A stretch of DNA of 47,963 bases, from the IMG/VR virus record IMGVR_UViG_3300033999_000220, positions 1 through 47,963 of that record; one strand, written 5' to 3'. The translations under genes and the position numbers were made by a program. Positions 1-47,963 of this stretch are shown here, one piece after another. Under the pieces are notes generated by a model. It searched no databases, was not told the DNA's origin, and worked only from the letters and a program-made list of their open reading frames with translations. The stretch comes from a virus. The stretch's first letter is position 1. Each line of letters starts with the position of its first letter.

Positions 1-1155
1 TTCCATGCTCCCTTGATATTGTGTGGCATCTCCAACTTTTCGCAGGTTTTCCCTCAGTTTGTCAATATTCGTTATTAAAGGAGCTATGGCTGCAACGCTC
101 TCTCTGCCAAATAAATCCGTTAAAATGGCCGTCCGTTTATATTCGGGAATCTTACCCAAGGCTTCGATAACGCTCAAAATAGCCCCGCTGGCATCTTCTT
201 GCATGGCCTTTGCCAATTTGGTCGCTGATAGTCCTAGAGATTTGAATGCTTTCTTCTGTCTATCCGTTGCGCTTGCCCCTGAATTAAGACGCAAAATCAA
301 GTTTTTAATGCCAGTCGCTGCAACCTCTTCTTGGATGCCAACGCTACCTATTGTCGCCCCAAGAGCGACAATCTCTCTTGCAGCCACTCCACCTATTTCA
401 CCTAGAGGCCCAATTTTAGTAACTATATCTGAGATTTTTGGCGCAGAAGCAGCTGTTGTGTTGCCCAGATAGTTTATTTGATCAGCAAGCTCAACTACTT
501 GCTTTTGGCTCATCTTAAAGGCCGTACGCCACTGGGCCATCATCTGCCCAGCCTGCTCCGCGGTAATATCGAAAGCAACGCCCATTTTTGCAGCGCTCTC
601 GGCAAAAGCAAGTAATTCATTTCTCGCAATACCCGCCTGGCCTGCGGCTGCAACGATATCAGCCAAATCGCGAGCTGTCATAGGTATCCGCCGGGTAAGA
701 GATAAAATGTCTTCTCCCATTTCCTTGAACTGCTGCGGCGTTTCAAAGTCGACAACTTTACGGACATCAGCCATCGCCGACTCAAAATTCATCGCAGCAA
801 CGACCGGACCTGCAAGGGCAGCAGTCATAAGGGCAGTCGATCGCAATAATTTACCCCTGGCTGCAGATGCCTTCTCTTCCATGCTTTTCTGAAAGTTGAC
901 AGCTTTGGCAAGGCCTTCCTGGGCTGCCTTGGCCTTTTCAAGCTCGGCTGTAAGCTTTGTGTAGGAAGCGGCATACTCTTCGGCAGATATTTTGCCTTGC
1001 TTATGGGCTTCTTCAAGCTCCTTAAGGCTTTTCTTGACACCTGTGATTTTATCCTGGTGTTTCTGAAGGATTGAAGCGGCAGACATGAAAGATTGGCTGA
1101 ATGTAGATTCAAGTTTGCCTGCAATTTTTACAGCTATTTCATAGGTAGTTGCCAT
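1..1155 (-). CDS. Tail tape measure protein, N-terminal part (gene crosses the window join)
   Basis: This is the first 385 codons of the tape measure, which sets tail length and sits inside the tail tube. I chose the ATG at 1155: it overlaps the end of the E' frameshift product and follows an AGGTGG-type ribosome site. Residues about 20-110 are rich in Glu, Lys and Ala and look like coiled coil. After that comes a TP901/P2-type core, with a hydrophobic stretch of Ala and Val and then a segment like FESAMADVRKVVDF. The frame stays open to base 1 and continues without a stop at base 47963, giving about 720 residues in total. The place in the gene order (tube, E/E', tape measure, X, D) is that of P2. 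The family call is firm from content and order. Confidence 0.93.
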   Translation of the reverse strand, partial: MATTYEIAVKIAGKLESTFSQSFMSAASILQKHQDKITGVKKSLKELEEAHKQGKISAEEYAASYTKLTAELEKAKAAQEGLAKAVNFQKSMEEKASAARGKLLRSTALMTAALAGPVVAAMNFESAMADVRKVVDFETPQQFKEMGEDILSLTRRIPMTARDLADIVAAAGQAGIARNELLAFAESAAKMGVAFDITAEQAGQMMAQWRTAFKMSQKQVVELADQINYLGNTTAASAPKISDIVTKIGPLGEIGGVAAREIVALGATIGSVGIQEEVAATGIKNLILRLNSGASATDRQKKAFKSLGLSATKLAKAMQEDASGAILSVIEALGKIPEYKRTAILTDLFGRESVAAIAPLITNIDKLRENLRKVGDATQYQGSME

Positions 1156-1581
1156 TCCTGCCGCCACCTCTCTTCACAACTTTCGCAACCTTTTCGGCCC
1201 ATGCTGCCAATTCGTTTAATGGCATTGAAATCCAGAAGCTTACAGGCGTATAAGTAGCCATAGATAGAGATACGGATATCTCCATAATCGCTCCGGTTTC
1301 CAGGCCGTTTACAGCAAAAAATTTTGTACAGCCAAAGTAATTGCCGTGAAATCCTTTGCAGAAAGTTTCATTATGTCATCTACATTAAATCCTGAAGCTT
1401 TAGCTGCAACTACAGCCAAATATTGTTTGGAAAGTTCCGGCACAAGGGCGTTGTCGCCCAGCAATCCAGATTCTCGAGATGCTGAAATTAAATCGGCGCC
1501 GGTAAGCTTATCAAAATCAAGCTCTATCTCCTTCATCTCGACGCCGTTTATCGTTATCGGTCTGTTAAGCTTTATCTTCAT
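1139..1581 (-). CDS. Tail assembly chaperone E-E' fusion made by -1 frameshift
   Basis: The in-frame product E stops at 1309. Just before the stop, on the minus strand, is a perfect slippery heptamer A AAT TTT at 1324-1318. A -1 slip there opens a second frame running through to a TGA at 1139, inside the tape-measure start. The extension adds about 56 residues, ending in GGGRNGNYL. This copies the P2 E/E' and lambda G/GT arrangement, in which a small fraction of ribosomes make the longer chaperone that loads onto the tape measure. The slippery site and open frame are seen directly; frameshifting itself is inferred from the family. Confidence 0.82.
1309..1581 (-). CDS. Tail assembly chaperone E (gp41/E family)
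   Basis: A small protein of about 90 residues with the usual opening of this family: a short beta segment (ITINGVEMKEIELDF), then a helical half with AKDFTAITLAVQNFLL at the end. It coats the tape measure while the tube polymerises and is not in the finished virion. I start it at the ATG at 1581, preceded by GAGGTG, rather than at the upstream TTG. It lies between the tube gene and the tape measure, as in P2-like phages, and feeds the frameshift product described separately. Confidence 0.85.
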   Translation of the reverse strand: MKIKLNRPITINGVEMKEIELDFDKLTGADLISASRESGLLGDNALVPELSKQYLAVVAAKASGFNVDDIMKLSAKDFTAITLAVQNFLL

Positions 1582-1592
1582 CTGACAGCACC

Positions 1593-2120
1593 TCAATCGA
1601 GGCCAAGCGCTGCTCGTACCTGCGCAAGATAGTCAATGCCGTTAATTTTACAGATGTAGTTGAGCTTATCTATCTCCACCATGGTCGCGCCATCAATGTC
1701 TACCTTAATGTAAAGCACCTCAAACTGGTTAGATGCTCCTGCATTAACGCCTACATCCAAATTGCCAAGGTTCACCGACGTCTTCGGTACGGCACGTAAG
1801 ACTACCCTAACGGGACGCACCAAATATTCGCCTAATCCTGCGTCATAGACCTGATTTGCTCCGCGTAGGTCAAGATTATGTGCCTTTTGTGCGGCAAGAC
1901 TGAGCGTAGGTTTTTCTACAGTCCTCCAGTTAAGCGTACATGTCATGCTTCCGAAATGCCCAAGTGTAGGGCTGTCTATCTCTCCCGCTATGCCGGCACC
2001 CTTCACGGTCTCGGTCATGGCCTCGATGCTTGGCAGTTCGGCATCAGCCACGCCGATAAGATCGTTGCCGTCCAGGTACACCCTAAAATTTATGAGCTTT
2101 TCGGGTACTTGATTTGCCAT
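1593..2120 (-). CDS. Major tail tube protein (P2 FII family)
   Basis: A 175-residue protein that forms the inner tube of the contractile tail. It begins with the family's typical pattern (MANQVPEKLINFRVYLDG, then a segment on aligning to Glu-rich turns) and has the KINGIDYLAQVRAALGLD ending seen in P2 FII-type tubes. Its length matches the family. It directly follows the sheath gene with a short gap, and a good ribosome site (GGAGGGTGG-like) precedes the ATG. Sheath followed by tube is strong context for a myovirus tail. Confidence 0.93.
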   Translation of the reverse strand: MANQVPEKLINFRVYLDGNDLIGVADAELPSIEAMTETVKGAGIAGEIDSPTLGHFGSMTCTLNWRTVEKPTLSLAAQKAHNLDLRGANQVYDAGLGEYLVRPVRVVLRAVPKTSVNLGNLDVGVNAGASNQFEVLYIKVDIDGATMVEIDKLNYICKINGIDYLAQVRAALGLD

Positions 2121-2134
2121 TTATTCCACCCTCC

Positions 2135-3589
2135 TTACGCTGCGAACAGCGTTTCGAGATACTGCGGATCGTATTCGACGATGAAGTCAATCTCGCGTGC
2201 AGGTGCCGGAGGCGTTACATACACATGGAAGCGAATGATGCCGTCTATTAGATCGGTCGTTGGGTTTTCGTCGCGATTAAACTCGACCCTTCCCCCAAGG
2301 ATGAACTGTCTGGCAGCAAGACCGTTGAGCCAGATATTTGCCGAATCCACTATCGTCTCCACAAGTCTCCTCGTGATCGGATAGTCAACTTTCTGCCAGA
2401 ATGTGAGCACGAGGGTGTTGCCTATCCAGTCAAACATCCTCCGAATAGGGATGAAAGTATCTTTAACATCGGTCATGCTGGGATATGCTCCGGTCCTGTT
2501 GCCCCAGGCTCTCCAACCGCCTATGAAGTTAAGCGCAGTGACTACACCCTGCCCGTTCAGGTATGCTGCCTGCTCCGGGCCAAGGGCAACTTCTTTCCCG
2601 TTAGCAACTGCACCATTGGCCTGGATTGACTTATTTGACGGGCTTACGTAGGGCACGTCATCGTTTTGCGAATCTACCTTGCACATTACCCCGGCCAGTT
2701 GCGTGGAAAGATGAAACTCTTTAGTCCCAAGCTTTATCTTTGGCCAGCAGACAACCTGCCGCTCATAGATAAAATTGTTCTGATTCTTCCACTCTGAGAC
2801 GTCTGAGTATTTTTTAACAGTATCGGCAGGCACATCCACCAGCGCGATACACTTGAAATGGGCATTTATATTGGATGCCTTCGCCACCATCACTGCCGCC
2901 ACTTCGGGATCATCGGACCAGCCGGGGGCAAGGATCATGCCAGGTACAAGGCCAAATTTTGGGAAGACTTTGTCGACCAGCTCGAGGCCTTCATAGTCCC
3001 CGGTAGTGGCATCCACGCCTCCAATTATGTCATCAGCCTCGACAAGAGAAGGATCAAGATAATCATAAGTTACCTTTATCCCCGAAGCTTCTCCGATACC
3101 ACCGCCTGAAAGGCGCGTTATGACCGCGTATCCGTCTTCATCGAACCCGATAGCATAATCCGTGCCCAAAACATACGTCTCTGGCTCTGTTGCAGTTGAT
3201 TTGACAACTACCGTATTCAGCAAAACTCCCTTATTTTGCAATTTGACAGCCTGGACAGTAGCCGAAAATGTGTAACTCTCATCAGTTTTACTCGTTTTAT
3301 GTGTAGCCGGGTCCAAAACATTGACTAAAACCACCGGAGATACATTAAAAAGAGCAAAATGAGAGTATATGAACTCGCATAAAGTATAGTTAGCCCAGTC
3401 ATCGCTATATCCAAAAGCCTCAACCGCTTCCTGATAGGTATAGCAAAGCACCGGCTTGTTTACATTGGCTGGATCTGCTAGGTTTATGGGAGCAGTCCCT
3501 ATTACAAAAGGTAATCCCGCCGTTGTCCTTGCCGGCGGGATTATCGAAGTTGGCACTTCTGAAACATATACGCCATGTCTATATGCCAT
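2135..3589 (-). CDS. Tail sheath protein (P2 FI family)
   Basis: A 484-residue sheath subunit that contracts to drive the tube through the envelope. The N-terminus has the sheath signature GVYVSEVPTSIIPPARTTAG, and further on a Gly-rich GGVDATTGDYEGLELVD segment and an LAPGWSDDPEVAAVMV segment typical of the family. The C-terminal part holds the conserved core that builds the sheath lattice, with RMFDWIGNTLV and a late IDFIVEYDPQYL. The size is in the usual range. Together with the tube gene downstream it makes the contractile-tail call certain. Confidence 0.96.
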   Translation of the reverse strand: MAYRHGVYVSEVPTSIIPPARTTAGLPFVIGTAPINLADPANVNKPVLCYTYQEAVEAFGYSDDWANYTLCEFIYSHFALFNVSPVVLVNVLDPATHKTSKTDESYTFSATVQAVKLQNKGVLLNTVVVKSTATEPETYVLGTDYAIGFDEDGYAVITRLSGGGIGEASGIKVTYDYLDPSLVEADDIIGGVDATTGDYEGLELVDKVFPKFGLVPGMILAPGWSDDPEVAAVMVAKASNINAHFKCIALVDVPADTVKKYSDVSEWKNQNNFIYERQVVCWPKIKLGTKEFHLSTQLAGVMCKVDSQNDDVPYVSPSNKSIQANGAVANGKEVALGPEQAAYLNGQGVVTALNFIGGWRAWGNRTGAYPSMTDVKDTFIPIRRMFDWIGNTLVLTFWQKVDYPITRRLVETIVDSANIWLNGLAARQFILGGRVEFNRDENPTTDLIDGIIRFHVYVTPPAPAREIDFIVEYDPQYLETLFAA

Positions 3590-3592
3590 CTA

Positions 3593-3880
3593 TCACACAC
3601 CACCTTTTGAGATAAATTTCATGACTTTCTCGTAAGCTATTTGTTCAGGCGTTCCTTTAATATCTATTGCTCTATTTGCTCTTGTTAGTTCTGCCACCGG
3701 GACAAACAGCATCTTTATTTCTGGGCATTTATCTATCAGCTCGTTCAAATATTCAGGGATGCCATCTTTAAAAATTCTGTATTTAGACAGCATTCCACCA
3801 GGGATGTTTGGGCCGCAATAGATCACTTTATCTTTTGTTTTAAGCGAATATTTGATCTTTTTATTTAAAGAATTCGCCAT
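3593..3880 (-). CDS. Small conserved phage protein, connector region
   Basis: A 95-residue protein I do not recognise by function. It carries a CGPNIPGGMLSKY segment followed by an acidic helix, resembling the GPGLPGGSILYGL segment of the small protein encoded at 5251-5508. The two may be diverged copies of one small domain. It lies between the tail terminator-like gene and the sheath and overlaps the former by 20 bases, so it is probably translated with the head-tail joining genes. A structural or assembly role is inferred from position only. Confidence 0.6.
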   Translation of the reverse strand: MANSLNKKIKYSLKTKDKVIYCGPNIPGGMLSKYRIFKDGIPEYLNELIDKCPEIKMLFVPVAELTRANRAIDIKGTPEQIAYEKVMKFISKGGV

Positions 3881-4379
3881 CCAGCATCACCTCCTTGTCA
3901 TATATTTCCTCAAGCGGACGTGCTATTATCCAATTCGTAGTCATTTCGCCTACCCACTGCGGATACGGCTGCACCTCCGGCATCTCAAACCAGCAGGGGT
4001 ATTCCACCCTATATCTTTTGGCAATCACTCTCTTCTTGAAGAGGTCTATCCAGACCCTCGTCGCTATATTTGCCACATCGCGCCATCCGTCTTGTGAATC
4101 ATGAGAGTATGTGCCGATAACCAGTTTGACGATTGCCTGAGCATAATCACGACCGGTACCTCCGCCCTTTTCGCTTATATCCTCAAAAGAAATAAGCCTG
4201 ACTATCACGAAGGGGAAATCCTCTTCTTGCAGTTCAGGCTTCTTGGGATTTTTATGAGGCAAGAATCCGGCAATAATTTGCGGAGGCCTTATGTCGTCTT
4301 TTTGGGTTTTCAGCTGTAAATCTTTGACGCTGACACTCAAAAATTCACAGATAGCGTCAATTAAATCAACCGGGCTCAT
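3861..4379 (-). CDS. Tail completion / terminator-like protein
   Basis: A 172-residue protein that opens with a helix (MSPVDLIDAICEFL), continues with DFPFVIVRLISFED, and then has a long mixed region ending in EVMLDGEFFK. This pattern and its place between the GpZ-like gene and the sheath are typical of tail-completion proteins that cap the growing tail. Its start overlaps the GpZ-like gene by 4 bases (ATGA), which suggests translational coupling. Sequence similarity to a named family is not certain to me; the role rests mainly on gene order. Confidence 0.6.
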   Translation of the reverse strand: MSPVDLIDAICEFLSVSVKDLQLKTQKDDIRPPQIIAGFLPHKNPKKPELQEEDFPFVIVRLISFEDISEKGGGTGRDYAQAIVKLVIGTYSHDSQDGWRDVANIATRVWIDLFKKRVIAKRYRVEYPCWFEMPEVQPYPQWVGEMTTNWIIARPLEEIYDKEVMLDGEFFK

Positions 4380-4933
4380 TTGCCATACCCCTTTAACAAT
4401 CTCGTAATTTCGTGCTCTAACCTTTCGTCCAGCACCTCGACCGCCCGCTCTTCGATTTTGCCCATTACTTCTTTGTTCCCGATCATGTGCGGTACTGACG
4501 GGCCAAAAAGCTCCTTTATCGGCAGCCTTTTTGATGTTTTCCTCATATATGCACCGATATGGCCCGAAGGCATGCGGGCAACAAAAGCATGCCGCAATGT
4601 ACCACCTGCGCTGCCTTTTCTAACTTGAGCACGCAATGGACGAGTTTGCGGCGGACTGGCAGGCGATATGCGAAATTTGGATAGCGGGATGACCCTGCCG
4701 GATGCCCGAAGCGTTGCTATTGGACCCGACGTGGAAGCCTTCTCGATGGACATGGGCGAGCGAACATCTTGTGCTTTGATGATATACTGGGCGCGCACCT
4801 GTTTGACGGCTTCCGTCCTCGCAGCAGAAGCTGCCCTGTTTATCGCAGAAGATACAGCCCTATTTGCGCCTTTGGGAACACTTGCCAAAACCGTCTTTAC
4901 GCGCTCAAGCTGTTTGTCGTCAATCTCTATCAT
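4376..4933 (-). CDS. Minor tail protein Z-like (GpZ family)
   Basis: A 185-residue basic protein with the GpZ layout: an N-terminal helix with many Ala residues (RAVSSAINRAASAARTEAVK), a central Ser/Pro/Arg region, a GGTLRHAFVARMPSGH segment and a KELFGPSVPHMIGN motif before a C-terminal helix. GpZ-type proteins act in tail completion at the head-tail joint. It overlaps both neighbours by 4 bases and lies in the connector block. The call is from motif and size; the exact part played in this phage is inferred. Confidence 0.82.
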   Translation of the reverse strand: MIEIDDKQLERVKTVLASVPKGANRAVSSAINRAASAARTEAVKQVRAQYIIKAQDVRSPMSIEKASTSGPIATLRASGRVIPLSKFRISPASPPQTRPLRAQVRKGSAGGTLRHAFVARMPSGHIGAYMRKTSKRLPIKELFGPSVPHMIGNKEVMGKIEERAVEVLDERLEHEITRLLKGYGK

Positions 4934-5250
4934 GATTCCGCAGCCTCCAGAGTAATACGAAAGATCCCCATGTCATCGGCACACTCTTTGACTGTATATA
5001 TATTGCCGTCAAGCCTCATAATTTGGCCGTAAACAGGACGATAATTCAGATCAGACTCTTTTACGTAAAGTGCTATTTCGCCGCGGTATACGCCATCGTA
5101 CATTTCTGTTTTGTCATTGCTGTATATTTTGAGAATGTCACTGTCGATCAGAGCTTTTATCATTTGTCCGTCTATATCGTGCAGATCTGCAAATTCGTCG
5201 GTATTTAAGAACACATGAACGTCACGATGGATATAATCCCGCAGCTTCAT
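4930..5250 (-). CDS. Head-tail adaptor, Gifsy-2/lambda FII-like barrel
   Basis: A 106-residue protein with the typical start of this adaptor family: a short leader then DVHVFLNTDEFADLHDIDG, matching the 'FLN..EFA..H.I.G' pattern of small barrel proteins that join head and tail. The rest alternates short strands (RGEIALYVKESDLNYRPVYGQIMRLDGNIYTV). It overlaps the GpZ-like gene by 4 bases. The fold and place between capsid and tail genes support head completion; which ring it forms is not visible. Confidence 0.72.
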   Translation of the reverse strand: MKLRDYIHRDVHVFLNTDEFADLHDIDGQMIKALIDSDILKIYSNDKTEMYDGVYRGEIALYVKESDLNYRPVYGQIMRLDGNIYTVKECADDMGIFRITLEAAES

Positions 5251-5508
5251 TTAATCCACCGCCTTCTTCTTTCTGCATTTTGATTTTTGTGTTATATTTT
5301 GCCCCTCAAGTGACTCGCAAATGTTTTTTTCTTCCTCTGGCATAATTTTTTCTTCTTCCGCATACTTTTCGATTGTGCCGTTAGATGCTGCAACAAGGCG
5401 GTCTTCTTCCTCCTCCGAAAGGCCATAAAGAATGGACCCGCCTGGAAGGCCGGGTCCATATCTTATTCCTTTATATCTCACGCCGAAGCGTTTTATTTTG
5501 ATGGCCAA
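5251..5508 (-). CDS. Small head-region protein with GPGLPGG motif
   Basis: A protein of about 85 residues immediately after the capsid gene. It carries YGPGLPGGSILYGLSEEEEDRLV, then an acidic, Lys-rich tail. The Pro-Gly motif plus acidic helix resembles the protein at 3593-3880. The start is unsure: GTG at 5517 abuts the capsid stop and has no proper spacing, while TTG at 5508 is about six bases after AGGTGA, so I favour the latter. I know no function; its place suggests a head or connector accessory. Confidence 0.55.
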   Translation of the reverse strand: MAIKIKRFGVRYKGIRYGPGLPGGSILYGLSEEEEDRLVAASNGTIEKYAEEEKIMPEEEKNICESLEGQNITQKSKCRKKKAVD

Positions 5509-5517
5509 TAAAATCAC

Positions 5518-6576
5518 CTACTTCACTTTTAAGACATACCAGGAATCTACATCCTCCGGCTTGGGAAGCGGACGGGAAGCTATGCGAATCATCTTCATGT
5601 CGTTATTTGTGTCGTTCCATACCTTAGGAATTCTGGTGCCTTCATAGGTATGGAATTGGCCGTCGTCCTCAAGCTGCGTAACGGCTCCATACAGCCTGGA
5701 ACCTAAACCGGTCCTGGCCATGATGAGATGGCCATCCGGCATCATAGGCGTTTCCACGCCATCGTCATCGATGAACCATTCGTCGTATGTGTATATCTCA
5801 AGGCCAAGGCTCGCTAGAGTCCCGACATAGGTAACGCCGTCCATCCTTACGCGAGGCTGCATCTGCCCGAAAGAAAAGTTACGTATGTCGAACAGCTTTT
5901 GAATCGACTCGTCGTTAAGAAACAGCTCGACCACATCGTTTGCCATTATGACTACGTCGGGATTAACCCCTGCCTTTTTGATTATCTCAAGCCTGATGTC
6001 CTTCAGATCACTGTACTTTTTCCCTGGCGTGTTATCGTCGGCCCATACTTCAGTACTGGTTAAGGTCTCTTTATTTGTAAAATTGAAATCTATGGTGTCT
6101 TCCACATAGTCCTGGCCTATCTTATCTACCCATCCCTTTATGGTTACGGTGCCTTCAAGGAGAAGCTGTCTGCACATCCACTCCTCGCGTCTGACTATCA
6201 TCTCGTCAAGCTCTGCCAGATCCTGTGCCAAGAGTTCCTGAGCTCTTTGTTCCGGGGTGCGGGTGCTGTATATGTCTTCTCCCATCAGCCGGTTGGCCAA
6301 GTCATCTATGGTCAGCAGGCGTTGAGGGGCGATATAGGGCGTAGTGTAGGTATCCGTCTTAAAGCCTACCCTATCCACCGTGATGCCGCCGCGTCTGCGG
6401 GCAACGAAAGGCGCCATCGCTCGCTTTCCCTTCTTGAAATCTACATCCACCTTCTCCGTCACAAAGGTCTGGACATTGGAGAAAAATGTATCTCTAAAGA
6501 AAGTCCTCACAGGCAACATCAAATTAATTGCCTGCATCATGGTCCTGGTTTCATAAATATTGGGTATCCCTGCCAT
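5518..6576 (-). CDS. Major capsid protein (lambda gpE family)
   Basis: A 352-residue shell protein of the lambda gpE type. Recognisable parts are the opening about FFRDTFFSN, a VDFKKGKRAMAPFV segment, RRGGITVDRVGF, then the long helix RTPEQRAQELLAQDLAELDEMIVRREEWM, and the late VWNDTNNDMKMIRIASRPLP. Its length is close to lambda's 341. It follows the decoration protein gene (6606-7268) with a strong AGGAGG site. Protease, decoration and capsid in this order is the lambda order and makes the call very safe. Confidence 0.95.
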   Translation of the reverse strand: MAGIPNIYETRTMMQAINLMLPVRTFFRDTFFSNVQTFVTEKVDVDFKKGKRAMAPFVARRRGGITVDRVGFKTDTYTTPYIAPQRLLTIDDLANRLMGEDIYSTRTPEQRAQELLAQDLAELDEMIVRREEWMCRQLLLEGTVTIKGWVDKIGQDYVEDTIDFNFTNKETLTSTEVWADDNTPGKKYSDLKDIRLEIIKKAGVNPDVVIMANDVVELFLNDESIQKLFDIRNFSFGQMQPRVRMDGVTYVGTLASLGLEIYTYDEWFIDDDGVETPMMPDGHLIMARTGLGSRLYGAVTQLEDDGQFHTYEGTRIPKVWNDTNNDMKMIRIASRPLPKPEDVDSWYVLKVK

Positions 6577-6605
6577 TATCTTTACCTCCTTCTTTCGGCC
6601 TAAAG

Positions 6606-7268
6606 TTATACTTCAATCGGCTTTGCGTTTTCGCTCAAGAATATCCCGAGCGTCCGCAAGGTTTGCTCGTGCATCTCCGCAGTATCGCTGCCGCCGAACA
6701 CGAGCGCCTGTCTGTTGAAGTGCCCGGTCCTGTATGCAACGGCCGTAACATCACCGGCCGTGGTATCTACGTCATCGGCAAGGATGCAGTCGGCAACCTC
6801 GCTGCCGTCGGTGTTCGCAGAGTTGACGGCTTTATATTTGCCGCTTGCCGCTATTACCGGGATAACGAAGGTGTCGCCAAGTGCGAAACCGTTGGTTCCT
6901 TCTGTGATAGTGAAGCTAATCGGTCCGCTATAGGCAGTATCGGCGACTGCATCATCCAAACGGATCCCTTCCGGGTCAATGGCCTTAAAAACTGCCTTAA
7001 CGCCCGAACCGGTAGCAGTAGTACATATCAGTTTATATGTGCCTAACTTAACCCCCTTGCCAAGAACGACGCTGCTTATCGACCCTTTGGCATCACCCGG
7101 CTTTGTGAGGGTACCAATTGTCTTGGTTATCTTCCCAAGCACCGTTCCCCTTTTTAGTTCGCCCTGGCCTGCCTCAAGCGTTACACCTTTGACCAGCACA
7201 GGTATTTCGTGCCCTGCAAAGAGATTGTCGGGGGTAAAAGAATCGAGATTTTGAACCAAATTAGCCAT
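6606..7268 (-). CDS. Head decoration protein (lambda gpD family)
   Basis: A 220-residue protein, about twice lambda gpD, with extra beta-rich sequence in the middle as in many relatives. The C-terminal third holds the gpD-type core, with ADCILADDVDTTAGDVTAVAYRTGHFNRQALV and a final helix ending in LGIFLSENAKPIEV. It binds the outside of the expanded capsid and stabilises it against packaged DNA. It starts at the stop of the protease gene (overlap of one base), so the two are likely coupled. Confidence 0.88.
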   Translation of the reverse strand: MANLVQNLDSFTPDNLFAGHEIPVLVKGVTLEAGQGELKRGTVLGKITKTIGTLTKPGDAKGSISSVVLGKGVKLGTYKLICTTATGSGVKAVFKAIDPEGIRLDDAVADTAYSGPISFTITEGTNGFALGDTFVIPVIAASGKYKAVNSANTDGSEVADCILADDVDTTAGDVTAVAYRTGHFNRQALVFGGSDTAEMHEQTLRTLGIFLSENAKPIEV

Positions 7269-8677
7269 TATCTTGCCCTCCTTTTGTTTGCAAATTCGGC
7301 TATTGCCTTAGCAATGGCCTCTTTTTCGTTTTTATCGCCTTCCTGCGGTTGCGGCGCTATGGCTTTGGCCTGAGCAAGGTTATCCGTCAGGTCTTTCATG
7401 TATTCTCTGCCCATCTGCTGCTCCAACTTAACCGCCTCAAATGCAAGCTGCTCGGCAGTCATGGCCTTTTCATACTTTGCCGACACCACAAGATTGTCCG
7501 GAATCGTCTTGGCAATCTCGTCTATTGCTTTCATGCGCTCCCGTTCCTGCATAATGCCGGCTTCGAACAGCTGGTTAGCAAGATCCGGAAAGGCAGTTTT
7601 AAGTTCATCGACTGTCTGTATGTTCATTTTTTCGCCCTCCTTTTTTGGCAACATATCTTCACTTTTTTCTTCTTCCCATGGCGGGACTCGGTCAAACTGC
7701 TTATAATGGCTCCCCAAATGTTCCTGCACTTTTTCAATGTCTGTGCTTGGAATATCTGACTGAGGTAACCTGGCAGCCGCGTTTGCTACGCCTCTCCACA
7801 CGACTGCACCGTCGCTTGGCCTGTGGTGAGGCAGCTTAAGGTCGCTGTATCTGTCAGGTGGCATGGATGCAGCCCATGCAAAGTGCCCGGCTATGCGCCT
7901 TTTCTCTGCATCGCTTAACTCCTCCCACTGCTTATCGGTGAAATCCGATAATGCAGGGGCCTCCCATGGTTCACCTTCCGGTGCTTTCTCTCTTGAAACA
8001 TCCTTTGGGGCTACGCCATTGACCACCTCCGGCATCCTTGGGAATGTCTTAAACCTGGACATGTCATGGCTGACGCTGTTTACAACCAAAATATTGCCTT
8101 TCGATTCAACCGGTACACTCTCGAACATAATTTCATCCGCAAACCCCATCTCCATCGCCTCTTGCCCCGTCATCCATGTTTCCTCGTCCATCATCTTTGA
8201 CAGAGTGTCTCTGTCGAGGCCAGTTTTCATCGTGTAGGCATTGATGATCGATCCTTTGACTGCATCAAGCTGCTCTGCATACTTTCTCATTTCGTCAGAA
8301 GTCAAGAAGCCAAAGGCAAAAAGAGCAGGATTGTGGATCATCATCATGGCGTTGGACGGCATTTTTACCGTATCTCCCGCCATCGCTACGATGCTTGCCG
8401 CGCTGGCTGCCAGGCCGTCTACGATCACAGTCACGCCGGCCTTATGGCTTTTTAGCTGCGTATATATTGCATGCGCAGCAAAAACGTCACCGCCTGCAGA
8501 ATTTATACGCACTGTCACAGCCTTGTTCTTAAGGTTTTTCAATTCTTCATAGAATTTCTGCGGCGTAACGGTATCGCCTGCATCCGCCCACGGCAGTTCG
8601 GATGCTATATCCCCATACAAAAGAAGTTCCGCTTCCTCTTCCGAAAGATTGCGGAACTCCCAGAATTTTTTATACAA
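7268..8677 (-). CDS. ClpP-like head maturation protease with scaffold-like C-terminus
   Basis: A 469-residue protein that matures the prohead. Residues about 15-190 are a ClpP/SppA-type serine protease: NSAGGDVFAAHAIYTQL, then GLAASAAS with likely nucleophile Ser92, and MMMIHNP with His115. Residues about 215-335 form a separate charged domain (FTDKQWEELSDAEKRRIAGHF, then HHRPSDGAVVWRGV) seen in some longer prohead proteases. The last 130 residues are helical and Glu/Lys/Ala-rich, like the Nu3 scaffold that lambda makes from the end of its protease gene. A separate internal scaffold start is possible (for example a Met near 7625) but not proven. Confidence 0.92.
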   Translation of the reverse strand: MYKKFWEFRNLSEEEAELLLYGDIASELPWADAGDTVTPQKFYEELKNLKNKAVTVRINSAGGDVFAAHAIYTQLKSHKAGVTVIVDGLAASAASIVAMAGDTVKMPSNAMMMIHNPALFAFGFLTSDEMRKYAEQLDAVKGSIINAYTMKTGLDRDTLSKMMDEETWMTGQEAMEMGFADEIMFESVPVESKGNILVVNSVSHDMSRFKTFPRMPEVVNGVAPKDVSREKAPEGEPWEAPALSDFTDKQWEELSDAEKRRIAGHFAWAASMPPDRYSDLKLPHHRPSDGAVVWRGVANAAARLPQSDIPSTDIEKVQEHLGSHYKQFDRVPPWEEEKSEDMLPKKEGEKMNIQTVDELKTAFPDLANQLFEAGIMQERERMKAIDEIAKTIPDNLVVSAKYEKAMTAEQLAFEAVKLEQQMGREYMKDLTDNLAQAKAIAPQPQEGDKNEKEAIAKAIAEFANKRRAR

Positions 8678-8698
8678 GCCCTACACCTCCTTTCATGG

Positions 8699-10270
8699 TC
8701 ATTCCGGTATTGTCGGCATCCCGGCCTGCTTCATCAGCTCATTTTCTCTCTTGAGCTGTTCTATGTTTTTATCGAAATCTCTCCCTGTAAGTTCTACCGT
8801 TTCGCTTTCCCGTGTGGACAGACCGTTTAAGATCCTCATTTGTGCGGCCTGGACCTCTTTAACAGGGTCTACCTGCCCAGGCGCAGGGCCGTACCAGTCC
8901 GCACGGCTCCATGCCTTCGCGACTATGAGATCGGAAAAGAAGCCGGGTGCTTTTATCTTCCCCTGTGCGATCCTTTCGGCAAGCCAAACCTCATAAACAG
9001 GCTGACAGAAATCATGGGCAAACCATGCCCTGCGCATTCTGAATGCACCCCATGCCTCAAGCAAGGCTGCCCTGCTTGCCGAATAGCTCGCGTTGAAGCT
9101 CTTCGTCAGCAGTTCGTACGGGATCTCAAGGGCTGCTCCTATGTGTTTTGTAAGCGATGTAATGAAGGCGTCAAAATTGGACGACGGCCTTTTAGGGTCT
9201 GCGGTAGCTATGTCGTACCCAGGCGGCAAGGCGTTGATGGTGCCGGCCCCCAGCTCAAAGGCATTGGGATCAAAATCAACCTTATCCTGCGGTGATATGG
9301 CTTCTGCCAGCGGAAAGTCCCCTACTGGTATTTGCCCTTCCTTGATGAAGACCGTAAAAAACCCGGTAACTATGGCTGCCATGAGCTCTGCTTCCGTATA
9401 GCGGGTTATCTGCTTCAGCTCTTCCACAACCGGAGCTAAGTACGGCACTCCCCTATACTGTTCGCACCTCTCAGGCTCCATGACACAAAGGACATTCGGC
9501 CTGCCGGTAGCTTCGCTAAAGGCGTCTATGCGCTGCCATTCCATAATTTCGAGAGGATTTGCAGGATCATTTTGATATTTGTTAGAGATCCAGTAGGCAA
9601 CCACGGCGCCTTCATCGTCTATTTCGACGCCATTGATGATCTTGTTGCCGTTGTCTGGATTTATCTGAATCGTGTTTGTGCCGAAAATTGAGCGATATTG
9701 CTGAGGAGAACTGACCCTATCAGCCTCGATGAGATGGATGCGCAGCGAAAAGGGGAAATATGGCTTCGGCTCTACTGTTTTAAGCAATGCCCAACCGTCA
9801 CCGTTCAGCAAAAAGGACATAAAAAGCAGCGATTGCATCTCATAAAAATTATTAAGACGTGTTGCGTCGCAAAACTTGCTTTCAGCCCATGCGTTAAACT
9901 GCCGTTCTACGTTTTTCTCCCATTTATCGGCCTCTTCTCTGCTGATGCCGAGATATTCTGCGTCTATTCTGCTTCTGAGCTTCAATCCTACGCCTATAAC
10001 GTGTGATCTGGGCGTTACGATGGCAGACCGGCCCAGCGCACTGCCCATAAACAGATCCCTGGACCTCTGCCGCAAGACATCTACATTCATGTCTATGTCG
10101 GCCTGCGGGCTGCTGGACCAGGCCTGCCACCCTCGCATGGACTTCTTGCGCAAGGAAGCGCCCGACTCGGAATATCCTGTATCAAAAAAATGAAGCGCCC
10201 TGCGTGCAGCCTGGCGCTTCAGAGCCCTTTGCGGGCTTATGTACGATATGATTTTGTCTATGGTATTCAT
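8699..10270 (-). CDS. Portal protein (lambda gpB family)
   Basis: A 523-residue portal subunit that forms the DNA channel at one capsid vertex. Family hallmarks are the start RQAARRALHFFDTGYSESG, RSRDLFMGSALGRSAI, the NGDGWALLKTVE and IHLIEADRV segments, the EPERCEQYRGVPYLAPV segment and the SFNASYSASRAALLEAW motif. The length matches lambda-type portals. It lies between the small connector gene and the protease, and the next gene has a clear ribosome site after its stop. The call is firm. Confidence 0.96.
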   Translation of the reverse strand: MNTIDKIISYISPQRALKRQAARRALHFFDTGYSESGASLRKKSMRGWQAWSSSPQADIDMNVDVLRQRSRDLFMGSALGRSAIVTPRSHVIGVGLKLRSRIDAEYLGISREEADKWEKNVERQFNAWAESKFCDATRLNNFYEMQSLLFMSFLLNGDGWALLKTVEPKPYFPFSLRIHLIEADRVSSPQQYRSIFGTNTIQINPDNGNKIINGVEIDDEGAVVAYWISNKYQNDPANPLEIMEWQRIDAFSEATGRPNVLCVMEPERCEQYRGVPYLAPVVEELKQITRYTEAELMAAIVTGFFTVFIKEGQIPVGDFPLAEAISPQDKVDFDPNAFELGAGTINALPPGYDIATADPKRPSSNFDAFITSLTKHIGAALEIPYELLTKSFNASYSASRAALLEAWGAFRMRRAWFAHDFCQPVYEVWLAERIAQGKIKAPGFFSDLIVAKAWSRADWYGPAPGQVDPVKEVQAAQMRILNGLSTRESETVELTGRDFDKNIEQLKRENELMKQAGMPTIPE

Positions 10271-10280
10271 GCCGGCCCTC

Positions 10281-10520
10281 CTAAATATCTCTCAAAACCA
10301 CCCTTTTGCTGCCCATAAATGACCCGGAAAGCCTGGCTTCAAGTATATTTTTCTGCTGCTCTAGTTCGTTAATGTTCTTTTGTACCTGCACAAGATCGGC
10401 CCTCCGAAGCGTCCTTGTGCCTATTCTGTACTCCTGCCCCTGCAGGATTGCCAGTTCCGCATCATAGTATGCCTGTAAGCGTTCTTTTATCCTCTCAAGC
10501 CTTTCCCGGATGCTCTCCAT
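10281..10520 (-). CDS. Small head-tail joining protein (gpW-like position, DUF6148 type)
   Basis: A 79-residue helical protein with the pattern RLQAYYDAELAILQGQEYRIGTRTLRRADLVQVQKNINELE, found in a small phage family that sits where lambda has gpW. It probably helps close the portal vertex after packaging. I start at the ATG at 10520, which has GAGGTG upstream, not at the GTG at 10535. The annotated terminase reading frame ends inside this gene's leader (stop at 10532). The family pattern is clear; the function is by position. Confidence 0.75.
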   Translation of the reverse strand: MESIRERLERIKERLQAYYDAELAILQGQEYRIGTRTLRRADLVQVQKNINELEQQKNILEARLSGSFMGSKRVVLRDI

Positions 10521-10531
10521 GCCGTCGCACC

Positions 10532-12412
10532 TCACAGATCATATTTTTTTATGCAGCCATAACGTCTTTTCGGCTGCTCTTGAACCTTAATTTGTTGTGA
10601 CTGCGGTTCTTGAGATTTGCAGATCCTCTTTTCAAGCGCGTCAAAGTCAGGATTCATCAGACGTAAGGCTGCAAGGTTATAAACACGAAGGTCAAGCGGT
10701 TCATTTCTCTTGTCAGAGCTGATATTTTCCCAGGAAACGACTATCCTGCCTTTGACCTTCCGTATAACCTGTCGCTCTGATATAAGTCCCTTGAAGTACT
10801 GCTGATCGTATCCCCGCTCTTCCTGCAGCGGGAAATGGAAATATTTTGGCCCAGGTTTCTGTATTTTAATGCGCTGGATCACGGCCGCTTTCCCAGAATC
10901 CACGCCAAGAAGCACGAGAGGCAATCTGTATTTGTTGTTCCTCGATATCTTATATACCAACGGTATGCCTGACCCTCCCTGCCCACGTATCGGGAAAACA
11001 CGCATTTGAAGCCTCTCGAGGCAATACCGGTAGACTTCATCAGTGAAGTGACCGCCCGAGTCAATGCATGTGCACGAAACGCACATGCCTGTACCGTCTT
11101 TTCGCTTCCACGTCTTGTTTATCTTCTCATCCAACTGCATCCATGTGGTCTGGTCGTCGGGCCTTCCCCAAATTATGCCCTTTTCTATGCCCCATGACTC
11201 TTCATTCCTGCCCCATCCGGCAACTTCATACTCGAGACGGTCATCCTGCGTATCGACTGCCATGGTAAGCATCAAAACACCGTCGGGGACTTCAGCATCG
11301 TATTTCTCGCGCCTCGACATGAGCACGCCTTCGTCCTCTATGTCGCCCCGTTCCTCCCAAGTCTCGCCCAAAATAGTGTTGACGAAGACCTTAAACCGTT
11401 CCGGATCGTCTTTAGATTCAAGGAATTCCTGTATTATGCTCTTCCAGGAATGCCATGGAGATACAAACGAATTGAGGTGAAAGCTTTTGATACCGTTTGT
11501 TACTGCCAACGGATTTTCGGCTATCCACTCTGCAGGCTGTCTTTTCATCGTGAATTCGTCAAATTCGTTATGGCAGTCAGGGCATCTCCATTTAACTTCA
11601 TCCACGATATACGTCTTTTTGCCCGCAATTTCCTCATATCTGTGCTTAAACCTTATGTCCCGCAACTCTATGAAGTGATAATTACCGCATCCTGGGCATT
11701 TAATACAATATTTTTCCCTTGTCCCAAGTTCATATTCGGCCTCAATCCTGGAGGCCCCGCGTATGGTCGGGGTAGAAGTAAATATCTTCTTGCGATTCCA
11801 GAACGTTATGGTTCGTTTCTCGGCTAACGATATCGGATCACCTTCACCACCTGCGCTTGAAGGGTATCTGTCAACCTCGTCGCATAGAAGTATGCGTATC
11901 GGTCGGCTGGCCAGCCCCGCAGGGCTGTTGGCTCCGCCCATGGCAAGGAAACCGCCGGGGAAAACTTTCATCAAAATAGTGTTGTTCAGGTCTCTTGTCT
12001 TTGAGTCTGCCACCTTGCAGCTCAAGACTTCTGTGTCTTTTATCATCGGGGTTATACGGCGCTTGGAGTAATCCTGTGCGATGTCGATGGTAGGCTGTAT
12101 CAGAAGTATCGGAGCAGGGTCAACATCGATGTAATAACCTATGATATTATTCAATATCTCCGATTTGCCTACCTGGCTGCTTGTCATGATGACCACTTTT
12201 TCGATTCTTGGATCGGTTACGGCATCCATAATCTCTCGTTGATATGGTGCCCTGTCGGTCCTCCATTGGCCCGGTTCTGCCGAATTCTCCGGCGAAAGCT
12301 TTCTGTATGCGTCTGCCCATTCGCTGACGGTAAGTTTAGGCGGAGGGGCAATGCTTTTCGCTATTTTACCGAACAGTTTCGCTGTCTTCGTCAGAGTCAT
12401 CGTCTTGCTCAT
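10532..12412 (-). CDS. Terminase large subunit (lambda gpA family)
   Basis: The packaging motor and cos-cutting nuclease, about 626 residues from the ATG at 12412 (GAGG nine bases upstream; it overlaps the small-subunit gene by 47 bases). The ATPase half has a Walker A-like SSQVGKSE and a Walker B RILLCDEVDRYP. A zinc-finger segment with CIKCPGCGNYHF and RCPDCHNEF follows. The nuclease half has TMAVDTQDDRLEYEVAGW and CTCIDSGGH. GpA-type terminases normally cut cos sites, in line with the cos candidate upstream. Confidence 0.96.
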   Translation of the reverse strand: MSKTMTLTKTAKLFGKIAKSIAPPPKLTVSEWADAYRKLSPENSAEPGQWRTDRAPYQREIMDAVTDPRIEKVVIMTSSQVGKSEILNNIIGYYIDVDPAPILLIQPTIDIAQDYSKRRITPMIKDTEVLSCKVADSKTRDLNNTILMKVFPGGFLAMGGANSPAGLASRPIRILLCDEVDRYPSSAGGEGDPISLAEKRTITFWNRKKIFTSTPTIRGASRIEAEYELGTREKYCIKCPGCGNYHFIELRDIRFKHRYEEIAGKKTYIVDEVKWRCPDCHNEFDEFTMKRQPAEWIAENPLAVTNGIKSFHLNSFVSPWHSWKSIIQEFLESKDDPERFKVFVNTILGETWEERGDIEDEGVLMSRREKYDAEVPDGVLMLTMAVDTQDDRLEYEVAGWGRNEESWGIEKGIIWGRPDDQTTWMQLDEKINKTWKRKDGTGMCVSCTCIDSGGHFTDEVYRYCLERLQMRVFPIRGQGGSGIPLVYKISRNNKYRLPLVLLGVDSGKAAVIQRIKIQKPGPKYFHFPLQEERGYDQQYFKGLISERQVIRKVKGRIVVSWENISSDKRNEPLDLRVYNLAALRLMNPDFDALEKRICKSQEPQSQQIKVQEQPKRRYGCIKKYDL

Positions 12413-12923
12413 CACCATCATCCTCAACCGCAAAAAGTACAGGATCATAATCTTTAAGCTCTGTCAGGGCTTCCAAAATCTCATCTTCAATAATGCTGCT
12501 TATCTCAGCCAGGTTATTGAGGCTTATCAGCTTTGGAGCTAATTTTTGCGGAATGCCTAAAATGCGGTTTCTGAACACCGTCAGCATGTTGGTCATGACC
12601 ATCTCGACGTCCGCAGCATCATGCATCTGGTTCTTGAGCTTGGACAACTTAAGCTCTGCCATTTCCCGTTTGGCAGCCTCATGCTTTGCCCTCTCTTCCC
12701 AATAGATCGACTTTGCTTCCTGTCCTTCCTTGTCGGTCTTGCCGGTCCTTAGAAATTCGATGTATTTGCTTATATTCGGTTCGAGAGGCCAGCGCCCAGG
12801 CGCTCGCCTTTCCAAGATGCCTTCTTTGGCAAGCTGATTTATATATCGTCTCGTTACGCCAAAGAGCTTGGCTAAAACGTCGGTATTAACAATTATGCCG
12901 GAGACATCTGTTTTAACAGACAT
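12366..12923 (-). CDS. Terminase small subunit (Nu1-like)
   Basis: A 185-residue DNA-binding partner of the large subunit. The N-terminal 60 residues hold a Nu1-type winged helix (NTDVLAKLFGVTRRYINQLAKEGIL, then RAPGRWPLEPNISKYI), and the rest is a long Glu/Lys helix that joins subunits, ending in a very acidic tail. I start at the ATG at 12923, after AAGGTGTGG. It is the first gene of the late block; the terminator hairpin at 12942-12980 ends 19 bases upstream of the start, so this gene can only be read through that hairpin or from an unseen start. Confidence 0.9.
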   Translation of the reverse strand: MSVKTDVSGIIVNTDVLAKLFGVTRRYINQLAKEGILERRAPGRWPLEPNISKYIEFLRTGKTDKEGQEAKSIYWEERAKHEAAKREMAELKLSKLKNQMHDAADVEMVMTNMLTVFRNRILGIPQKLAPKLISLNNLAEISSIIEDEILEALTELKDYDPVLFAVEDDGDEQDDDSDEDSETVR

Positions 12924-12941
12924 ATTAACCACACCTTTATA

Positions 12942-12980
12942 CAATAAAAAACACCAACGCACCTGTTTAATGCGTTGGTG
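12942..12980 (-). terminator. Rho-independent terminator before the late genes
   Basis: On the minus strand a perfect 10-bp stem (CACCAACGCA / TGCGTTGGTG) with a 9-base loop is followed directly by six T residues. It ends leftward transcripts coming from the early region, yet lies only 19 bases before the terminase start, leaving little room for another promoter. Confidence 0.85.
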
Positions 12981-13022
12981 GACGGAACTCTAGTGAAATT
13001 TTTTTGACACCTAGGCAAAGAT

Positions 13023-13040
13023 CGGGGCTCGCCGCCATCG
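13023..13040 (-). other. Candidate cosN-like packaging site
   Basis: The minus strand reads GATGGCGGCGAGCCCCG here. The core GGCGGCGA is the same as in lambda's cos (GGGCGGCGACCT), and the place just upstream of the Nu1-like gene is also the same. The likeness is short and by eye; no cut has been shown. Confidence 0.45.
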
Positions 13041-13101
13041 CAAGCTTCTATTCCACCAGAAGGACCCGTAAAACAGCTTATTTAACAGATACCAATACTA
13101 C

Positions 13102-13119
13102 TGTATATAATTATATACA
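13102..13119. promoter_or_regulatory. 18-bp perfect AT palindrome, possible late promoter or operator
   Basis: TGTATATAATTATATACA is a perfect palindrome and contains TATAAT on both strands. On the minus strand no good -35 is seen at the right distance, as expected if an activator such as the ArpU-like protein is needed. It lies between the last early gene and the cos candidate, where a lambda-like late promoter would be. Confidence 0.45.
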
Positions 13120-13165
13120 TGTTTTACTCTCAATTTTGCCAGGATTCTGCCAAGATTACATATAA

Positions 13166-13630
13166 CTAATCGTCCTCCTCATTATTCGAATAATAATGCA
13201 TGATTCTTCTTATCCTGCACTGTACCCATTTATGTTTACGTTTTTTTCTTTCTCGACCCAAATAAGCATCGAGAATGGCAGGATTAAGCGCTAATCTAAA
13301 GTACGCATTTGGGCTTTCCGGACCCTCTGGTATTACGTCCCATCCTAACCGAAACACTGCTTCAATCAAGGCCCCATTGCTAGCAAGACCGCTTTTAATT
13401 TGTACGACATCCTTAAGAACATCAGATCTCATTTTATAATTAATGTAGTATTGTCGCGGACGAGCATATTCAAGCAACCATGCCATACAATTCTGTACAG
13501 TCGCCACGTCAGGTGGCATTTCATTAAGCGATTCTCCTTTGTCTAAAATCTTTTGTCTAAGACACTGGGATAATAATCCTTCTTCTGTTATTACATATTT
13601 AACACCATCATATGTAAAACTAATTTGCAT
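13166..13630 (-). CDS. Hypothetical protein of the early region
   Basis: A 154-residue protein I do not recognise. It starts with QISFTYDGVKYVITEEGLL, a beta-rich leader, then has helices and a basic stretch near the end (GRERKKRKHKWVQCRIRRI) that could bind nucleic acid, and ends in NNEEDD. The ATG at 13630 follows GAGGTG and overlaps the stop of the HTH gene, so the two are likely co-translated. It is the last gene before the cos/terminator region, the place where lambda carries its antiterminator Q; whether it acts that way is a guess. Confidence 0.6.
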   Translation of the reverse strand: MQISFTYDGVKYVITEEGLLSQCLRQKILDKGESLNEMPPDVATVQNCMAWLLEYARPRQYYINYKMRSDVLKDVVQIKSGLASNGALIEAVFRLGWDVIPEGPESPNAYFRLALNPAILDAYLGRERKKRKHKWVQCRIRRIMHYYSNNEEDD

Positions 13631-13874
13631 CGTGTTCACCTCTTCTTAATTTCAAGCTTGCCTCCTCTACCAGCTTGGCAAGGCCTCGGTCGTCTAGTAT
13701 TTCTTCGACTCTCACGCCTAAGGCATCGGCAAGCTGTTTCCTCCGCCCTGGGGGGACACAAACCCTTCCCCTCTTCCATTCGCATATTGCGACATCCGTA
13801 ACGCCAAGGGCCCTGGCCAACGATTTGTTGGTAATGCCTTTAATGCTCATTACTTTTGCTATTTCTGTTTGCAT
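13620..13874 (-). CDS. XRE-family helix-turn-helix regulator
   Basis: An 84-residue DNA-binding protein. Residues about 5-60 form a Cro/C1-type HTH: KGITNKSLARALGVTDVAICEWKRG with the usual recognition helix, then PPGRRKQLADALGV. The remainder is a short helix. An inverted repeat at 13897-13910 lies just upstream of its start and could be its own operator. I prefer the ATG at 13874; GTG at 13883 is an alternative. It may control the switch to late expression together with the ArpU-like gene upstream. Confidence 0.82.
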   Translation of the reverse strand: MQTEIAKVMSIKGITNKSLARALGVTDVAICEWKRGRVCVPPGRRKQLADALGVRVEEILDDRGLAKLVEEASLKLRRGEHDAN

Positions 13875-13896
13875 CGTTTTCACTTCCTATTTTTTT

Positions 13897-13910
13897 GGCT
13901 GTTGACAGCC
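13897..13910. promoter_or_regulatory. Inverted repeat, possible operator of the HTH gene
   Basis: GGCTGT-TG-ACAGCC is a perfect 6+2+6 dyad located 23 bases before the XRE gene start. No T-run makes it a terminator on the minus strand, so an operator is the better reading. Confidence 0.45.
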
Positions 13911-13954
13911 TTCAATTTAATGGTAAGATTCTAAGTAAACAAAAGCTAGCAGCA

Positions 13955-13984
13955 CAGTTCCAAATTAGTTCCAAAATTGGTTCA
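13955..13984. repeat. Short direct repeats between the ArpU-like gene and the HTH gene
   Basis: The plus strand has AGTTCCAAATT, then AGTTCCAAAATT, then GGTTCA in direct succession. Such spaced repeats in a 125-bp intergenic region are typical of regulator-binding sites. Nothing else is seen in this gap apart from the inverted repeat nearer the HTH gene. Confidence 0.4.
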
Positions 13985-14008
13985 GATTTATAAGGCATTC
14001 AAAGACAT

Positions 14009-14419
14009 TTACATCCCAAACGGGCCAAGGATAAATGGGGCACATCTTTCAACTGCTTTTCTCCTTTGCCTATAAAACTCCCTCTCAGAAATAGCCAATT
14101 CTTCGATTACAACATCCCTATCAAGCTGATCGAAATAATAAAGAGATACGAGGCGCTGCAGGTGTTTAGGAAGGGATTCATACGCATACTTAATTGCTTT
14201 AACTTTAGTTTGCAATAATTGATATTCTGGATCTTTTTCTTTTAATAATAAAACATTTTCTTCGATGGATGTTGATGTGCTTGAGCTGCCAGGCTTTATA
14301 AATCCATCGAAATAATTACATTTGCTTTTTATAAATTCTTCTCTCATTGTCAACTGCCTTATGAGCGACGGAAAATTAAACAGGGCACTTTCCACAGCAC
14401 GAAAAAAATCACGCTTCAT
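14009..14419 (-). CDS. ArpU/RinA-like late transcription regulator
   Basis: A 136-residue protein with a C-terminal sigma-70 region-4-like helix-turn-helix: LPKHLQRLVSLYYFDQLDRDVVIEELAISEREFYRQRRKAVERCAPFIL. This is the layout of ArpU/RinA proteins, which switch on packaging and structural genes in many Gram-positive phages. It lies at the end of the early operon and just before the cos/terminase region, the right place for a late-gene switch. Its start overlaps the nuclease gene by 4 bases. Confidence 0.78.
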   Translation of the reverse strand: MKRDFFRAVESALFNFPSLIRQLTMREEFIKSKCNYFDGFIKPGSSSTSTSIEENVLLLKEKDPEYQLLQTKVKAIKYAYESLPKHLQRLVSLYYFDQLDRDVVIEELAISEREFYRQRRKAVERCAPFILGPFGM

Positions 14420-14781
14420 TCGTCCGCCTCCATTCCTGCCTTCTTCACGATCTCGAAGAAGGCTTCGGCATCAAGGATAACAACAGGCTGTTTCCTCGAC
14501 TGCTTGCATACAAGAAGCCACTTAGTTCCTTCTGCTTCATTTGCCTTGGCCTGTTCTATCCACTTCTGTACGCTCCATCTCTCCTGGAACTTACATTCAA
14601 CAGAGAACGGGAACTTATTTAGAACCGAACGCTCTAGTCTAACGTCAGCTCCAGCCTGTCCCATAGGCCTAGATTCGATTGGCTTGTCCCTTCCGCATTC
14701 AAAGCCTGTAACTTCGGCTATCTTCTCGCAAACCCACTTTTGCAGGGACCGGCCCTTTGCCTTTGCTGACTGCGGCCTCAT
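14416..14781 (-). CDS. PDDEXK-type nuclease, probable Holliday junction resolvase
   Basis: A 121-residue nuclease of a small phage family. The pattern RSLQKWVCEKIAEVTG, then RPMGQAGADVRL, then FPFSVECKFQERWSVQKWIEQAK, then WLLVCKQSRKQPVVILDAEAFF shows the core: Asp in GADVRL and Glu-Cys-Lys in VECK fit the D...ExK active site. It likely trims or resolves branched DNA before packaging. It overlaps genes on both sides by 4 bases in the early operon. Confidence 0.75.
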   Translation of the reverse strand: MRPQSAKAKGRSLQKWVCEKIAEVTGFECGRDKPIESRPMGQAGADVRLERSVLNKFPFSVECKFQERWSVQKWIEQAKANEAEGTKWLLVCKQSRKQPVVILDAEAFFEIVKKAGMEADE

Positions 14782-15356
14782 TTTCGATCAACCTCAAATA
14801 TATAGTCCTGCATTTGCTGGAGTGTAAAAGATTCCAGATAGCCTGCCTTACTGCGGAACATAAACATAGGCTGCTCATGTACATTCCATACTATGCCTTC
14901 GAAGTACATTGCCCTTGTATTAAAATCGTTTTGCCAAACATGCGGTTTTACAACATATCGTTTGCCCTTTACAAACTTGCCTTTAACCTTGTCGTAAAAC
15001 TTCTGCCAATTATTGCCGTCGTTAGTCTTTGCCCTTTTCTGTGCAATAAAATCAAGCCAATTATCGCTTAATAAATACTTCTTGTTTTTGTTTTTAATTC
15101 CAAGCTCGTATCTTTTACATCTTACCGCCACCCACGTTCTCCCAAGTACTCTGCCTATTTCTTCGTCGCTAAGTCCGTCTTTTATAAGCCTACACAACTT
15201 TTTGATATCATCATCAGACCATAGCCATACTTCTCTTTTGGGTTCGTCTTTCTTCTTGCGCTGTCTGCATTTCAGCTTATGTGACTTCTTGTAGGCTACG
15301 CTTCTCAATTCCTCAATGTGTTCAAGCACCTCGCTGCTCAGTTCAGCTTCTGCCAT
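14778..15356 (-). CDS. Hypothetical protein with Myb/SANT-like DNA-binding segment
   Basis: A 192-residue protein. Residues about 40-85 (EVWLWSDDDIKKLCRLIKDGLSDEEIGRVLGRTWVAVRCKRYELGI) look like a SANT/Myb-type helix trio: a Trp-led helix, then 'SDEEIGRVLGRT..AV..KR'. The rest is basic and then beta-rich (MFMFRSKAGYLESFTLQQMQDYI), like an endonuclease-associated region, but I see no catalytic motif. I start at the ATG at 15356 with GGAGGTGG upstream. The role is probably DNA binding in replication or recombination. Confidence 0.6.
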   Translation of the reverse strand: MAEAELSSEVLEHIEELRSVAYKKSHKLKCRQRKKKDEPKREVWLWSDDDIKKLCRLIKDGLSDEEIGRVLGRTWVAVRCKRYELGIKNKNKKYLLSDNWLDFIAQKRAKTNDGNNWQKFYDKVKGKFVKGKRYVVKPHVWQNDFNTRAMYFEGIVWNVHEQPMFMFRSKAGYLESFTLQQMQDYIFEVDRK

Positions 15357-15368
15357 CCGCTCCACCTC

Positions 15369-15791
15369 CTAGAACGGTATTTCGGCATCCGGTAAATCTT
15401 CATCGGCGAATTCCTGCATAGGAACTTCTTCCTGTGCATATATGGATGACTCGGTGATTTTCTTTACATAAATTGGCTTGTAGACCTCGGTGGCAACGAT
15501 CTCAGATGCCTGTTTCTTTTGCCCCTTGCTTTCATAGCCCCTAGTGCGATGCTTACCACGAACCATAATCGCATCGCCTTTTTTAAACTCGTTTACCACC
15601 AGTTGGGCGAGTTCTCCCCATATGACGACATTATGCCATTCGGGAGGATTCTTAATCCATTGGCCACCACGTTTGAAGTCGTTGCTGGTGGCTATGCTAA
15701 AAGAGCAAACTGGATTGTTAGATGTGGTATAACGCAACTCGGGATCTCGGCCAAGGTGGCCCATTACTTCATGCATGTTCCTGTTCGGCAT
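15369..15791 (-). CDS. ssb: Single-stranded DNA-binding protein
   Basis: A 140-residue SSB. The OB-fold hallmarks are NRNMHEVMGHLGRDPELRYT, VCSFSIATSNDFKRGG, EWHNVVIWGELAQLV and KKGDAIMVRGKHRTRGYE. The C-terminal tip DLPDAEIPF is the acidic tail that docks repair and replication proteins. I start at the ATG at 15791 after GAGGAG. Its first 22 codons and leader are part of a 115-bp sequence repeated at 17049-17163, where a broken ssb remnant lies. It works with the YqaJ and RecT proteins encoded upstream. Confidence 0.95.
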   Translation of the reverse strand: MPNRNMHEVMGHLGRDPELRYTTSNNPVCSFSIATSNDFKRGGQWIKNPPEWHNVVIWGELAQLVVNEFKKGDAIMVRGKHRTRGYESKGQKKQASEIVATEVYKPIYVKKITESSIYAQEEVPMQEFADEDLPDAEIPF

Positions 15792-15841
15792 TGGTATCAC
15801 TCCTCAAATCATAATATGCTTGCAAATCCTTATCTTCGCAT
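15727..15841. repeat. 115-bp direct repeat, copy 1 (ssb start and leader)
   Basis: This sequence is identical by eye over 115 bases to 17049-17163, an offset of 1322. It holds the leader, ribosome site and first codons of ssb and the last codons of the small gene upstream. The two copies flank a 1.2-kb module. Confidence 0.92.
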
Positions 15842-16003
15842 TGCGTCGTATACAGTGTTATATGCATTATCTACATCGTTCGTTGGCTTAAAGTTATCAA
15901 CCATGGAATCGATGAGCTCAAGGGCCTTCTCTTCGTCATCATCACATTCTAAGAACGCCTGCAAAGCAATCACCATAGCTATTTCTCGACGCTGTTGTTG
16001 CAT
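15830..16003 (-). CDS. Small hypothetical protein in the inserted module
   Basis: A 57-residue acidic, helical protein (MQQQRREIAMVIALQAFLE, then DDDEEKALELIDSMVDNFKP). Its ATG overlaps the stop of the DUF7666-type gene as TGATG, and its last codons lie in the 115-bp repeat, so the right-hand edge of the duplication supplies its stop. I do not know a function. Confidence 0.55.
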   Translation of the reverse strand: MQQQRREIAMVIALQAFLECDDDEEKALELIDSMVDNFKPTNDVDNAYNTVYDAMRR

Positions 16004-16809
16004 CACGCCTCCACCTCCAAAATCTTCCTCAACCGCCCGACCTGCCACTGTCGCTCAGCGTTCAGTGCGGCGGCCCATGCGGCGGCCCGTGAGGCGTCCC
16101 GTGCGGCCTCCCATGCGACATCCCATGAGGTGCTCAGTGCGGCCTCCCATGCGACGTCCCATGCGACGTCCAGTGAGGCGGCCCATGCGACGTCCCGTGC
16201 AGCGGCCAGTTCCTCCACAGCAGCTTTTCCCTCGGCGTATCGCCGGGCTATTTCGATGGCCTTACGAGGTCTGCCATCGTCAGGGTGTCGCGCCTCAAAC
16301 AGGTAAAGTACCCTTTCGGCGCAGTCACAGGCAAACAGCCTCGCTGTGCGCTCATTCCAGCCTGTGCACTCACGGGTAAGCCGACACGTCCGGACAACTG
16401 ACTTGTCGTCCGCATGTACAATCTCATCCCCCACCTCGACCTCGAAAATCCGCTCACCGAGCCAACTCGGCAACTGCTCCAGCGTCATGACGTGGTAACC
16501 GTTCCGGCACGGCTCCAGTTCACCCTCGATTTCCGGCATCCACTCTCCGGGTGTCCATGTGCCGTCGTCATTCTGTGTCGGCAGTGACCATTCCGCATCG
16601 CCGCCGTGGCAGGAACGGCCGTGCTTGTCAAGGACCTTGTAATATTTCATGCTTCCCCCTCCGCTTCCTCGTGCAGTTTTTGAACTTCCTATGAGGGATG
16701 AACTTTCGTAGTTGTGCCCATCCCAGTAGCAGTCATCTGCAATAATGACTGCCTTTTCTGTGTCGTACTTAATTCCACTAATTACTTGTTTCATTTTAAA
16801 CGGTTTCAT
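16003..16809 (-). CDS. DUF7666-type protein with Ala/Trp repeat tail
   Basis: A 268-residue protein of unknown function. Residues 1-50 are one small unit (ISGIKYDTEKAVIIADDCYWDGHNYE). Residues about 55-185 look like the DUF7666 domain (YKVLDKHGRSCHGGDAEW, then CRNGYHVMTLEQLPSWLGERIFEVEVGD, then RECTGWNERTARLFACDCAERVLYL). Residues about 200-250 are a run of short repeats such as DVAWEAA, encoded by a GC-rich 12-base-like DNA repeat unlike neighbouring DNA. GGAGGAG precedes the ATG at 16809. The gene lies inside a 1.3-kb module bounded by the ssb duplication, so it probably arrived later than its neighbours. Confidence 0.75.
   Translation of the reverse strand: MKPFKMKQVISGIKYDTEKAVIIADDCYWDGHNYESSSLIGSSKTARGSGGGSMKYYKVLDKHGRSCHGGDAEWSLPTQNDDGTWTPGEWMPEIEGELEPCRNGYHVMTLEQLPSWLGERIFEVEVGDEIVHADDKSVVRTCRLTRECTGWNERTARLFACDCAERVLYLFEARHPDDGRPRKAIEIARRYAEGKAAVEELAAARDVAWAASLDVAWDVAWEAALSTSWDVAWEAARDASRAAAWAAALNAERQWQVGRLRKILEVEA
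16062..16206. repeat. Degenerate GC-rich 12-bp repeats inside the DUF7666 gene
   Basis: Units like GCGGCCCATGCG and GCGTCCCGTGCG follow one another about twelve times, coding the Trp/Ala repeats on the minus strand. The composition differs sharply from the phage average, and such repeats can grow or shrink by slippage. Confidence 0.8.
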
Positions 16810-16842
16810 GTTTCACTCCTCCTTTTATTTTTTTATAAAACT

Positions 16843-17048
16843 TTGCCGACCCGCCGGGGGATTGAACCCCGGTCCCCCCTCCCCTTTCGGGTATCATCCG
16901 ACCCTGCCAGCCACGCACGCCGGATGAATTCGGAGGCTAGCCATCCCACCCCGCTCCCAGTGTGACGTCCACTACTCTCACGTTGGCTAGACGTTACCCT
17001 CATGGTTGCCACACTGTTCGTTGCGGGTAGACTGGTTGGTTAGAAGGC
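16843..17048. other. GC-rich structured gap with a tRNA-like T-arm
   Basis: No gene is seen here apart from the end of the ssb remnant. On the minus strand CGGGG-TTCAATC-CCCCG (16855-16871 region) is a perfect T-arm, and GACCCGC-like sequence follows where an acceptor stem would be, but no matching 5' acceptor or anticodon arm lies within tRNA distance. A 7-bp inverted pair (TCATCCG / CGGATGA) spans 16893-16927. It may be a tRNA fragment or a folded transcript. Confidence 0.3.
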
Positions 17049-17113
17049 GTATAACGCAACTCGGGATCTCGGCCAAGGTGGCCCATTACTTCATGCATGT
17101 TCCTGTTCGGCAT
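17000..17113 (-). pseudogene. Truncated ssb remnant
   Basis: This frame begins exactly like ssb (NRNMHEVMGHLGRDPELRYT) within the second copy of the 115-bp repeat, then keeps weak likeness (PSNQPVY against TSNNPVC) and stops after 37 codons. The remainder of the OB-fold is missing, so it cannot make a working SSB. Its likeness beyond the exact repeat suggests a once longer duplicate or a diverged parent gene. Confidence 0.8.
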
Positions 17114-17163
17114 TGGTATCACTCCTCAAATCATAATATGCTTGCAAATCCTTATCTTCGCAT
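17049..17163. repeat. 115-bp direct repeat, copy 2
   Basis: Matches 15727-15841 at every base I compared. Recombination between the copies would delete 1322 bp, including the DUF7666-type gene, and leave one intact ssb. Confidence 0.92.
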
Positions 17164-17343
17164 CCCGTAATTATTTCTCCGGTTAGCTGGTACACAATAT
17201 CTAAATAATACCTAAATGCTTCGTCTCTATTCGCTCACTGGCATATTTGAGCTGTGAATTATACCCAGCTTCCCCTCTGCATAATTCAGTTTCTGTGTGT
17301 CATAAAAGCCTCTGACCATGTTTCTCAACATTTCCTTTTGCAT
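17091..17343 (-). pseudogene. Frameshifted small phage gene upstream of the ssb remnant
   Basis: The ATG at 17343 starts MQKEMLRNMVRGFYDTQKL, close to the start of a common small phage protein family (MLRxMVxGFYDxQKLR). That frame stops at 17227 after 38 codons. Another frame from 17234 continues with RDEAFRYYLDIVYQLTGEIITG and ends at 17091, overlapping the ssb remnant's start. The simplest reading is one gene broken by a frameshift. Confidence 0.55.
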
Positions 17344-17381
17344 CTTAATCCATCCCCTTTTTTTTAATTTATCGCAGTTAT

Positions 17382-17525
17382 TAGACCGCTTTGCCGTTAT
17401 GGGTTACTTTGGAAGTCTGGCACGCTTCACAAAGGTGGTTCTCTTTTCAAGCCTGGCACGCTTAACATTAGTGGTTACCTGCCTCCTCGTGGCACGCTTG
17501 CCCCCAACTGAACTCGTCTGTCGTA
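17382..17525. repeat. Four 36-bp tandem repeat units in a non-coding gap
   Basis: TGGCACGCTT occurs at 17418, 17454 and 17490, exactly 36 bases apart, and a diverged unit starts at 17382 with about two thirds of bases alike. The units abut, with no spacers, so this is not a CRISPR array. Translated on the plus strand they give 12-residue periods (SLARFTKVVLFS and similar), but I see no ribosome site that supports a gene. The repeats fill the gap after the helicase-loader gene. Confidence 0.65.
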
Positions 17526-17536
17526 GTTTTCATACA

Positions 17537-18124
17537 CTATTTACCCCCGGCTAGCTCTTTGTAGGCCATGCCTGCAGCCAGCCGTTTTGTTTCCGTGTCA
17601 ACAATTTCCACGAGAGCAGGTATAAATTCCAGGTATCCGCTCATGCGGTTGTTGATCTCATGATGCCCAGGAAAATATTTCGGGACATCTTTCCAGCCGA
17701 CGTTTCTGCCGAGCTTGTAAAGCTCTCTGAAATCTCTTTCCCGGAATGGGAGCTCGTCTTCGATCATCATGCATACCTTCTGCCAGCCCCCCATGCGCTC
17801 GATGCAGAAATGGATGACGGGATCGTCAAATTTCACGCTCTCATAAGCACCATGCTGTCTGGCTGCCTCGAGCACGCGATGCCATGCCTTGATGGCTCTG
17901 TCATCAACGCTGCCATCAATGCGTGATATGATATCTACCGGCTTGGGCATATAAGGGCTCTCAAGCAGATGGGCATGCAGCGCTCTCGTCACCTGCTCAA
18001 ACGTATATGGTTTGAGCAAATCAAAAAAAAGCTTCATGCCGTTTTCGGCCAACTTCGGATACCCAAGCGTTTCGGCCACGGCGCTCATTACGGCAACAAA
18101 TGCCCCGTAATCTTCCTGCCTCAT
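17537..18124 (-). CDS. Helicase loader-like replication protein (DUF6475 type)
   Basis: A 195-residue helical protein with EDYGAFVAVMSAVAETLGYP, then LKPYTFEQVTRALHAHL, then YMPKPVDIISRIDG, then MGGWQKVCMMIEDELPFRERDFRELYK. This pattern belongs to small phage proteins coded next to the replication initiator, in the place of lambda P, which hands the host DnaB helicase to the origin. It overlaps the initiator gene by 4 bases. The family pattern is clear, the loader role inferred from context. Confidence 0.72.
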   Translation of the reverse strand: MRQEDYGAFVAVMSAVAETLGYPKLAENGMKLFFDLLKPYTFEQVTRALHAHLLESPYMPKPVDIISRIDGSVDDRAIKAWHRVLEAARQHGAYESVKFDDPVIHFCIERMGGWQKVCMMIEDELPFRERDFRELYKLGRNVGWKDVPKYFPGHHEINNRMSGYLEFIPALVEIVDTETKRLAAGMAYKELAGGK

Positions 18125-19131
18125 GTCTCGCCACCTCCTGCGTTATCCCATGGCACTTTAACCTGCTCCCTCCAGCTTGGCCCGCACATGGCCTCCATGT
18201 ACTGGTCAAACGGCAACTTGCGTATATCGCGCTTATTCAGATCCGGAGGGCCTGGGATGTACGGCGTATATTCGTCTTCCCAGCGGCCTTTATTGAGCCA
18301 TGTAGCCGGGTAGGGGATAAATTTGCCGCCCTGCTCCTGCCATTGAAGCGAGGCTACGGCTCGCCTCAGGCCGTCCATGATTTTGCCGAAAAGGTCTTCG
18401 TCAGGCTTTAGCTTTTCCCATGCGCGCATTGCATCCAGCTTGGCGCACTTACGCGGATATTCCTGCCAGAACTGAGTAAAGCGCTCCAGTTGGATGCCAG
18501 ACAGAATCTTGTTTTTTGCCTTACTAGTCCGTCTTTCCTTTGAGGGCGGGCGCTCATCGTCAGATGAGCCGGTGCTTGCACCGGATTGCGGTAATCCGTT
18601 TTCAGGGATCAGGAATCCGGAATCAGGAATCAGTAAGGGGGAATCAGCAGGGCTAGTTCCATGCTCATCTGGTGCTTGCATGGTGCTTGCATGGTGCTTG
18701 CATGGTGCTGTATCGTCATTATTCTCGGCCTGTTCTGTGGTTTCATCATTGCAGTCTATGTCTTGCCCCATGCTTTCACATGAGTTTTCGCTGCATTGAC
18801 TGTCCGTTTCAGGTGCAGGTATCTCGCTTGCAGCTTCACGGACATGCGGATTCTGGTGTTTTTTGAAATTGACGACCTGGATGTATTTTTTACCATCAAC
18901 TTGATATCTGATGATAAAGCCGTATTTAGCTAGTTGGTCTAGGAGGTTATCAATGTCGTACTGTTCGTATGGGAATACGAACGCCCCGATCCTTTTTGGC
19001 CTGTCCTCAAGTCTTCCCTCACGGTCGGCAAGACACCAAAGACCAATGAAAAGCAGCCGGGCAGCTAAATCACACTCTGCCAAATATTCATTCATAAAAA
19101 ATCCAGGTTTGATATTCCTGGCTCTTGGCAT
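18121..19131 (-). CDS. Replication initiator / replisome organiser (lambda O-like role)
   Basis: A 336-residue protein with the usual N-terminal winged helix of phage replisome organisers: RNIKPGFFMNEYLAECDLAARLLFIGLWCLADREGRLEDRPKRI, then YDIDNLLDQLAKYGFIIRY. A loose, charged linker follows, and a C-terminal FTQFWQEYPRKCAKLDAMRAWEKL motif typical of partner-binding domains. Direct repeats in the linker DNA (18571-18709) look like iterons, so the gene probably carries its own origin as lambda O does. It is coupled to the loader-like gene downstream. Confidence 0.87.
   Translation of the reverse strand: MPRARNIKPGFFMNEYLAECDLAARLLFIGLWCLADREGRLEDRPKRIGAFVFPYEQYDIDNLLDQLAKYGFIIRYQVDGKKYIQVVNFKKHQNPHVREAASEIPAPETDSQCSENSCESMGQDIDCNDETTEQAENNDDTAPCKHHASTMQAPDEHGTSPADSPLLIPDSGFLIPENGLPQSGASTGSSDDERPPSKERRTSKAKNKILSGIQLERFTQFWQEYPRKCAKLDAMRAWEKLKPDEDLFGKIMDGLRRAVASLQWQEQGGKFIPYPATWLNKGRWEDEYTPYIPGPPDLNKRDIRKLPFDQYMEAMCGPSWREQVKVPWDNAGGGET
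18571..18709. repeat. Iteron-like repeats, probable replication origin
   Basis: TGGTGCTTGCA occurs three times head to tail at 18670-18702 with a partial fourth copy to 18709, and its core GGTGCTTGCA again at 18571-18580 within a longer palindrome. The 11-bp period breaks the codon frame, so coding constraint does not explain it. Repeats inside the initiator gene match lambda's origin layout. Confidence 0.68.
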
Positions 19132-19143
19132 GGTTTACCGCCT

Positions 19144-19335
19144 TCATTCTCTCAGCACTGAGGGGATAACCCCATAAGAGGCAAGCTCGTCAAACAGCCA
19201 AGTAACGGCAATTGATGCGTTCTTGGCACATTTGGAAAGTCTGTATTGGTCGTTTAGCTGTGTCTCTGCGTGAAAGAGCTTGCCGTCATCCCAAATTGTC
19301 ACTTGTCCTGTCCATATATGCTGATGCTTGGCCAT
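19144..19335 (-). CDS. Small hypothetical protein
   Basis: A 63-residue protein (TGQVTIWDDGKLFHAETQLNDQYRLSKCAKNASIAVTWLFDEL) with a good GAGGGG ribosome site, sitting between RecT and the initiator with gaps of only a few bases. I do not recognise it. Its steady place in the operon suggests it is real. Confidence 0.6.
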   Translation of the reverse strand: MAKHQHIWTGQVTIWDDGKLFHAETQLNDQYRLSKCAKNASIAVTWLFDELASYGVIPSVLRE

Positions 19336-19337
19336 GT

Positions 19338-20177
19338 CTACCCCTCCTGTCCCTGCGCTTCCGGAGACTGTTCGCTTTCGGACTCTTCATCAGCTGCAGG
19401 GTATTCAGGTATGACATCTATGACGTCCTTTTCGTCCTTGATCTCCTCAAGCCCTTCGGAGACAACTGACTCGTCACGAGATATGGCATATGACATTTCA
19501 GGGGAAAGTGGCATGTACTTGGCGAGCTGCCTTATGACCGTCTTCTTGCCCATGGCTACCGGGTTAGTCTGCCACGGGCTGTCTTTCTTGAAGTAGGATG
19601 GGGAATACTTTCTTCCGTATGCCTGCACCTGCTCGTTGGTCATGACATGGAATACGTAGCCGCCGTTTGTGAACTTCACGACGGCATAATAGTGCGTGAC
19701 TTTGCCGGGATCGGCCAAACCGGAGGGCTTGTGTACGAGCTTCTGTTCTAGACCATAGGAGTAATCAAACTCGTCTGTCTCGTACACTTCTGTGGCAAAT
19801 ATGGTGGCGATCCTGTCTGACCTAAAGGCCAAATCTATAAGGCCTTTATAGCCAAGGATGAATACGGCCTTTCTGCCGTATGGCACTATGTAAAATTGTC
19901 CCAGCTGTGGGCTTGGATCAAGGCCTAATGCGGTGCCTGTCATGAGCGCACCGAGCAGGGAGTATCCGTCGCACGATGTAAGTGTCGGGTTTTCTCTGAT
20001 GAGCGTCATCGCTATGCGTGCGTATCTCTCGGCGTTGCGCTTAAGATGCATGGGGAGGGCTTTTGCCATCTCGCCCTTCATTCGGGCTATTAGGCTGATT
20101 GTATGATCTACTCTGTCCTTTGGCCTTTGGGTTATTTTGTTCTTAATTTCCGCATTGTCTCCGTTTGCAATTGCCAT
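19338..20177 (-). CDS. recT: RecT single-strand annealing protein
   Basis: A 279-residue annealing protein that pairs complementary single strands made by the exonuclease encoded upstream. RecT hallmarks are MHLKRNAERYARIAMTLIRENPTL, SLLGALMTGTALGLDPSPQLGQFYIVPYG, KAVFILGYKGLIDLAFRS, and KTVIRQLAKYMPLS near the end. The last 60 residues are acidic and variable as usual. The exonuclease-RecT pair is a classic phage recombination module and helps turn monomer circles into packageable concatemers. Confidence 0.96.
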   Translation of the reverse strand: MAIANGDNAEIKNKITQRPKDRVDHTISLIARMKGEMAKALPMHLKRNAERYARIAMTLIRENPTLTSCDGYSLLGALMTGTALGLDPSPQLGQFYIVPYGRKAVFILGYKGLIDLAFRSDRIATIFATEVYETDEFDYSYGLEQKLVHKPSGLADPGKVTHYYAVVKFTNGGYVFHVMTNEQVQAYGRKYSPSYFKKDSPWQTNPVAMGKKTVIRQLAKYMPLSPEMSYAISRDESVVSEGLEEIKDEKDVIDVIPEYPAADEESESEQSPEAQGQEG

Positions 20178-20193
20178 CTTTTACTCCTCCTTT

Positions 20194-21126
20194 TCAATTT
20201 TCTTGTTTCTTGACAGTAAATCTTCTGTAAGCCGAAGGCTTTGAGAACTGCTCATAAAGGTCAGGATGCGAAGATTTGAAGGCTTTTGTGTCAAGTCTAT
20301 TGGTTACAACGTTGCTCCACACGATGCAGTACTGCGAGGTTTCACCCCGCTCGGCATCGCCTAGCACAGCCTGAAGCTGCTGCTTGTACGAATCCCTCAG
20401 CTGTTCAAGCTCCTTGATCTGCTCGTCAAGCCTGAGGTAATCCGAAATGACAGAATTGACATCATCGGGAAGCTGTACGGACGGTTTCTTTGCTTCGGGG
20501 TAGAGCTTCTTGAGCAACTCATCGGATACGTCTGACCCGTCCCATTCCGGGGGAATGTTCTTTTCCACGTGGTTGACCCAGAAGTCAACCTCACGGTCAA
20601 CCATGGCTGCTATAAATTCGTCATCCCTAGGGATATACTTCCATTTGAAATCTTTCAGGCCGATCAGGACGGCAATATAGATTCCGTCCCAGCCCATGAC
20701 CCTGCAGTAGTGCTGGCACTGGCAGAAGTATATATCGGGGACAAGATCTCCCTTCCAGTCGTCGGCGTTGTATTCTGCCGTGGTCTTGCACTCAAGCCCG
20801 GCGTTTTCGCCAACGATTTCCCTGTCGATGTTGGCTATCAGGAAGGGATATTCCCCGTCCTGGAAGATGAAGTTGCGCCTGCGGATCTTCTTGCCGGACC
20901 TGCGAACAAACTCCTGGGCGACGATATCCTCAAGGACCGTCCCCCAGTAAGCCCTTTCGCCGGCAGATGGTGGTTCGATTTGGCCGGTCTTTTCCAAAAA
21001 AAGAGCCATGCGGCTCTTCCACCTGTTGAGCCCTAGTACAACAGAGGCGTCCGAACCGCCCAGCCCTTTTTTGCGTTCCTCAATCCATTCTTCGTAAGAG
21101 ATCCCTTTTTTGCTAATGACCGACAT
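20194..21126 (-). CDS. YqaJ/lambda-exonuclease family recombinase
   Basis: A 310-residue 5'-3' exonuclease partner of RecT. The family start EWIEERKKGLGGSDASVVLGLNRWKSRMALFLEKTG is complete, followed by YWGTVLEDIVAQEFVRRSGKKI. Active-site residues are visible: Asp in LIANIDREI and Glu-x-Lys in AGLECKTTAEYN, then a QCQHYCRVMGWDGIYIAVL segment. The C-terminal part carries a coiled segment about SDYLRLDEQIKELEQLRDSYKQQL. It overlaps the next small gene by 14 bases. Confidence 0.95.
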   Translation of the reverse strand: MSVISKKGISYEEWIEERKKGLGGSDASVVLGLNRWKSRMALFLEKTGQIEPPSAGERAYWGTVLEDIVAQEFVRRSGKKIRRRNFIFQDGEYPFLIANIDREIVGENAGLECKTTAEYNADDWKGDLVPDIYFCQCQHYCRVMGWDGIYIAVLIGLKDFKWKYIPRDDEFIAAMVDREVDFWVNHVEKNIPPEWDGSDVSDELLKKLYPEAKKPSVQLPDDVNSVISDYLRLDEQIKELEQLRDSYKQQLQAVLGDAERGETSQYCIVWSNVVTNRLDTKAFKSSHPDLYEQFSKPSAYRRFTVKKQEN

Positions 21127-21337
21127 TCTCCATCTCCTTTTTTAACATCTCTTCCAGGCGTGCGAGTTTGCATACTTCCTCTTTGAGCCTTTTTCTGGCT
21201 TTGCGGCTTCCATATTTATGCGCCGCTTCCATGGCATATTCGACCCACACGCGCTGGAGCTCTATCTTGTCTTGTAGCTCCCGAACGCGCTGTTCACAGG
21301 TAAGAAAAACAATGTGGAAGACATCAGTCTCCTGCAT
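21113..21337 (-). CDS. Small hypothetical helical protein
   Basis: A 74-residue protein made mostly of charged helices (VFLTCEQRVRELQDKIELQ, then KEEVCKLARLEEMLKKEM), likely coiled coil. It overlaps the exonuclease gene and the next gene upstream by 14 bases each, so it is translated within the early operon. No function is known to me. Confidence 0.6.
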   Translation of the reverse strand: MQETDVFHIVFLTCEQRVRELQDKIELQRVWVEYAMEAAHKYGSRKARKRLKEEVCKLARLEEMLKKEMENVGH

Positions 21338-21548
21338 ATCTGCAGAGAGTCTGCATATCTTCCACGGTAATTGAGCTGACTAGCTCGGGATCCAGGAGCG
21401 CCCTTTCGTCCGCACTGCACAGAACGTTTCTGAGCGCCCTGGCCTCGCCACGTGTAATTCGTCCTCTTTTTCTGCGATACGGCCCGACAACTGCTCCGGA
21501 CATAGTTAAAAGCCCAAAAAATTTTTCATCCAATTTTCTCTTCAACAT
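21324..21548 (-). CDS. Small hypothetical protein
   Basis: A 74-residue protein with a basic middle (VVGPYRRKRGRITRGEARALRN) and an acidic end (LVSSITVEDMQTLCRYAGD). Overlaps on both sides with genes of the same operon favour a real gene. Not recognised; the basic patch may bind nucleic acid. Confidence 0.55.
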   Translation of the reverse strand: MLKRKLDEKFFGLLTMSGAVVGPYRRKRGRITRGEARALRNVLCSADERALLDPELVSSITVEDMQTLCRYAGD

Positions 21549-21744
21549 AAATTCCAGCCTCCTCTTCTATTTTTTTGACCAAGTTTTTTATGTCCTCCAC
21601 ACGCCATACAACTATGTTTTGAGACAGCCGTATGCCCTTTGGGAAACGGCCGCTCCGAACCCCGTTGTACCAGGTGGTCTTGGACACTGGGATGATCCGC
21701 AATACATCGTTCAAGCGCAAAAACCCGAACTCAGGAATGTCCAT
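21526..21744 (-). CDS. AlpA-like regulator or excisionase
   Basis: A 72-residue MerR/AlpA-type DNA-binding protein. The core FLRLNDVLRIIPVSKTTWYNGVRSGRFPKGIRLSQNIVVWRVEDIKNLVKKI is close to textbook for AlpA: the recognition helix with 'VSKTTWYNGV', then 'GRFPKGIRL' and 'VWRVEDI'. AlpA proteins switch on integrase or act as excisionases. Its place early in the lytic operon fits excision or early control. Confidence 0.87.
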   Translation of the reverse strand: MDIPEFGFLRLNDVLRIIPVSKTTWYNGVRSGRFPKGIRLSQNIVVWRVEDIKNLVKKIEEEAGIYVEEKIG

Positions 21745-21916
21745 CGCAAATCACTTCCTCCAAAAGCTGAGCCATAACACATGCACATTGCTTCACCTGG
21801 CTGATAAATTCTTTTGTTTCTTCTTTGTCCGGAACGTTATCAATGAGATCGGCGGCATACGTGAGCACTTCTTCAGACTCGTCTGACATACACCAGACCT
21901 TTTTGAGTTGCTCCAC
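21731..21916 (-). CDS. Small hypothetical early protein
   Basis: A 61-residue acidic protein (DESEEVLTYAADLIDNVPDKEETKEFISQVKQCACVMAQLLEEVI), mostly helical. It follows the Cro-like gene and overlaps the AlpA-like gene by 14 bases. No family recognised. Confidence 0.55.
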   Translation of the reverse strand: MEQLKKVWCMSDESEEVLTYAADLIDNVPDKEETKEFISQVKQCACVMAQLLEEVICDGHS

Positions 21917-21933
21917 AAAGGCTTGAAGAACAG

Positions 21934-22179
21934 CTATTGTTGGTCTCCCCCCGTCTTGGGGGGAAGTGTAGGGTTTGAGTATATTAAGGAAAAAAGCGAT
22001 CCGCTTTGAAGCCCAAGAGTTGCTTCAAGCGCGGCTATATTCTTTGCATCTGTAGGTGGATATTTCTCTTTTTCCCAAGCATATATTGCTGACCGTGATA
22101 CACATATCTTTTCTGCAAGTTGCCCTTGCGTAAGATGCTTGCGCTTGCGTGCTGAACGGATAATTTCACCATAACCCAT
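21934..22179 (-). CDS. Cro-like helix-turn-helix repressor
   Basis: An 81-residue protein whose first 60 residues are an XRE-type HTH (IIRSARKRKHLTQGQLAEKICVSRSAIYAWEKEKYPPTDAKNIAALEATLGL). It is the first gene transcribed leftward from the consensus early promoter and lies divergent to the CI-like gene, the usual Cro position. Its recognition helix (VSRSAIYAWEK) is nearly the same as that of the CI-like protein (VSRSAIYDWEK), so both probably bind the same operators. Confidence 0.88.
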   Translation of the reverse strand: MGYGEIIRSARKRKHLTQGQLAEKICVSRSAIYAWEKEKYPPTDAKNIAALEATLGLQSGSLFSLIYSNPTLPPKTGGDQQ

Positions 22180-22200
22180 TTTTATCCCTCCTTAAGAATG

Positions 22201-22214
22201 CTTACTACACTAAG
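22201..22214. promoter_or_regulatory. Candidate operator beside the leftward early promoter
   Basis: CTTACTACACTAAG is an imperfect palindrome next to the -10 of the leftward promoter. It shares ACTA/TAGT half-site elements with the palindrome at 22301-22312, as expected if one repressor binds both. Confidence 0.5.
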
Positions 22215-22215
22215 A

Positions 22216-22244
22216 ACTATATATCTATATTTGATATATGTCAA
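22216..22244 (-). promoter_or_regulatory. Leftward early (lytic) promoter
   Basis: On the minus strand TTGACA at 22244-22239 is followed by exactly 17 bases and TATAGT at 22221-22216. It is one of the best promoter matches in the window and drives the Cro-like gene and the whole early operon. Confidence 0.88.
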
Positions 22245-22278
22245 GTAACATAAGCATCTCATGCATATCTGACTATTA

Positions 22279-22312
22279 TTGACTTTTTGCTGATTTGGTG
22301 TAGTCTGGACTA
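22279..22312 (+). promoter_or_regulatory. Repressor promoter with overlapping operator
   Basis: TTGACT at 22279-22284, a 16-base spacer, and TAGTCT at 22301-22306 make a moderate rightward promoter. The -10 is part of TAGTC-TG-GACTA (22301-22312), a perfect palindrome that is probably an operator, so the CI-like protein likely controls its own making. Confidence 0.62.
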
Positions 22313-22338
22313 AACATTCTCAAATGAGGGCGATAATT

Positions 22339-23037
22339 ATGCTGACCGGAGACGAAATACGCAAGGCAAGGAAAGCTAAAAAACTTACGCAATCTGAACT
22401 TGCTGCTATGATAGGAGTATCACGATCAGCTATTTACGATTGGGAAAAAGGCAAATATTACCCAACCGGCGAACGTGCTATTAAACTGGCAAAAGCCTTA
22501 GGGCTTCCAATTTCAAAATTTTTGCCAGATTATTTTCAAAATGGGGGGGATGCTGATCAGAAAAAATCTGGCGAAGTTTCTTCCACCAACCACAACATTA
22601 TTTTGGTTCCATTGCTCTCGGACATAATAAAAGCTTGTTGTGGCATGGGCAATGGATATGAGTTTCCTGATGATATAATTGAGGAGAGATTGGCAGTGGA
22701 CGTGGATTCTTTAGGGCCGGTTAATACAAAGGGCATGTTTGCTTGTAAAGTAGAAGGGGACTCAATGGCTGCAGCTAGGATTTATGATGGGGATATTATT
22801 ATTGTCGCACCAGAAGAAGAACCAAGAGATGGGGATGTTGTTTTGATATGCTATGGAGCACACCAAAGATGGATGATTAGATGGTTTTATTCTCAAAGAG
22901 ATGGTTCTATTATCCTGAAGGCAGCAAACCCAGAATATCCGGAAGTAAGAGTTACGCCTGAAGATGTAGATTACGGATGGTATAAATATTTGGGGAAAGT
23001 AATAGCATATCAAGGATCACCCAAAAAGGGCATTTAA
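22339..23037 (+). CDS. CI-like repressor, HTH plus S24 peptidase-like domain
   Basis: A 232-residue lysogeny repressor. Residues 3-60 are an XRE HTH and about 88-225 an S24/LexA-like domain. The serine is present (VEGDSM, Ser142), but the catalytic Lys expected in the 'VKR' position is Arg181 (WMIRWFY), and the usual Ala-Gly cleavage site reads Ala-Cys (VPLLSDIIKAC). So RecA-driven self-cleavage may be lost and induction may need another signal. I start at the ATG at 22339, after GAGGG; the ATG at 22324 lacks a ribosome site. Confidence 0.9.
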   Translation: MLTGDEIRKARKAKKLTQSELAAMIGVSRSAIYDWEKGKYYPTGERAIKLAKALGLPISKFLPDYFQNGGDADQKKSGEVSSTNHNIILVPLLSDIIKACCGMGNGYEFPDDIIEERLAVDVDSLGPVNTKGMFACKVEGDSMAAARIYDGDIIIVAPEEEPRDGDVVLICYGAHQRWMIRWFYSQRDGSIILKAANPEYPEVRVTPEDVDYGWYKYLGKVIAYQGSPKKGI

Positions 23038-23086
23038 GAGGCGATATGTTTTTAAAACAGTTCATATAAATCGGGAGGGGGAATAA

Positions 23087-23803
23087 ATGGCTGTGGAAAA
23101 TGAAAATAAGCAAGATAAAGATCTCTCTAAAAAAGCCAAACGTTTTGGATGTCTTGCCACTTTAATAATATCAATTGCTTTTGGATTTATGCTTTTTGGT
23201 GGCAGCTCAAAAGAAATAACCAAACAGACATCGAATAGCCAACCGATAATCGAAAGAACTGATGAAGAATATGACGCTGGCTCCATTGTTAAAGATGAAG
23301 AATATGAGATTCCAAACATAATTAAATCTATTCCCGAAGATGAAAGAAAAGAAATATATTTTGCCTTAATATCAGCAATGGATAAAGCAGCCGAAGAAGC
23401 AAAAGCGGAAGTGGTACCAAAAGCTGGAGATGAAATAACATTAAAAGAAGAAATGCGAATAATACCAACTTCTGTTATCTTTAAAAGACCAGAATATCTA
23501 GAACAATATCCATCAATACAGCAGGCAAAGACATTAAAACCGGGCATGAAAATAAAAATTTTACAAGTTGTCATGGACCAAAATGATGAATACTGGTTTT
23601 ATGTTCAATGGGGATCTGACAAGGGATGGGTAAGAGAAGCTTTTCTTCAAATGCAATTCAATCAATTAGATACGGCAAGAAAAGAAAGTGACATATCCGA
23701 TGAAATCCAGGAAGAATTAAAAAAATCAATTCTAAAAGAGTACCACATAACAGAAGAGCAGCTCGACCAAATTTTTTATGAAGGGATAAACAAAAAATGG
23801 TAA
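23087..23803 (+). CDS. Membrane-anchored SH3-like protein, probable conversion gene
   Basis: A 238-residue protein with a membrane segment at about residues 22-38 (FGCLATLIISIAFGFMLF) after a basic, cytoplasmic leader. The outer part has an SH3b-like stretch (LKPGMKIKILQVVMDQNDEYWFYVQWGSDKGWVREAFLQ) and ends in a helix (EEQLDQIFYEGINKKW). SH3b domains often bind the cell wall. Placed just after the repressor, it is likely expressed in the lysogen. AT-rich codons set it apart from the phage genes. The function is unknown. Confidence 0.65.
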   Translation: MAVENENKQDKDLSKKAKRFGCLATLIISIAFGFMLFGGSSKEITKQTSNSQPIIERTDEEYDAGSIVKDEEYEIPNIIKSIPEDERKEIYFALISAMDKAAEEAKAEVVPKAGDEITLKEEMRIIPTSVIFKRPEYLEQYPSIQQAKTLKPGMKIKILQVVMDQNDEYWFYVQWGSDKGWVREAFLQMQFNQLDTARKESDISDEIQEELKKSILKEYHITEEQLDQIFYEGINKKW

Positions 23804-23829
23804 TGTAATACAAAGTGAGGTGAGCAGCT

Positions 23830-24507
23830 GTGAAAAAGTGGGTTAAAAGGTTTGTCCCTATTGGTATTGTCATAGCTGTCATCACATCATTTGTCTTTAC
23901 TGGCATTGCCTCTCAAAAAGCACCATCCATTCCTAGCACTGCAGAAAAAGCCCTTGTCGCACGCGTCATAGACGGCGACACCATACAACTTGATGACGGC
24001 AGGAAAGTAAGGCTCATAGGAGTCGACACCCCCGAAACTGTCCACCCACAAAAAGAAGTAGAATATTATGGCAAAGAGGCCTCGGACTTCACTAAATCTA
24101 TGCTCGAGGGCAAGGAAGTTTATCTGGAATACGATATCCAACCCACTGATAAGTACGGCCGTACACTGGCTTATATCTGGCTTTCGGACGGTACTCTTTT
24201 TAATGAATTGCTCGTGCTGAAGGGATTTGCACAAGTTGCCACGTTCCCGCCAAACGTCAAATATGTAGAGCGGTTCACTGCGGCACAGAAGCAGGCCATA
24301 GAGGCCAACGCCGGACTGTGGGCTAAGGAAAGTATGGAAAAGCCTAAGGCACAGGCAAAAGAAATTACTGTCTATATTACAAAAACAGGAAACAAATATC
24401 ATAGAGCGGGATGCAAATATTTGAAGAAGTCTTGCATTCCGATATCCTTAGAGGAGGCTAAAGCAGAAGGCTATACGCCATGCAAGGTCTGCAATCCGCC
24501 TGAATAG
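23830..24507 (+). CDS. Exported thermonuclease (SNase family) with Cys-rich tail
   Basis: A 225-residue nuclease started at GTG with GAGGTG upstream. Residues 8-27 form a signal or anchor segment. The SNase domain (about 40-165) is complete: VIDGDTIQLDDGRKVRLIGVDTPE gives the calcium Asp, the first catalytic Arg and the Glu, and DKYGRTLAYIW gives the second Arg. A short C-terminal region with four Cys (GCKYLKKSC, then PCKVC) resembles a small metal-binding module seen in some bacterial SNases. It probably degrades DNA outside the cell of the lysogen. A terminator follows at once. Confidence 0.92.
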   Translation: MKKWVKRFVPIGIVIAVITSFVFTGIASQKAPSIPSTAEKALVARVIDGDTIQLDDGRKVRLIGVDTPETVHPQKEVEYYGKEASDFTKSMLEGKEVYLEYDIQPTDKYGRTLAYIWLSDGTLFNELLVLKGFAQVATFPPNVKYVERFTAAQKQAIEANAGLWAKESMEKPKAQAKEITVYITKTGNKYHRAGCKYLKKSCIPISLEEAKAEGYTPCKVCNPPE

Positions 24508-24532
24508 AAAGACATCTATTTAATAATAGCCT

Positions 24533-24572
24533 GAGAGCAGGGAGAGAAATACGATCCCTGCTCTCTTTTTTT
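24533..24572 (+). terminator. Strong Rho-independent terminator
   Basis: A perfect 11-bp stem (GAGAGCAGGGA / TCCCTGCTCTC), an 11-base loop and seven T residues end the repressor-SNase transcript on the plus strand. Confidence 0.93.
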
Positions 24573-24609
24573 ATTTGCAAAAAATATTTAAAAAAACATA
24601 AAAAAGGTG

Positions 24610-24638
24610 TTGACAAAAAATGAAGGTGCATATATGAT
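24610..24638 (+). promoter_or_regulatory. Consensus promoter of the accessory operon
   Basis: TTGACA at 24610-24615, 17 bases, and TATGAT at 24633-24638. It lies right after the terminator and 50 bases before the first accessory gene, so this block has its own strong promoter. Confidence 0.88.
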
Positions 24639-24690
24639 ATAGACAGCAAGGAAGAAAGCAGTCAAGGAAGAAAAATAGGAGGGATTAGGG

Positions 24691-25368
24691 ATGAAACAAA
24701 AAGAACTGGAACTGTGGAAGTTATACGGCGAGGATAAATATTTGGTAGTGAATCCCGATGAACTTATCCAACGTGTCTCGTTCTATGAGACCGAGGCCTA
24801 TATGTTTAGCCCGGATACGGACATGGACCTTATCCGTAAGGTACTAGCCGAGTATCGCAACCGGAAAGAAGAGGATGAAACTTTGAGGTTTTATGAGATC
24901 CTCGACGAGTATGGCATCGCTTATGAAGGTACCGATGAGGCCGAGGACTACAACCCCGATGTCGTCCTTTGCTTCCCAGATGATGACGATCTCAAGTGGG
25001 CGGTATGTAGGATGAGCGATCTTATATTGGGTGTTTCCGACGTCTTCCAATACTGGGACGGTTCGAACTGGCAAGAGATATGGGCAGAAAATGATGTACA
25101 GCATCGCCTGTCCGTCGTCATCGATGAAGAGACGAAGGAGAACTTAGACGAATGGGACGGGTCAAACTGGTGCTACCTACAACCATTCAATCATGGACGC
25201 CTTTACAAGATCCTTATTGTCGATAGCAAGCCTGTCGAGAATAAGTGGTTGTTATGGGAAAGTGCTGACTGGCAAGGCTCGCTCGACTGGGGCACCATCG
25301 TAGAGGAAAAGGATCTAGACAGGGTGCGGAATTGGGACGCTGATATAGAGGAAGAAGAGGGGTTATAA
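24691..25368 (+). CDS. Acidic protein of unknown function, first gene of the accessory operon
   Basis: A 225-residue protein with a very good AGGAGG site. It is strongly acidic by eye, with many Asp and Glu runs, and carries two copies of WDGSNW (residues about 122 and 152) and a related WESADWQGSLDW near 190. No family is known to me. Acidic, DNA-mimic-like composition and the place at the head of an operon with an AcrIII-1-like gene make it a candidate anti-defence protein, but that is inference only. Confidence 0.72.
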   Translation: MKQKELELWKLYGEDKYLVVNPDELIQRVSFYETEAYMFSPDTDMDLIRKVLAEYRNRKEEDETLRFYEILDEYGIAYEGTDEAEDYNPDVVLCFPDDDDLKWAVCRMSDLILGVSDVFQYWDGSNWQEIWAENDVQHRLSVVIDEETKENLDEWDGSNWCYLQPFNHGRLYKILIVDSKPVENKWLLWESADWQGSLDWGTIVEEKDLDRVRNWDADIEEEEGL

Positions 25369-25373
25369 GCAAT

Positions 25374-25391
25374 GGCGGGGGTCGCCCCGCC
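25374..25391 (+). other. GC-rich intercistronic hairpin 1
   Basis: GGCGGGG and CCCCGCC pair with a 4-base loop, just after the stop of the first accessory gene and before the ribosome site of the second. No T-run follows, so it is not a standard terminator. A near copy lies at 25739-25757. Confidence 0.65.
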
Positions 25392-25413
25392 TAAAATACA
25401 AGGAGGGGTAAAG

Positions 25414-25728
25414 ATGGTCATCAAAAAATATCAGAACAGGCGGTATGGCAGATTGGTGGTAGATTTTGAGAAGGGCGAAATCATTATAGATTCACTAAAG
25501 CGCGAGAGGATATGGGAGGATGCGAACAAAAATTATAGTGAACAATCTTATATTTACTCTGAAATTATCGACGAGTTGTTGGGCGATGACGCTAAAGTCA
25601 TAGCCCCACCTAGACCTGGCCGTGAGGAATTATGGGCAGGAGAACCTACAGACTTCGGTTTTAGGGCGATTCTTGAGGACGGCTCGATCTTCCAGGTCGA
25701 TGCCGAAGGGTCATATTTCTTCGAATGA
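25414..25728 (+). CDS. Unknown small protein of the accessory operon
   Basis: A 104-residue protein started at the ATG at 25414 (AAGGAGG upstream); the frame's earlier ATG at 25372 lacks a ribosome site and crosses the hairpin. It has a basic start (KKYQNRRYGRLVVDF), an acidic middle, and the late segment FRAILEDGSIFQVDAEGSYFF. I recognise no family. Confidence 0.65.
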   Translation: MVIKKYQNRRYGRLVVDFEKGEIIIDSLKRERIWEDANKNYSEQSYIYSEIIDELLGDDAKVIAPPRPGREELWAGEPTDFGFRAILEDGSIFQVDAEGSYFFE

Positions 25729-25738
25729 TAAAAATAAT

Positions 25739-25757
25739 GGCGGGGACACCCCCCGCC
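25739..25757 (+). other. GC-rich intercistronic hairpin 2
   Basis: The same GGCGGGG / CCCCGCC stem as at 25374, with a 5-base loop, again between a stop codon and the next ribosome site. The repeated use suggests a role in the shared message, such as stability or cleavage. Confidence 0.65.
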
Positions 25758-25789
25758 AACAAAAACAATAAAACAAGGAGGAATTAAAA

Positions 25790-26707
25790 ATGATAAAGAT
25801 AGATAGAAACGTTAACATGCTCTTCTTAAAGAGGGCGGCCATCATCGACATGCTCGATGAGGCGGCTCATATCGATACTGGGATTGAATACCCTGGCAAT
25901 GGGTTTCATTCCTTATATGAGGCCCAATTCCAGACCGCCGATGGCTACACGGTGTTCTGGGCATGGGTCATAGGTGGGGGTGGCGACGGGATAAAATACA
26001 CCGTCGCTGTGGCCACAAATGGGGACGGGGACATCAAGACAGGATGGGAGCGTGGGCACAAGAGTTACGTGCTCGAGCGCCCTGTGCCCAGGGAATTTAC
26101 TAATGCCATTAGGCGCCTTGTTCCAGGCAAGCTCCTTTTGATAGGGGAGTTGCCTGGATTTGATTATGACGGCCATCACAAAGATGGCTGGTATAGCAAG
26201 GGCCTATTTGCAATGGAACTCCCAGTCCCCGACTGCCTTGCTATTAACGTTGAGTGCGCTGATCCCGAACTGGTCGTCCAGCCCGAATGCTGGAGGATCA
26301 AGGAGGGGGTCTACGTCGTCTTCCCTGATGACACATACCGCTTAATGGCGTTTCAAGACTACCTTGTAACAAGATATTGGGATCGACCTGCGCTCAGGCA
26401 GGGGGATTTAATGTTCTTTAAGCTTCAATGGCCGATAGAGTTTGATGATAATGGCGAGCCCGTCCACCAGCATGGATACACCTTTGAAATGTACCCAGAG
26501 GGTTACAGCATGGACAGGCACGGGGTCGATGGCCTTGTGCTTGTGCGCAAGAGCAAGGCCGAAGGAGTCTACGAGAAAGATATTTTCCTCGTAGGCCCAG
26601 CCATGGTCAAGCACCCCGAACACGGGGAGCTTCAAATACCCGAGGGACAATATGAGGTAGTGATGCTCCCCGGAACGTCCCGTCCGTTCCAGGATGGGAT
26701 AGATTAA
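25790..26707 (+). CDS. Unknown protein of the accessory operon
   Basis: A 305-residue protein with an AAGGAGG site. It starts with a helix (RNVNMLFLKRAAIIDMLDEAAH), then beta-rich sequence with Gly/Asp turns (WVIGGGGDGIKYTVAVATNGDGD), and later LLLIGELPGFDYDGHHKDGW and VHQHGYTFEMYPEGYSM. The His-rich turns could bind metal. I know no family; the steady ribosome sites and operon place support a real gene. It is a candidate anti-defence gene by neighbourhood. Confidence 0.72.
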   Translation: MIKIDRNVNMLFLKRAAIIDMLDEAAHIDTGIEYPGNGFHSLYEAQFQTADGYTVFWAWVIGGGGDGIKYTVAVATNGDGDIKTGWERGHKSYVLERPVPREFTNAIRRLVPGKLLLIGELPGFDYDGHHKDGWYSKGLFAMELPVPDCLAINVECADPELVVQPECWRIKEGVYVVFPDDTYRLMAFQDYLVTRYWDRPALRQGDLMFFKLQWPIEFDDNGEPVHQHGYTFEMYPEGYSMDRHGVDGLVLVRKSKAEGVYEKDIFLVGPAMVKHPEHGELQIPEGQYEVVMLPGTSRPFQDGID

Positions 26708-26721
26708 AGGAGGGAATTAAT

Positions 26722-27042
26722 ATGGCAAAATTTATCATGAATACATCAATTGTTCCCAACAACGGGACATTCACCCTGGCAACAATTGATGAGGACGAGG
26801 CTAAAAAGTGGGTCGCAAATGGCGACTGGACATCCGCCGTAGGCCACCCAGGAACGGCTGAGGTAATGTCGTCCTTGTTGGGCACAGAGATATCGCCCAA
26901 CAGGATACAGGTAACCTTTGAGGTAGGCGATGAGGCGCTTGTCTTTAAGTTGGACTGTCGCTTGCCCGAAGGCAAGGTGCTCAACGCCGAGGAGCTTAAA
27001 GGATTGCCATTCAGTTGGAAACTCCTTAGGCGGATAGCATAG
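26722..27042 (+). CDS. AcrIII-1-like viral ring nuclease (DUF1874, STIV B116-like)
   Basis: A 106-residue protein of the DUF1874 family, whose viral members (AcrIII-1) cut cyclic tetra-adenylate and so switch off type III CRISPR signalling. The start FIMNTSIVPNNGTF fits the first strand, and WTSAVGHPGTAEVMSSLLG contains the family's GHxGTA motif with His42. Later CRLPEGKVLNAEEL gives Arg80 and Glu83, the same spacing as the Arg and Glu reported beside the catalytic His in SIRV gp29. Length is normal. It has a GGAGG site 8 bases before the ATG. Confidence in the family is high; activity is inferred. Confidence 0.9.
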   Translation: MAKFIMNTSIVPNNGTFTLATIDEDEAKKWVANGDWTSAVGHPGTAEVMSSLLGTEISPNRIQVTFEVGDEALVFKLDCRLPEGKVLNAEELKGLPFSWKLLRRIA

Positions 27043-27061
27043 GGATAAAGGAGAGATTAGA

Positions 27062-27493
27062 ATGATCCCAAATATTGAATTAACGCTTACTAAAAAGGGC
27101 CACCCGGCCCTGTGGGAAGAAGGTGGAGGGTTAAGCAATACAGGGTGGGCCATCATTGTGGCTGGGCCTAATGGTGAAAGATTATCCCCGATATATGTCA
27201 GGCGTGCCGGCCATTTGGCTGGAAGACAACATGCCCTCTTTATCGTAAAGGTAGGCTATATAGTCGTCAAAGCCTACCATCATAGGCGGGATTTTACAAT
27301 CCGTGTCTATCGTTTAATCTCGATAGACCTTAGTGACCCAGAAAATAAAACGGCTGAATTCGAGGTGCTTCATGAATTCAGCAGGGGGGAATGGGATATC
27401 GACCCCACAGACAATTTATTAGAGGCCATTGAGGCAGCAAAGAACAAGGCTACGTGTTACCACTGCCGTAGCCCTCATTACGCAATCACGTAG
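27062..27493 (+). CDS. Unknown protein, last gene of the first accessory operon
   Basis: A 143-residue protein with GGAGAG ahead of its ATG. The first 60 residues (IPNIELTLTKKGHPALWEEGGGL, then GWAIIVAGPNGERLSPIYVRR) seem beta-rich, with a later basic stretch (VVKAYHHRRDFTIRVYRLISIDL). No family recognised. It follows the ring-nuclease-like gene by 20 bases and ends before a terminator, so the two are co-transcribed. Confidence 0.68.
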   Translation: MIPNIELTLTKKGHPALWEEGGGLSNTGWAIIVAGPNGERLSPIYVRRAGHLAGRQHALFIVKVGYIVVKAYHHRRDFTIRVYRLISIDLSDPENKTAEFEVLHEFSRGEWDIDPTDNLLEAIEAAKNKATCYHCRSPHYAIT

Positions 27494-27532
27494 CCCATTC
27501 CCTCACGCCCCCGCCTCACGGCCCGGGCACGA

Positions 27533-27563
27533 GGCCACTTGCGAAAACGCAGGTGGCCTTTTT
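27533..27563 (+). terminator. Terminator between the AcrIII-1 block and the type IV-B operon
   Basis: An 11-bp stem with one G-T pair (GGCCACTTGCG / CGCAGGTGGCC), a 4-base A loop and five T residues. A weak TTGTTA-17-TGCTAA promoter at 27562-27590 follows and may start the next operon. Confidence 0.85.
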
Positions 27564-27610
27564 GTTATCATAAAGAACATGGAGTGCTAAAAAATAAGGA
27601 GGACATACAA

Positions 27611-27772
27611 ATGGAGAAAACTAAAAAGCTCAATTTCAGAATTACCGACGAACTTCACAGAAAGCTCAAAATCATTGCTATTAAAGAAGGCAGGACGATG
27701 AATGACATCATATGCAGCCTGATAGAACAGTACGTAGAACAATACGAGGAGGGCGAAGATGCATTTAAGTGA
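27611..27772 (+). CDS. Ribbon-helix-helix protein heading the type IV-B operon
   Basis: A 53-residue Arc/CopG-type DNA-binding protein: KKLNFRITDELHRKLKIIAIKEGRTMNDIICSLIEQYVEQYEEGED. The strand, helix, helix layout with 'RTMNDII' is typical. Its end overlaps the Csf1-like gene by 14 bases. Such proteins usually control their own operon; here it could time expression of the Csf proteins. The start at 27611 has AGGAGG upstream. Confidence 0.85.
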   Translation: MEKTKKLNFRITDELHRKLKIIAIKEGRTMNDIICSLIEQYVEQYEEGEDAFK

Positions 27773-28391
27773 ACTGCTGGCTGTTGCTACAGGCAGCGAT
27801 ATCGGGAAAGGCGATATCGCGGGTATCTGTGTCGTTTGTGGGGCCGAGACCGAATGCGGGATACCACTCAAAAAAGTGGTCTCGGATAACTTCACGGGCT
27901 GGAATTGTTTCTTCGCCGGCAACTGTACCTGTCCTGAATGTGCATTTATCTTCTCTGATCAGACATTCAGAAGAAAGTCGTGGGTGGCATCTCTGTCCGG
28001 TTTCAAGACGTTCAAGAACGATGAGGCATGCTCAATTCTCTTTTCGCCACCGGACCCCCCATTTTTCATTCACATAGCAAAGCTTGGCCAGAAGCAGACA
28101 TGGCTGCGCTGTCTGCACAACGTGGCCAATAGCACGAACAAATACTGGTTCTCCCACGAAGGTTACGATATTCCTATTCTTTTCGAGAAGGACAAAGCCG
28201 TGTCTTACCTTGATACGGCGTTATCTGCTCTTGGGTTGGGGATAACCAAAACAGAGCTCAGGACAGGCGAATTTAAACTCAAGACCTGGAGGGAGGCGTA
28301 TGAAAAAGGTTATCAGGATTTTTTGCGCAGCATTCGCAGTTTGAAAAATAATCTGCTCTGGGAGGTGATAGTCGATGTCGCAAGAAGATGA
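27759..28391 (+). CDS. csf1: Type IV CRISPR Csf1-like large subunit (Cas8-like)
   Basis: A 210-residue protein with the Csf1 zinc-finger layout: CVVCG (residues about 25-29) and, after the NFTGWNCFF segment, CTCPECAFIF (about 62-71), then a RRKSWVASLSGFKTF segment. The rest is helical and basic at the end. Csf1 caps the type IV complex in the place of Cas8. GAGGAGG precedes the ATG. Its identity rests on the finger pattern, size and the clear Csf2 and Csf3 genes after it; sequence likeness of Csf1 proteins is always low. Confidence 0.82.
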   Translation: MHLSELLAVATGSDIGKGDIAGICVVCGAETECGIPLKKVVSDNFTGWNCFFAGNCTCPECAFIFSDQTFRRKSWVASLSGFKTFKNDEACSILFSPPDPPFFIHIAKLGQKQTWLRCLHNVANSTNKYWFSHEGYDIPILFEKDKAVSYLDTALSALGLGITKTELRTGEFKLKTWREAYEKGYQDFLRSIRSLKNNLLWEVIVDVARR

Positions 28392-28752
28392 AGACAGGAT
28401 CATCGAAATGCTGGCATTGATTTACAACGCAGTCGACTGGAAGAAAATGAAGACCTCAAAGAACCCTCATGATATATTCAACCATCGCGTGAGGGCAGCA
28501 AGCAGGAGGGGAACCATCTTTGAGGCCGTTTCGAAGCTGGCCAATTATTTCGGCCTTCAATCTCTCCCGACCGGAGCCATACGCATTGCCCAACAGCTCC
28601 GGCCAATCGAACAGGAAGTGCTAAATAAGCTTTACGCCGAGCATATCCCCATGTCCATGCTTGCCATCATGAGAGCAAAGGAAATGAGGGACGAAAGGCG
28701 AAAATTAAGGGATGAAAACAATAATTCGGAAGAGGTGATCAGAATTGCATAA
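28375..28752 (+). CDS. cas11: Type IV-B small subunit (Cas11-like)
   Basis: A 125-residue, wholly helical and charged protein (EDRIIEMLALIYNAVDWKKMK, then FNHRVRAASRRGTIFEAVSKLANYFG, then PMSMLAIMRAKEMRDERRKLRD). Size, composition and place between Csf1 and Csf2 fit the Cas11 subunit of type IV-B, which lines the belly of the complex. It overlaps both neighbours (17 and 8 bases), so the subunits are made together. The name is from position and character rather than a strong motif. Confidence 0.72.
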   Translation: MSQEDEDRIIEMLALIYNAVDWKKMKTSKNPHDIFNHRVRAASRRGTIFEAVSKLANYFGLQSLPTGAIRIAQQLRPIEQEVLNKLYAEHIPMSMLAIMRAKEMRDERRKLRDENNNSEEVIRIA

Positions 28753-29578
28753 ATATTATAAAGTGGAAGGGTCAGTTACCGCACTTACACCGATATTTCA
28801 TGGCGGGGACGAAAAGACGGGCTCAACGCCGGTCCTTCGTACAATCATGGTCTTTGTGGACGGCATCGGGGAGGTGCCGATACCCTATATATCCGGGAAC
28901 GGCATCAGGGGGAAGCTCCGAAGAATGGCCATGAAGGATTTTATAGATGGTGTAGGACATGAGATCCAGAACGTCAAACTGCACCATGTGCTCTTCTCGG
29001 GCGGGATCCTGGAATCCACCGAGGAAACCTCCGGCAGCATAGACTTAGTGCTGCGAAAGAAAGTCAGAGAGCTCATGCCTCCTGTGGCGCTCTTTGGCTG
29101 TGCAATAGGCAACCAGATGATACAGGGCATTCTTACGGTCGAGCACATGTGGCCGATATGCCTTGAATACAGCGCTTACCTACCCGAAAAATATCAAAGA
29201 GACCAAAGGGCAATGCAGCCGATACGCACTTTCACAGACCAGAGCTTCATAACCAGAAGGGACGATCTGAGGGCAGAAAGGACAGCAGACGAACAGGCAG
29301 TGCAAATGAAGGTAGATTACGAATGCTTTGTGCCGGGAACGAAGTTCTATCACCGTTTTATCGTGCAACTACCGGACGAGCTTCAAAAAAGCTGTTTTGG
29401 GAGGGTCATGGATCTGTTTGCCATGATGCCCTATATCGGAGGGCGAGGCTCTGGAGGAGACGGAAAGGTTATGTTGTCGTATGACAATATCCCCAGCGCT
29501 GATCTATATATGGAGTTTCTTGCAGAAAAGAAGGACGAAATCAGACAGCTGTTGCAGGAACTGGAGGCGAGGCTGTAA
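28745..29578 (+). CDS. csf2: Type IV CRISPR Csf2 (Cas7-like backbone)
   Basis: A 277-residue RAMP protein begun at TTG with GAGGTG upstream. The family start is clear: KVEGSVTALTPIFHGGDEKTG, then EVPIPYISGNGIRGKLRRMAM, the loop that grips the guide RNA in Cas7 proteins. A later GGRGSGGDGKVMLSYD is the closing Gly-rich segment. Csf2 subunits polymerise along RNA to form the helical backbone. No CRISPR array, Cas6 or DinG-like helicase lies near, which is the mark of subtype IV-B. Confidence 0.9.
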   Translation: MHKYYKVEGSVTALTPIFHGGDEKTGSTPVLRTIMVFVDGIGEVPIPYISGNGIRGKLRRMAMKDFIDGVGHEIQNVKLHHVLFSGGILESTEETSGSIDLVLRKKVRELMPPVALFGCAIGNQMIQGILTVEHMWPICLEYSAYLPEKYQRDQRAMQPIRTFTDQSFITRRDDLRAERTADEQAVQMKVDYECFVPGTKFYHRFIVQLPDELQKSCFGRVMDLFAMMPYIGGRGSGGDGKVMLSYDNIPSADLYMEFLAEKKDEIRQLLQELEARL

Positions 29579-30315
29579 TGCTTGATGAGAGGAAATACTT
29601 CCATGACCGCCTCGCAAGTGCACCGCCGATTCGATGGGGGCGTTTTGCCCCCTTCCGGATCTCATTTAAGATGGGGTCACCGGTAGCAGTCACCATGCCA
29701 TGGATCAACTTTGACGGCCTTATAGCACATCTCATGTTACTTGATGCTCTCGGCGATGACTTCTTTATCACGCCAAAAAAGCTCGATCTGACCGACAGCC
29801 TGCCCAAAAACAGAAGACTGCTGCCCATCAAAAAAACCGGAGATATATATCATGCAAGCGTAAGTATGTTTATCCCCGACAGCTTGCGCGTCACGCATCT
29901 TTATAAAAGATTTGAGGACAGATGGACCAATAACCTGAAGACCAAAAAGGTGAGTATAGCATCCGGTAAATTCCGTTCTTACTTCATGGCCGAGCCATAC
30001 ATTCCATGTCGTGAGGTCGTATATTATGTCTTCGGAGATATGAATATCATTCAAGACCTCATAGAAAGCTATCTCTTTGGGTTGGGCAATGACTGCAGAG
30101 TAGGGTTCGGAATGGTGCGTGATGTGGTATTCGAGGAGATGGACGAGGATATGTCTCTCGTTGCCAAGGGAATTGCGATGCGTCCCATACCTGTCGATAT
30201 GTGCGAAGAATATGAAGATTCTGCGTACATTGCCTATAAAGCACCGTACTGGAATCCGAGAAACGTTGCGCTCTGCGTGCCTCCCGGAGTTAAATGCAAA
30301 TTGAAAAGGTTGTGA
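29578..30315 (+). CDS. csf3: Type IV CRISPR Csf3 (Cas5-like)
   Basis: A 245-residue RAMP protein joined to the Csf2 gene as TAATG. The pattern SPVAVTMPWINFDGLIAHLMLLDAL early on, the RRLLPIKKTGDIYHASVSMF segment, and the late LGNDCRVGFGMVRDVVFEEMDEDMSLVAKGIAMRPIP with its Gly-rich loop are typical of Csf3. Cas5-type subunits hold the 5' end of the guide. It belongs to the same overlapping operon as Csf1, Cas11 and Csf2. Confidence 0.88.
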   Translation: MLDERKYFHDRLASAPPIRWGRFAPFRISFKMGSPVAVTMPWINFDGLIAHLMLLDALGDDFFITPKKLDLTDSLPKNRRLLPIKKTGDIYHASVSMFIPDSLRVTHLYKRFEDRWTNNLKTKKVSIASGKFRSYFMAEPYIPCREVVYYVFGDMNIIQDLIESYLFGLGNDCRVGFGMVRDVVFEEMDEDMSLVAKGIAMRPIPVDMCEEYEDSAYIAYKAPYWNPRNVALCVPPGVKCKLKRL

Positions 30316-31013
30316 TGGTAGTGGACTTGAAGAAAATACTTGCCATGTGGGCCGATACGGACGAATTCAAGGAGAAGCTGCAGGAGGCTGACGGCATCAT
30401 CAAAAAGGCACTTGCATCGCACAAAAAACCTTACGTCGCCTACAGCGGGGGGAAGGACTCGAGCTGCATGCTTTACCTCGTCCTCCGCCGTTGCCCTGAC
30501 GTGACGGTACTACACTGGGATTATGGGCCGTATTATATCCCCGACTGGCTAAGAACCGAGTTTATAGAAAATGCAAGGAAAATCGGGGCCAAGAATTTAC
30601 GTATCGAGACCAGCGACGATTATCTAAGGCTCAAACGGCACGCAGTTAATGTACTGGGTCGGGAATATATTGGAAAGCTTATTCCAAACCTTGCAAGAGA
30701 AGGATATGATCTTAGTTTTGTAGGTCTTAGGCGTGAGGAAAGCCTGAAGCGCAAAATAAGGATCGATACAAAAAAATTCATCACTGAAATTGAAGAATGT
30801 TGGCCTCTAGCTAACTGGTCATGGAAGGACGTATGGGCGTGTATATTTGCTAATAATATCCCTTATGCAAGCACATATGATATATATGCCCCTGTGGTGG
30901 GCTGGGATAAGGTAAGACTTGTGACCTTCTTTGATCCCGAGTTTGACCATTTCGGAGCCGGCAACGTTGACGGCGTCCTCATGTGGAGATTTAAAAATAT
31001 TCATCAGGGGTGA
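30315..31013 (+). CDS. CysH-like PP-loop protein of the type IV-B locus
   Basis: A 232-residue PAPS-reductase-like protein. VAYSGGKDSSCMLYLVLRR holds the PP-loop (SGGKDS at about 44-49) that binds and splits ATP, followed by VTVLHWDYGPYYIPDWL and FVGLRREESLKRKIR, then the family's WPLANWSWKDVWACI. The start at 30315 overlaps the Csf3 stop as TGATG. CysH-like genes are the known companion of type IV-B loci, though their job there is unknown. It lacks a plain reductase Cys motif near the end, so adenylation or nucleotide chemistry is likelier than sulphate reduction. Confidence 0.88.
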   Translation: MVVDLKKILAMWADTDEFKEKLQEADGIIKKALASHKKPYVAYSGGKDSSCMLYLVLRRCPDVTVLHWDYGPYYIPDWLRTEFIENARKIGAKNLRIETSDDYLRLKRHAVNVLGREYIGKLIPNLAREGYDLSFVGLRREESLKRKIRIDTKKFITEIEECWPLANWSWKDVWACIFANNIPYASTYDIYAPVVGWDKVRLVTFFDPEFDHFGAGNVDGVLMWRFKNIHQG

Positions 31014-31018
31014 ATGTC

Positions 31019-31906
31019 ATGATACGTATAGGGATGGAAGATGACGAGAAAAAGAGGATGATTGACAGCTATGTTGCAGAAAATGACATCAGGAAAGTAT
31101 TTATATTCTATTATAAGGACTTTCTATTAGAATACGACAATGCAGACATAGAGGTAGAACATGTCGAATATGCCGACATAATTATGTATAAATTCTTCTA
31201 CCGTCTGCTTGAAGAGATAGACAACAATGTCCTGCTTGTGTTCAACGAATGCATGCGCACGCAGAACAGGAGCGATCTCACATACAACTGCGCTCATCAT
31301 TACTGTAACCAGACAAAGCATAAGATCGTTTTCGAATATTTCCCGTTCATCGAAGATAACGCAGATTTCATGATTCTTCTCGATTTCCTCAATAAATATA
31401 AGTACAAAGGCAAATCATTCAGGTATGAGCTGCTTGCAGAAGAAGATATCCTCGCCGTGCCCAAATCTTTCACGATCAGAACTATCGACGTTAGCATCAC
31501 TCAAAAAGATATTGCGAAATATGAAAAGCTCAAGGAAGATCTTTTTAACAATCTAGGTGAATCGGATCCAGATATAATTCCGAGAAGGCTGCATGTTTGG
31601 GCCGGCAATCTCAAAAAAAGCTGTATTAAACCTGACTTGCTCTATGTTGCGAGAAACAAGCGGTTCAAGCTGCCTAATGTAGTGACTTATAAAGAAGTAG
31701 AAGAAAGAGACTATATTATCATCGACATGTCTCACAGAAGAATAGATTTTAATGATTTCCTAAAAAAGACAAAAATGAGAGATATTGTGTTTATTAATAC
31801 AGGCCTGAAGGTTGACCTGTATTACGTAAATGATTTAAGGGAGTGGGCGGAAAGGTTAGGTGAGTTCTATGATAAAGCAGGTTTATATCGACAAAAATGT
31901 GCTTGA
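31019..31906 (+). CDS. Unrecognised protein between two PP-loop genes
   Basis: A 295-residue protein I cannot assign. It opens with helix and strand (MIRIGMEDDEKKRMIDSYV, then IRKVFIFYYKDFLLEYDNADIEVEHVEYADIIMYKFFYRLLEEIDNNVLLVFNECMRTQNRSDL), which reads like a Rossmann-like alternation with NECMRTQNRSD a possible conserved core, and ends with VFINTGLKVDLYYVNDL. It overlaps the next gene by 38 bases and nearly abuts the CysH-like gene, so it is made with both. It may be a partner or substrate adaptor of the PP-loop enzymes. Confidence 0.75.
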   Translation: MIRIGMEDDEKKRMIDSYVAENDIRKVFIFYYKDFLLEYDNADIEVEHVEYADIIMYKFFYRLLEEIDNNVLLVFNECMRTQNRSDLTYNCAHHYCNQTKHKIVFEYFPFIEDNADFMILLDFLNKYKYKGKSFRYELLAEEDILAVPKSFTIRTIDVSITQKDIAKYEKLKEDLFNNLGESDPDIIPRRLHVWAGNLKKSCIKPDLLYVARNKRFKLPNVVTYKEVEERDYIIIDMSHRRIDFNDFLKKTKMRDIVFINTGLKVDLYYVNDLREWAERLGEFYDKAGLYRQKCA

Positions 31907-32987
31907 GGCTACGAAAGAACGTATAGCGTTCGTTTTTGACGAATTCGAGAATATCATCGTATCCATCAGCGGAGGCAAGGACAGCACCGTGCTTGCCCAT
32001 TTGGCCCTCACCGAAGCCCACAGGCGCAACAGGCGGATAGGCATCTTTTTCCTGGACGAAGAGGTTGTCTACGAAAGTACCGTGAAACAGGTCGAGTACA
32101 TCATGAACTTATATCCGGAGAATACCATCCCGCTGTGGTTTCAGATTGAATTCAATCTCACCAACGCCAGCAGCCTGACGCAGACACAGCTGATTCCTTG
32201 GGAAGCCGGCAAGCATAAGATATGGATGAGGCCGAAGCAGAAAAACTCGATCCAGCATAAGCCTTGGCCCAAGGAGACCGAGACGGTCCGGGATAAAAAC
32301 AAAGGTTTCGGATTCTATGATGCCCTTGAGAATTTTCAGAGATCAAGGCATGATACCGCCTTTTTGATTGGCCTGCGTGCTACAGAAAGCCCCAACCGTT
32401 GGCGTGCGGTATCGAAAAATCCGGGTTACAAGAACATATACTGGAGCACAAAGCTCAAAAACAACAACTATAACATGTATCCGCTTTATGACTGGAATTT
32501 CCATGACATTTGGAAATATATCTATGACAACCAGCTTCGCTATTCGAAGATATATGACTATATGTTCAAGAAAGGCATGGGACTGAAAGAAATACGTGTA
32601 TCCAGCCTTATACACGAAAAATCATTTAAGTCTCTCGTAGAACTGCCAGAATTCGAGCCAAAGACATATGACAGGCTGCTAAGGAGGATAAGGGGCATCA
32701 GCGTAGGGCATATATACGGGAAGGACAGCAAGGCATTGCGGGCGCGCAAACTTCCGAAGAATTTTAAGACGTGGATCGAATACAGGGACTTCCTGCTTGC
32801 AACATATCCGGATCCTAGCAAGAAATGGATATTCGAGAAGCGTTTCAGCAGGCAGCTCAACAATTCATATGTGGCACGGCAGCAGTGCAGGCAGTTGCTG
32901 TTGAACGACTACGAGAACAACCTGCCGATAGACAATAAGCCTGATCCAAGAGAGGAAAAGATCGAGAAATGGAGGAGATTATTATGA
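31869..32987 (+). CDS. IbrA-like PP-loop protein (DUF3440 type)
   Basis: A 372-residue second PAPS-reductase-like protein. ENIIVSISGGKDSTVLAHLAL has the PP-loop (about 34-39), then IGIFFLDEEVVYESTVKQVEYI, later TAFLIGLRATESPNRWRAV, and MYPLYDWNFHDIWKYI. The long C-terminal region, with RLLRRIRGISVGHIYGKD and a RQCRQLLLNDYEN end, is the part that marks DUF3440/IbrA proteins. IbrA with IbrB alters host gene expression in E. coli; how is unknown. The next gene begins inside its stop (ATGA). Confidence 0.88.
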   Translation: MIKQVYIDKNVLEATKERIAFVFDEFENIIVSISGGKDSTVLAHLALTEAHRRNRRIGIFFLDEEVVYESTVKQVEYIMNLYPENTIPLWFQIEFNLTNASSLTQTQLIPWEAGKHKIWMRPKQKNSIQHKPWPKETETVRDKNKGFGFYDALENFQRSRHDTAFLIGLRATESPNRWRAVSKNPGYKNIYWSTKLKNNNYNMYPLYDWNFHDIWKYIYDNQLRYSKIYDYMFKKGMGLKEIRVSSLIHEKSFKSLVELPEFEPKTYDRLLRRIRGISVGHIYGKDSKALRARKLPKNFKTWIEYRDFLLATYPDPSKKWIFEKRFSRQLNNSYVARQQCRQLLLNDYENNLPIDNKPDPREEKIEKWRRLL

Positions 32988-33526
32988 GGACAATACAGAC
33001 GCAAAAAGGTGAAATTAAACTTACATGTATGGACGTCAGGATAGTCGACATCGACTCGGTGCAGGCAAATACATATAACCCCAATTCCGTCCCCAGAAAT
33101 AACATGAGATTGCTGGAGGAATCAATCATCTCGAACGGCTTCTGCTATCCTGTCGTCACAGTTTATGATCCTGACATAGAAAAATACATCATAGTAGATG
33201 GCTTTCACAGATACATCATATTCCGTGACTGGCTGCAGGCCAAGGAGATCCCGATCATCGTCTTGGATCACGACATCTCGGAACGCATGGAGGCCACCGT
33301 GCAGTTTAACCGTGCCAGGGGGGTCCACCAGGTTGAACTTATGGGTGATCTGGTCAAGGCTCTTGTCGAACAGGGAGTAGATGACCAGGAAATAGCCGTA
33401 AAACTGGGCATGGAGTTGGAGGAAGTATACAGGCTTAAGCAGATTACGGGCATTGCGGAACTGTTTAAAAATCAGGAATACTCAAGGGCATGGGAAATAA
33501 TCGAGGTGGACGACGATGCCGTCTAA
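32984..33526 (+). CDS. IbrB-like ParB-domain protein
   Basis: A 180-residue protein with a ParB/sulfiredoxin-type N-terminal domain: VQANTYNPNSVPRNNMRLLEESIISNGFCYPVVTVYD, then IIVDGFHRYII with the DGxHR motif at about 72-76. An HTH-like QEIAVKLGMELEEVYRLKQI follows. ParB-fold proteins can bind or split CTP or ATP and bind DNA. Paired with an IbrA-like gene it matches the IbrA/IbrB couple. I start at the ATG at 32984, overlapping IbrA by 4 bases. Confidence 0.86.
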   Translation: MRTIQTQKGEIKLTCMDVRIVDIDSVQANTYNPNSVPRNNMRLLEESIISNGFCYPVVTVYDPDIEKYIIVDGFHRYIIFRDWLQAKEIPIIVLDHDISERMEATVQFNRARGVHQVELMGDLVKALVEQGVDDQEIAVKLGMELEEVYRLKQITGIAELFKNQEYSRAWEIIEVDDDAV

Positions 33527-34259
33527 AAAATGGGATTACGGCGATGCTTATTTGCACCATCCGATATCGGACAACCAGCTTGTCGTCTTTGACAACAGAA
33601 GCGTCGTGAAAGTGCATGACATCTTTGATCCTTTGCCTTGTTTCATGAAACAGGCTGACGTCATCTTTACGGACCCGCCATGGAATCTTGGCAACTTAAA
33701 CACCTTTTATATGAAAGCACAAAAACAGGAAAGGCATAAATCATTTGAGAGGTTTTACCTGAGGCTTTTTGAATGCATCGCAGATATCAATCCTAGGTCA
33801 TGTTATGTTGAGGTGGGAAAGACATATTTGAGCGAGTTTATACATGAAATGAAAAAGCTTTACAAATATGTCACATTCTATAATAGCTGCTATTATCACA
33901 GAAAAGAAAACATCTGCTATATAGTCCACGGCAGCTATAAGAGAAAGAAATTGCCATTGGACTACACGGACGAGGAAGACGCTATTGCATGGGTCTGCGA
34001 AAACGAAGAATATGACTGTATAGGGGATCTGTGCATGGGCAGGGGTTTGGTCGGTGTTAACGCTTACAAAAATGGCAAAAGGTTCGTCGGCACCGAACTA
34101 AACCATAAAAGGTTGGCCGTTCTTTTGGAAAGAATTGTAAATATGGGTGGAACTTACAGGCTAGTCAAATATTCGCCTTGTCGTCCAGCCAGTCTGCCCA
34201 CCACTGCATCATCTCTCTTCTCTGATCAAGATATTCGGCATGATTGTAGGCAGCTCTGA
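33516..34259 (+). CDS. DNA methyltransferase-like protein (DPPW type)
   Basis: A 247-residue amino-methyltransferase. Motif IV comes first (VIFTDPPWNLGN, DPPW at 53-56), and the AdoMet-binding motif later (DLCMGRGLVGVNAYKNGKRFVGTELNHKRL, about 171-200), the order of beta-class enzymes. It would methylate adenine N6 or cytosine N4. No restriction gene is nearby, so protection or control is likelier than restriction. The last 30 codons (from 34165) lie antisense to the end of the integrase gene and look non-conserved, so the gene's original 3' end may have been replaced when it was joined to the integrase. Confidence 0.85.
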   Translation: MPSKKWDYGDAYLHHPISDNQLVVFDNRSVVKVHDIFDPLPCFMKQADVIFTDPPWNLGNLNTFYMKAQKQERHKSFERFYLRLFECIADINPRSCYVEVGKTYLSEFIHEMKKLYKYVTFYNSCYYHRKENICYIVHGSYKRKKLPLDYTDEEDAIAWVCENEEYDCIGDLCMGRGLVGVNAYKNGKRFVGTELNHKRLAVLLERIVNMGGTYRLVKYSPCRPASLPTTASSLFSDQDIRHDCRQL

Positions 34260-35319
34260 CCGCATTCTTTTCTACATGCGCCAGCTGGCGTTCTATGACG
34301 TCGGCTGGCCATCCGTTTTCGTTCAAGATCGTGGAGGCCATGGATCTGAAGCCGTGGCCGGTAAAATCTTCCTGCCCATATCCTAATCTCCGCAGGGCAG
34401 CATTTACAGTTGTGTCGCTCATGGACCTGCTGAAGGAGCGCGCAGAAGGGAAGACGAATCTGGAAGAAGACGTAAAAGGCCTCAAGCTGGCGAGCACGCT
34501 CACGGCCTGTTTTGAGAGCGGCACGATGTGCATTCTTCTCATCTTCATCTTTTCTGCCGGTATTCGCCATTCGGCAGCCTCAAGGCTGACCTCCTCCCAT
34601 TCGGCCGTCCTGAGTTCCCCGGGACGCACAAATGTATATGCCAAGACAAGCAAGGCGCTTCTTACGATCTCAGATCCGTTCAGCCCCCTGATCGCCCGCA
34701 TCAGGGCACCTATTTCCTGCGGATCCGTTATTGTGGGATAGCCGGCAGTTTTAACCGGCACCAAGGCGCCGCGCAGGTCGGCAGCAATATCACGTTCGGC
34801 CATGCCTATGGCTATTCCATATCTGAATATCTGGCTGCATATTTGGAGCACACGATGGGCAGTTTCATATGTCCCCCTTGCCTCTATCATGCGAATGATG
34901 GCAAGGATGTCGGTAGGCGAAATCTCCGATATGAGCTTTTGGCCTATATACGGCAATATAAGCCTGTCAAGCCTTGAGGTGACTGTTCGGATGTGGTTCT
35001 TGGTGCGGATAGGGAAAACTTTTTTCTGAAGCCAGTCCTGCGCCACGGCCTCGAAGGTCTTATCGATCAGCTTTGAGACCGGTTGTCCGGACCTCATCAC
35101 AGAGGTCTTCATTTCATCTCTTATTTCCCTGGCCTCTTTCAGGCCTACGGCAGGATATTGGCCAATGGAATGCTTGTATTCTTTTCCGTCTATCCAGTAC
35201 CTGAGCCTCCAGTATTTTTTGCCTGAAGGCATGACTTCCAGATAAAGCCCATCCCCGTCAGAGAGCATATATCTTTTTTCTTTGATCTTAGCCTTTTTAA
35301 TAGCGTTATCCGTAAGCAT
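34165..35319 (-). CDS. int: P4-type tyrosine integrase
   Basis: A 384-residue integrase. The N-terminal arm-binding domain is DUF4102-like (DGDGLYLEVMPSGKKYWRLRYWIDGKEYKHSIGQYPAVGLKEAREIRDE), followed by a core-binding region and the catalytic domain: Arg in VRPGELRTAEW, HGFRSMASTIL with His and Arg, the ERQLAH segment, and Tyr in RAAYNHAEYLDQRREMM. I start at the ATG at 35319 with AGGAG; upstream codons to 35385 only translate the attP arm repeats. It converges on the accessory operon. Confidence 0.94.
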   Translation of the reverse strand: MLTDNAIKKAKIKEKRYMLSDGDGLYLEVMPSGKKYWRLRYWIDGKEYKHSIGQYPAVGLKEAREIRDEMKTSVMRSGQPVSKLIDKTFEAVAQDWLQKKVFPIRTKNHIRTVTSRLDRLILPYIGQKLISEISPTDILAIIRMIEARGTYETAHRVLQICSQIFRYGIAIGMAERDIAADLRGALVPVKTAGYPTITDPQEIGALMRAIRGLNGSEIVRSALLVLAYTFVRPGELRTAEWEEVSLEAAEWRIPAEKMKMRRMHIVPLSKQAVSVLASLRPFTSSSRFVFPSARSFSRSMSDTTVNAALRRLGYGQEDFTGHGFRSMASTILNENGWPADVIERQLAHVEKNAVRAAYNHAEYLDQRREMMQWWADWLDDKANI

Positions 35320-35333
35320 TCCCGAGTCTCCTT

Positions 35334-35589
35334 TGTGTACGGTGGCAACTCGGCGTGTGTACGGTTCTGTGTACGGTTTGATCATGGTTTGTATAGTTTT
35401 TCATTGAACTGCGTTGAACAGCCAAGCTGCCAGAAATGCCGTTTGTATCATGCTATTTGAACTATATCATACTCGGTTGGACTTAATAATGGTGGAGGCG
35501 GGGGGAATCGAACTGAATATAACTTTTTCAGTTGTACACGAGGAATATCCACACATGTGAATATGTTGTGTACGGTTCTGTGTACGGTT
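35334..35589. other. attP region with arm-type integrase sites
   Basis: TGTGTACGGTT occurs at 35356-35366 and 35368-35378 (12 bases apart), with a shorter copy at 35334-35343, and again on the other side at 35567-35577 and 35579-35589 (again 12 apart). They flank the core at 35490-35513. Paired arm sites on both sides of a core, next to int, are the mark of attP. Confidence 0.85.
35490..35513 (-). other. attP core: 3' end of a tRNA-Ala or tmRNA gene
   Basis: The minus strand reads GTTCGATTCCCCCCGCCTCC followed by ACCA: T-loop, T-stem, an acceptor strand CGCCTCC, discriminator A and CCA. No other part of a tRNA is here, so it is the crossover core that restores the host gene after integration. 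tRNA-Ala and tmRNA share this end, so I cannot tell which. Confidence 0.85.
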
Positions 35590-35599
35590 GTGACTGCGT

Positions 35600-35995
35600 T
35601 TATTCTTCAAATATTATTTTGTTGCGGTTATTTTCGATAAAATTAAACAACTCATCAGATACGCTATAGAGGCCAGAGATATTAATGGCCCCTTCTTCTT
35701 CAACAGAGCAAATAACGAGGTCATGCAACTTCTTTGCTAAAGCCTTATCAGTACACCTTATTTTTAGATACTGTGTTTGCCCAATGATGTTTTTAGCTAT
35801 ACATAACTCTGCATGGAGGTCAGACACATTTATAAACCAATATAGACCATCATGATATATAACGCTTGTAGATTGAATCAAACAGGGATCTGCAGAAAGA
35901 AGATTATCATCCAGTTCCGCACCGCACTTCTGGCATACCACCTTTCCGTCTTCACGGTACATACCACCGGCATGATGATATAAACGCAATGGCAT
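35600..35995 (-). CDS. Hypothetical protein with a short zinc-ribbon-like motif
   Basis: A 131-residue protein just beyond attP. Near the start it has VVCQKCGAELDDN, half a zinc ribbon, then mixed sequence with CIAKNIIGQTQYLKIRC and an acidic end (ENNRNKIIFEE). I recognise no family. It has its own short gap upstream and may be a conversion gene expressed in the lysogen. Confidence 0.6.
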   Translation of the reverse strand: MPLRLYHHAGGMYREDGKVVCQKCGAELDDNLLSADPCLIQSTSVIYHDGLYWFINVSDLHAELCIAKNIIGQTQYLKIRCTDKALAKKLHDLVICSVEEEGAINISGLYSVSDELFNFIENNRNKIIFEE

Positions 35996-36184
35996 AAAAC
36001 CATCCCCTTTTTCTTGTATGGTAGTAAACTGATTATAACAAAAAATCGCCGGTGGCCGACCGTGTTTTATTTGGCAAACGCCAAAAAATATATGCCTCTG
36101 AGACGCTCTAGAACACCCCTAACTTAGGGCGGTTGGTATGATTGTACCTCTTAAATATAGCTCAAACTGAGCTAAGATTTAATC
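35996..36184. other. Intergenic gap with palindromes after the lysis genes
   Basis: No gene is seen. It holds CCCTAACTTAGGG (36117-36129), TAGCTCA-AAC-TGAGCTA (36158-36174), which may end the lysis transcript, and TTTGGC-AAAC-GCCAAA near 36070. A TATAAT on the minus strand at 36037-36032, without a good -35, may start the gene at 35600-35995. Confidence 0.5.
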
Positions 36185-36373
36185 TCAACCACAATCGCCT
36201 TCATCGAATAAGCTATGTTGACATGTCTCTATGATTGGCGTTGCCATTTTTGCGTCTATAAGTTTTTGTGCAATATAATCACTGATTATGATGATATCGC
36301 CTGCTCGCCTATAGCCATTAAGCACTATGTTTCTTAATAATTTGATTCTTACTTTTTCTGCCAAGGCCAACAT
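36185..36373 (-). CDS. Small hypothetical phage protein
   Basis: A 62-residue protein (KVRIKLLRNIVLNGYRRAGDIIIISDYIAQKLIDAKMATPI). The 'VKLLR.I.L.G.RR..GDI...', then '..A..LI..G.A' pattern occurs in small phage proteins of the DUF7210 kind found with head or lysis genes. It is the last gene of the leftward late block and overlaps the tiny membrane ORF before it. Confidence 0.55.
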   Translation of the reverse strand: MLALAEKVRIKLLRNIVLNGYRRAGDIIIISDYIAQKLIDAKMATPIIETCQHSLFDEGDCG

Positions 36374-36456
36374 CCTTTTTTCTGTTTATAAATAAAACTG
36401 AAGAAACCTATAATCACCAATACTCCACCTACCGCCTTAAACAGTTGTTCCACCAT
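36349..36456 (-). CDS. Tiny membrane peptide (35 residues), lysis region
   Basis: A 35-residue frame starting at 36456 with GAAGGATC upstream: VEQLFKAVGGVLVIIGFFSFIY is one membrane segment, followed by a basic tail with KKGCWPWQKK. It overlaps the next gene by 25 bases. Such short membrane peptides are common in lysis cassettes (holin, antiholin or toxin-like), but its short length keeps confidence modest. Confidence 0.45.
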   Translation of the reverse strand: MVEQLFKAVGGVLVIIGFFSFIYKQKKGCWPWQKK

Positions 36457-36490
36457 GATCCTTCAAATATCATTTCTACACCTCCATGAG

Positions 36491-36889
36491 TTAATCTATA
36501 GCTGCCCCGATAAGTCCACCTAACACAAGCGCTATAGCTGAGGCTTTATATGTTTTTGCTTTTTGATTTGCCAATTCAGCGTTCATTTCTTTTTCTAACT
36601 TTTGCCATGCCTCACGTTCTTGCTCGTATGCATTTAAAGAGAACGCAACGCTTGCTACATAATCCTCCATAGCCTTGCGCTCTCTCTCGAGTCCTTCACG
36701 TAATGCTTTGTTCTCTGCTTCGAGCTGTGCAATGTATCGATAAAGGTCAATTGCGTCCTGCACATCCATCACAATTTTGTTGTTGATCGCTTCTACTTTC
36801 GCCTCTGCCATGGATGCGCTCGAGAAGATCATTGTAAGCATCAGCAACAGAAGAAGGGTCGCTGGGTACTTCAACATTTTCTTTTGCAT
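36491..36889 (-). CDS. Spanin-like or periplasmic lysis protein nested in the preceding gene
   Basis: A 132-residue protein with a signal peptide (YPATLLLLLMLTMIFSSASMAEA), a long coiled coil (AIDLYRYIAQLEAENKALREGLERERKAMEDYV and on), and a C-terminal hydrophobic stretch (SAIALVLGGLIGAAI). GGAGGTAG precedes the ATG. Its first 143 bases lie in another frame of the preceding gene, like Rz1 within Rz. There is no lipobox Cys, so it is not a standard o-spanin; a unimolecular-type spanin or other envelope lysis factor is possible. Confidence 0.62.
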   Translation of the reverse strand: MQKKMLKYPATLLLLLMLTMIFSSASMAEAKVEAINNKIVMDVQDAIDLYRYIAQLEAENKALREGLERERKAMEDYVASVAFSLNAYEQEREAWQKLEKEMNAELANQKAKTYKASAIALVLGGLIGAAID

Positions 36890-37166
36890 TTTCTACCTCC
36901 TCATCTGTTTGTTTTTGAGTTTCTCTGATTGCTTGCAAAGCATCTTCTAACTTTCTTTTTTCTTCTTCAATTTTTTTTTGAATCTCATTCAATTCTGTTT
37001 TAGCTTTATCTATATCAGATGGTTTTTGTGTCTTTTTAAAGAAAAGAAGATAACTTACAATTAATATTGCTATACTTCCGATCCAAGAAAGTACTCTTTT
37101 AATTTTTTCCCACAATTCAATCTTACTCCTTTCGATATTCTGTTTTTTCCTTTCTAACTGCTTCAT
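36747..37166 (-). CDS. Inner-membrane coiled-coil protein, i-spanin candidate
   Basis: A 139-residue protein with one membrane segment at about 26-42 (VLSWIGSIAILIVSYLLFF) and then a long Lys/Glu coiled coil (KAKTELNEIQKKIEEEKRKLEDALQ). This is the layout of Rz-type i-spanins. It overlaps the holin gene before it and the nested gene after it. Spanins fuse inner and outer membranes, so their presence would point to a two-membrane host. Confidence 0.65.
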   Translation of the reverse strand: MKQLERKKQNIERSKIELWEKIKRVLSWIGSIAILIVSYLLFFKKTQKPSDIDKAKTELNEIQKKIEEEKRKLEDALQAIRETQKQTDEEVENAKENVEVPSDPSSVADAYNDLLERIHGRGESRSDQQQNCDGCAGRN

Positions 37167-37347
37167 ATGAGCTACTTGCAAAATACGTCCCGATCGTAAT
37201 AGATAGCGTATAGGTTAACAGGTCTTTCACGGCCACAGGTAGTTCTGAGCCTGAAAATACGCAAAAGAGCACGATTATAGTCAAAAGCGCCATAGCCCAC
37301 AATGCCAATAATTTGCGCAAAGGCAATTGTCTTATTTTATCGCTCAT
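37123..37347 (-). CDS. Holin-like membrane protein
   Basis: A 74-residue protein starting at 37347 (ATGA overlap with the XhlA-like gene). Two membrane segments are plain: LLALWAMALLTIIVLFCVF and LLTYTLSITIGTYFASS, with charged ends. This is the size and topology of a class II holin, which opens the inner membrane for the endolysin. Confidence 0.75.
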   Translation of the reverse strand: MSDKIRQLPLRKLLALWAMALLTIIVLFCVFSGSELPVAVKDLLTYTLSITIGTYFASSSYEAVRKEKTEYRKE

Positions 37348-37631
37348 TTGATAAGCGCCCCCACTACAGCACCCAAGGTACCAGCAATTCCGCCTATTGC
37401 GAGATATGTTTTCCAGCTTCCCTGCAATATCCCAACCTCTTTCCACAATGTGCCAACCTCTTCATTAACGTGTCGTATTTGGTCGTCATGTGCATTTACC
37501 CTTTTATTTGCATCATCCATCTGAGTTTCAATTATGCTAAGACGATTGTTTATATCTTTTAGTTCCTTATATATGTCACGCAAGACATCTTCAATTCTGT
37601 AGTTTTCAGACATAAAGTATCCATTAGCCAT
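37344..37631 (-). CDS. XhlA-like hemolysin/holin-associated protein
   Basis: A 95-residue protein. A long coiled coil (RIEDVLRDIYKELKDINNRLSIIETQMDDANKRVNAHDDQI) is followed by one C-terminal membrane segment (KTYLAIGGIAGTLGAVVGALI), the XhlA layout. XhlA acts with a holin in PBSX-type lysis. The start is either the ATG at 37631, overlapping the endolysin stop, or 37613; I could not decide from ribosome sites. Confidence 0.75.
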   Translation of the reverse strand: MANGYFMSENYRIEDVLRDIYKELKDINNRLSIIETQMDDANKRVNAHDDQIRHVNEEVGTLWKEVGILQGSWKTYLAIGGIAGTLGAVVGALIK

Positions 37632-38199
37632 TTTGGTCACCAATAATCTCATAATTTTTTCTAATGCGGTTAAGCCAGCCATGAATAAAACTTCTCTGCG
37701 TAGTATCTTTCCCGATGATTGAATTGTATAGCTCAACTCTTTCCAGCAGAAAAACATGGCAAATCAGTTCAACAGGGAATAAACATGCTGATTTATATTT
37801 GCCTAAATATTCACCTAGTGCGCTAAGCGTTAGCGGCCCTATTGCTCCGTCAACAATAACTTTATCTGCTTTCATACAGCGGTTGATACTTTTTTGTAGT
37901 AATTTGCCTGCTCCACCAATGCCATGATTAACAGAAGCGTCAAAAACAAGATAATCCAACGGCACTGGCAGTTCATCACATTTACTTTTGTCCCAATAAT
38001 TAGCTTTGTAGATGGTTTTTGCTTCATCTACGGTAAGCTTTTTAATATCATTATGCCCTACGAGTCCTGCCCGATATGCTGTGCTTAGCGTCCCCTCTGT
38101 TATGCCATAATTTGTTTTACCACCTTTGTCGCTAGGATGATCCGAATAGCCTCCTTCTATGTTAAGAACTTTTTGAAAGCATTCATTAAATCTGCTCAA
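37624..38199 (-). CDS. Endolysin, glycosyl hydrolase family 108
   Basis: A 191-residue muramidase. The family signature is complete: FQKVLNIEGGYSDHPSDKGGKTNYGITEGTL, with the catalytic Glu in EGGY, then AKTIYKANYWDKSKCDELP, LVFDASVNHGIGGAGKLLQ and IDGAIGPLTLSAL-like peptidoglycan-binding sequence (VDGAIGPLTLSAL), and a final FIHGWLNRIRK. It cleaves peptidoglycan at lysis and depends on the holin genes downstream for release. Confidence 0.95.
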   Translation of the reverse strand: MSRFNECFQKVLNIEGGYSDHPSDKGGKTNYGITEGTLSTAYRAGLVGHNDIKKLTVDEAKTIYKANYWDKSKCDELPVPLDYLVFDASVNHGIGGAGKLLQKSINRCMKADKVIVDGAIGPLTLSALGEYLGKYKSACLFPVELICHVFLLERVELYNSIIGKDTTQRSFIHGWLNRIRKNYEIIGDQNG

Positions 38200-38219
38200 G
38201 ATATCACCGTCCTGTCTTA

Positions 38220-38249
38220 AAAAATAAAAAGGGCGACCATTAGTCGCCC
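38220..38249 (-). terminator. Terminator between the DGR/fibre genes and the lysis genes
   Basis: On the minus strand GGGCGAC-TAATG-GTCGCCC is followed by TTTTTATTTTT. It would end or lower the message after the DUF4376-type gene, so lysis genes may need readthrough or a separate start. Confidence 0.85.
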
Positions 38250-38261
38250 CATAAATAATGT

Positions 38262-38942
38262 TTAGATATTAGTGTCCCAATTAACGGATTTAATTTGCTC
38301 GATAGCCGCTTCGAGAGATCCTGCGTTTTCAACTGTAATACTTTCAAGATAATCATTCAACATGCGCTCGTGGGCGAACAATGACTCTACAAAATTATGC
38401 ACAGCAAGACTCATTGATAATATCTCTTCAGCTGTTATATCTTCAAAGCCATTGGCATATTTCCAATGGATCGTATCTGGTAATTGTGAGGTAAGTTGCT
38501 GTATATCAATTGGCAAAGAAGACTCCAAAACTTTCGCCAATGAACTTAATGCTGTACTCATAATCATTGCTTTGCTTCTGTCATCTGTTGCTACTATCTT
38601 GCCATCAAGCTGTAGTCCTGCATTTTCTAACTCATATCGCTTAGCTGCAATTTCTGCCTTTTTCTTTTTTTTAGCTACCTCTAAAACCTCTTCATCAGAT
38701 GCATCGGTAACAAGCACGTCTTCAACTGTAGAGCTTATAATTGTATACTCAGATTTACCTGACAAATGTATTTCAAGAACTTTCTTTTCTCCTGAAATAC
38801 CAGTTAAGACATTGCCTACACCTTCAACAGCTTTGTAGCCATATGGAGTCCAAAATATCGTATAATCTGCGGATTCGCTATAAGGTAACTCGATATTACA
38901 GGCTTCCATGTTATTTTGTGCCGGGAAACTTATTGTTCTCAT
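38262..38942 (-). CDS. DUF4376-type tail fibre-associated protein
   Basis: A 226-residue protein with an AGGAGG site. The C-terminal half is the DUF4376 pattern: KRYELENAGLQLDGKIVATDDRSKAMIMSTAL, then TIHWKYANGFEDITAEEILSMSLAVHNFVESLFAHE. Proteins with this domain are coded beside tail fibres and probably aid fibre assembly. It directly follows the reverse transcriptase gene, so the DGR was inserted between the fibre gene and this one or moved with both. Confidence 0.78.
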   Translation of the reverse strand: MRTISFPAQNNMEACNIELPYSESADYTIFWTPYGYKAVEGVGNVLTGISGEKKVLEIHLSGKSEYTIISSTVEDVLVTDASDEEVLEVAKKKKKAEIAAKRYELENAGLQLDGKIVATDDRSKAMIMSTALSSLAKVLESSLPIDIQQLTSQLPDTIHWKYANGFEDITAEEILSMSLAVHNFVESLFAHERMLNDYLESITVENAGSLEAAIEQIKSVNWDTNI

Positions 38943-38943
38943 A

Positions 38944-39972
38944 TTAATTCCTCCTTAAAACAAGATATTTTAAAGCAGAAACAGTACTACAATATCCATT
39001 ACAGTGTTGCATATAACCTATGAAACTAAATACGCGACTCTTAGCATACTCAAGGTCAACTTCACCTCTTGCATATCTTCTACTGATGCTTTTAAATCGC
39101 TTCTTAGCAGCTTTAACATTCCGTTTGCGTGGTAGTATATGTGTTTTCCATGTCCTATATCCCGCAAAATCAACACCTTGAGATGCAGGATATATGCGTG
39201 TCTTAGGGTTAAGATAAAGCTTCAGCTTTGTTTCAACGAACCACTTTATCTCTGCTAGGATGTCTTTTAAATAATGCTTGGTAGGGCCTAAAAGAATCAT
39301 GTCATCCATATATCTGACGTAGAACTTGACCCTAAGCTTTTCTTTTACAAAATGATCTGCCTCGGAAAGATAATGATTGGCCAATGTTTGGCTTGTCAGC
39401 GCTCCTATTGGTATTCCTCGTCCCGTTACGTTGTTAGTCTCTATGATTGTTTTATACAAAGATAGCACTTCCTTTTCGCGAAAGGTGCGTTTTAAGATAT
39501 CAAGTAATGTTTGGTGATGTATAGATTGAAAGTATTTGGATATATCTACTTGCAAAACATATACTCGCCCCCACATACACCATGCCCTATATAGAAAATC
39601 TTTTGTTCTGGACACACACCTGTGAACTCCTTTCCCGCGTCGGCAAGCATAAGAATCGTAAATCCACTTTCGCTCCATGAATGGCTGAGTTATGCCAATG
39701 AATGCGTGATGCACTACTCTGTCGCAAAATGCAGGTGCCTGAATTAACCTTCTTTTAAGCGTATCTACTTTGATAAACTCCCTAAACGGCGAAGGTCTCC
39801 ATCTTCCAGCTATTAGGTTGTCTTGTATTTTAAAGATGTTCTCCTCAAGACGATCTGAGAAACGCAGAACCTCAAGCTGATATCGCTTGCCTTTTCTAGC
39901 TTCGTTAAATCCCCTTAAAAGATTTTCAAAGGAAACAATCTGTGTCCATAAATCACCGTAACTTTTAGGCAT
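38944..39972 (-). CDS. DGR reverse transcriptase
   Basis: A 342-residue reverse transcriptase of the diversity-generating retroelement type. Motifs in order: RLIQAPAFCDRVVHHAF, VDISKYFQSI (catalytic Asp about 143), RGIPIGALTSQTLANHYL (the 'IGxxTSQ' motif typical of DGR enzymes), YVRYMDDMILLG (YMDD at 221-224) and LNPKTRIYPASQGVDFAGYRTW. I start at the ATG at 39972, which has GGAGG at the right distance. With Avd it copies the template repeat with errors at adenines. Confidence 0.95.
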   Translation of the reverse strand: MPKSYGDLWTQIVSFENLLRGFNEARKGKRYQLEVLRFSDRLEENIFKIQDNLIAGRWRPSPFREFIKVDTLKRRLIQAPAFCDRVVHHAFIGITQPFMERKWIYDSYACRRGKGVHRCVSRTKDFLYRAWCMWGRVYVLQVDISKYFQSIHHQTLLDILKRTFREKEVLSLYKTIIETNNVTGRGIPIGALTSQTLANHYLSEADHFVKEKLRVKFYVRYMDDMILLGPTKHYLKDILAEIKWFVETKLKLYLNPKTRIYPASQGVDFAGYRTWKTHILPRKRNVKAAKKRFKSISRRYARGEVDLEYAKSRVFSFIGYMQHCNGYCSTVSALKYLVLRRN

Positions 39973-39992
39973 ATAATCCTCCATTCAAAATC

Positions 39993-40029
39993 GTAAGGCC
40001 GCTTTCAGAATACCTACTTGCGGCCTTAC
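39993..40029 (-). ncRNA. Hairpin in the DGR spacer between template repeat and RT gene
   Basis: GTAAGGCCGC and GCGGCCTTAC form a perfect 10-bp stem with a 17-base loop. It lies between the template repeat and the RT start, where the DGR RNA of the Bordetella phage carries sequence needed for priming. A role in the template RNA is inferred. Confidence 0.6.
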
Positions 40030-40133
40030 TTCTTTTGATATTTCGCCAATTTTACTGGCGTGGACACCGTTTCCCAAAGGAAAAGGCACTGACGAAATGC
40101 CCTTGAGCGATTTCGCTTCTGGCCGCAATTTCC

Positions 40134-40238
40134 CCTTTGCGAGGCGCCCGCCGATATTCGTGTTCGAGTTCGAGGAAGGATTGTTCAAATTCAACCTGAA
40201 CAACCCGTAGTTCGAGCCGTTATTCCAGCTGCCGCCAT
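40134..40238 (-). repeat. DGR template repeat (TR)
   Basis: This 105-bp stretch matches the fibre's variable repeat at 40669-40773 (offset 535) except at about nine sites. On the minus strand eight of the nine TR bases that differ are adenine, and its would-be codons are rich in AAC/AAT, as in known TRs. It lies outside any gene, between avd and the RT gene. Confidence 0.95.
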
Positions 40239-40262
40239 AGAAACGATGCCCAAATCTTAAGG

Positions 40263-40649
40263 TTATCGAGAGGCTTTTAAAGCCTTTATTAAGCCTCCAA
40301 CCATCTTCCCTATCTCATTAATTTTTCGTAACCAAACCTCGTATTTATGAACATTTATATACTTAGACTCGTAACTTTCCGCTATAAGTTCACGAAGCAG
40401 GTCAAGCTCTACGTCAATGTCCTCAAGTGTGGTTTTCTTGTAGTATCTCTTTTTACAGCGACTTATCAAGCGCTGGATATTTCTCGTTGTCATGCGAATA
40501 TCCTGACAAATAGAGTGCCTTTCTGTACGAGGAAACTGTAAAAGCGCAGCACGTTCATAAGCCGCAAGCTGCCTGAGCTTATCTTGAATGATCAACGGCC
40601 CATATTTCGAGCTTGCCTCCGCTGTCGCTCCGGCATCAGAATCCAGCAT
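40263..40649 (-). CDS. avd: DGR accessory protein Avd
   Basis: A 128-residue, all-helical, basic protein between the fibre gene and the template repeat. Helices such as GPLIIQDKLRQLAAYERAALLQFP, HSICQDIRMTTRNIQRLISRCKKRYYKKTTLEDIDVELDLLRELIAESYESKYI, and KINEIGKMVGGLIKAL match the four-helix bundle of Avd, which forms a pentamer and binds the RT. I start at the ATG at 40649 (GGGGTG upstream); the frame's upstream part only crosses the variable repeat. Confidence 0.9.
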   Translation of the reverse strand: MLDSDAGATAEASSKYGPLIIQDKLRQLAAYERAALLQFPRTERHSICQDIRMTTRNIQRLISRCKKRYYKKTTLEDIDVELDLLRELIAESYESKYINVHKYEVWLRKINEIGKMVGGLIKALKASR

Positions 40650-40663
40650 ATCAGCACCCCAGA

Positions 40664-41896
40664 TTACACCTTTGCGAGGCGCCCGCCGATAGTCGTGTGC
40701 GAGTCCGAGGAAGGATCGTTCAAATTCAACCTGAACAACCCGTAGTACGAGCCGTAATGCCAGACGCCGCCATGATAGCAAACTTTAGTCGTGCCATCTT
40801 TTACAATAGAAAAGTAATCGCTCCATGACCCTTGCCCCATAGATGGTGTGGTGGTTGATGGAATAAATAGCGCTTTTAGATCAAACCCACTTCCTGCCGT
40901 ATCTGCCATGTTAACTACCCATCCGCTATTTGGTAGGGTAACTCCTGTGTTAACCCATGACTGCGACCCATTTTTGTTCCATATCCAAAGTACACCGTCT
41001 CTGTTTTCTATGCCCTGCACCATGCACCATACATTCCCCCATAGTTCGTGTATTGCACGCCATATGGCGTTGGTATATCCTGTGTTCATGGCAGAACCAC
41101 CTGACGGGCAATCGCAGTTCCCTCGCCCTAGTATGGTCTGAGAATCGGGTGCCCCCATCTCCACTAAAGCTAAGTATTGGATTGCTGCTATTTGATATAT
41201 ATCGATTAGCCTGAACCCTGTAACCCCTCCAGTGTTTCTTGCAGAGCATCTGGATACCATCGTGGGAAAGTCTATGCTCACTAAAGGGGGTTTATTGTTC
41301 CAGCTGGCAGCTTTTGACGTACCGTCTGCAACTGCTTCATATGCCCCCACCCAGAAGTTATCAATCTCGGCACCTACGTTATTCAAAAATGCAGGATGCA
41401 CCTCAGATCCGTTGAATGCCGTTTTATTAATAAACCATGCCTTTTTACCTGCGTAAGGCCCTGACGCAAGAGTCAGCCTGGCATAGTGGAATTTGTCGAT
41501 ATTAACCATGGCCTGATTATCTATAGAGGATACATTGATCTGGTATTCGGGCCTTGAAGAAAAATATCCAGATGGTACGGCTATCGGATCCCCCGCCAGA
41601 TTTACCCTGTCCCAGACGCCTGCTCCTCCTCCGCCCTGGACTAACACAACGCCGACAGGCTCGGTCAGCGTCGGCGTCCGCCTTGGCCCCGAATATATAA
41701 GGCTTCCCTCTATGTTAACGTCCTTTTCGGTCACAAATGCAGGTAAATTGGCAAAAGCGGTAGATCCGTCGCCGCCTTTATATTTATTGGACGTCATGTC
41801 ATAGCCCAATTCACCCTTATCGAGAGGTTGTATTTCTGCATTCCATTCATCGGTCACGCCTCTCTTGACCGTGATAATTCTGGTTTCATCTGCCAT
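40664..41896 (-). CDS. Variable tail fibre / receptor-binding protein (DGR target)
   Basis: A 410-residue fibre tip. Residues about 1-60 look like the Mtd-type N-terminal knob (WNAEIQPLDKGELGYDMTSNKYKGGDGSTAFANLPAF). The C-terminal 240 residues have a formylglycine/C-type-lectin-like fold (GFRLIDIYQIAAIQYLALVEMG, then WNKNGSQSWVNTG) ending in the diversified stretch with HYGSYYGLFRLNLNDPSSDSHTTIGG. The variable part codes the receptor-binding surface. The gene follows the collar fibre gene and ends just before avd. Confidence 0.93.
   Translation of the reverse strand: MADETRIITVKRGVTDEWNAEIQPLDKGELGYDMTSNKYKGGDGSTAFANLPAFVTEKDVNIEGSLIYSGPRRTPTLTEPVGVVLVQGGGGAGVWDRVNLAGDPIAVPSGYFSSRPEYQINVSSIDNQAMVNIDKFHYARLTLASGPYAGKKAWFINKTAFNGSEVHPAFLNNVGAEIDNFWVGAYEAVADGTSKAASWNNKPPLVSIDFPTMVSRCSARNTGGVTGFRLIDIYQIAAIQYLALVEMGAPDSQTILGRGNCDCPSGGSAMNTGYTNAIWRAIHELWGNVWCMVQGIENRDGVLWIWNKNGSQSWVNTGVTLPNSGWVVNMADTAGSGFDLKALFIPSTTTPSMGQGSWSDYFSIVKDGTTKVCYHGGVWHYGSYYGLFRLNLNDPSSDSHTTIGGRLAKV
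40669..40773 (-). repeat. DGR variable repeat (VR)
   Basis: The last 105 bases of the fibre gene, up to its stop. Compared with the TR, the VR has changes that alter Asn codons to His, Tyr, Asp and Thr at several positions. The unchanged GC-rich end (GGCGGGCGCCTCGCAAAG) is a likely start point for mutagenic homing. Confidence 0.95.
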
Positions 41897-41908
41897 CTTA
41901 ATCCCTCC

Positions 41909-42727
41909 TTATAACGTTTGCGGATCTCCTCCGTATATTCTGCCGTCGTATTGGTCAATCGGGAGCAACGGGGTACCTCCATACAGCCTGCCGTCGTACT
42001 GGTCAAGCGATAATGCTGGATTGCCTCCGTACAGACGCTCTGACTTGATCATCACGCGATGCATCGGCAAAAATCCGATGGTTTTAGATTCAGGATTCCA
42101 TGTAATAAACAACGGATCGGTACCTTGCGCGCTGCGGAATAGCGTCTTTAGAGATTCTGCCACTGTTGCGGGGCGCAGTTTTTTTTCTTCTGCCGAAAAT
42201 GTCCAGAAGCCATTGGCTGGAAGGTAAGGAGCAAAAAGTTTATCCAGTTCTTCCGCAAGGCGCGGGAATGTCACGAACCCAAGGTTATCGCCAATAATAG
42301 CAGTTACGTTTTCAGCCTGATCCACGACAGTGATAAGCGTAAAAATAATGTTTACTGCATGAGGCCCGCCGCCTGCAGGTATGTAATCGGGTTCATCCCC
42401 GGCATTGCTGTAGGCATATAAGACTTCATTGCCATCCGTGTTAAGCGCGAAAAGCCCTATTTCCCTAAACCAATAGCCTGTCTCCAGATTTTGGTTACTG
42501 AGTATGCACTCTATTTCCGCCATCCCGTCTCCCGTGATAGTATTGCTGTTTATGGGTAAGTCAGTTATCCAGTTGACAATATCGGTCATGTCTGCGATTG
42601 AAGCTTCAGGATCTAAAATCCCATCTCCTGCTTTGACGCGCGTGAAAATGATAGGCACACCAGTTTGCCCTGCTGCAAGTATATTCCTGCCAGCCTTGGT
42701 CAATGTCATTGCCTTAAAGTTTGCCAC
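41909..42727 (-). CDS. Tail collar fibre protein (P2 gpH-type N-terminus)
   Basis: A 272-residue protein started at GTG (42727) after AGGGGG. The first 150 residues are the phage tail-collar fibre domain: FKAMTLTKAGRNILAAGQTGVPIIFTRVKAGDG, then TGYWFREIGLFALNTDGNEVLYAYSNAGDEPDYIP. It ends in three tandem repeats of a 14-residue unit such as LYGGTPLLPIDQYDGR. It probably joins the baseplate to the variable fibre coded next. Confidence 0.87.
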   Translation of the reverse strand: MANFKAMTLTKAGRNILAAGQTGVPIIFTRVKAGDGILDPEASIADMTDIVNWITDLPINSNTITGDGMAEIECILSNQNLETGYWFREIGLFALNTDGNEVLYAYSNAGDEPDYIPAGGGPHAVNIIFTLITVVDQAENVTAIIGDNLGFVTFPRLAEELDKLFAPYLPANGFWTFSAEEKKLRPATVAESLKTLFRSAQGTDPLFITWNPESKTIGFLPMHRVMIKSERLYGGNPALSLDQYDGRLYGGTPLLPIDQYDGRIYGGDPQTL

Positions 42728-42741
42728 TAAAACACCCCCTT

Positions 42742-43383
42742 TCAACGCAATGTCGTTAATATCACGGTTCCTAACTTTCCTGTCCCAGTCCCGTAATACA
42801 GTTTTATGTTGTCGGCAACAGGTAAGCGCATTGTAAGTGATACCATCCCTTTTGCCAGTTCAGGCATCCCGTAATGGAGAGTTAGCCGCAGCGGCCTTGA
42901 TATTGTTATCTCGTCAAGCCAGCTGCGAACGTTCTTTGCACTGTCGAGGGCTTTAAAAAAACGTTTCCATGCAGCATCATCAATTAAGCGCCCTTCTGTA
43001 AGTATTGAAAAATGGTATGGCTCTCCACCGTAATCAAACCATTCGGTTATTTCTGCGTAGCCAAACGCATCATTACAAACTTGCTTGACCGCCCAAGGTG
43101 TTCCTTTCCTGCGATGTACAAGAATTGAAGATCTTACCAAGTTTCTTTTAGACTCTAAACTTAACGCAGGGTCGTAAAAATCGACATGGAACTGCCATGC
43201 CAGCAGATCTATTGCCTCCTCCGACAGTTCATCTATCCGCGATAAGATCAAAGCTTCAAAAATAGAGGAAGAAACAGCTTGCAGCTCGCCATTTAGAGCT
43301 TTTGCTGCAAATGCTACTTTCTCATCGCCTAAAATGGAGTCAGGCAGTATGTCTTCAAGGAGTACGGAATAAAGGTCATGCAT
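42742..43383 (-). CDS. Baseplate protein I (P2 gpI family)
   Basis: A 213-residue protein with the gpI pattern: SLYSVLLEDILPDSI-like start (YSVLLEDILPDSILGDEKVAF), ALILSRIDELSEEAIDLLAWQFHVDFYD, SKRNLVRSSILVHRRKGTPWAVKQVCNDAFGYAEITEWFDYGG, then a RLTLHYGMPE end. It links baseplate and fibres. It overlaps the J gene by 8 bases. Confidence 0.92.
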   Translation of the reverse strand: MHDLYSVLLEDILPDSILGDEKVAFAAKALNGELQAVSSSIFEALILSRIDELSEEAIDLLAWQFHVDFYDPALSLESKRNLVRSSILVHRRKGTPWAVKQVCNDAFGYAEITEWFDYGGEPYHFSILTEGRLIDDAAWKRFFKALDSAKNVRSWLDEITISRPLRLTLHYGMPELAKGMVSLTMRLPVADNIKLYYGTGTGKLGTVILTTLR

Positions 43384-44494
43384 CTTCTATACCCCCAAAA
43401 GTGACGGAAACAGATCCAGCTATTGCTACCTCGCCTGGCGTAAGCACAGTAAACGATGGAGACACAACATCGACCCTTTTGGCCCCGGATGCTATTATTC
43501 CTGATATCAGAACAGATGGGTTGATATCTCGTCCAAGTGCTGATTTTTGCCACGATATCCAATTATTTACAGCCTTACTGACGTCTGCGGATATTTGTGA
43601 CGCTTCAACTGTTTTATCGCTTGCAAGCCACCATATAACGTCAACATCATATTCCACTACAGTTGGGGCAAGGGCAGATACATGATCGGTTAAAGGCCTC
43701 ACTTTTTCGTCCGATACGGTCTCAAGCACAACATCCAATATCTCCTGCGATGGAATGCCACCGTCTTTAAGCAGTACATAGATTTCGACCTCCCCCGGAT
43801 TTGGCGAAACAACCGTAACGTCGACGATATCCTGATGGGCAGACCTGGCCCAAAAGCTGTATGCGCCTGACGGTCCCGCAACCGAAAAGCTCCCCGGCGC
43901 TATTCTAATGCGCTCACGGAAATTATCGTCTGTCTCTGCGTCAGATCCTCCCGATGATTCAGTTATATTAACTGCTCTCTGAACCCATGGGAGAGGATCA
44001 ACCAACCTGTTAATTTGCCCCGGCAAATAGCCGTTGCCTATCTCGCCATCTTGGAGGCATTTAGCTATTACATCCGCTTGAGTGCTGCCTGTCGGTACAG
44101 TTATAGCGGCGATTGTCGCAAAGAAGAGTTTGCCGTCTGGCGTTACTCTAGTCCCCGCCGGGATAATCACTTCTCCTTGTTGTGGCGCTGACAGTATAAA
44201 TCTCAAGGTCGTCATGGCAGGATAGGGTGGAAGCCTTGAAACACCCAATAGCGCCCCCAAATGGTCTAAGTAGCCATTGCTTGAGAAAGCTAATAAATTT
44301 TGTTTCGCTGCGAAATCGATCATTGATCTTTGTTGCACGATAATCGATGCAATGCCAAGCAAAAAAAGCCTTACAGGGTCACCGGGCGCCAGCGTCCTGC
44401 CGGCAAGGCTTTCATAAGTCGAAATAATTTCGCTTTCTATAAGTTTTGGATCCTTTTCTGCAAATGTAATATCAGGCAGTGAGCTAAGTTGCAT
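43376..44494 (-). CDS. Baseplate wedge protein J (P2 gpJ family)
   Basis: A 372-residue J protein. Hallmarks are the start PDITFAEKDPKLIESEIISTYESLAGRTLAPGDPVRLFLLGIASIIVQQRSMIDFAAKQNLLAFSSNGYLDHLGALLGVSRLP, then TDDNFRERIRIAPGSFSVAGPSGAYSFWARSAHQDIVDV. It forms the edge of the baseplate hexagon. It overlaps W (10 bases) and I. Confidence 0.95.
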   Translation of the reverse strand: MQLSSLPDITFAEKDPKLIESEIISTYESLAGRTLAPGDPVRLFLLGIASIIVQQRSMIDFAAKQNLLAFSSNGYLDHLGALLGVSRLPPYPAMTTLRFILSAPQQGEVIIPAGTRVTPDGKLFFATIAAITVPTGSTQADVIAKCLQDGEIGNGYLPGQINRLVDPLPWVQRAVNITESSGGSDAETDDNFRERIRIAPGSFSVAGPSGAYSFWARSAHQDIVDVTVVSPNPGEVEIYVLLKDGGIPSQEILDVVLETVSDEKVRPLTDHVSALAPTVVEYDVDVIWWLASDKTVEASQISADVSKAVNNWISWQKSALGRDINPSVLISGIIASGAKRVDVVSPSFTVLTPGEVAIAGSVSVTFGGIEDA

Positions 44495-44801
44495 TTATCT
44501 CCAACCTCACTTTCGGCCTTAATATGCCGTCCATACCGTCGCCTTCATATTTCACCTCAACCACTCTTGCGCGAGGCTCCCACCTGCGTATTGCCCCCAC
44601 GATCTCGGCGCTTAATTTAGCCTGTGCGACAGGCATGGGATCATCCAGCATAGTGGCAGATATGCCGAATTCCCTATCTAGCGGGACGGAATATTTCACG
44701 GTAGTGAGGATCGTCTTAACGTTCTGCAAAACTTCTTCTTCAATCGTGTCAGGTGAGAAGTTTATCTTGCTTACATCGCTTATCAAACTTATTTCATACA
44801 T
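44484..44801 (-). CDS. Baseplate wedge protein W (gp25-like)
   Basis: A 105-residue gp25/W protein: EISLISDVSKINFSPDTIEEEVLQNVKTILTTVKYSVPLDREFGI, then MPVAQAKLSAEIVGAIRRWEPRARVVEVKYE. The core 'REFG' and 'WEPR' segments are the family's best marks. GAGGAG lies ten bases before the ATG at 44801. It completes the wedge with J and I. Confidence 0.92.
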   Translation of the reverse strand: MYEISLISDVSKINFSPDTIEEEVLQNVKTILTTVKYSVPLDREFGISATMLDDPMPVAQAKLSAEIVGAIRRWEPRARVVEVKYEGDGMDGILRPKVRLEINAT

Positions 44802-44802
44802 G

Positions 44803-45210
44803 TCACACATACTCCTCTAGCTCAATATTCACTTCTGCCACCAGTACATTCCCCCTGTTATCTATCTGTTTATGTTCCCTCCTGAAATTCTTTATTGCCC
44901 AAAGATTTTCTCCATAGCTTTTCCCGCCGATCACCAGCGACACAGGACTGCCTGAACGCTGGACCAGCCTTAGTTTTTCTATCTCGGCCATGGGGTTAAT
45001 GCCCAAAGCCACATCAAAACGCATCGTAAATGTTATCGTATCCAAATCCGGCCCCAAGAACTCGGTCTTAGGCTTCTGCAGATGGATCTCGTGTTTCCCT
45101 GTTCTGATTGAGGAAGTTTGCTCGAAATTATCAAACGTAAGGACCTTGTCGCTTGATACAGAAAAAACAATTATGTTATTCAGCTTTTCATCGCCTATTG
45201 CTCCAATCAT
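44803..45210 (-). CDS. Tail protein U-like (P2 gpU family)
   Basis: A 135-residue protein that begins MIGAIGDEKLNNIIVFSVSSDKVLTFDNFEQTSSI and has PMAEIEKLRLVQRSGSPVSLVIGGKSYGENLWAIKNFRREHKQI, the gpU pattern. GGAGGTGG precedes the ATG at 45210. U-type proteins act at the tail end during assembly. In P2 the gene lies near the tape measure and X, as here. Confidence 0.85.
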   Translation of the reverse strand: MIGAIGDEKLNNIIVFSVSSDKVLTFDNFEQTSSIRTGKHEIHLQKPKTEFLGPDLDTITFTMRFDVALGINPMAEIEKLRLVQRSGSPVSLVIGGKSYGENLWAIKNFRREHKQIDNRGNVLVAEVNIELEEYV

Positions 45211-45223
45211 ATATAACCACCTC

Positions 45224-45730
45224 CTATTGCGGAGGATCTGTCGGGCCGCCGCTGTCATTCTCGGGATGTACGTGATTTTTGAGGCTTATCCCGTCGGCAA
45301 TCACGTCTCCGGTGACGTTGACATTCCCGGTTGCAGCTATATTGACAGGACCATTCACATTTATGTTCACGACTCCTGACGGCACATCAACTGTTAACAA
45401 GTGCTGTGCTCTGTCATATTCGATATATGTCCCATCGTCGAAAAGCATGGCTCGCTTGTCGTTGGTTTTAAGATCCGGTTCGTTGTTTGCCGAATATAAA
45501 GATCCTAAAACAAACCCGCTTGCGTTGCCCGTTGGCAAAAAGGCACACAAAACATATTCGCCAACGTCTGGCATCCAATAAGCTCTATTTTTTAGTGTTT
45601 GCGTTTGAAGCACCGAAAGCTCGTAGGAAACTAAATTGTGTGCTTCAAAGACCACTCGTGCTGTTGCCTTTTCGGGGTATACAGCAGATATCTTACCCAC
45701 ACGCAAAACGCCTTTTATGTTGTCCATCAA
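45224..45730 (-). CDS. Baseplate spike protein V
   Basis: A 168-residue gpV/gp45-like central spike. The N-terminal OB-type part (GVLRVGKISAVYPEKATARVVF, then YWMPDVGEYVLCAFLPTGNASGFVLGSLYS) is followed by a beta-prism (NINVNGPVNIAATGNVNVTGDVIADG) and a short tip with HVHPENDSGG, whose His residues likely hold the iron or zinc at the point. It pierces the outer membrane of the cell. Confidence 0.92.
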   Translation of the reverse strand: MMDNIKGVLRVGKISAVYPEKATARVVFEAHNLVSYELSVLQTQTLKNRAYWMPDVGEYVLCAFLPTGNASGFVLGSLYSANNEPDLKTNDKRAMLFDDGTYIEYDRAQHLLTVDVPSGVVNINVNGPVNIAATGNVNVTGDVIADGISLKNHVHPENDSGGPTDPPQ

Positions 45731-46743
45731 TATCCCTCCAGCGTCCTGCGCAGCTCCAGCTTTGTTTCATAGGCAGGCCCTGAATGCGTTGCGCTCTCAA
45801 CTGCATATTTGCCGTCGAACTTGCCAAACCCCGCCAGAGAAACGTTAATCCCGGCGACAAGCATGGGATTGCCAAATAGAGTCATGTTTGCAGTGTTTTC
45901 AGATGCATTGGCCTTGCGCAGCTTTCTTTTGCACAGCTTTTCCGCTTCGGCTATACTGCTTACCCTTTCATTTATGACGAGGGTCTTCTTGGTCGGCGGA
46001 GTGTTTGGCGGAGCAAAGGTATATGTTATCGGTTCTTCCAACGCAGTTGATTGATATTCGACCCTCGCGGCAGAATATATCTTTCGCATAGAAGACGAAA
46101 AGGAATAGGAGATGATGTCGGATGTGCCTTTTGTTATCGTAGCTATGCTAGGGGCTGCATCGTATTTCTCGTCATCCAAAATTATGATTTTATCGCTTGA
46201 TACCTTTAGCCTTAGTGCAGCCTTATCACACAAATCCTGAAGAAATGGTAAATCAGCCTCTTCCGACTGCTCTATTCTGTCGTATTCAGGGTCATAATCG
46301 CTGTCGAACATAAGCTCAAGCTGTGCATCAGCCGCTATGTCGCCGGCAATGGCAGACAGCGTGGTATCTTCCCATGCTCTCGTCTTTGTCTCGTCTACGA
46401 GCGAAGACCTCACCGGTACGGACACGCCTTTCAACGTCATGATGTCCGGCGGTCCATCATAGGCTATTTCATCTATTTCAAAGGAACCTAACGGCAAAAT
46501 GCGTGTGGTATTCGGGCTGTCCCAGTCATAGACAATCAATGATGCCGTCAGTCTGGCGCCTTTCTGTGGATACCAACTTGTACGCCATAATCCTTTCTTG
46601 TCGTCCAATACAACCTGTAAATCGTCTGCCTTTTGATCCGAGTTGTCTTGGTATGAAAAACTTATAAGATAATCCTGAAGATCGGCAGTTATATTCACAT
46701 TGTTATATGTCAGCGATAAAGTCGCACGCCTTAACTTACCCAC
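45727..46743 (-). CDS. Tail hub protein D (P2 late control D family)
   Basis: A 338-residue hub protein started at GTG 46743. It has ITADLQDYLISFSYQDNSDQKADDLQVVLDDKKGLWRT, then QSEEADLPFLQDLCDKAALRLKVSSDKIIILDDEKYD, then KRKLRKANASENTANMTLFGNPMLVAGINVSLAGFGKFDGKYAVESATHS, the gpD pattern. It caps the tube and holds the spike. It follows X directly, as in P2. Confidence 0.93.
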   Translation of the reverse strand: MGKLRRATLSLTYNNVNITADLQDYLISFSYQDNSDQKADDLQVVLDDKKGLWRTSWYPQKGARLTASLIVYDWDSPNTTRILPLGSFEIDEIAYDGPPDIMTLKGVSVPVRSSLVDETKTRAWEDTTLSAIAGDIAADAQLELMFDSDYDPEYDRIEQSEEADLPFLQDLCDKAALRLKVSSDKIIILDDEKYDAAPSIATITKGTSDIISYSFSSSMRKIYSAARVEYQSTALEEPITYTFAPPNTPPTKKTLVINERVSSIAEAEKLCKRKLRKANASENTANMTLFGNPMLVAGINVSLAGFGKFDGKYAVESATHSGPAYETKLELRRTLEGY

Positions 46744-46744
46744 G

Positions 46745-46963
46745 CTACGCGCCTCGCTTCCATGGCGGAAGTGTTTTAGGCAGTTCCACCCGAACATCCG
46801 GAACAACCAACACTATATCTGCAGGGAATATGACATAATGTATATAAGCTGGATTAGCATCCAACAGCGCGTGCATATAAAATTCCGCACCCGATTGCTC
46901 ACCATAAACCTTATAAGCGATGTAATCCCATGTATCTCCCTGCACCGTTATATATTTACGCAT
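46745..46963 (-). CDS. Tail protein X (LysM-like)
   Basis: A 72-residue protein of the P2 gpX type: YITVQGDTWDYIAYKVYGEQSGAEFYMHALLDANPAYIHYVIFPADIVLVVPDV is a LysM fold. In P2-like tails it helps close the tail end near the hub and tape measure. It overlaps the tape-measure stop by 8 bases. Confidence 0.93.
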   Translation of the reverse strand: MRKYITVQGDTWDYIAYKVYGEQSGAEFYMHALLDANPAYIHYVIFPADIVLVVPDVRVELPKTLPPWKRGA

Positions 46964-47963
46964 AGCTCAATCTCCCTTGCTGTGCCAGGAAGGCCTTGAG
47001 CCTGGCCTCGAACTCTTCCTGGGCTTTTCTTTCGGCTCTAAGCACTTCGCTCCTAATTTGCTCCGGGCTAACCCCACCTTGCTCGTAAATATTTATCACA
47101 GGCGATGCAGGCGAATAGGTAATGTTGACTGACGGGGCTGTAGTCCCAGTTCTGCTTTCCCTGATGACACCCAACAATCGGTCCAACGGCAATATGGCTT
47201 CCGGACCCTTTTCTGCCACCATGGCCACATGCGGAGTTGAGAACACGCCACCCTCGGCGTGTCCTGGCACAGGTGCAGGAGCTGCTGCCGGAGCCTTGAT
47301 CTGCTCGATCATCTGGATGTTTACGCCCTTGCCCCCGATCATTGGTAGCCAGCTAGGGAGTTTTATCTTGTTTAGCTTGTCGATGAACCAGTTGACCTTG
47401 TCTATCACCCAGTTAAGGGCGTTTGTGACGGCCTGGAACACTGATGTGGCGCCAGCGGCAATAACCCCCCACAGCGCGTTCATTGCATTGCGCACCGTCT
47501 CGCTTTTCTTATAGAGTATGACAAGGGCAGCCACAAGACCTGATATCGCTATTACCAAAAGCGCAACAGGATTGGCTGACATTGCGGCATTGAGCAACCA
47601 TTGGGCCGCAGCCCAAGCCTTAGTGGCAATAGCGGCAGCATAGCTTATTACATTGTGCTGTACAAGAAATACATAGAGCTTAGCAAGCTTGCTTATAGTT
47701 GAAAATATTGCAAACTCTGCAGCAGCCATAGCTACCCTAAAGGCCAGTAGTCCGGCTGTACCTAACACCAAGACTTTTGTTAATTGTGGGTGGGCTTTCG
47801 TCCATTTTGCTATTTTGTCAGATACTGCTGACAACCTTTTTGCTGTAGCAGCCAGGGGGGGTAGAAGGAAGCTGCCAAGGTTAACGCTTAAGATGTTGAT
47901 GTTATTAGCTAATATACGAATTGCGTTTGCAGTTGTCTCAGAGCGCTCTTTAAACTCTTTTTC
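46956..47963 (-). CDS. Tail tape measure protein, C-terminal part
   Basis: The frame enters at base 47963 with EKEFKERSETTANAIRILANN and runs 335 codons to the stop at 46956. It carries the usual long hydrophobic helices (FRVAMAAAEFAIFSTISKLAKLYVF, then ANPVALLVIAISGLVAALVILY) and the late GGVFSTPHVAMVAEKGPEAILPLDRLLGVI motif common at tape-measure ends. Base 1 continues the same frame, so this and 1-1155 are one gene split by the window join. Confidence 0.93.
   Translation of the reverse strand, partial: EKEFKERSETTANAIRILANNINILSVNLGSFLLPPLAATAKRLSAVSDKIAKWTKAHPQLTKVLVLGTAGLLAFRVAMAAAEFAIFSTISKLAKLYVFLVQHNVISYAAAIATKAWAAAQWLLNAAMSANPVALLVIAISGLVAALVILYKKSETVRNAMNALWGVIAAGATSVFQAVTNALNWVIDKVNWFIDKLNKIKLPSWLPMIGGKGVNIQMIEQIKAPAAAPAPVPGHAEGGVFSTPHVAMVAEKGPEAILPLDRLLGVIRESRTGTTAPSVNITYSPASPVINIYEQGGVSPEQIRSEVLRAERKAQEEFEARLKAFLAQQGRLSYA

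Follow-up and report, generated by a model that had tools for sequence, protein, structure and literature searches.

The plasmid-borne type IV-B CRISPR-Cas system of Mycobacterium sp. JS623 (PDB 7jhy) consists of Csf1, Cas11, Csf2, Csf3 and a CysH-like partner, with no array, Cas6 or DinG. The studied Mycobacterium complex assembles on short RNA without sequence preference, and co-expressed crRNAs are not preferred (PMC7937560); a role as a sponge has been proposed for it, and the CysH partner has been called key to IV-B function (PMC7937560, PMC8175902). Type IV-A systems repress without cutting (PMC11656645, PMC12669027). As to viruses, a review lists phages and prophages among the carriers of type IV (PMC11656645), and Fuxivirus, a virus of Bathyarchaeia, has Csf1, Cas11, Csf2 and Csf3 adjoining CysH (PMC10848311). 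The window analyzed here, i.e., the entire 47,963 nucleotides of record IMGVR_UViG_3300033999_000220, resembles the Mycobacterium plasmid in all five components and in the lack of array, Cas6 and DinG, but its system resides on a temperate phage, is headed by a ribbon-helix-helix (RHH) gene and is extended by u298, IbrA, IbrB and a methylase-like gene. With Fuxivirus it shares the virus-borne Csf set next to CysH, but not the two-repeat mini-array, the Cas4 gene or the archaeal host, and the accessible text makes no mention of the IbrA/IbrB found in the window operon (PMC10848311). Skermania phage SPI1 (KR011061, genes about SPI1_40-44) likewise carries a Csf2 relative neighbored by Csf3- and CysH-like genes, but it is very distant (24% identity in Csf2), its proteins are annotated as hypothetical only, and no IbrA/IbrB pair was found nearby. 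The IbrA/IbrB of E. coli and phages have the same two adjacent domains as the pair in the window and, in E. coli, have been reported to regulate target genes; elsewhere, however, the pair usually occurs without csf, whereas here IV-B, u298 and a methylase-like gene all belong to its operon.

The record represents a temperate myophage with genes for tail sheath, capsid, protease, portal, terminase, RecE, a CI-like repressor (22324-23037), an integrase (34165-35385) and a reverse transcriptase. It is listed as linear in IMG/VR. A single tape-measure gene is cut by the two contig ends, across which its open frames join (389 residues lie at the left end, the remainder at the right), so that the phage record is close to complete with little missing. 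With the repressor region on one side and the integrase on the other, the csf operon comprises ten overlapping genes (27611-34259, + strand) in the order RHH, csf1, cas11, csf2, csf3, cysH, u298, IbrA-like, IbrB-like and methylase-like, with overlaps of 1-22 nt between neighbors. A preliminary description had placed a IV-B locus between the lysogeny genes and the integrase of a complete phage; this setting is borne out by the repressor and integrase positions, by the terminase, portal, capsid and tail sheath genes and by the tape-measure gene common to both ends, but the extent then given, 27611-30315, was too short, as the operon runs on past CysH to 34259. Directly 5' of the operon, an intrinsic terminator with a 13-bp stem and a T tract is predicted (27531-27566, + strand); a weak terminator-like hairpin is predicted 3' of it (34280-34309, + strand), with 10 terminator-like sites found versus 7.0 expected by shuffling lending it weak support. 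DNA shared with the relatives L001, L025 and L028 starts at 27594-27595, behind the upstream terminator, with unrelated DNA 5' of it; because this left homology border is sharp in all three relatives, the operon behaves as a cassette. Elsewhere in the record, a likely diversity-generating retroelement combines the reverse transcriptase gene (38944-39984, - strand; phrog_1423, 2.3e-111) with a repeat pair of 111 nt (40128-40238 and 40663-40773, 90% identical), one copy of which is located at the 3' terminus of a gene for a tail protein (40664-41896).

At the head of the operon, a HicB/Arc-like ribbon-helix-helix regulator is encoded (27611-27772; Pfam HicB 1.1e-6, Arc-like repressor 8.5e-10), in agreement with the preliminary description, and this protein probably autoregulates the operon. 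It is followed by csf1 for the Cas8-like subunit (27759-28391; PADLOC Csf1_0_IV 1.6e-37, TIGR03114 1.9e-6), with two CxxC motifs at residues 24 and 58, by cas11 for the small subunit (28375-28752; PADLOC Cas11_0_IV 2.1e-36), by csf2 for the Cas7 backbone (28745-29578; PADLOC typeIV_Cas7 7.4e-81, TIGR03115 4.4e-15) and by csf3 for the Cas5-like subunit (29578-30315; PADLOC Csf3_0_IV 1.4e-53, TIGR03116 1.8e-18). The four overlapping genes, earlier taken for Csf1, Cas11, Csf2 and Csf3, are thus confirmed as such by PADLOC type IV profiles at E values of 1e-36 to 1e-80, and NCBIfam agrees for Csf1, Csf2 and Csf3 with TIGR scores that fall under the curated equivalog cut-offs. Csf2 matches the solved IV-B Csf2 (PDB 7jhy; 2.7e-12, 9e-20), and its closest solved relatives are the Cas7c-named entry 11fs and the IV-B 7jhy, ahead of AFERR-associated Csf2 structures. 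The presence of a Csf1-type and absence of a Cas10-like subunit excludes IV-C, while the Csf2 signature, the Csf1-type subunit, Cas11, Csf3 and the CysH-like ancillary protein, together with the lack of array, Cas6 and DinG in the record, sustain the earlier assignment to subtype IV-B. We consider it almost certain that a genuine type IV-B effector module, made up of Csf1-Cas11-Csf2-Csf3 and CasCysH, forms the front half of the operon. Within csf2, about 700 nt (window 28700-29400) differ by about 20% from L001, although csf3 and the CysH gene are identical; this divergence block may be read as gene exchange.

CasCysH (30294-31013, + strand; PAPS_reduct 5.9e-14) is a PP-loop CysH-like protein that keeps the PP motif SGGKDS and, according to family alignments, lacks an invariant cysteine, none of the four cysteines of the window protein being invariant across the family. 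This is in line with the published description of CasCysH as having the PP motif but no catalytic cysteine (PMC8175902). Its structural model (pLDDT 85.9) matches CysH 6vpu. Identity amounts to 44-81% with the CysH proteins of most other csf loci and is lower with those of L014 (36%), a Thermococcus plasmid (37%) and SPI1 (25%); an ordinary phage PAPS reductase was rejected for 30294-31013 on the basis of the former values. The CysH-like gene reported earlier to follow csf3 is the one specific to IV-B.

No source of guides became apparent. CRISPR arrays and mini-arrays were found neither in the window nor in the csf loci searched, and three contigs with a Cas6-type gene (L058, L063, L066) were free of arrays over most of their length, in searches that strongly degenerate or single repeats would escape; Rfam RNAs and tRNAs were not found either. 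The Cas6 search of the record returned only the Csf3 C-terminus (17.5 bits versus a cut-off of 58.65), and Csf3 as a Cas6 was rejected in view of this weak, C-terminal match. A DinG-type helicase, Cas1 and a Cas10 palm domain are likewise missing from the record, for which repeat and profile searches corroborate the previously noted absence of array, Cas6 and DinG. In the three phage-like contigs just mentioned, the csf operon includes a Cas6-type gene close to csf3 and CysH (L058 9563-10261, Pfam Cas6_C 7.6e-14; L063 10605-11381, 4e-26; L066), so that a CysH of IV-B type and an enzyme for crRNA processing are found in an unusual combination.

The back half of the operon (+ strand) starts with u298 (31010-31906), a degenerate SF2/SNF2-helicase-like protein according to its model (pLDDT 89.5; Foldseek SNF2 folds, E 1e-6), which lacks a Walker A motif in the family alignment and has no significant family in Pfam, NCBIfam, PADLOC or PHROG. 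The next gene encodes an IbrA-like PAPS-reductase-family protein with DUF3440 (31860-32987; PAPS_reduct 6.5e-15, DUF3440 2.8e-10, phrog_2302 3.9e-90), only about 21-27% identical to csf-locus CysH proteins where BLAST aligned the two. It adjoins an IbrB-like ParB-family gene (32969-33526; phrog_2159 1.2e-55, ParB_N 1.4e-5), which is the arrangement that defines IbrA/IbrB. The last gene (33516-34259) encodes an N6/N4 DNA-methylase-like protein with a DPPW motif, whose N6_N4_Mtase match (2.9e-4) is under the Pfam cut-off; the gene is conserved in the cassette.

Csf2 relatives were detected on 55 viral contigs in an alignment scan of IMG/VR and on 10 genome contigs, from organisms including Caldicoprobacter and Thermoanaerobacter, in a second scan. 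Terminase genes, recognized from the sequence of one cluster, lie nearby on several Csf2-bearing contigs, and the order csf1-cas11-csf2-csf3-cysH is conserved in most of 69 loci. Phage carriage of IV-B, which the preliminary description had put forward against a background of mainly plasmid-borne loci, is therefore supported but is not novel: it is widespread, and systems of this kind have already been reported in a few viruses, type IV being on record from phages and prophages (PMC11656645) and IV-B with CysH from an archaeal virus (PMC10848311).

The association of csf with IbrA/IbrB is recurrent. Both proteins were present in 20 of the 20 csf loci having either, and IbrA lay 0.55-4.7 kb from csf2 in 19 of the 19 loci measured, these counts including partly related records. 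Among 45 viral records with csf, 10 carried full-length IbrA, as against 0 of 26 records retrieved through the capsid gene of the window, a small control unmatched for host; IbrA matches occurred in 215 of 50,697 INPHARED phage records. On a Csf2 tree built without IV-A or IV-C references, the IbrA/IbrB label required 11 changes, 9 of these being forced by well-supported branches, a count limited by long branches and by plasmid loci hand-picked partly as non-Rhodococcus and, in one case, for also matching IbrA. The pair is situated upstream of csf1 in L013, between csf3 and cysH in L051-L053, L060 and L168, behind cysH in the window, L005 and L016, and interspersed with the core csf genes in L065, L160, L172 and L175 (the csf identities of L160, L168, L172 and L175 were confirmed by an independent check). 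It also lies near csf on three haloarchaeal (Halobacteria) plasmids and one Rhodovastum plasmid, but not on the one Rhodococcus and one Thermococcus plasmid inspected. Since about three quarters of csf loci are devoid of it, the pair is not essential. Thus, the csf-IbrA/IbrB partnership recurs in many phage lineages and on haloarchaeal and proteobacterial plasmids, bearing in mind that genes can come to lie together in the accessory regions of phages without having a function in common. No report of such a link was found in the literature covered, with two central surveys (Pinilla-Redondo 2020, Moya-Beltran 2021) lying outside its scope, and priority is not established.

Conversely, IbrA/IbrB often occurs without csf. 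A search starting from IbrA yielded 80 loci, 79 with IbrB, 7 with csf2, 14 with an SNF2 helicase and none with csf2 plus SNF2; the csf fraction is a biased rate because the IbrA alignment included csf-linked members. In the closest csf-free relatives, the gene order is cysteine-rich protein (about 390 residues, no Pfam match), SNF2 helicase, u298, IbrA, IbrB, methylase-like; the first two are replaced by Csf genes in the window and in five further loci. When 99 IbrA loci were combined, 10 had csf and 29 SNF2 without overlap (one-sided p 0.025, the loci not being independent), although two csf loci, L037 and L039, have an SNF2 match in their flanks. Mutual exclusivity of csf and the SNF2 helicase around IbrA is thus suggestive only. 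The csf-free phage operon is conserved in L077, L080, L090 and about 15 more IbrA loci.

The reading we favor, at a probability of roughly 0.35-0.4, is that a nuclease-free, RNA-loaded Csf complex directs nucleic-acid modification by the enzymes of the back half. Csf2 and Cas11 would assemble on short RNAs produced outside the locus, an RNA loading presumed by analogy with the Mycobacterium IV-B structure; the loaded filament would bind, but not cleave, nucleic acid of complementary sequence; and the PP-loop enzymes CasCysH and IbrA, along with the ParB-family and methylase-like proteins, would place a chemical mark on the nucleic acid so bound, or block it, whether it belongs to the host or to a competing element. 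For the chemistry, CasCysH, IbrA and IbrB may be regarded as candidate modifiers. Since neither guide RNA nor array was found, targeting by the complex stays inferred, and the lack of sequence preference in RNA binding by the studied IV-B complex (PMC7937560) counts against guided targeting. Also counted against the proposed mechanism is the near relative L025 (8001-8575), in which a deletion spans window 29003-30006, that is the csf2 3' part and the csf3 5' part, but which otherwise keeps the operon, be it through decay or an assembly error. A bolder version, which we regard as doubtful, would make this class 1 effector, after the loss of its array and nuclease and its union with a modification cassette, an RNA-programmed writer of marks (adenylation, thiolation, methylation) in phages and some archaeal plasmids, with the SNF2 helicase filling the same slot in relatives.

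Among the competing explanations, a sponge or anti-guide function fares best, even if we deem it rather unlikely: the Csf filament would coat short RNAs non-specifically and so blunt host RNA-guided defences, and the downstream cassette would be a separate, perhaps anti-restriction, module merely on the shared transcript. Array, Cas6, adaptation genes and a nuclease partner are indeed all lacking from the record, the assembly of the Mycobacterium complex on non-specific RNA and the sponge role proposed for it (PMC7937560, PMC8175902) point the same way, and so does the frequency of IbrA/IbrB without csf; such a function would leave unexplained, however, why CasCysH is near-universal and why, in several lineages, the core csf genes have IbrA/IbrB in their midst. 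Somewhat less probable still is that the complex loads crRNAs of a host CRISPR system and acts as a transcriptional repressor of rival phages or plasmids. Here the precedent is the cleavage-free repression by type IV-A (PMC11656645, PMC12669027), and both the Cas6-type gene of the three CysH-bearing phage-like contigs and the mini-array of Fuxivirus (PMC10848311) would fit, but the csf loci searched and most of those three contigs are array-free and the studied complex did not prefer co-expressed crRNAs (PMC7937560). Least plausible is that IV-B and the IbrA/IbrB cassette are unrelated cargo repeatedly inserted at phage hot spots, as the clustering of phage accessory genes, the sharp left border at 27594 with unrelated upstream DNA in relatives and the commonness of IbrA/IbrB without csf might suggest, against which stand the overlap of the window genes within one operon, the way in which IbrA/IbrB and core csf genes are interspersed in four further loci, the joint occurrence on archaeal plasmids and the apparent exclusivity with the SNF2 helicase.

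The roles suggested in the preliminary description for a phage-borne IV-B complex, contest with other phages or plasmids or action on host RNA, were neither borne out nor contradicted. The recurrent second partner, IbrA/IbrB and sometimes a methylase-like gene plus a degenerate helicase, points hypotheses towards nucleic-acid chemistry, and compact phage operons such as this one offer a concrete test system and a lead on the role of the complexes.

Variant architectures were observed among the relatives. In L172 (3-1283), L160 (1572-2867) and L159 (9811-11280), Csf2 is long and carries an extension at its N-terminus; that of L172 resembles Cas11 (3.6e-5), which points to a Cas11-Csf2 fusion. 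In the csf operon of L053, a Cas4-like PD-(D/E)XK nuclease (12890-13582; PDDEXK_1 4.4e-10) is encoded between IbrA and CysH.
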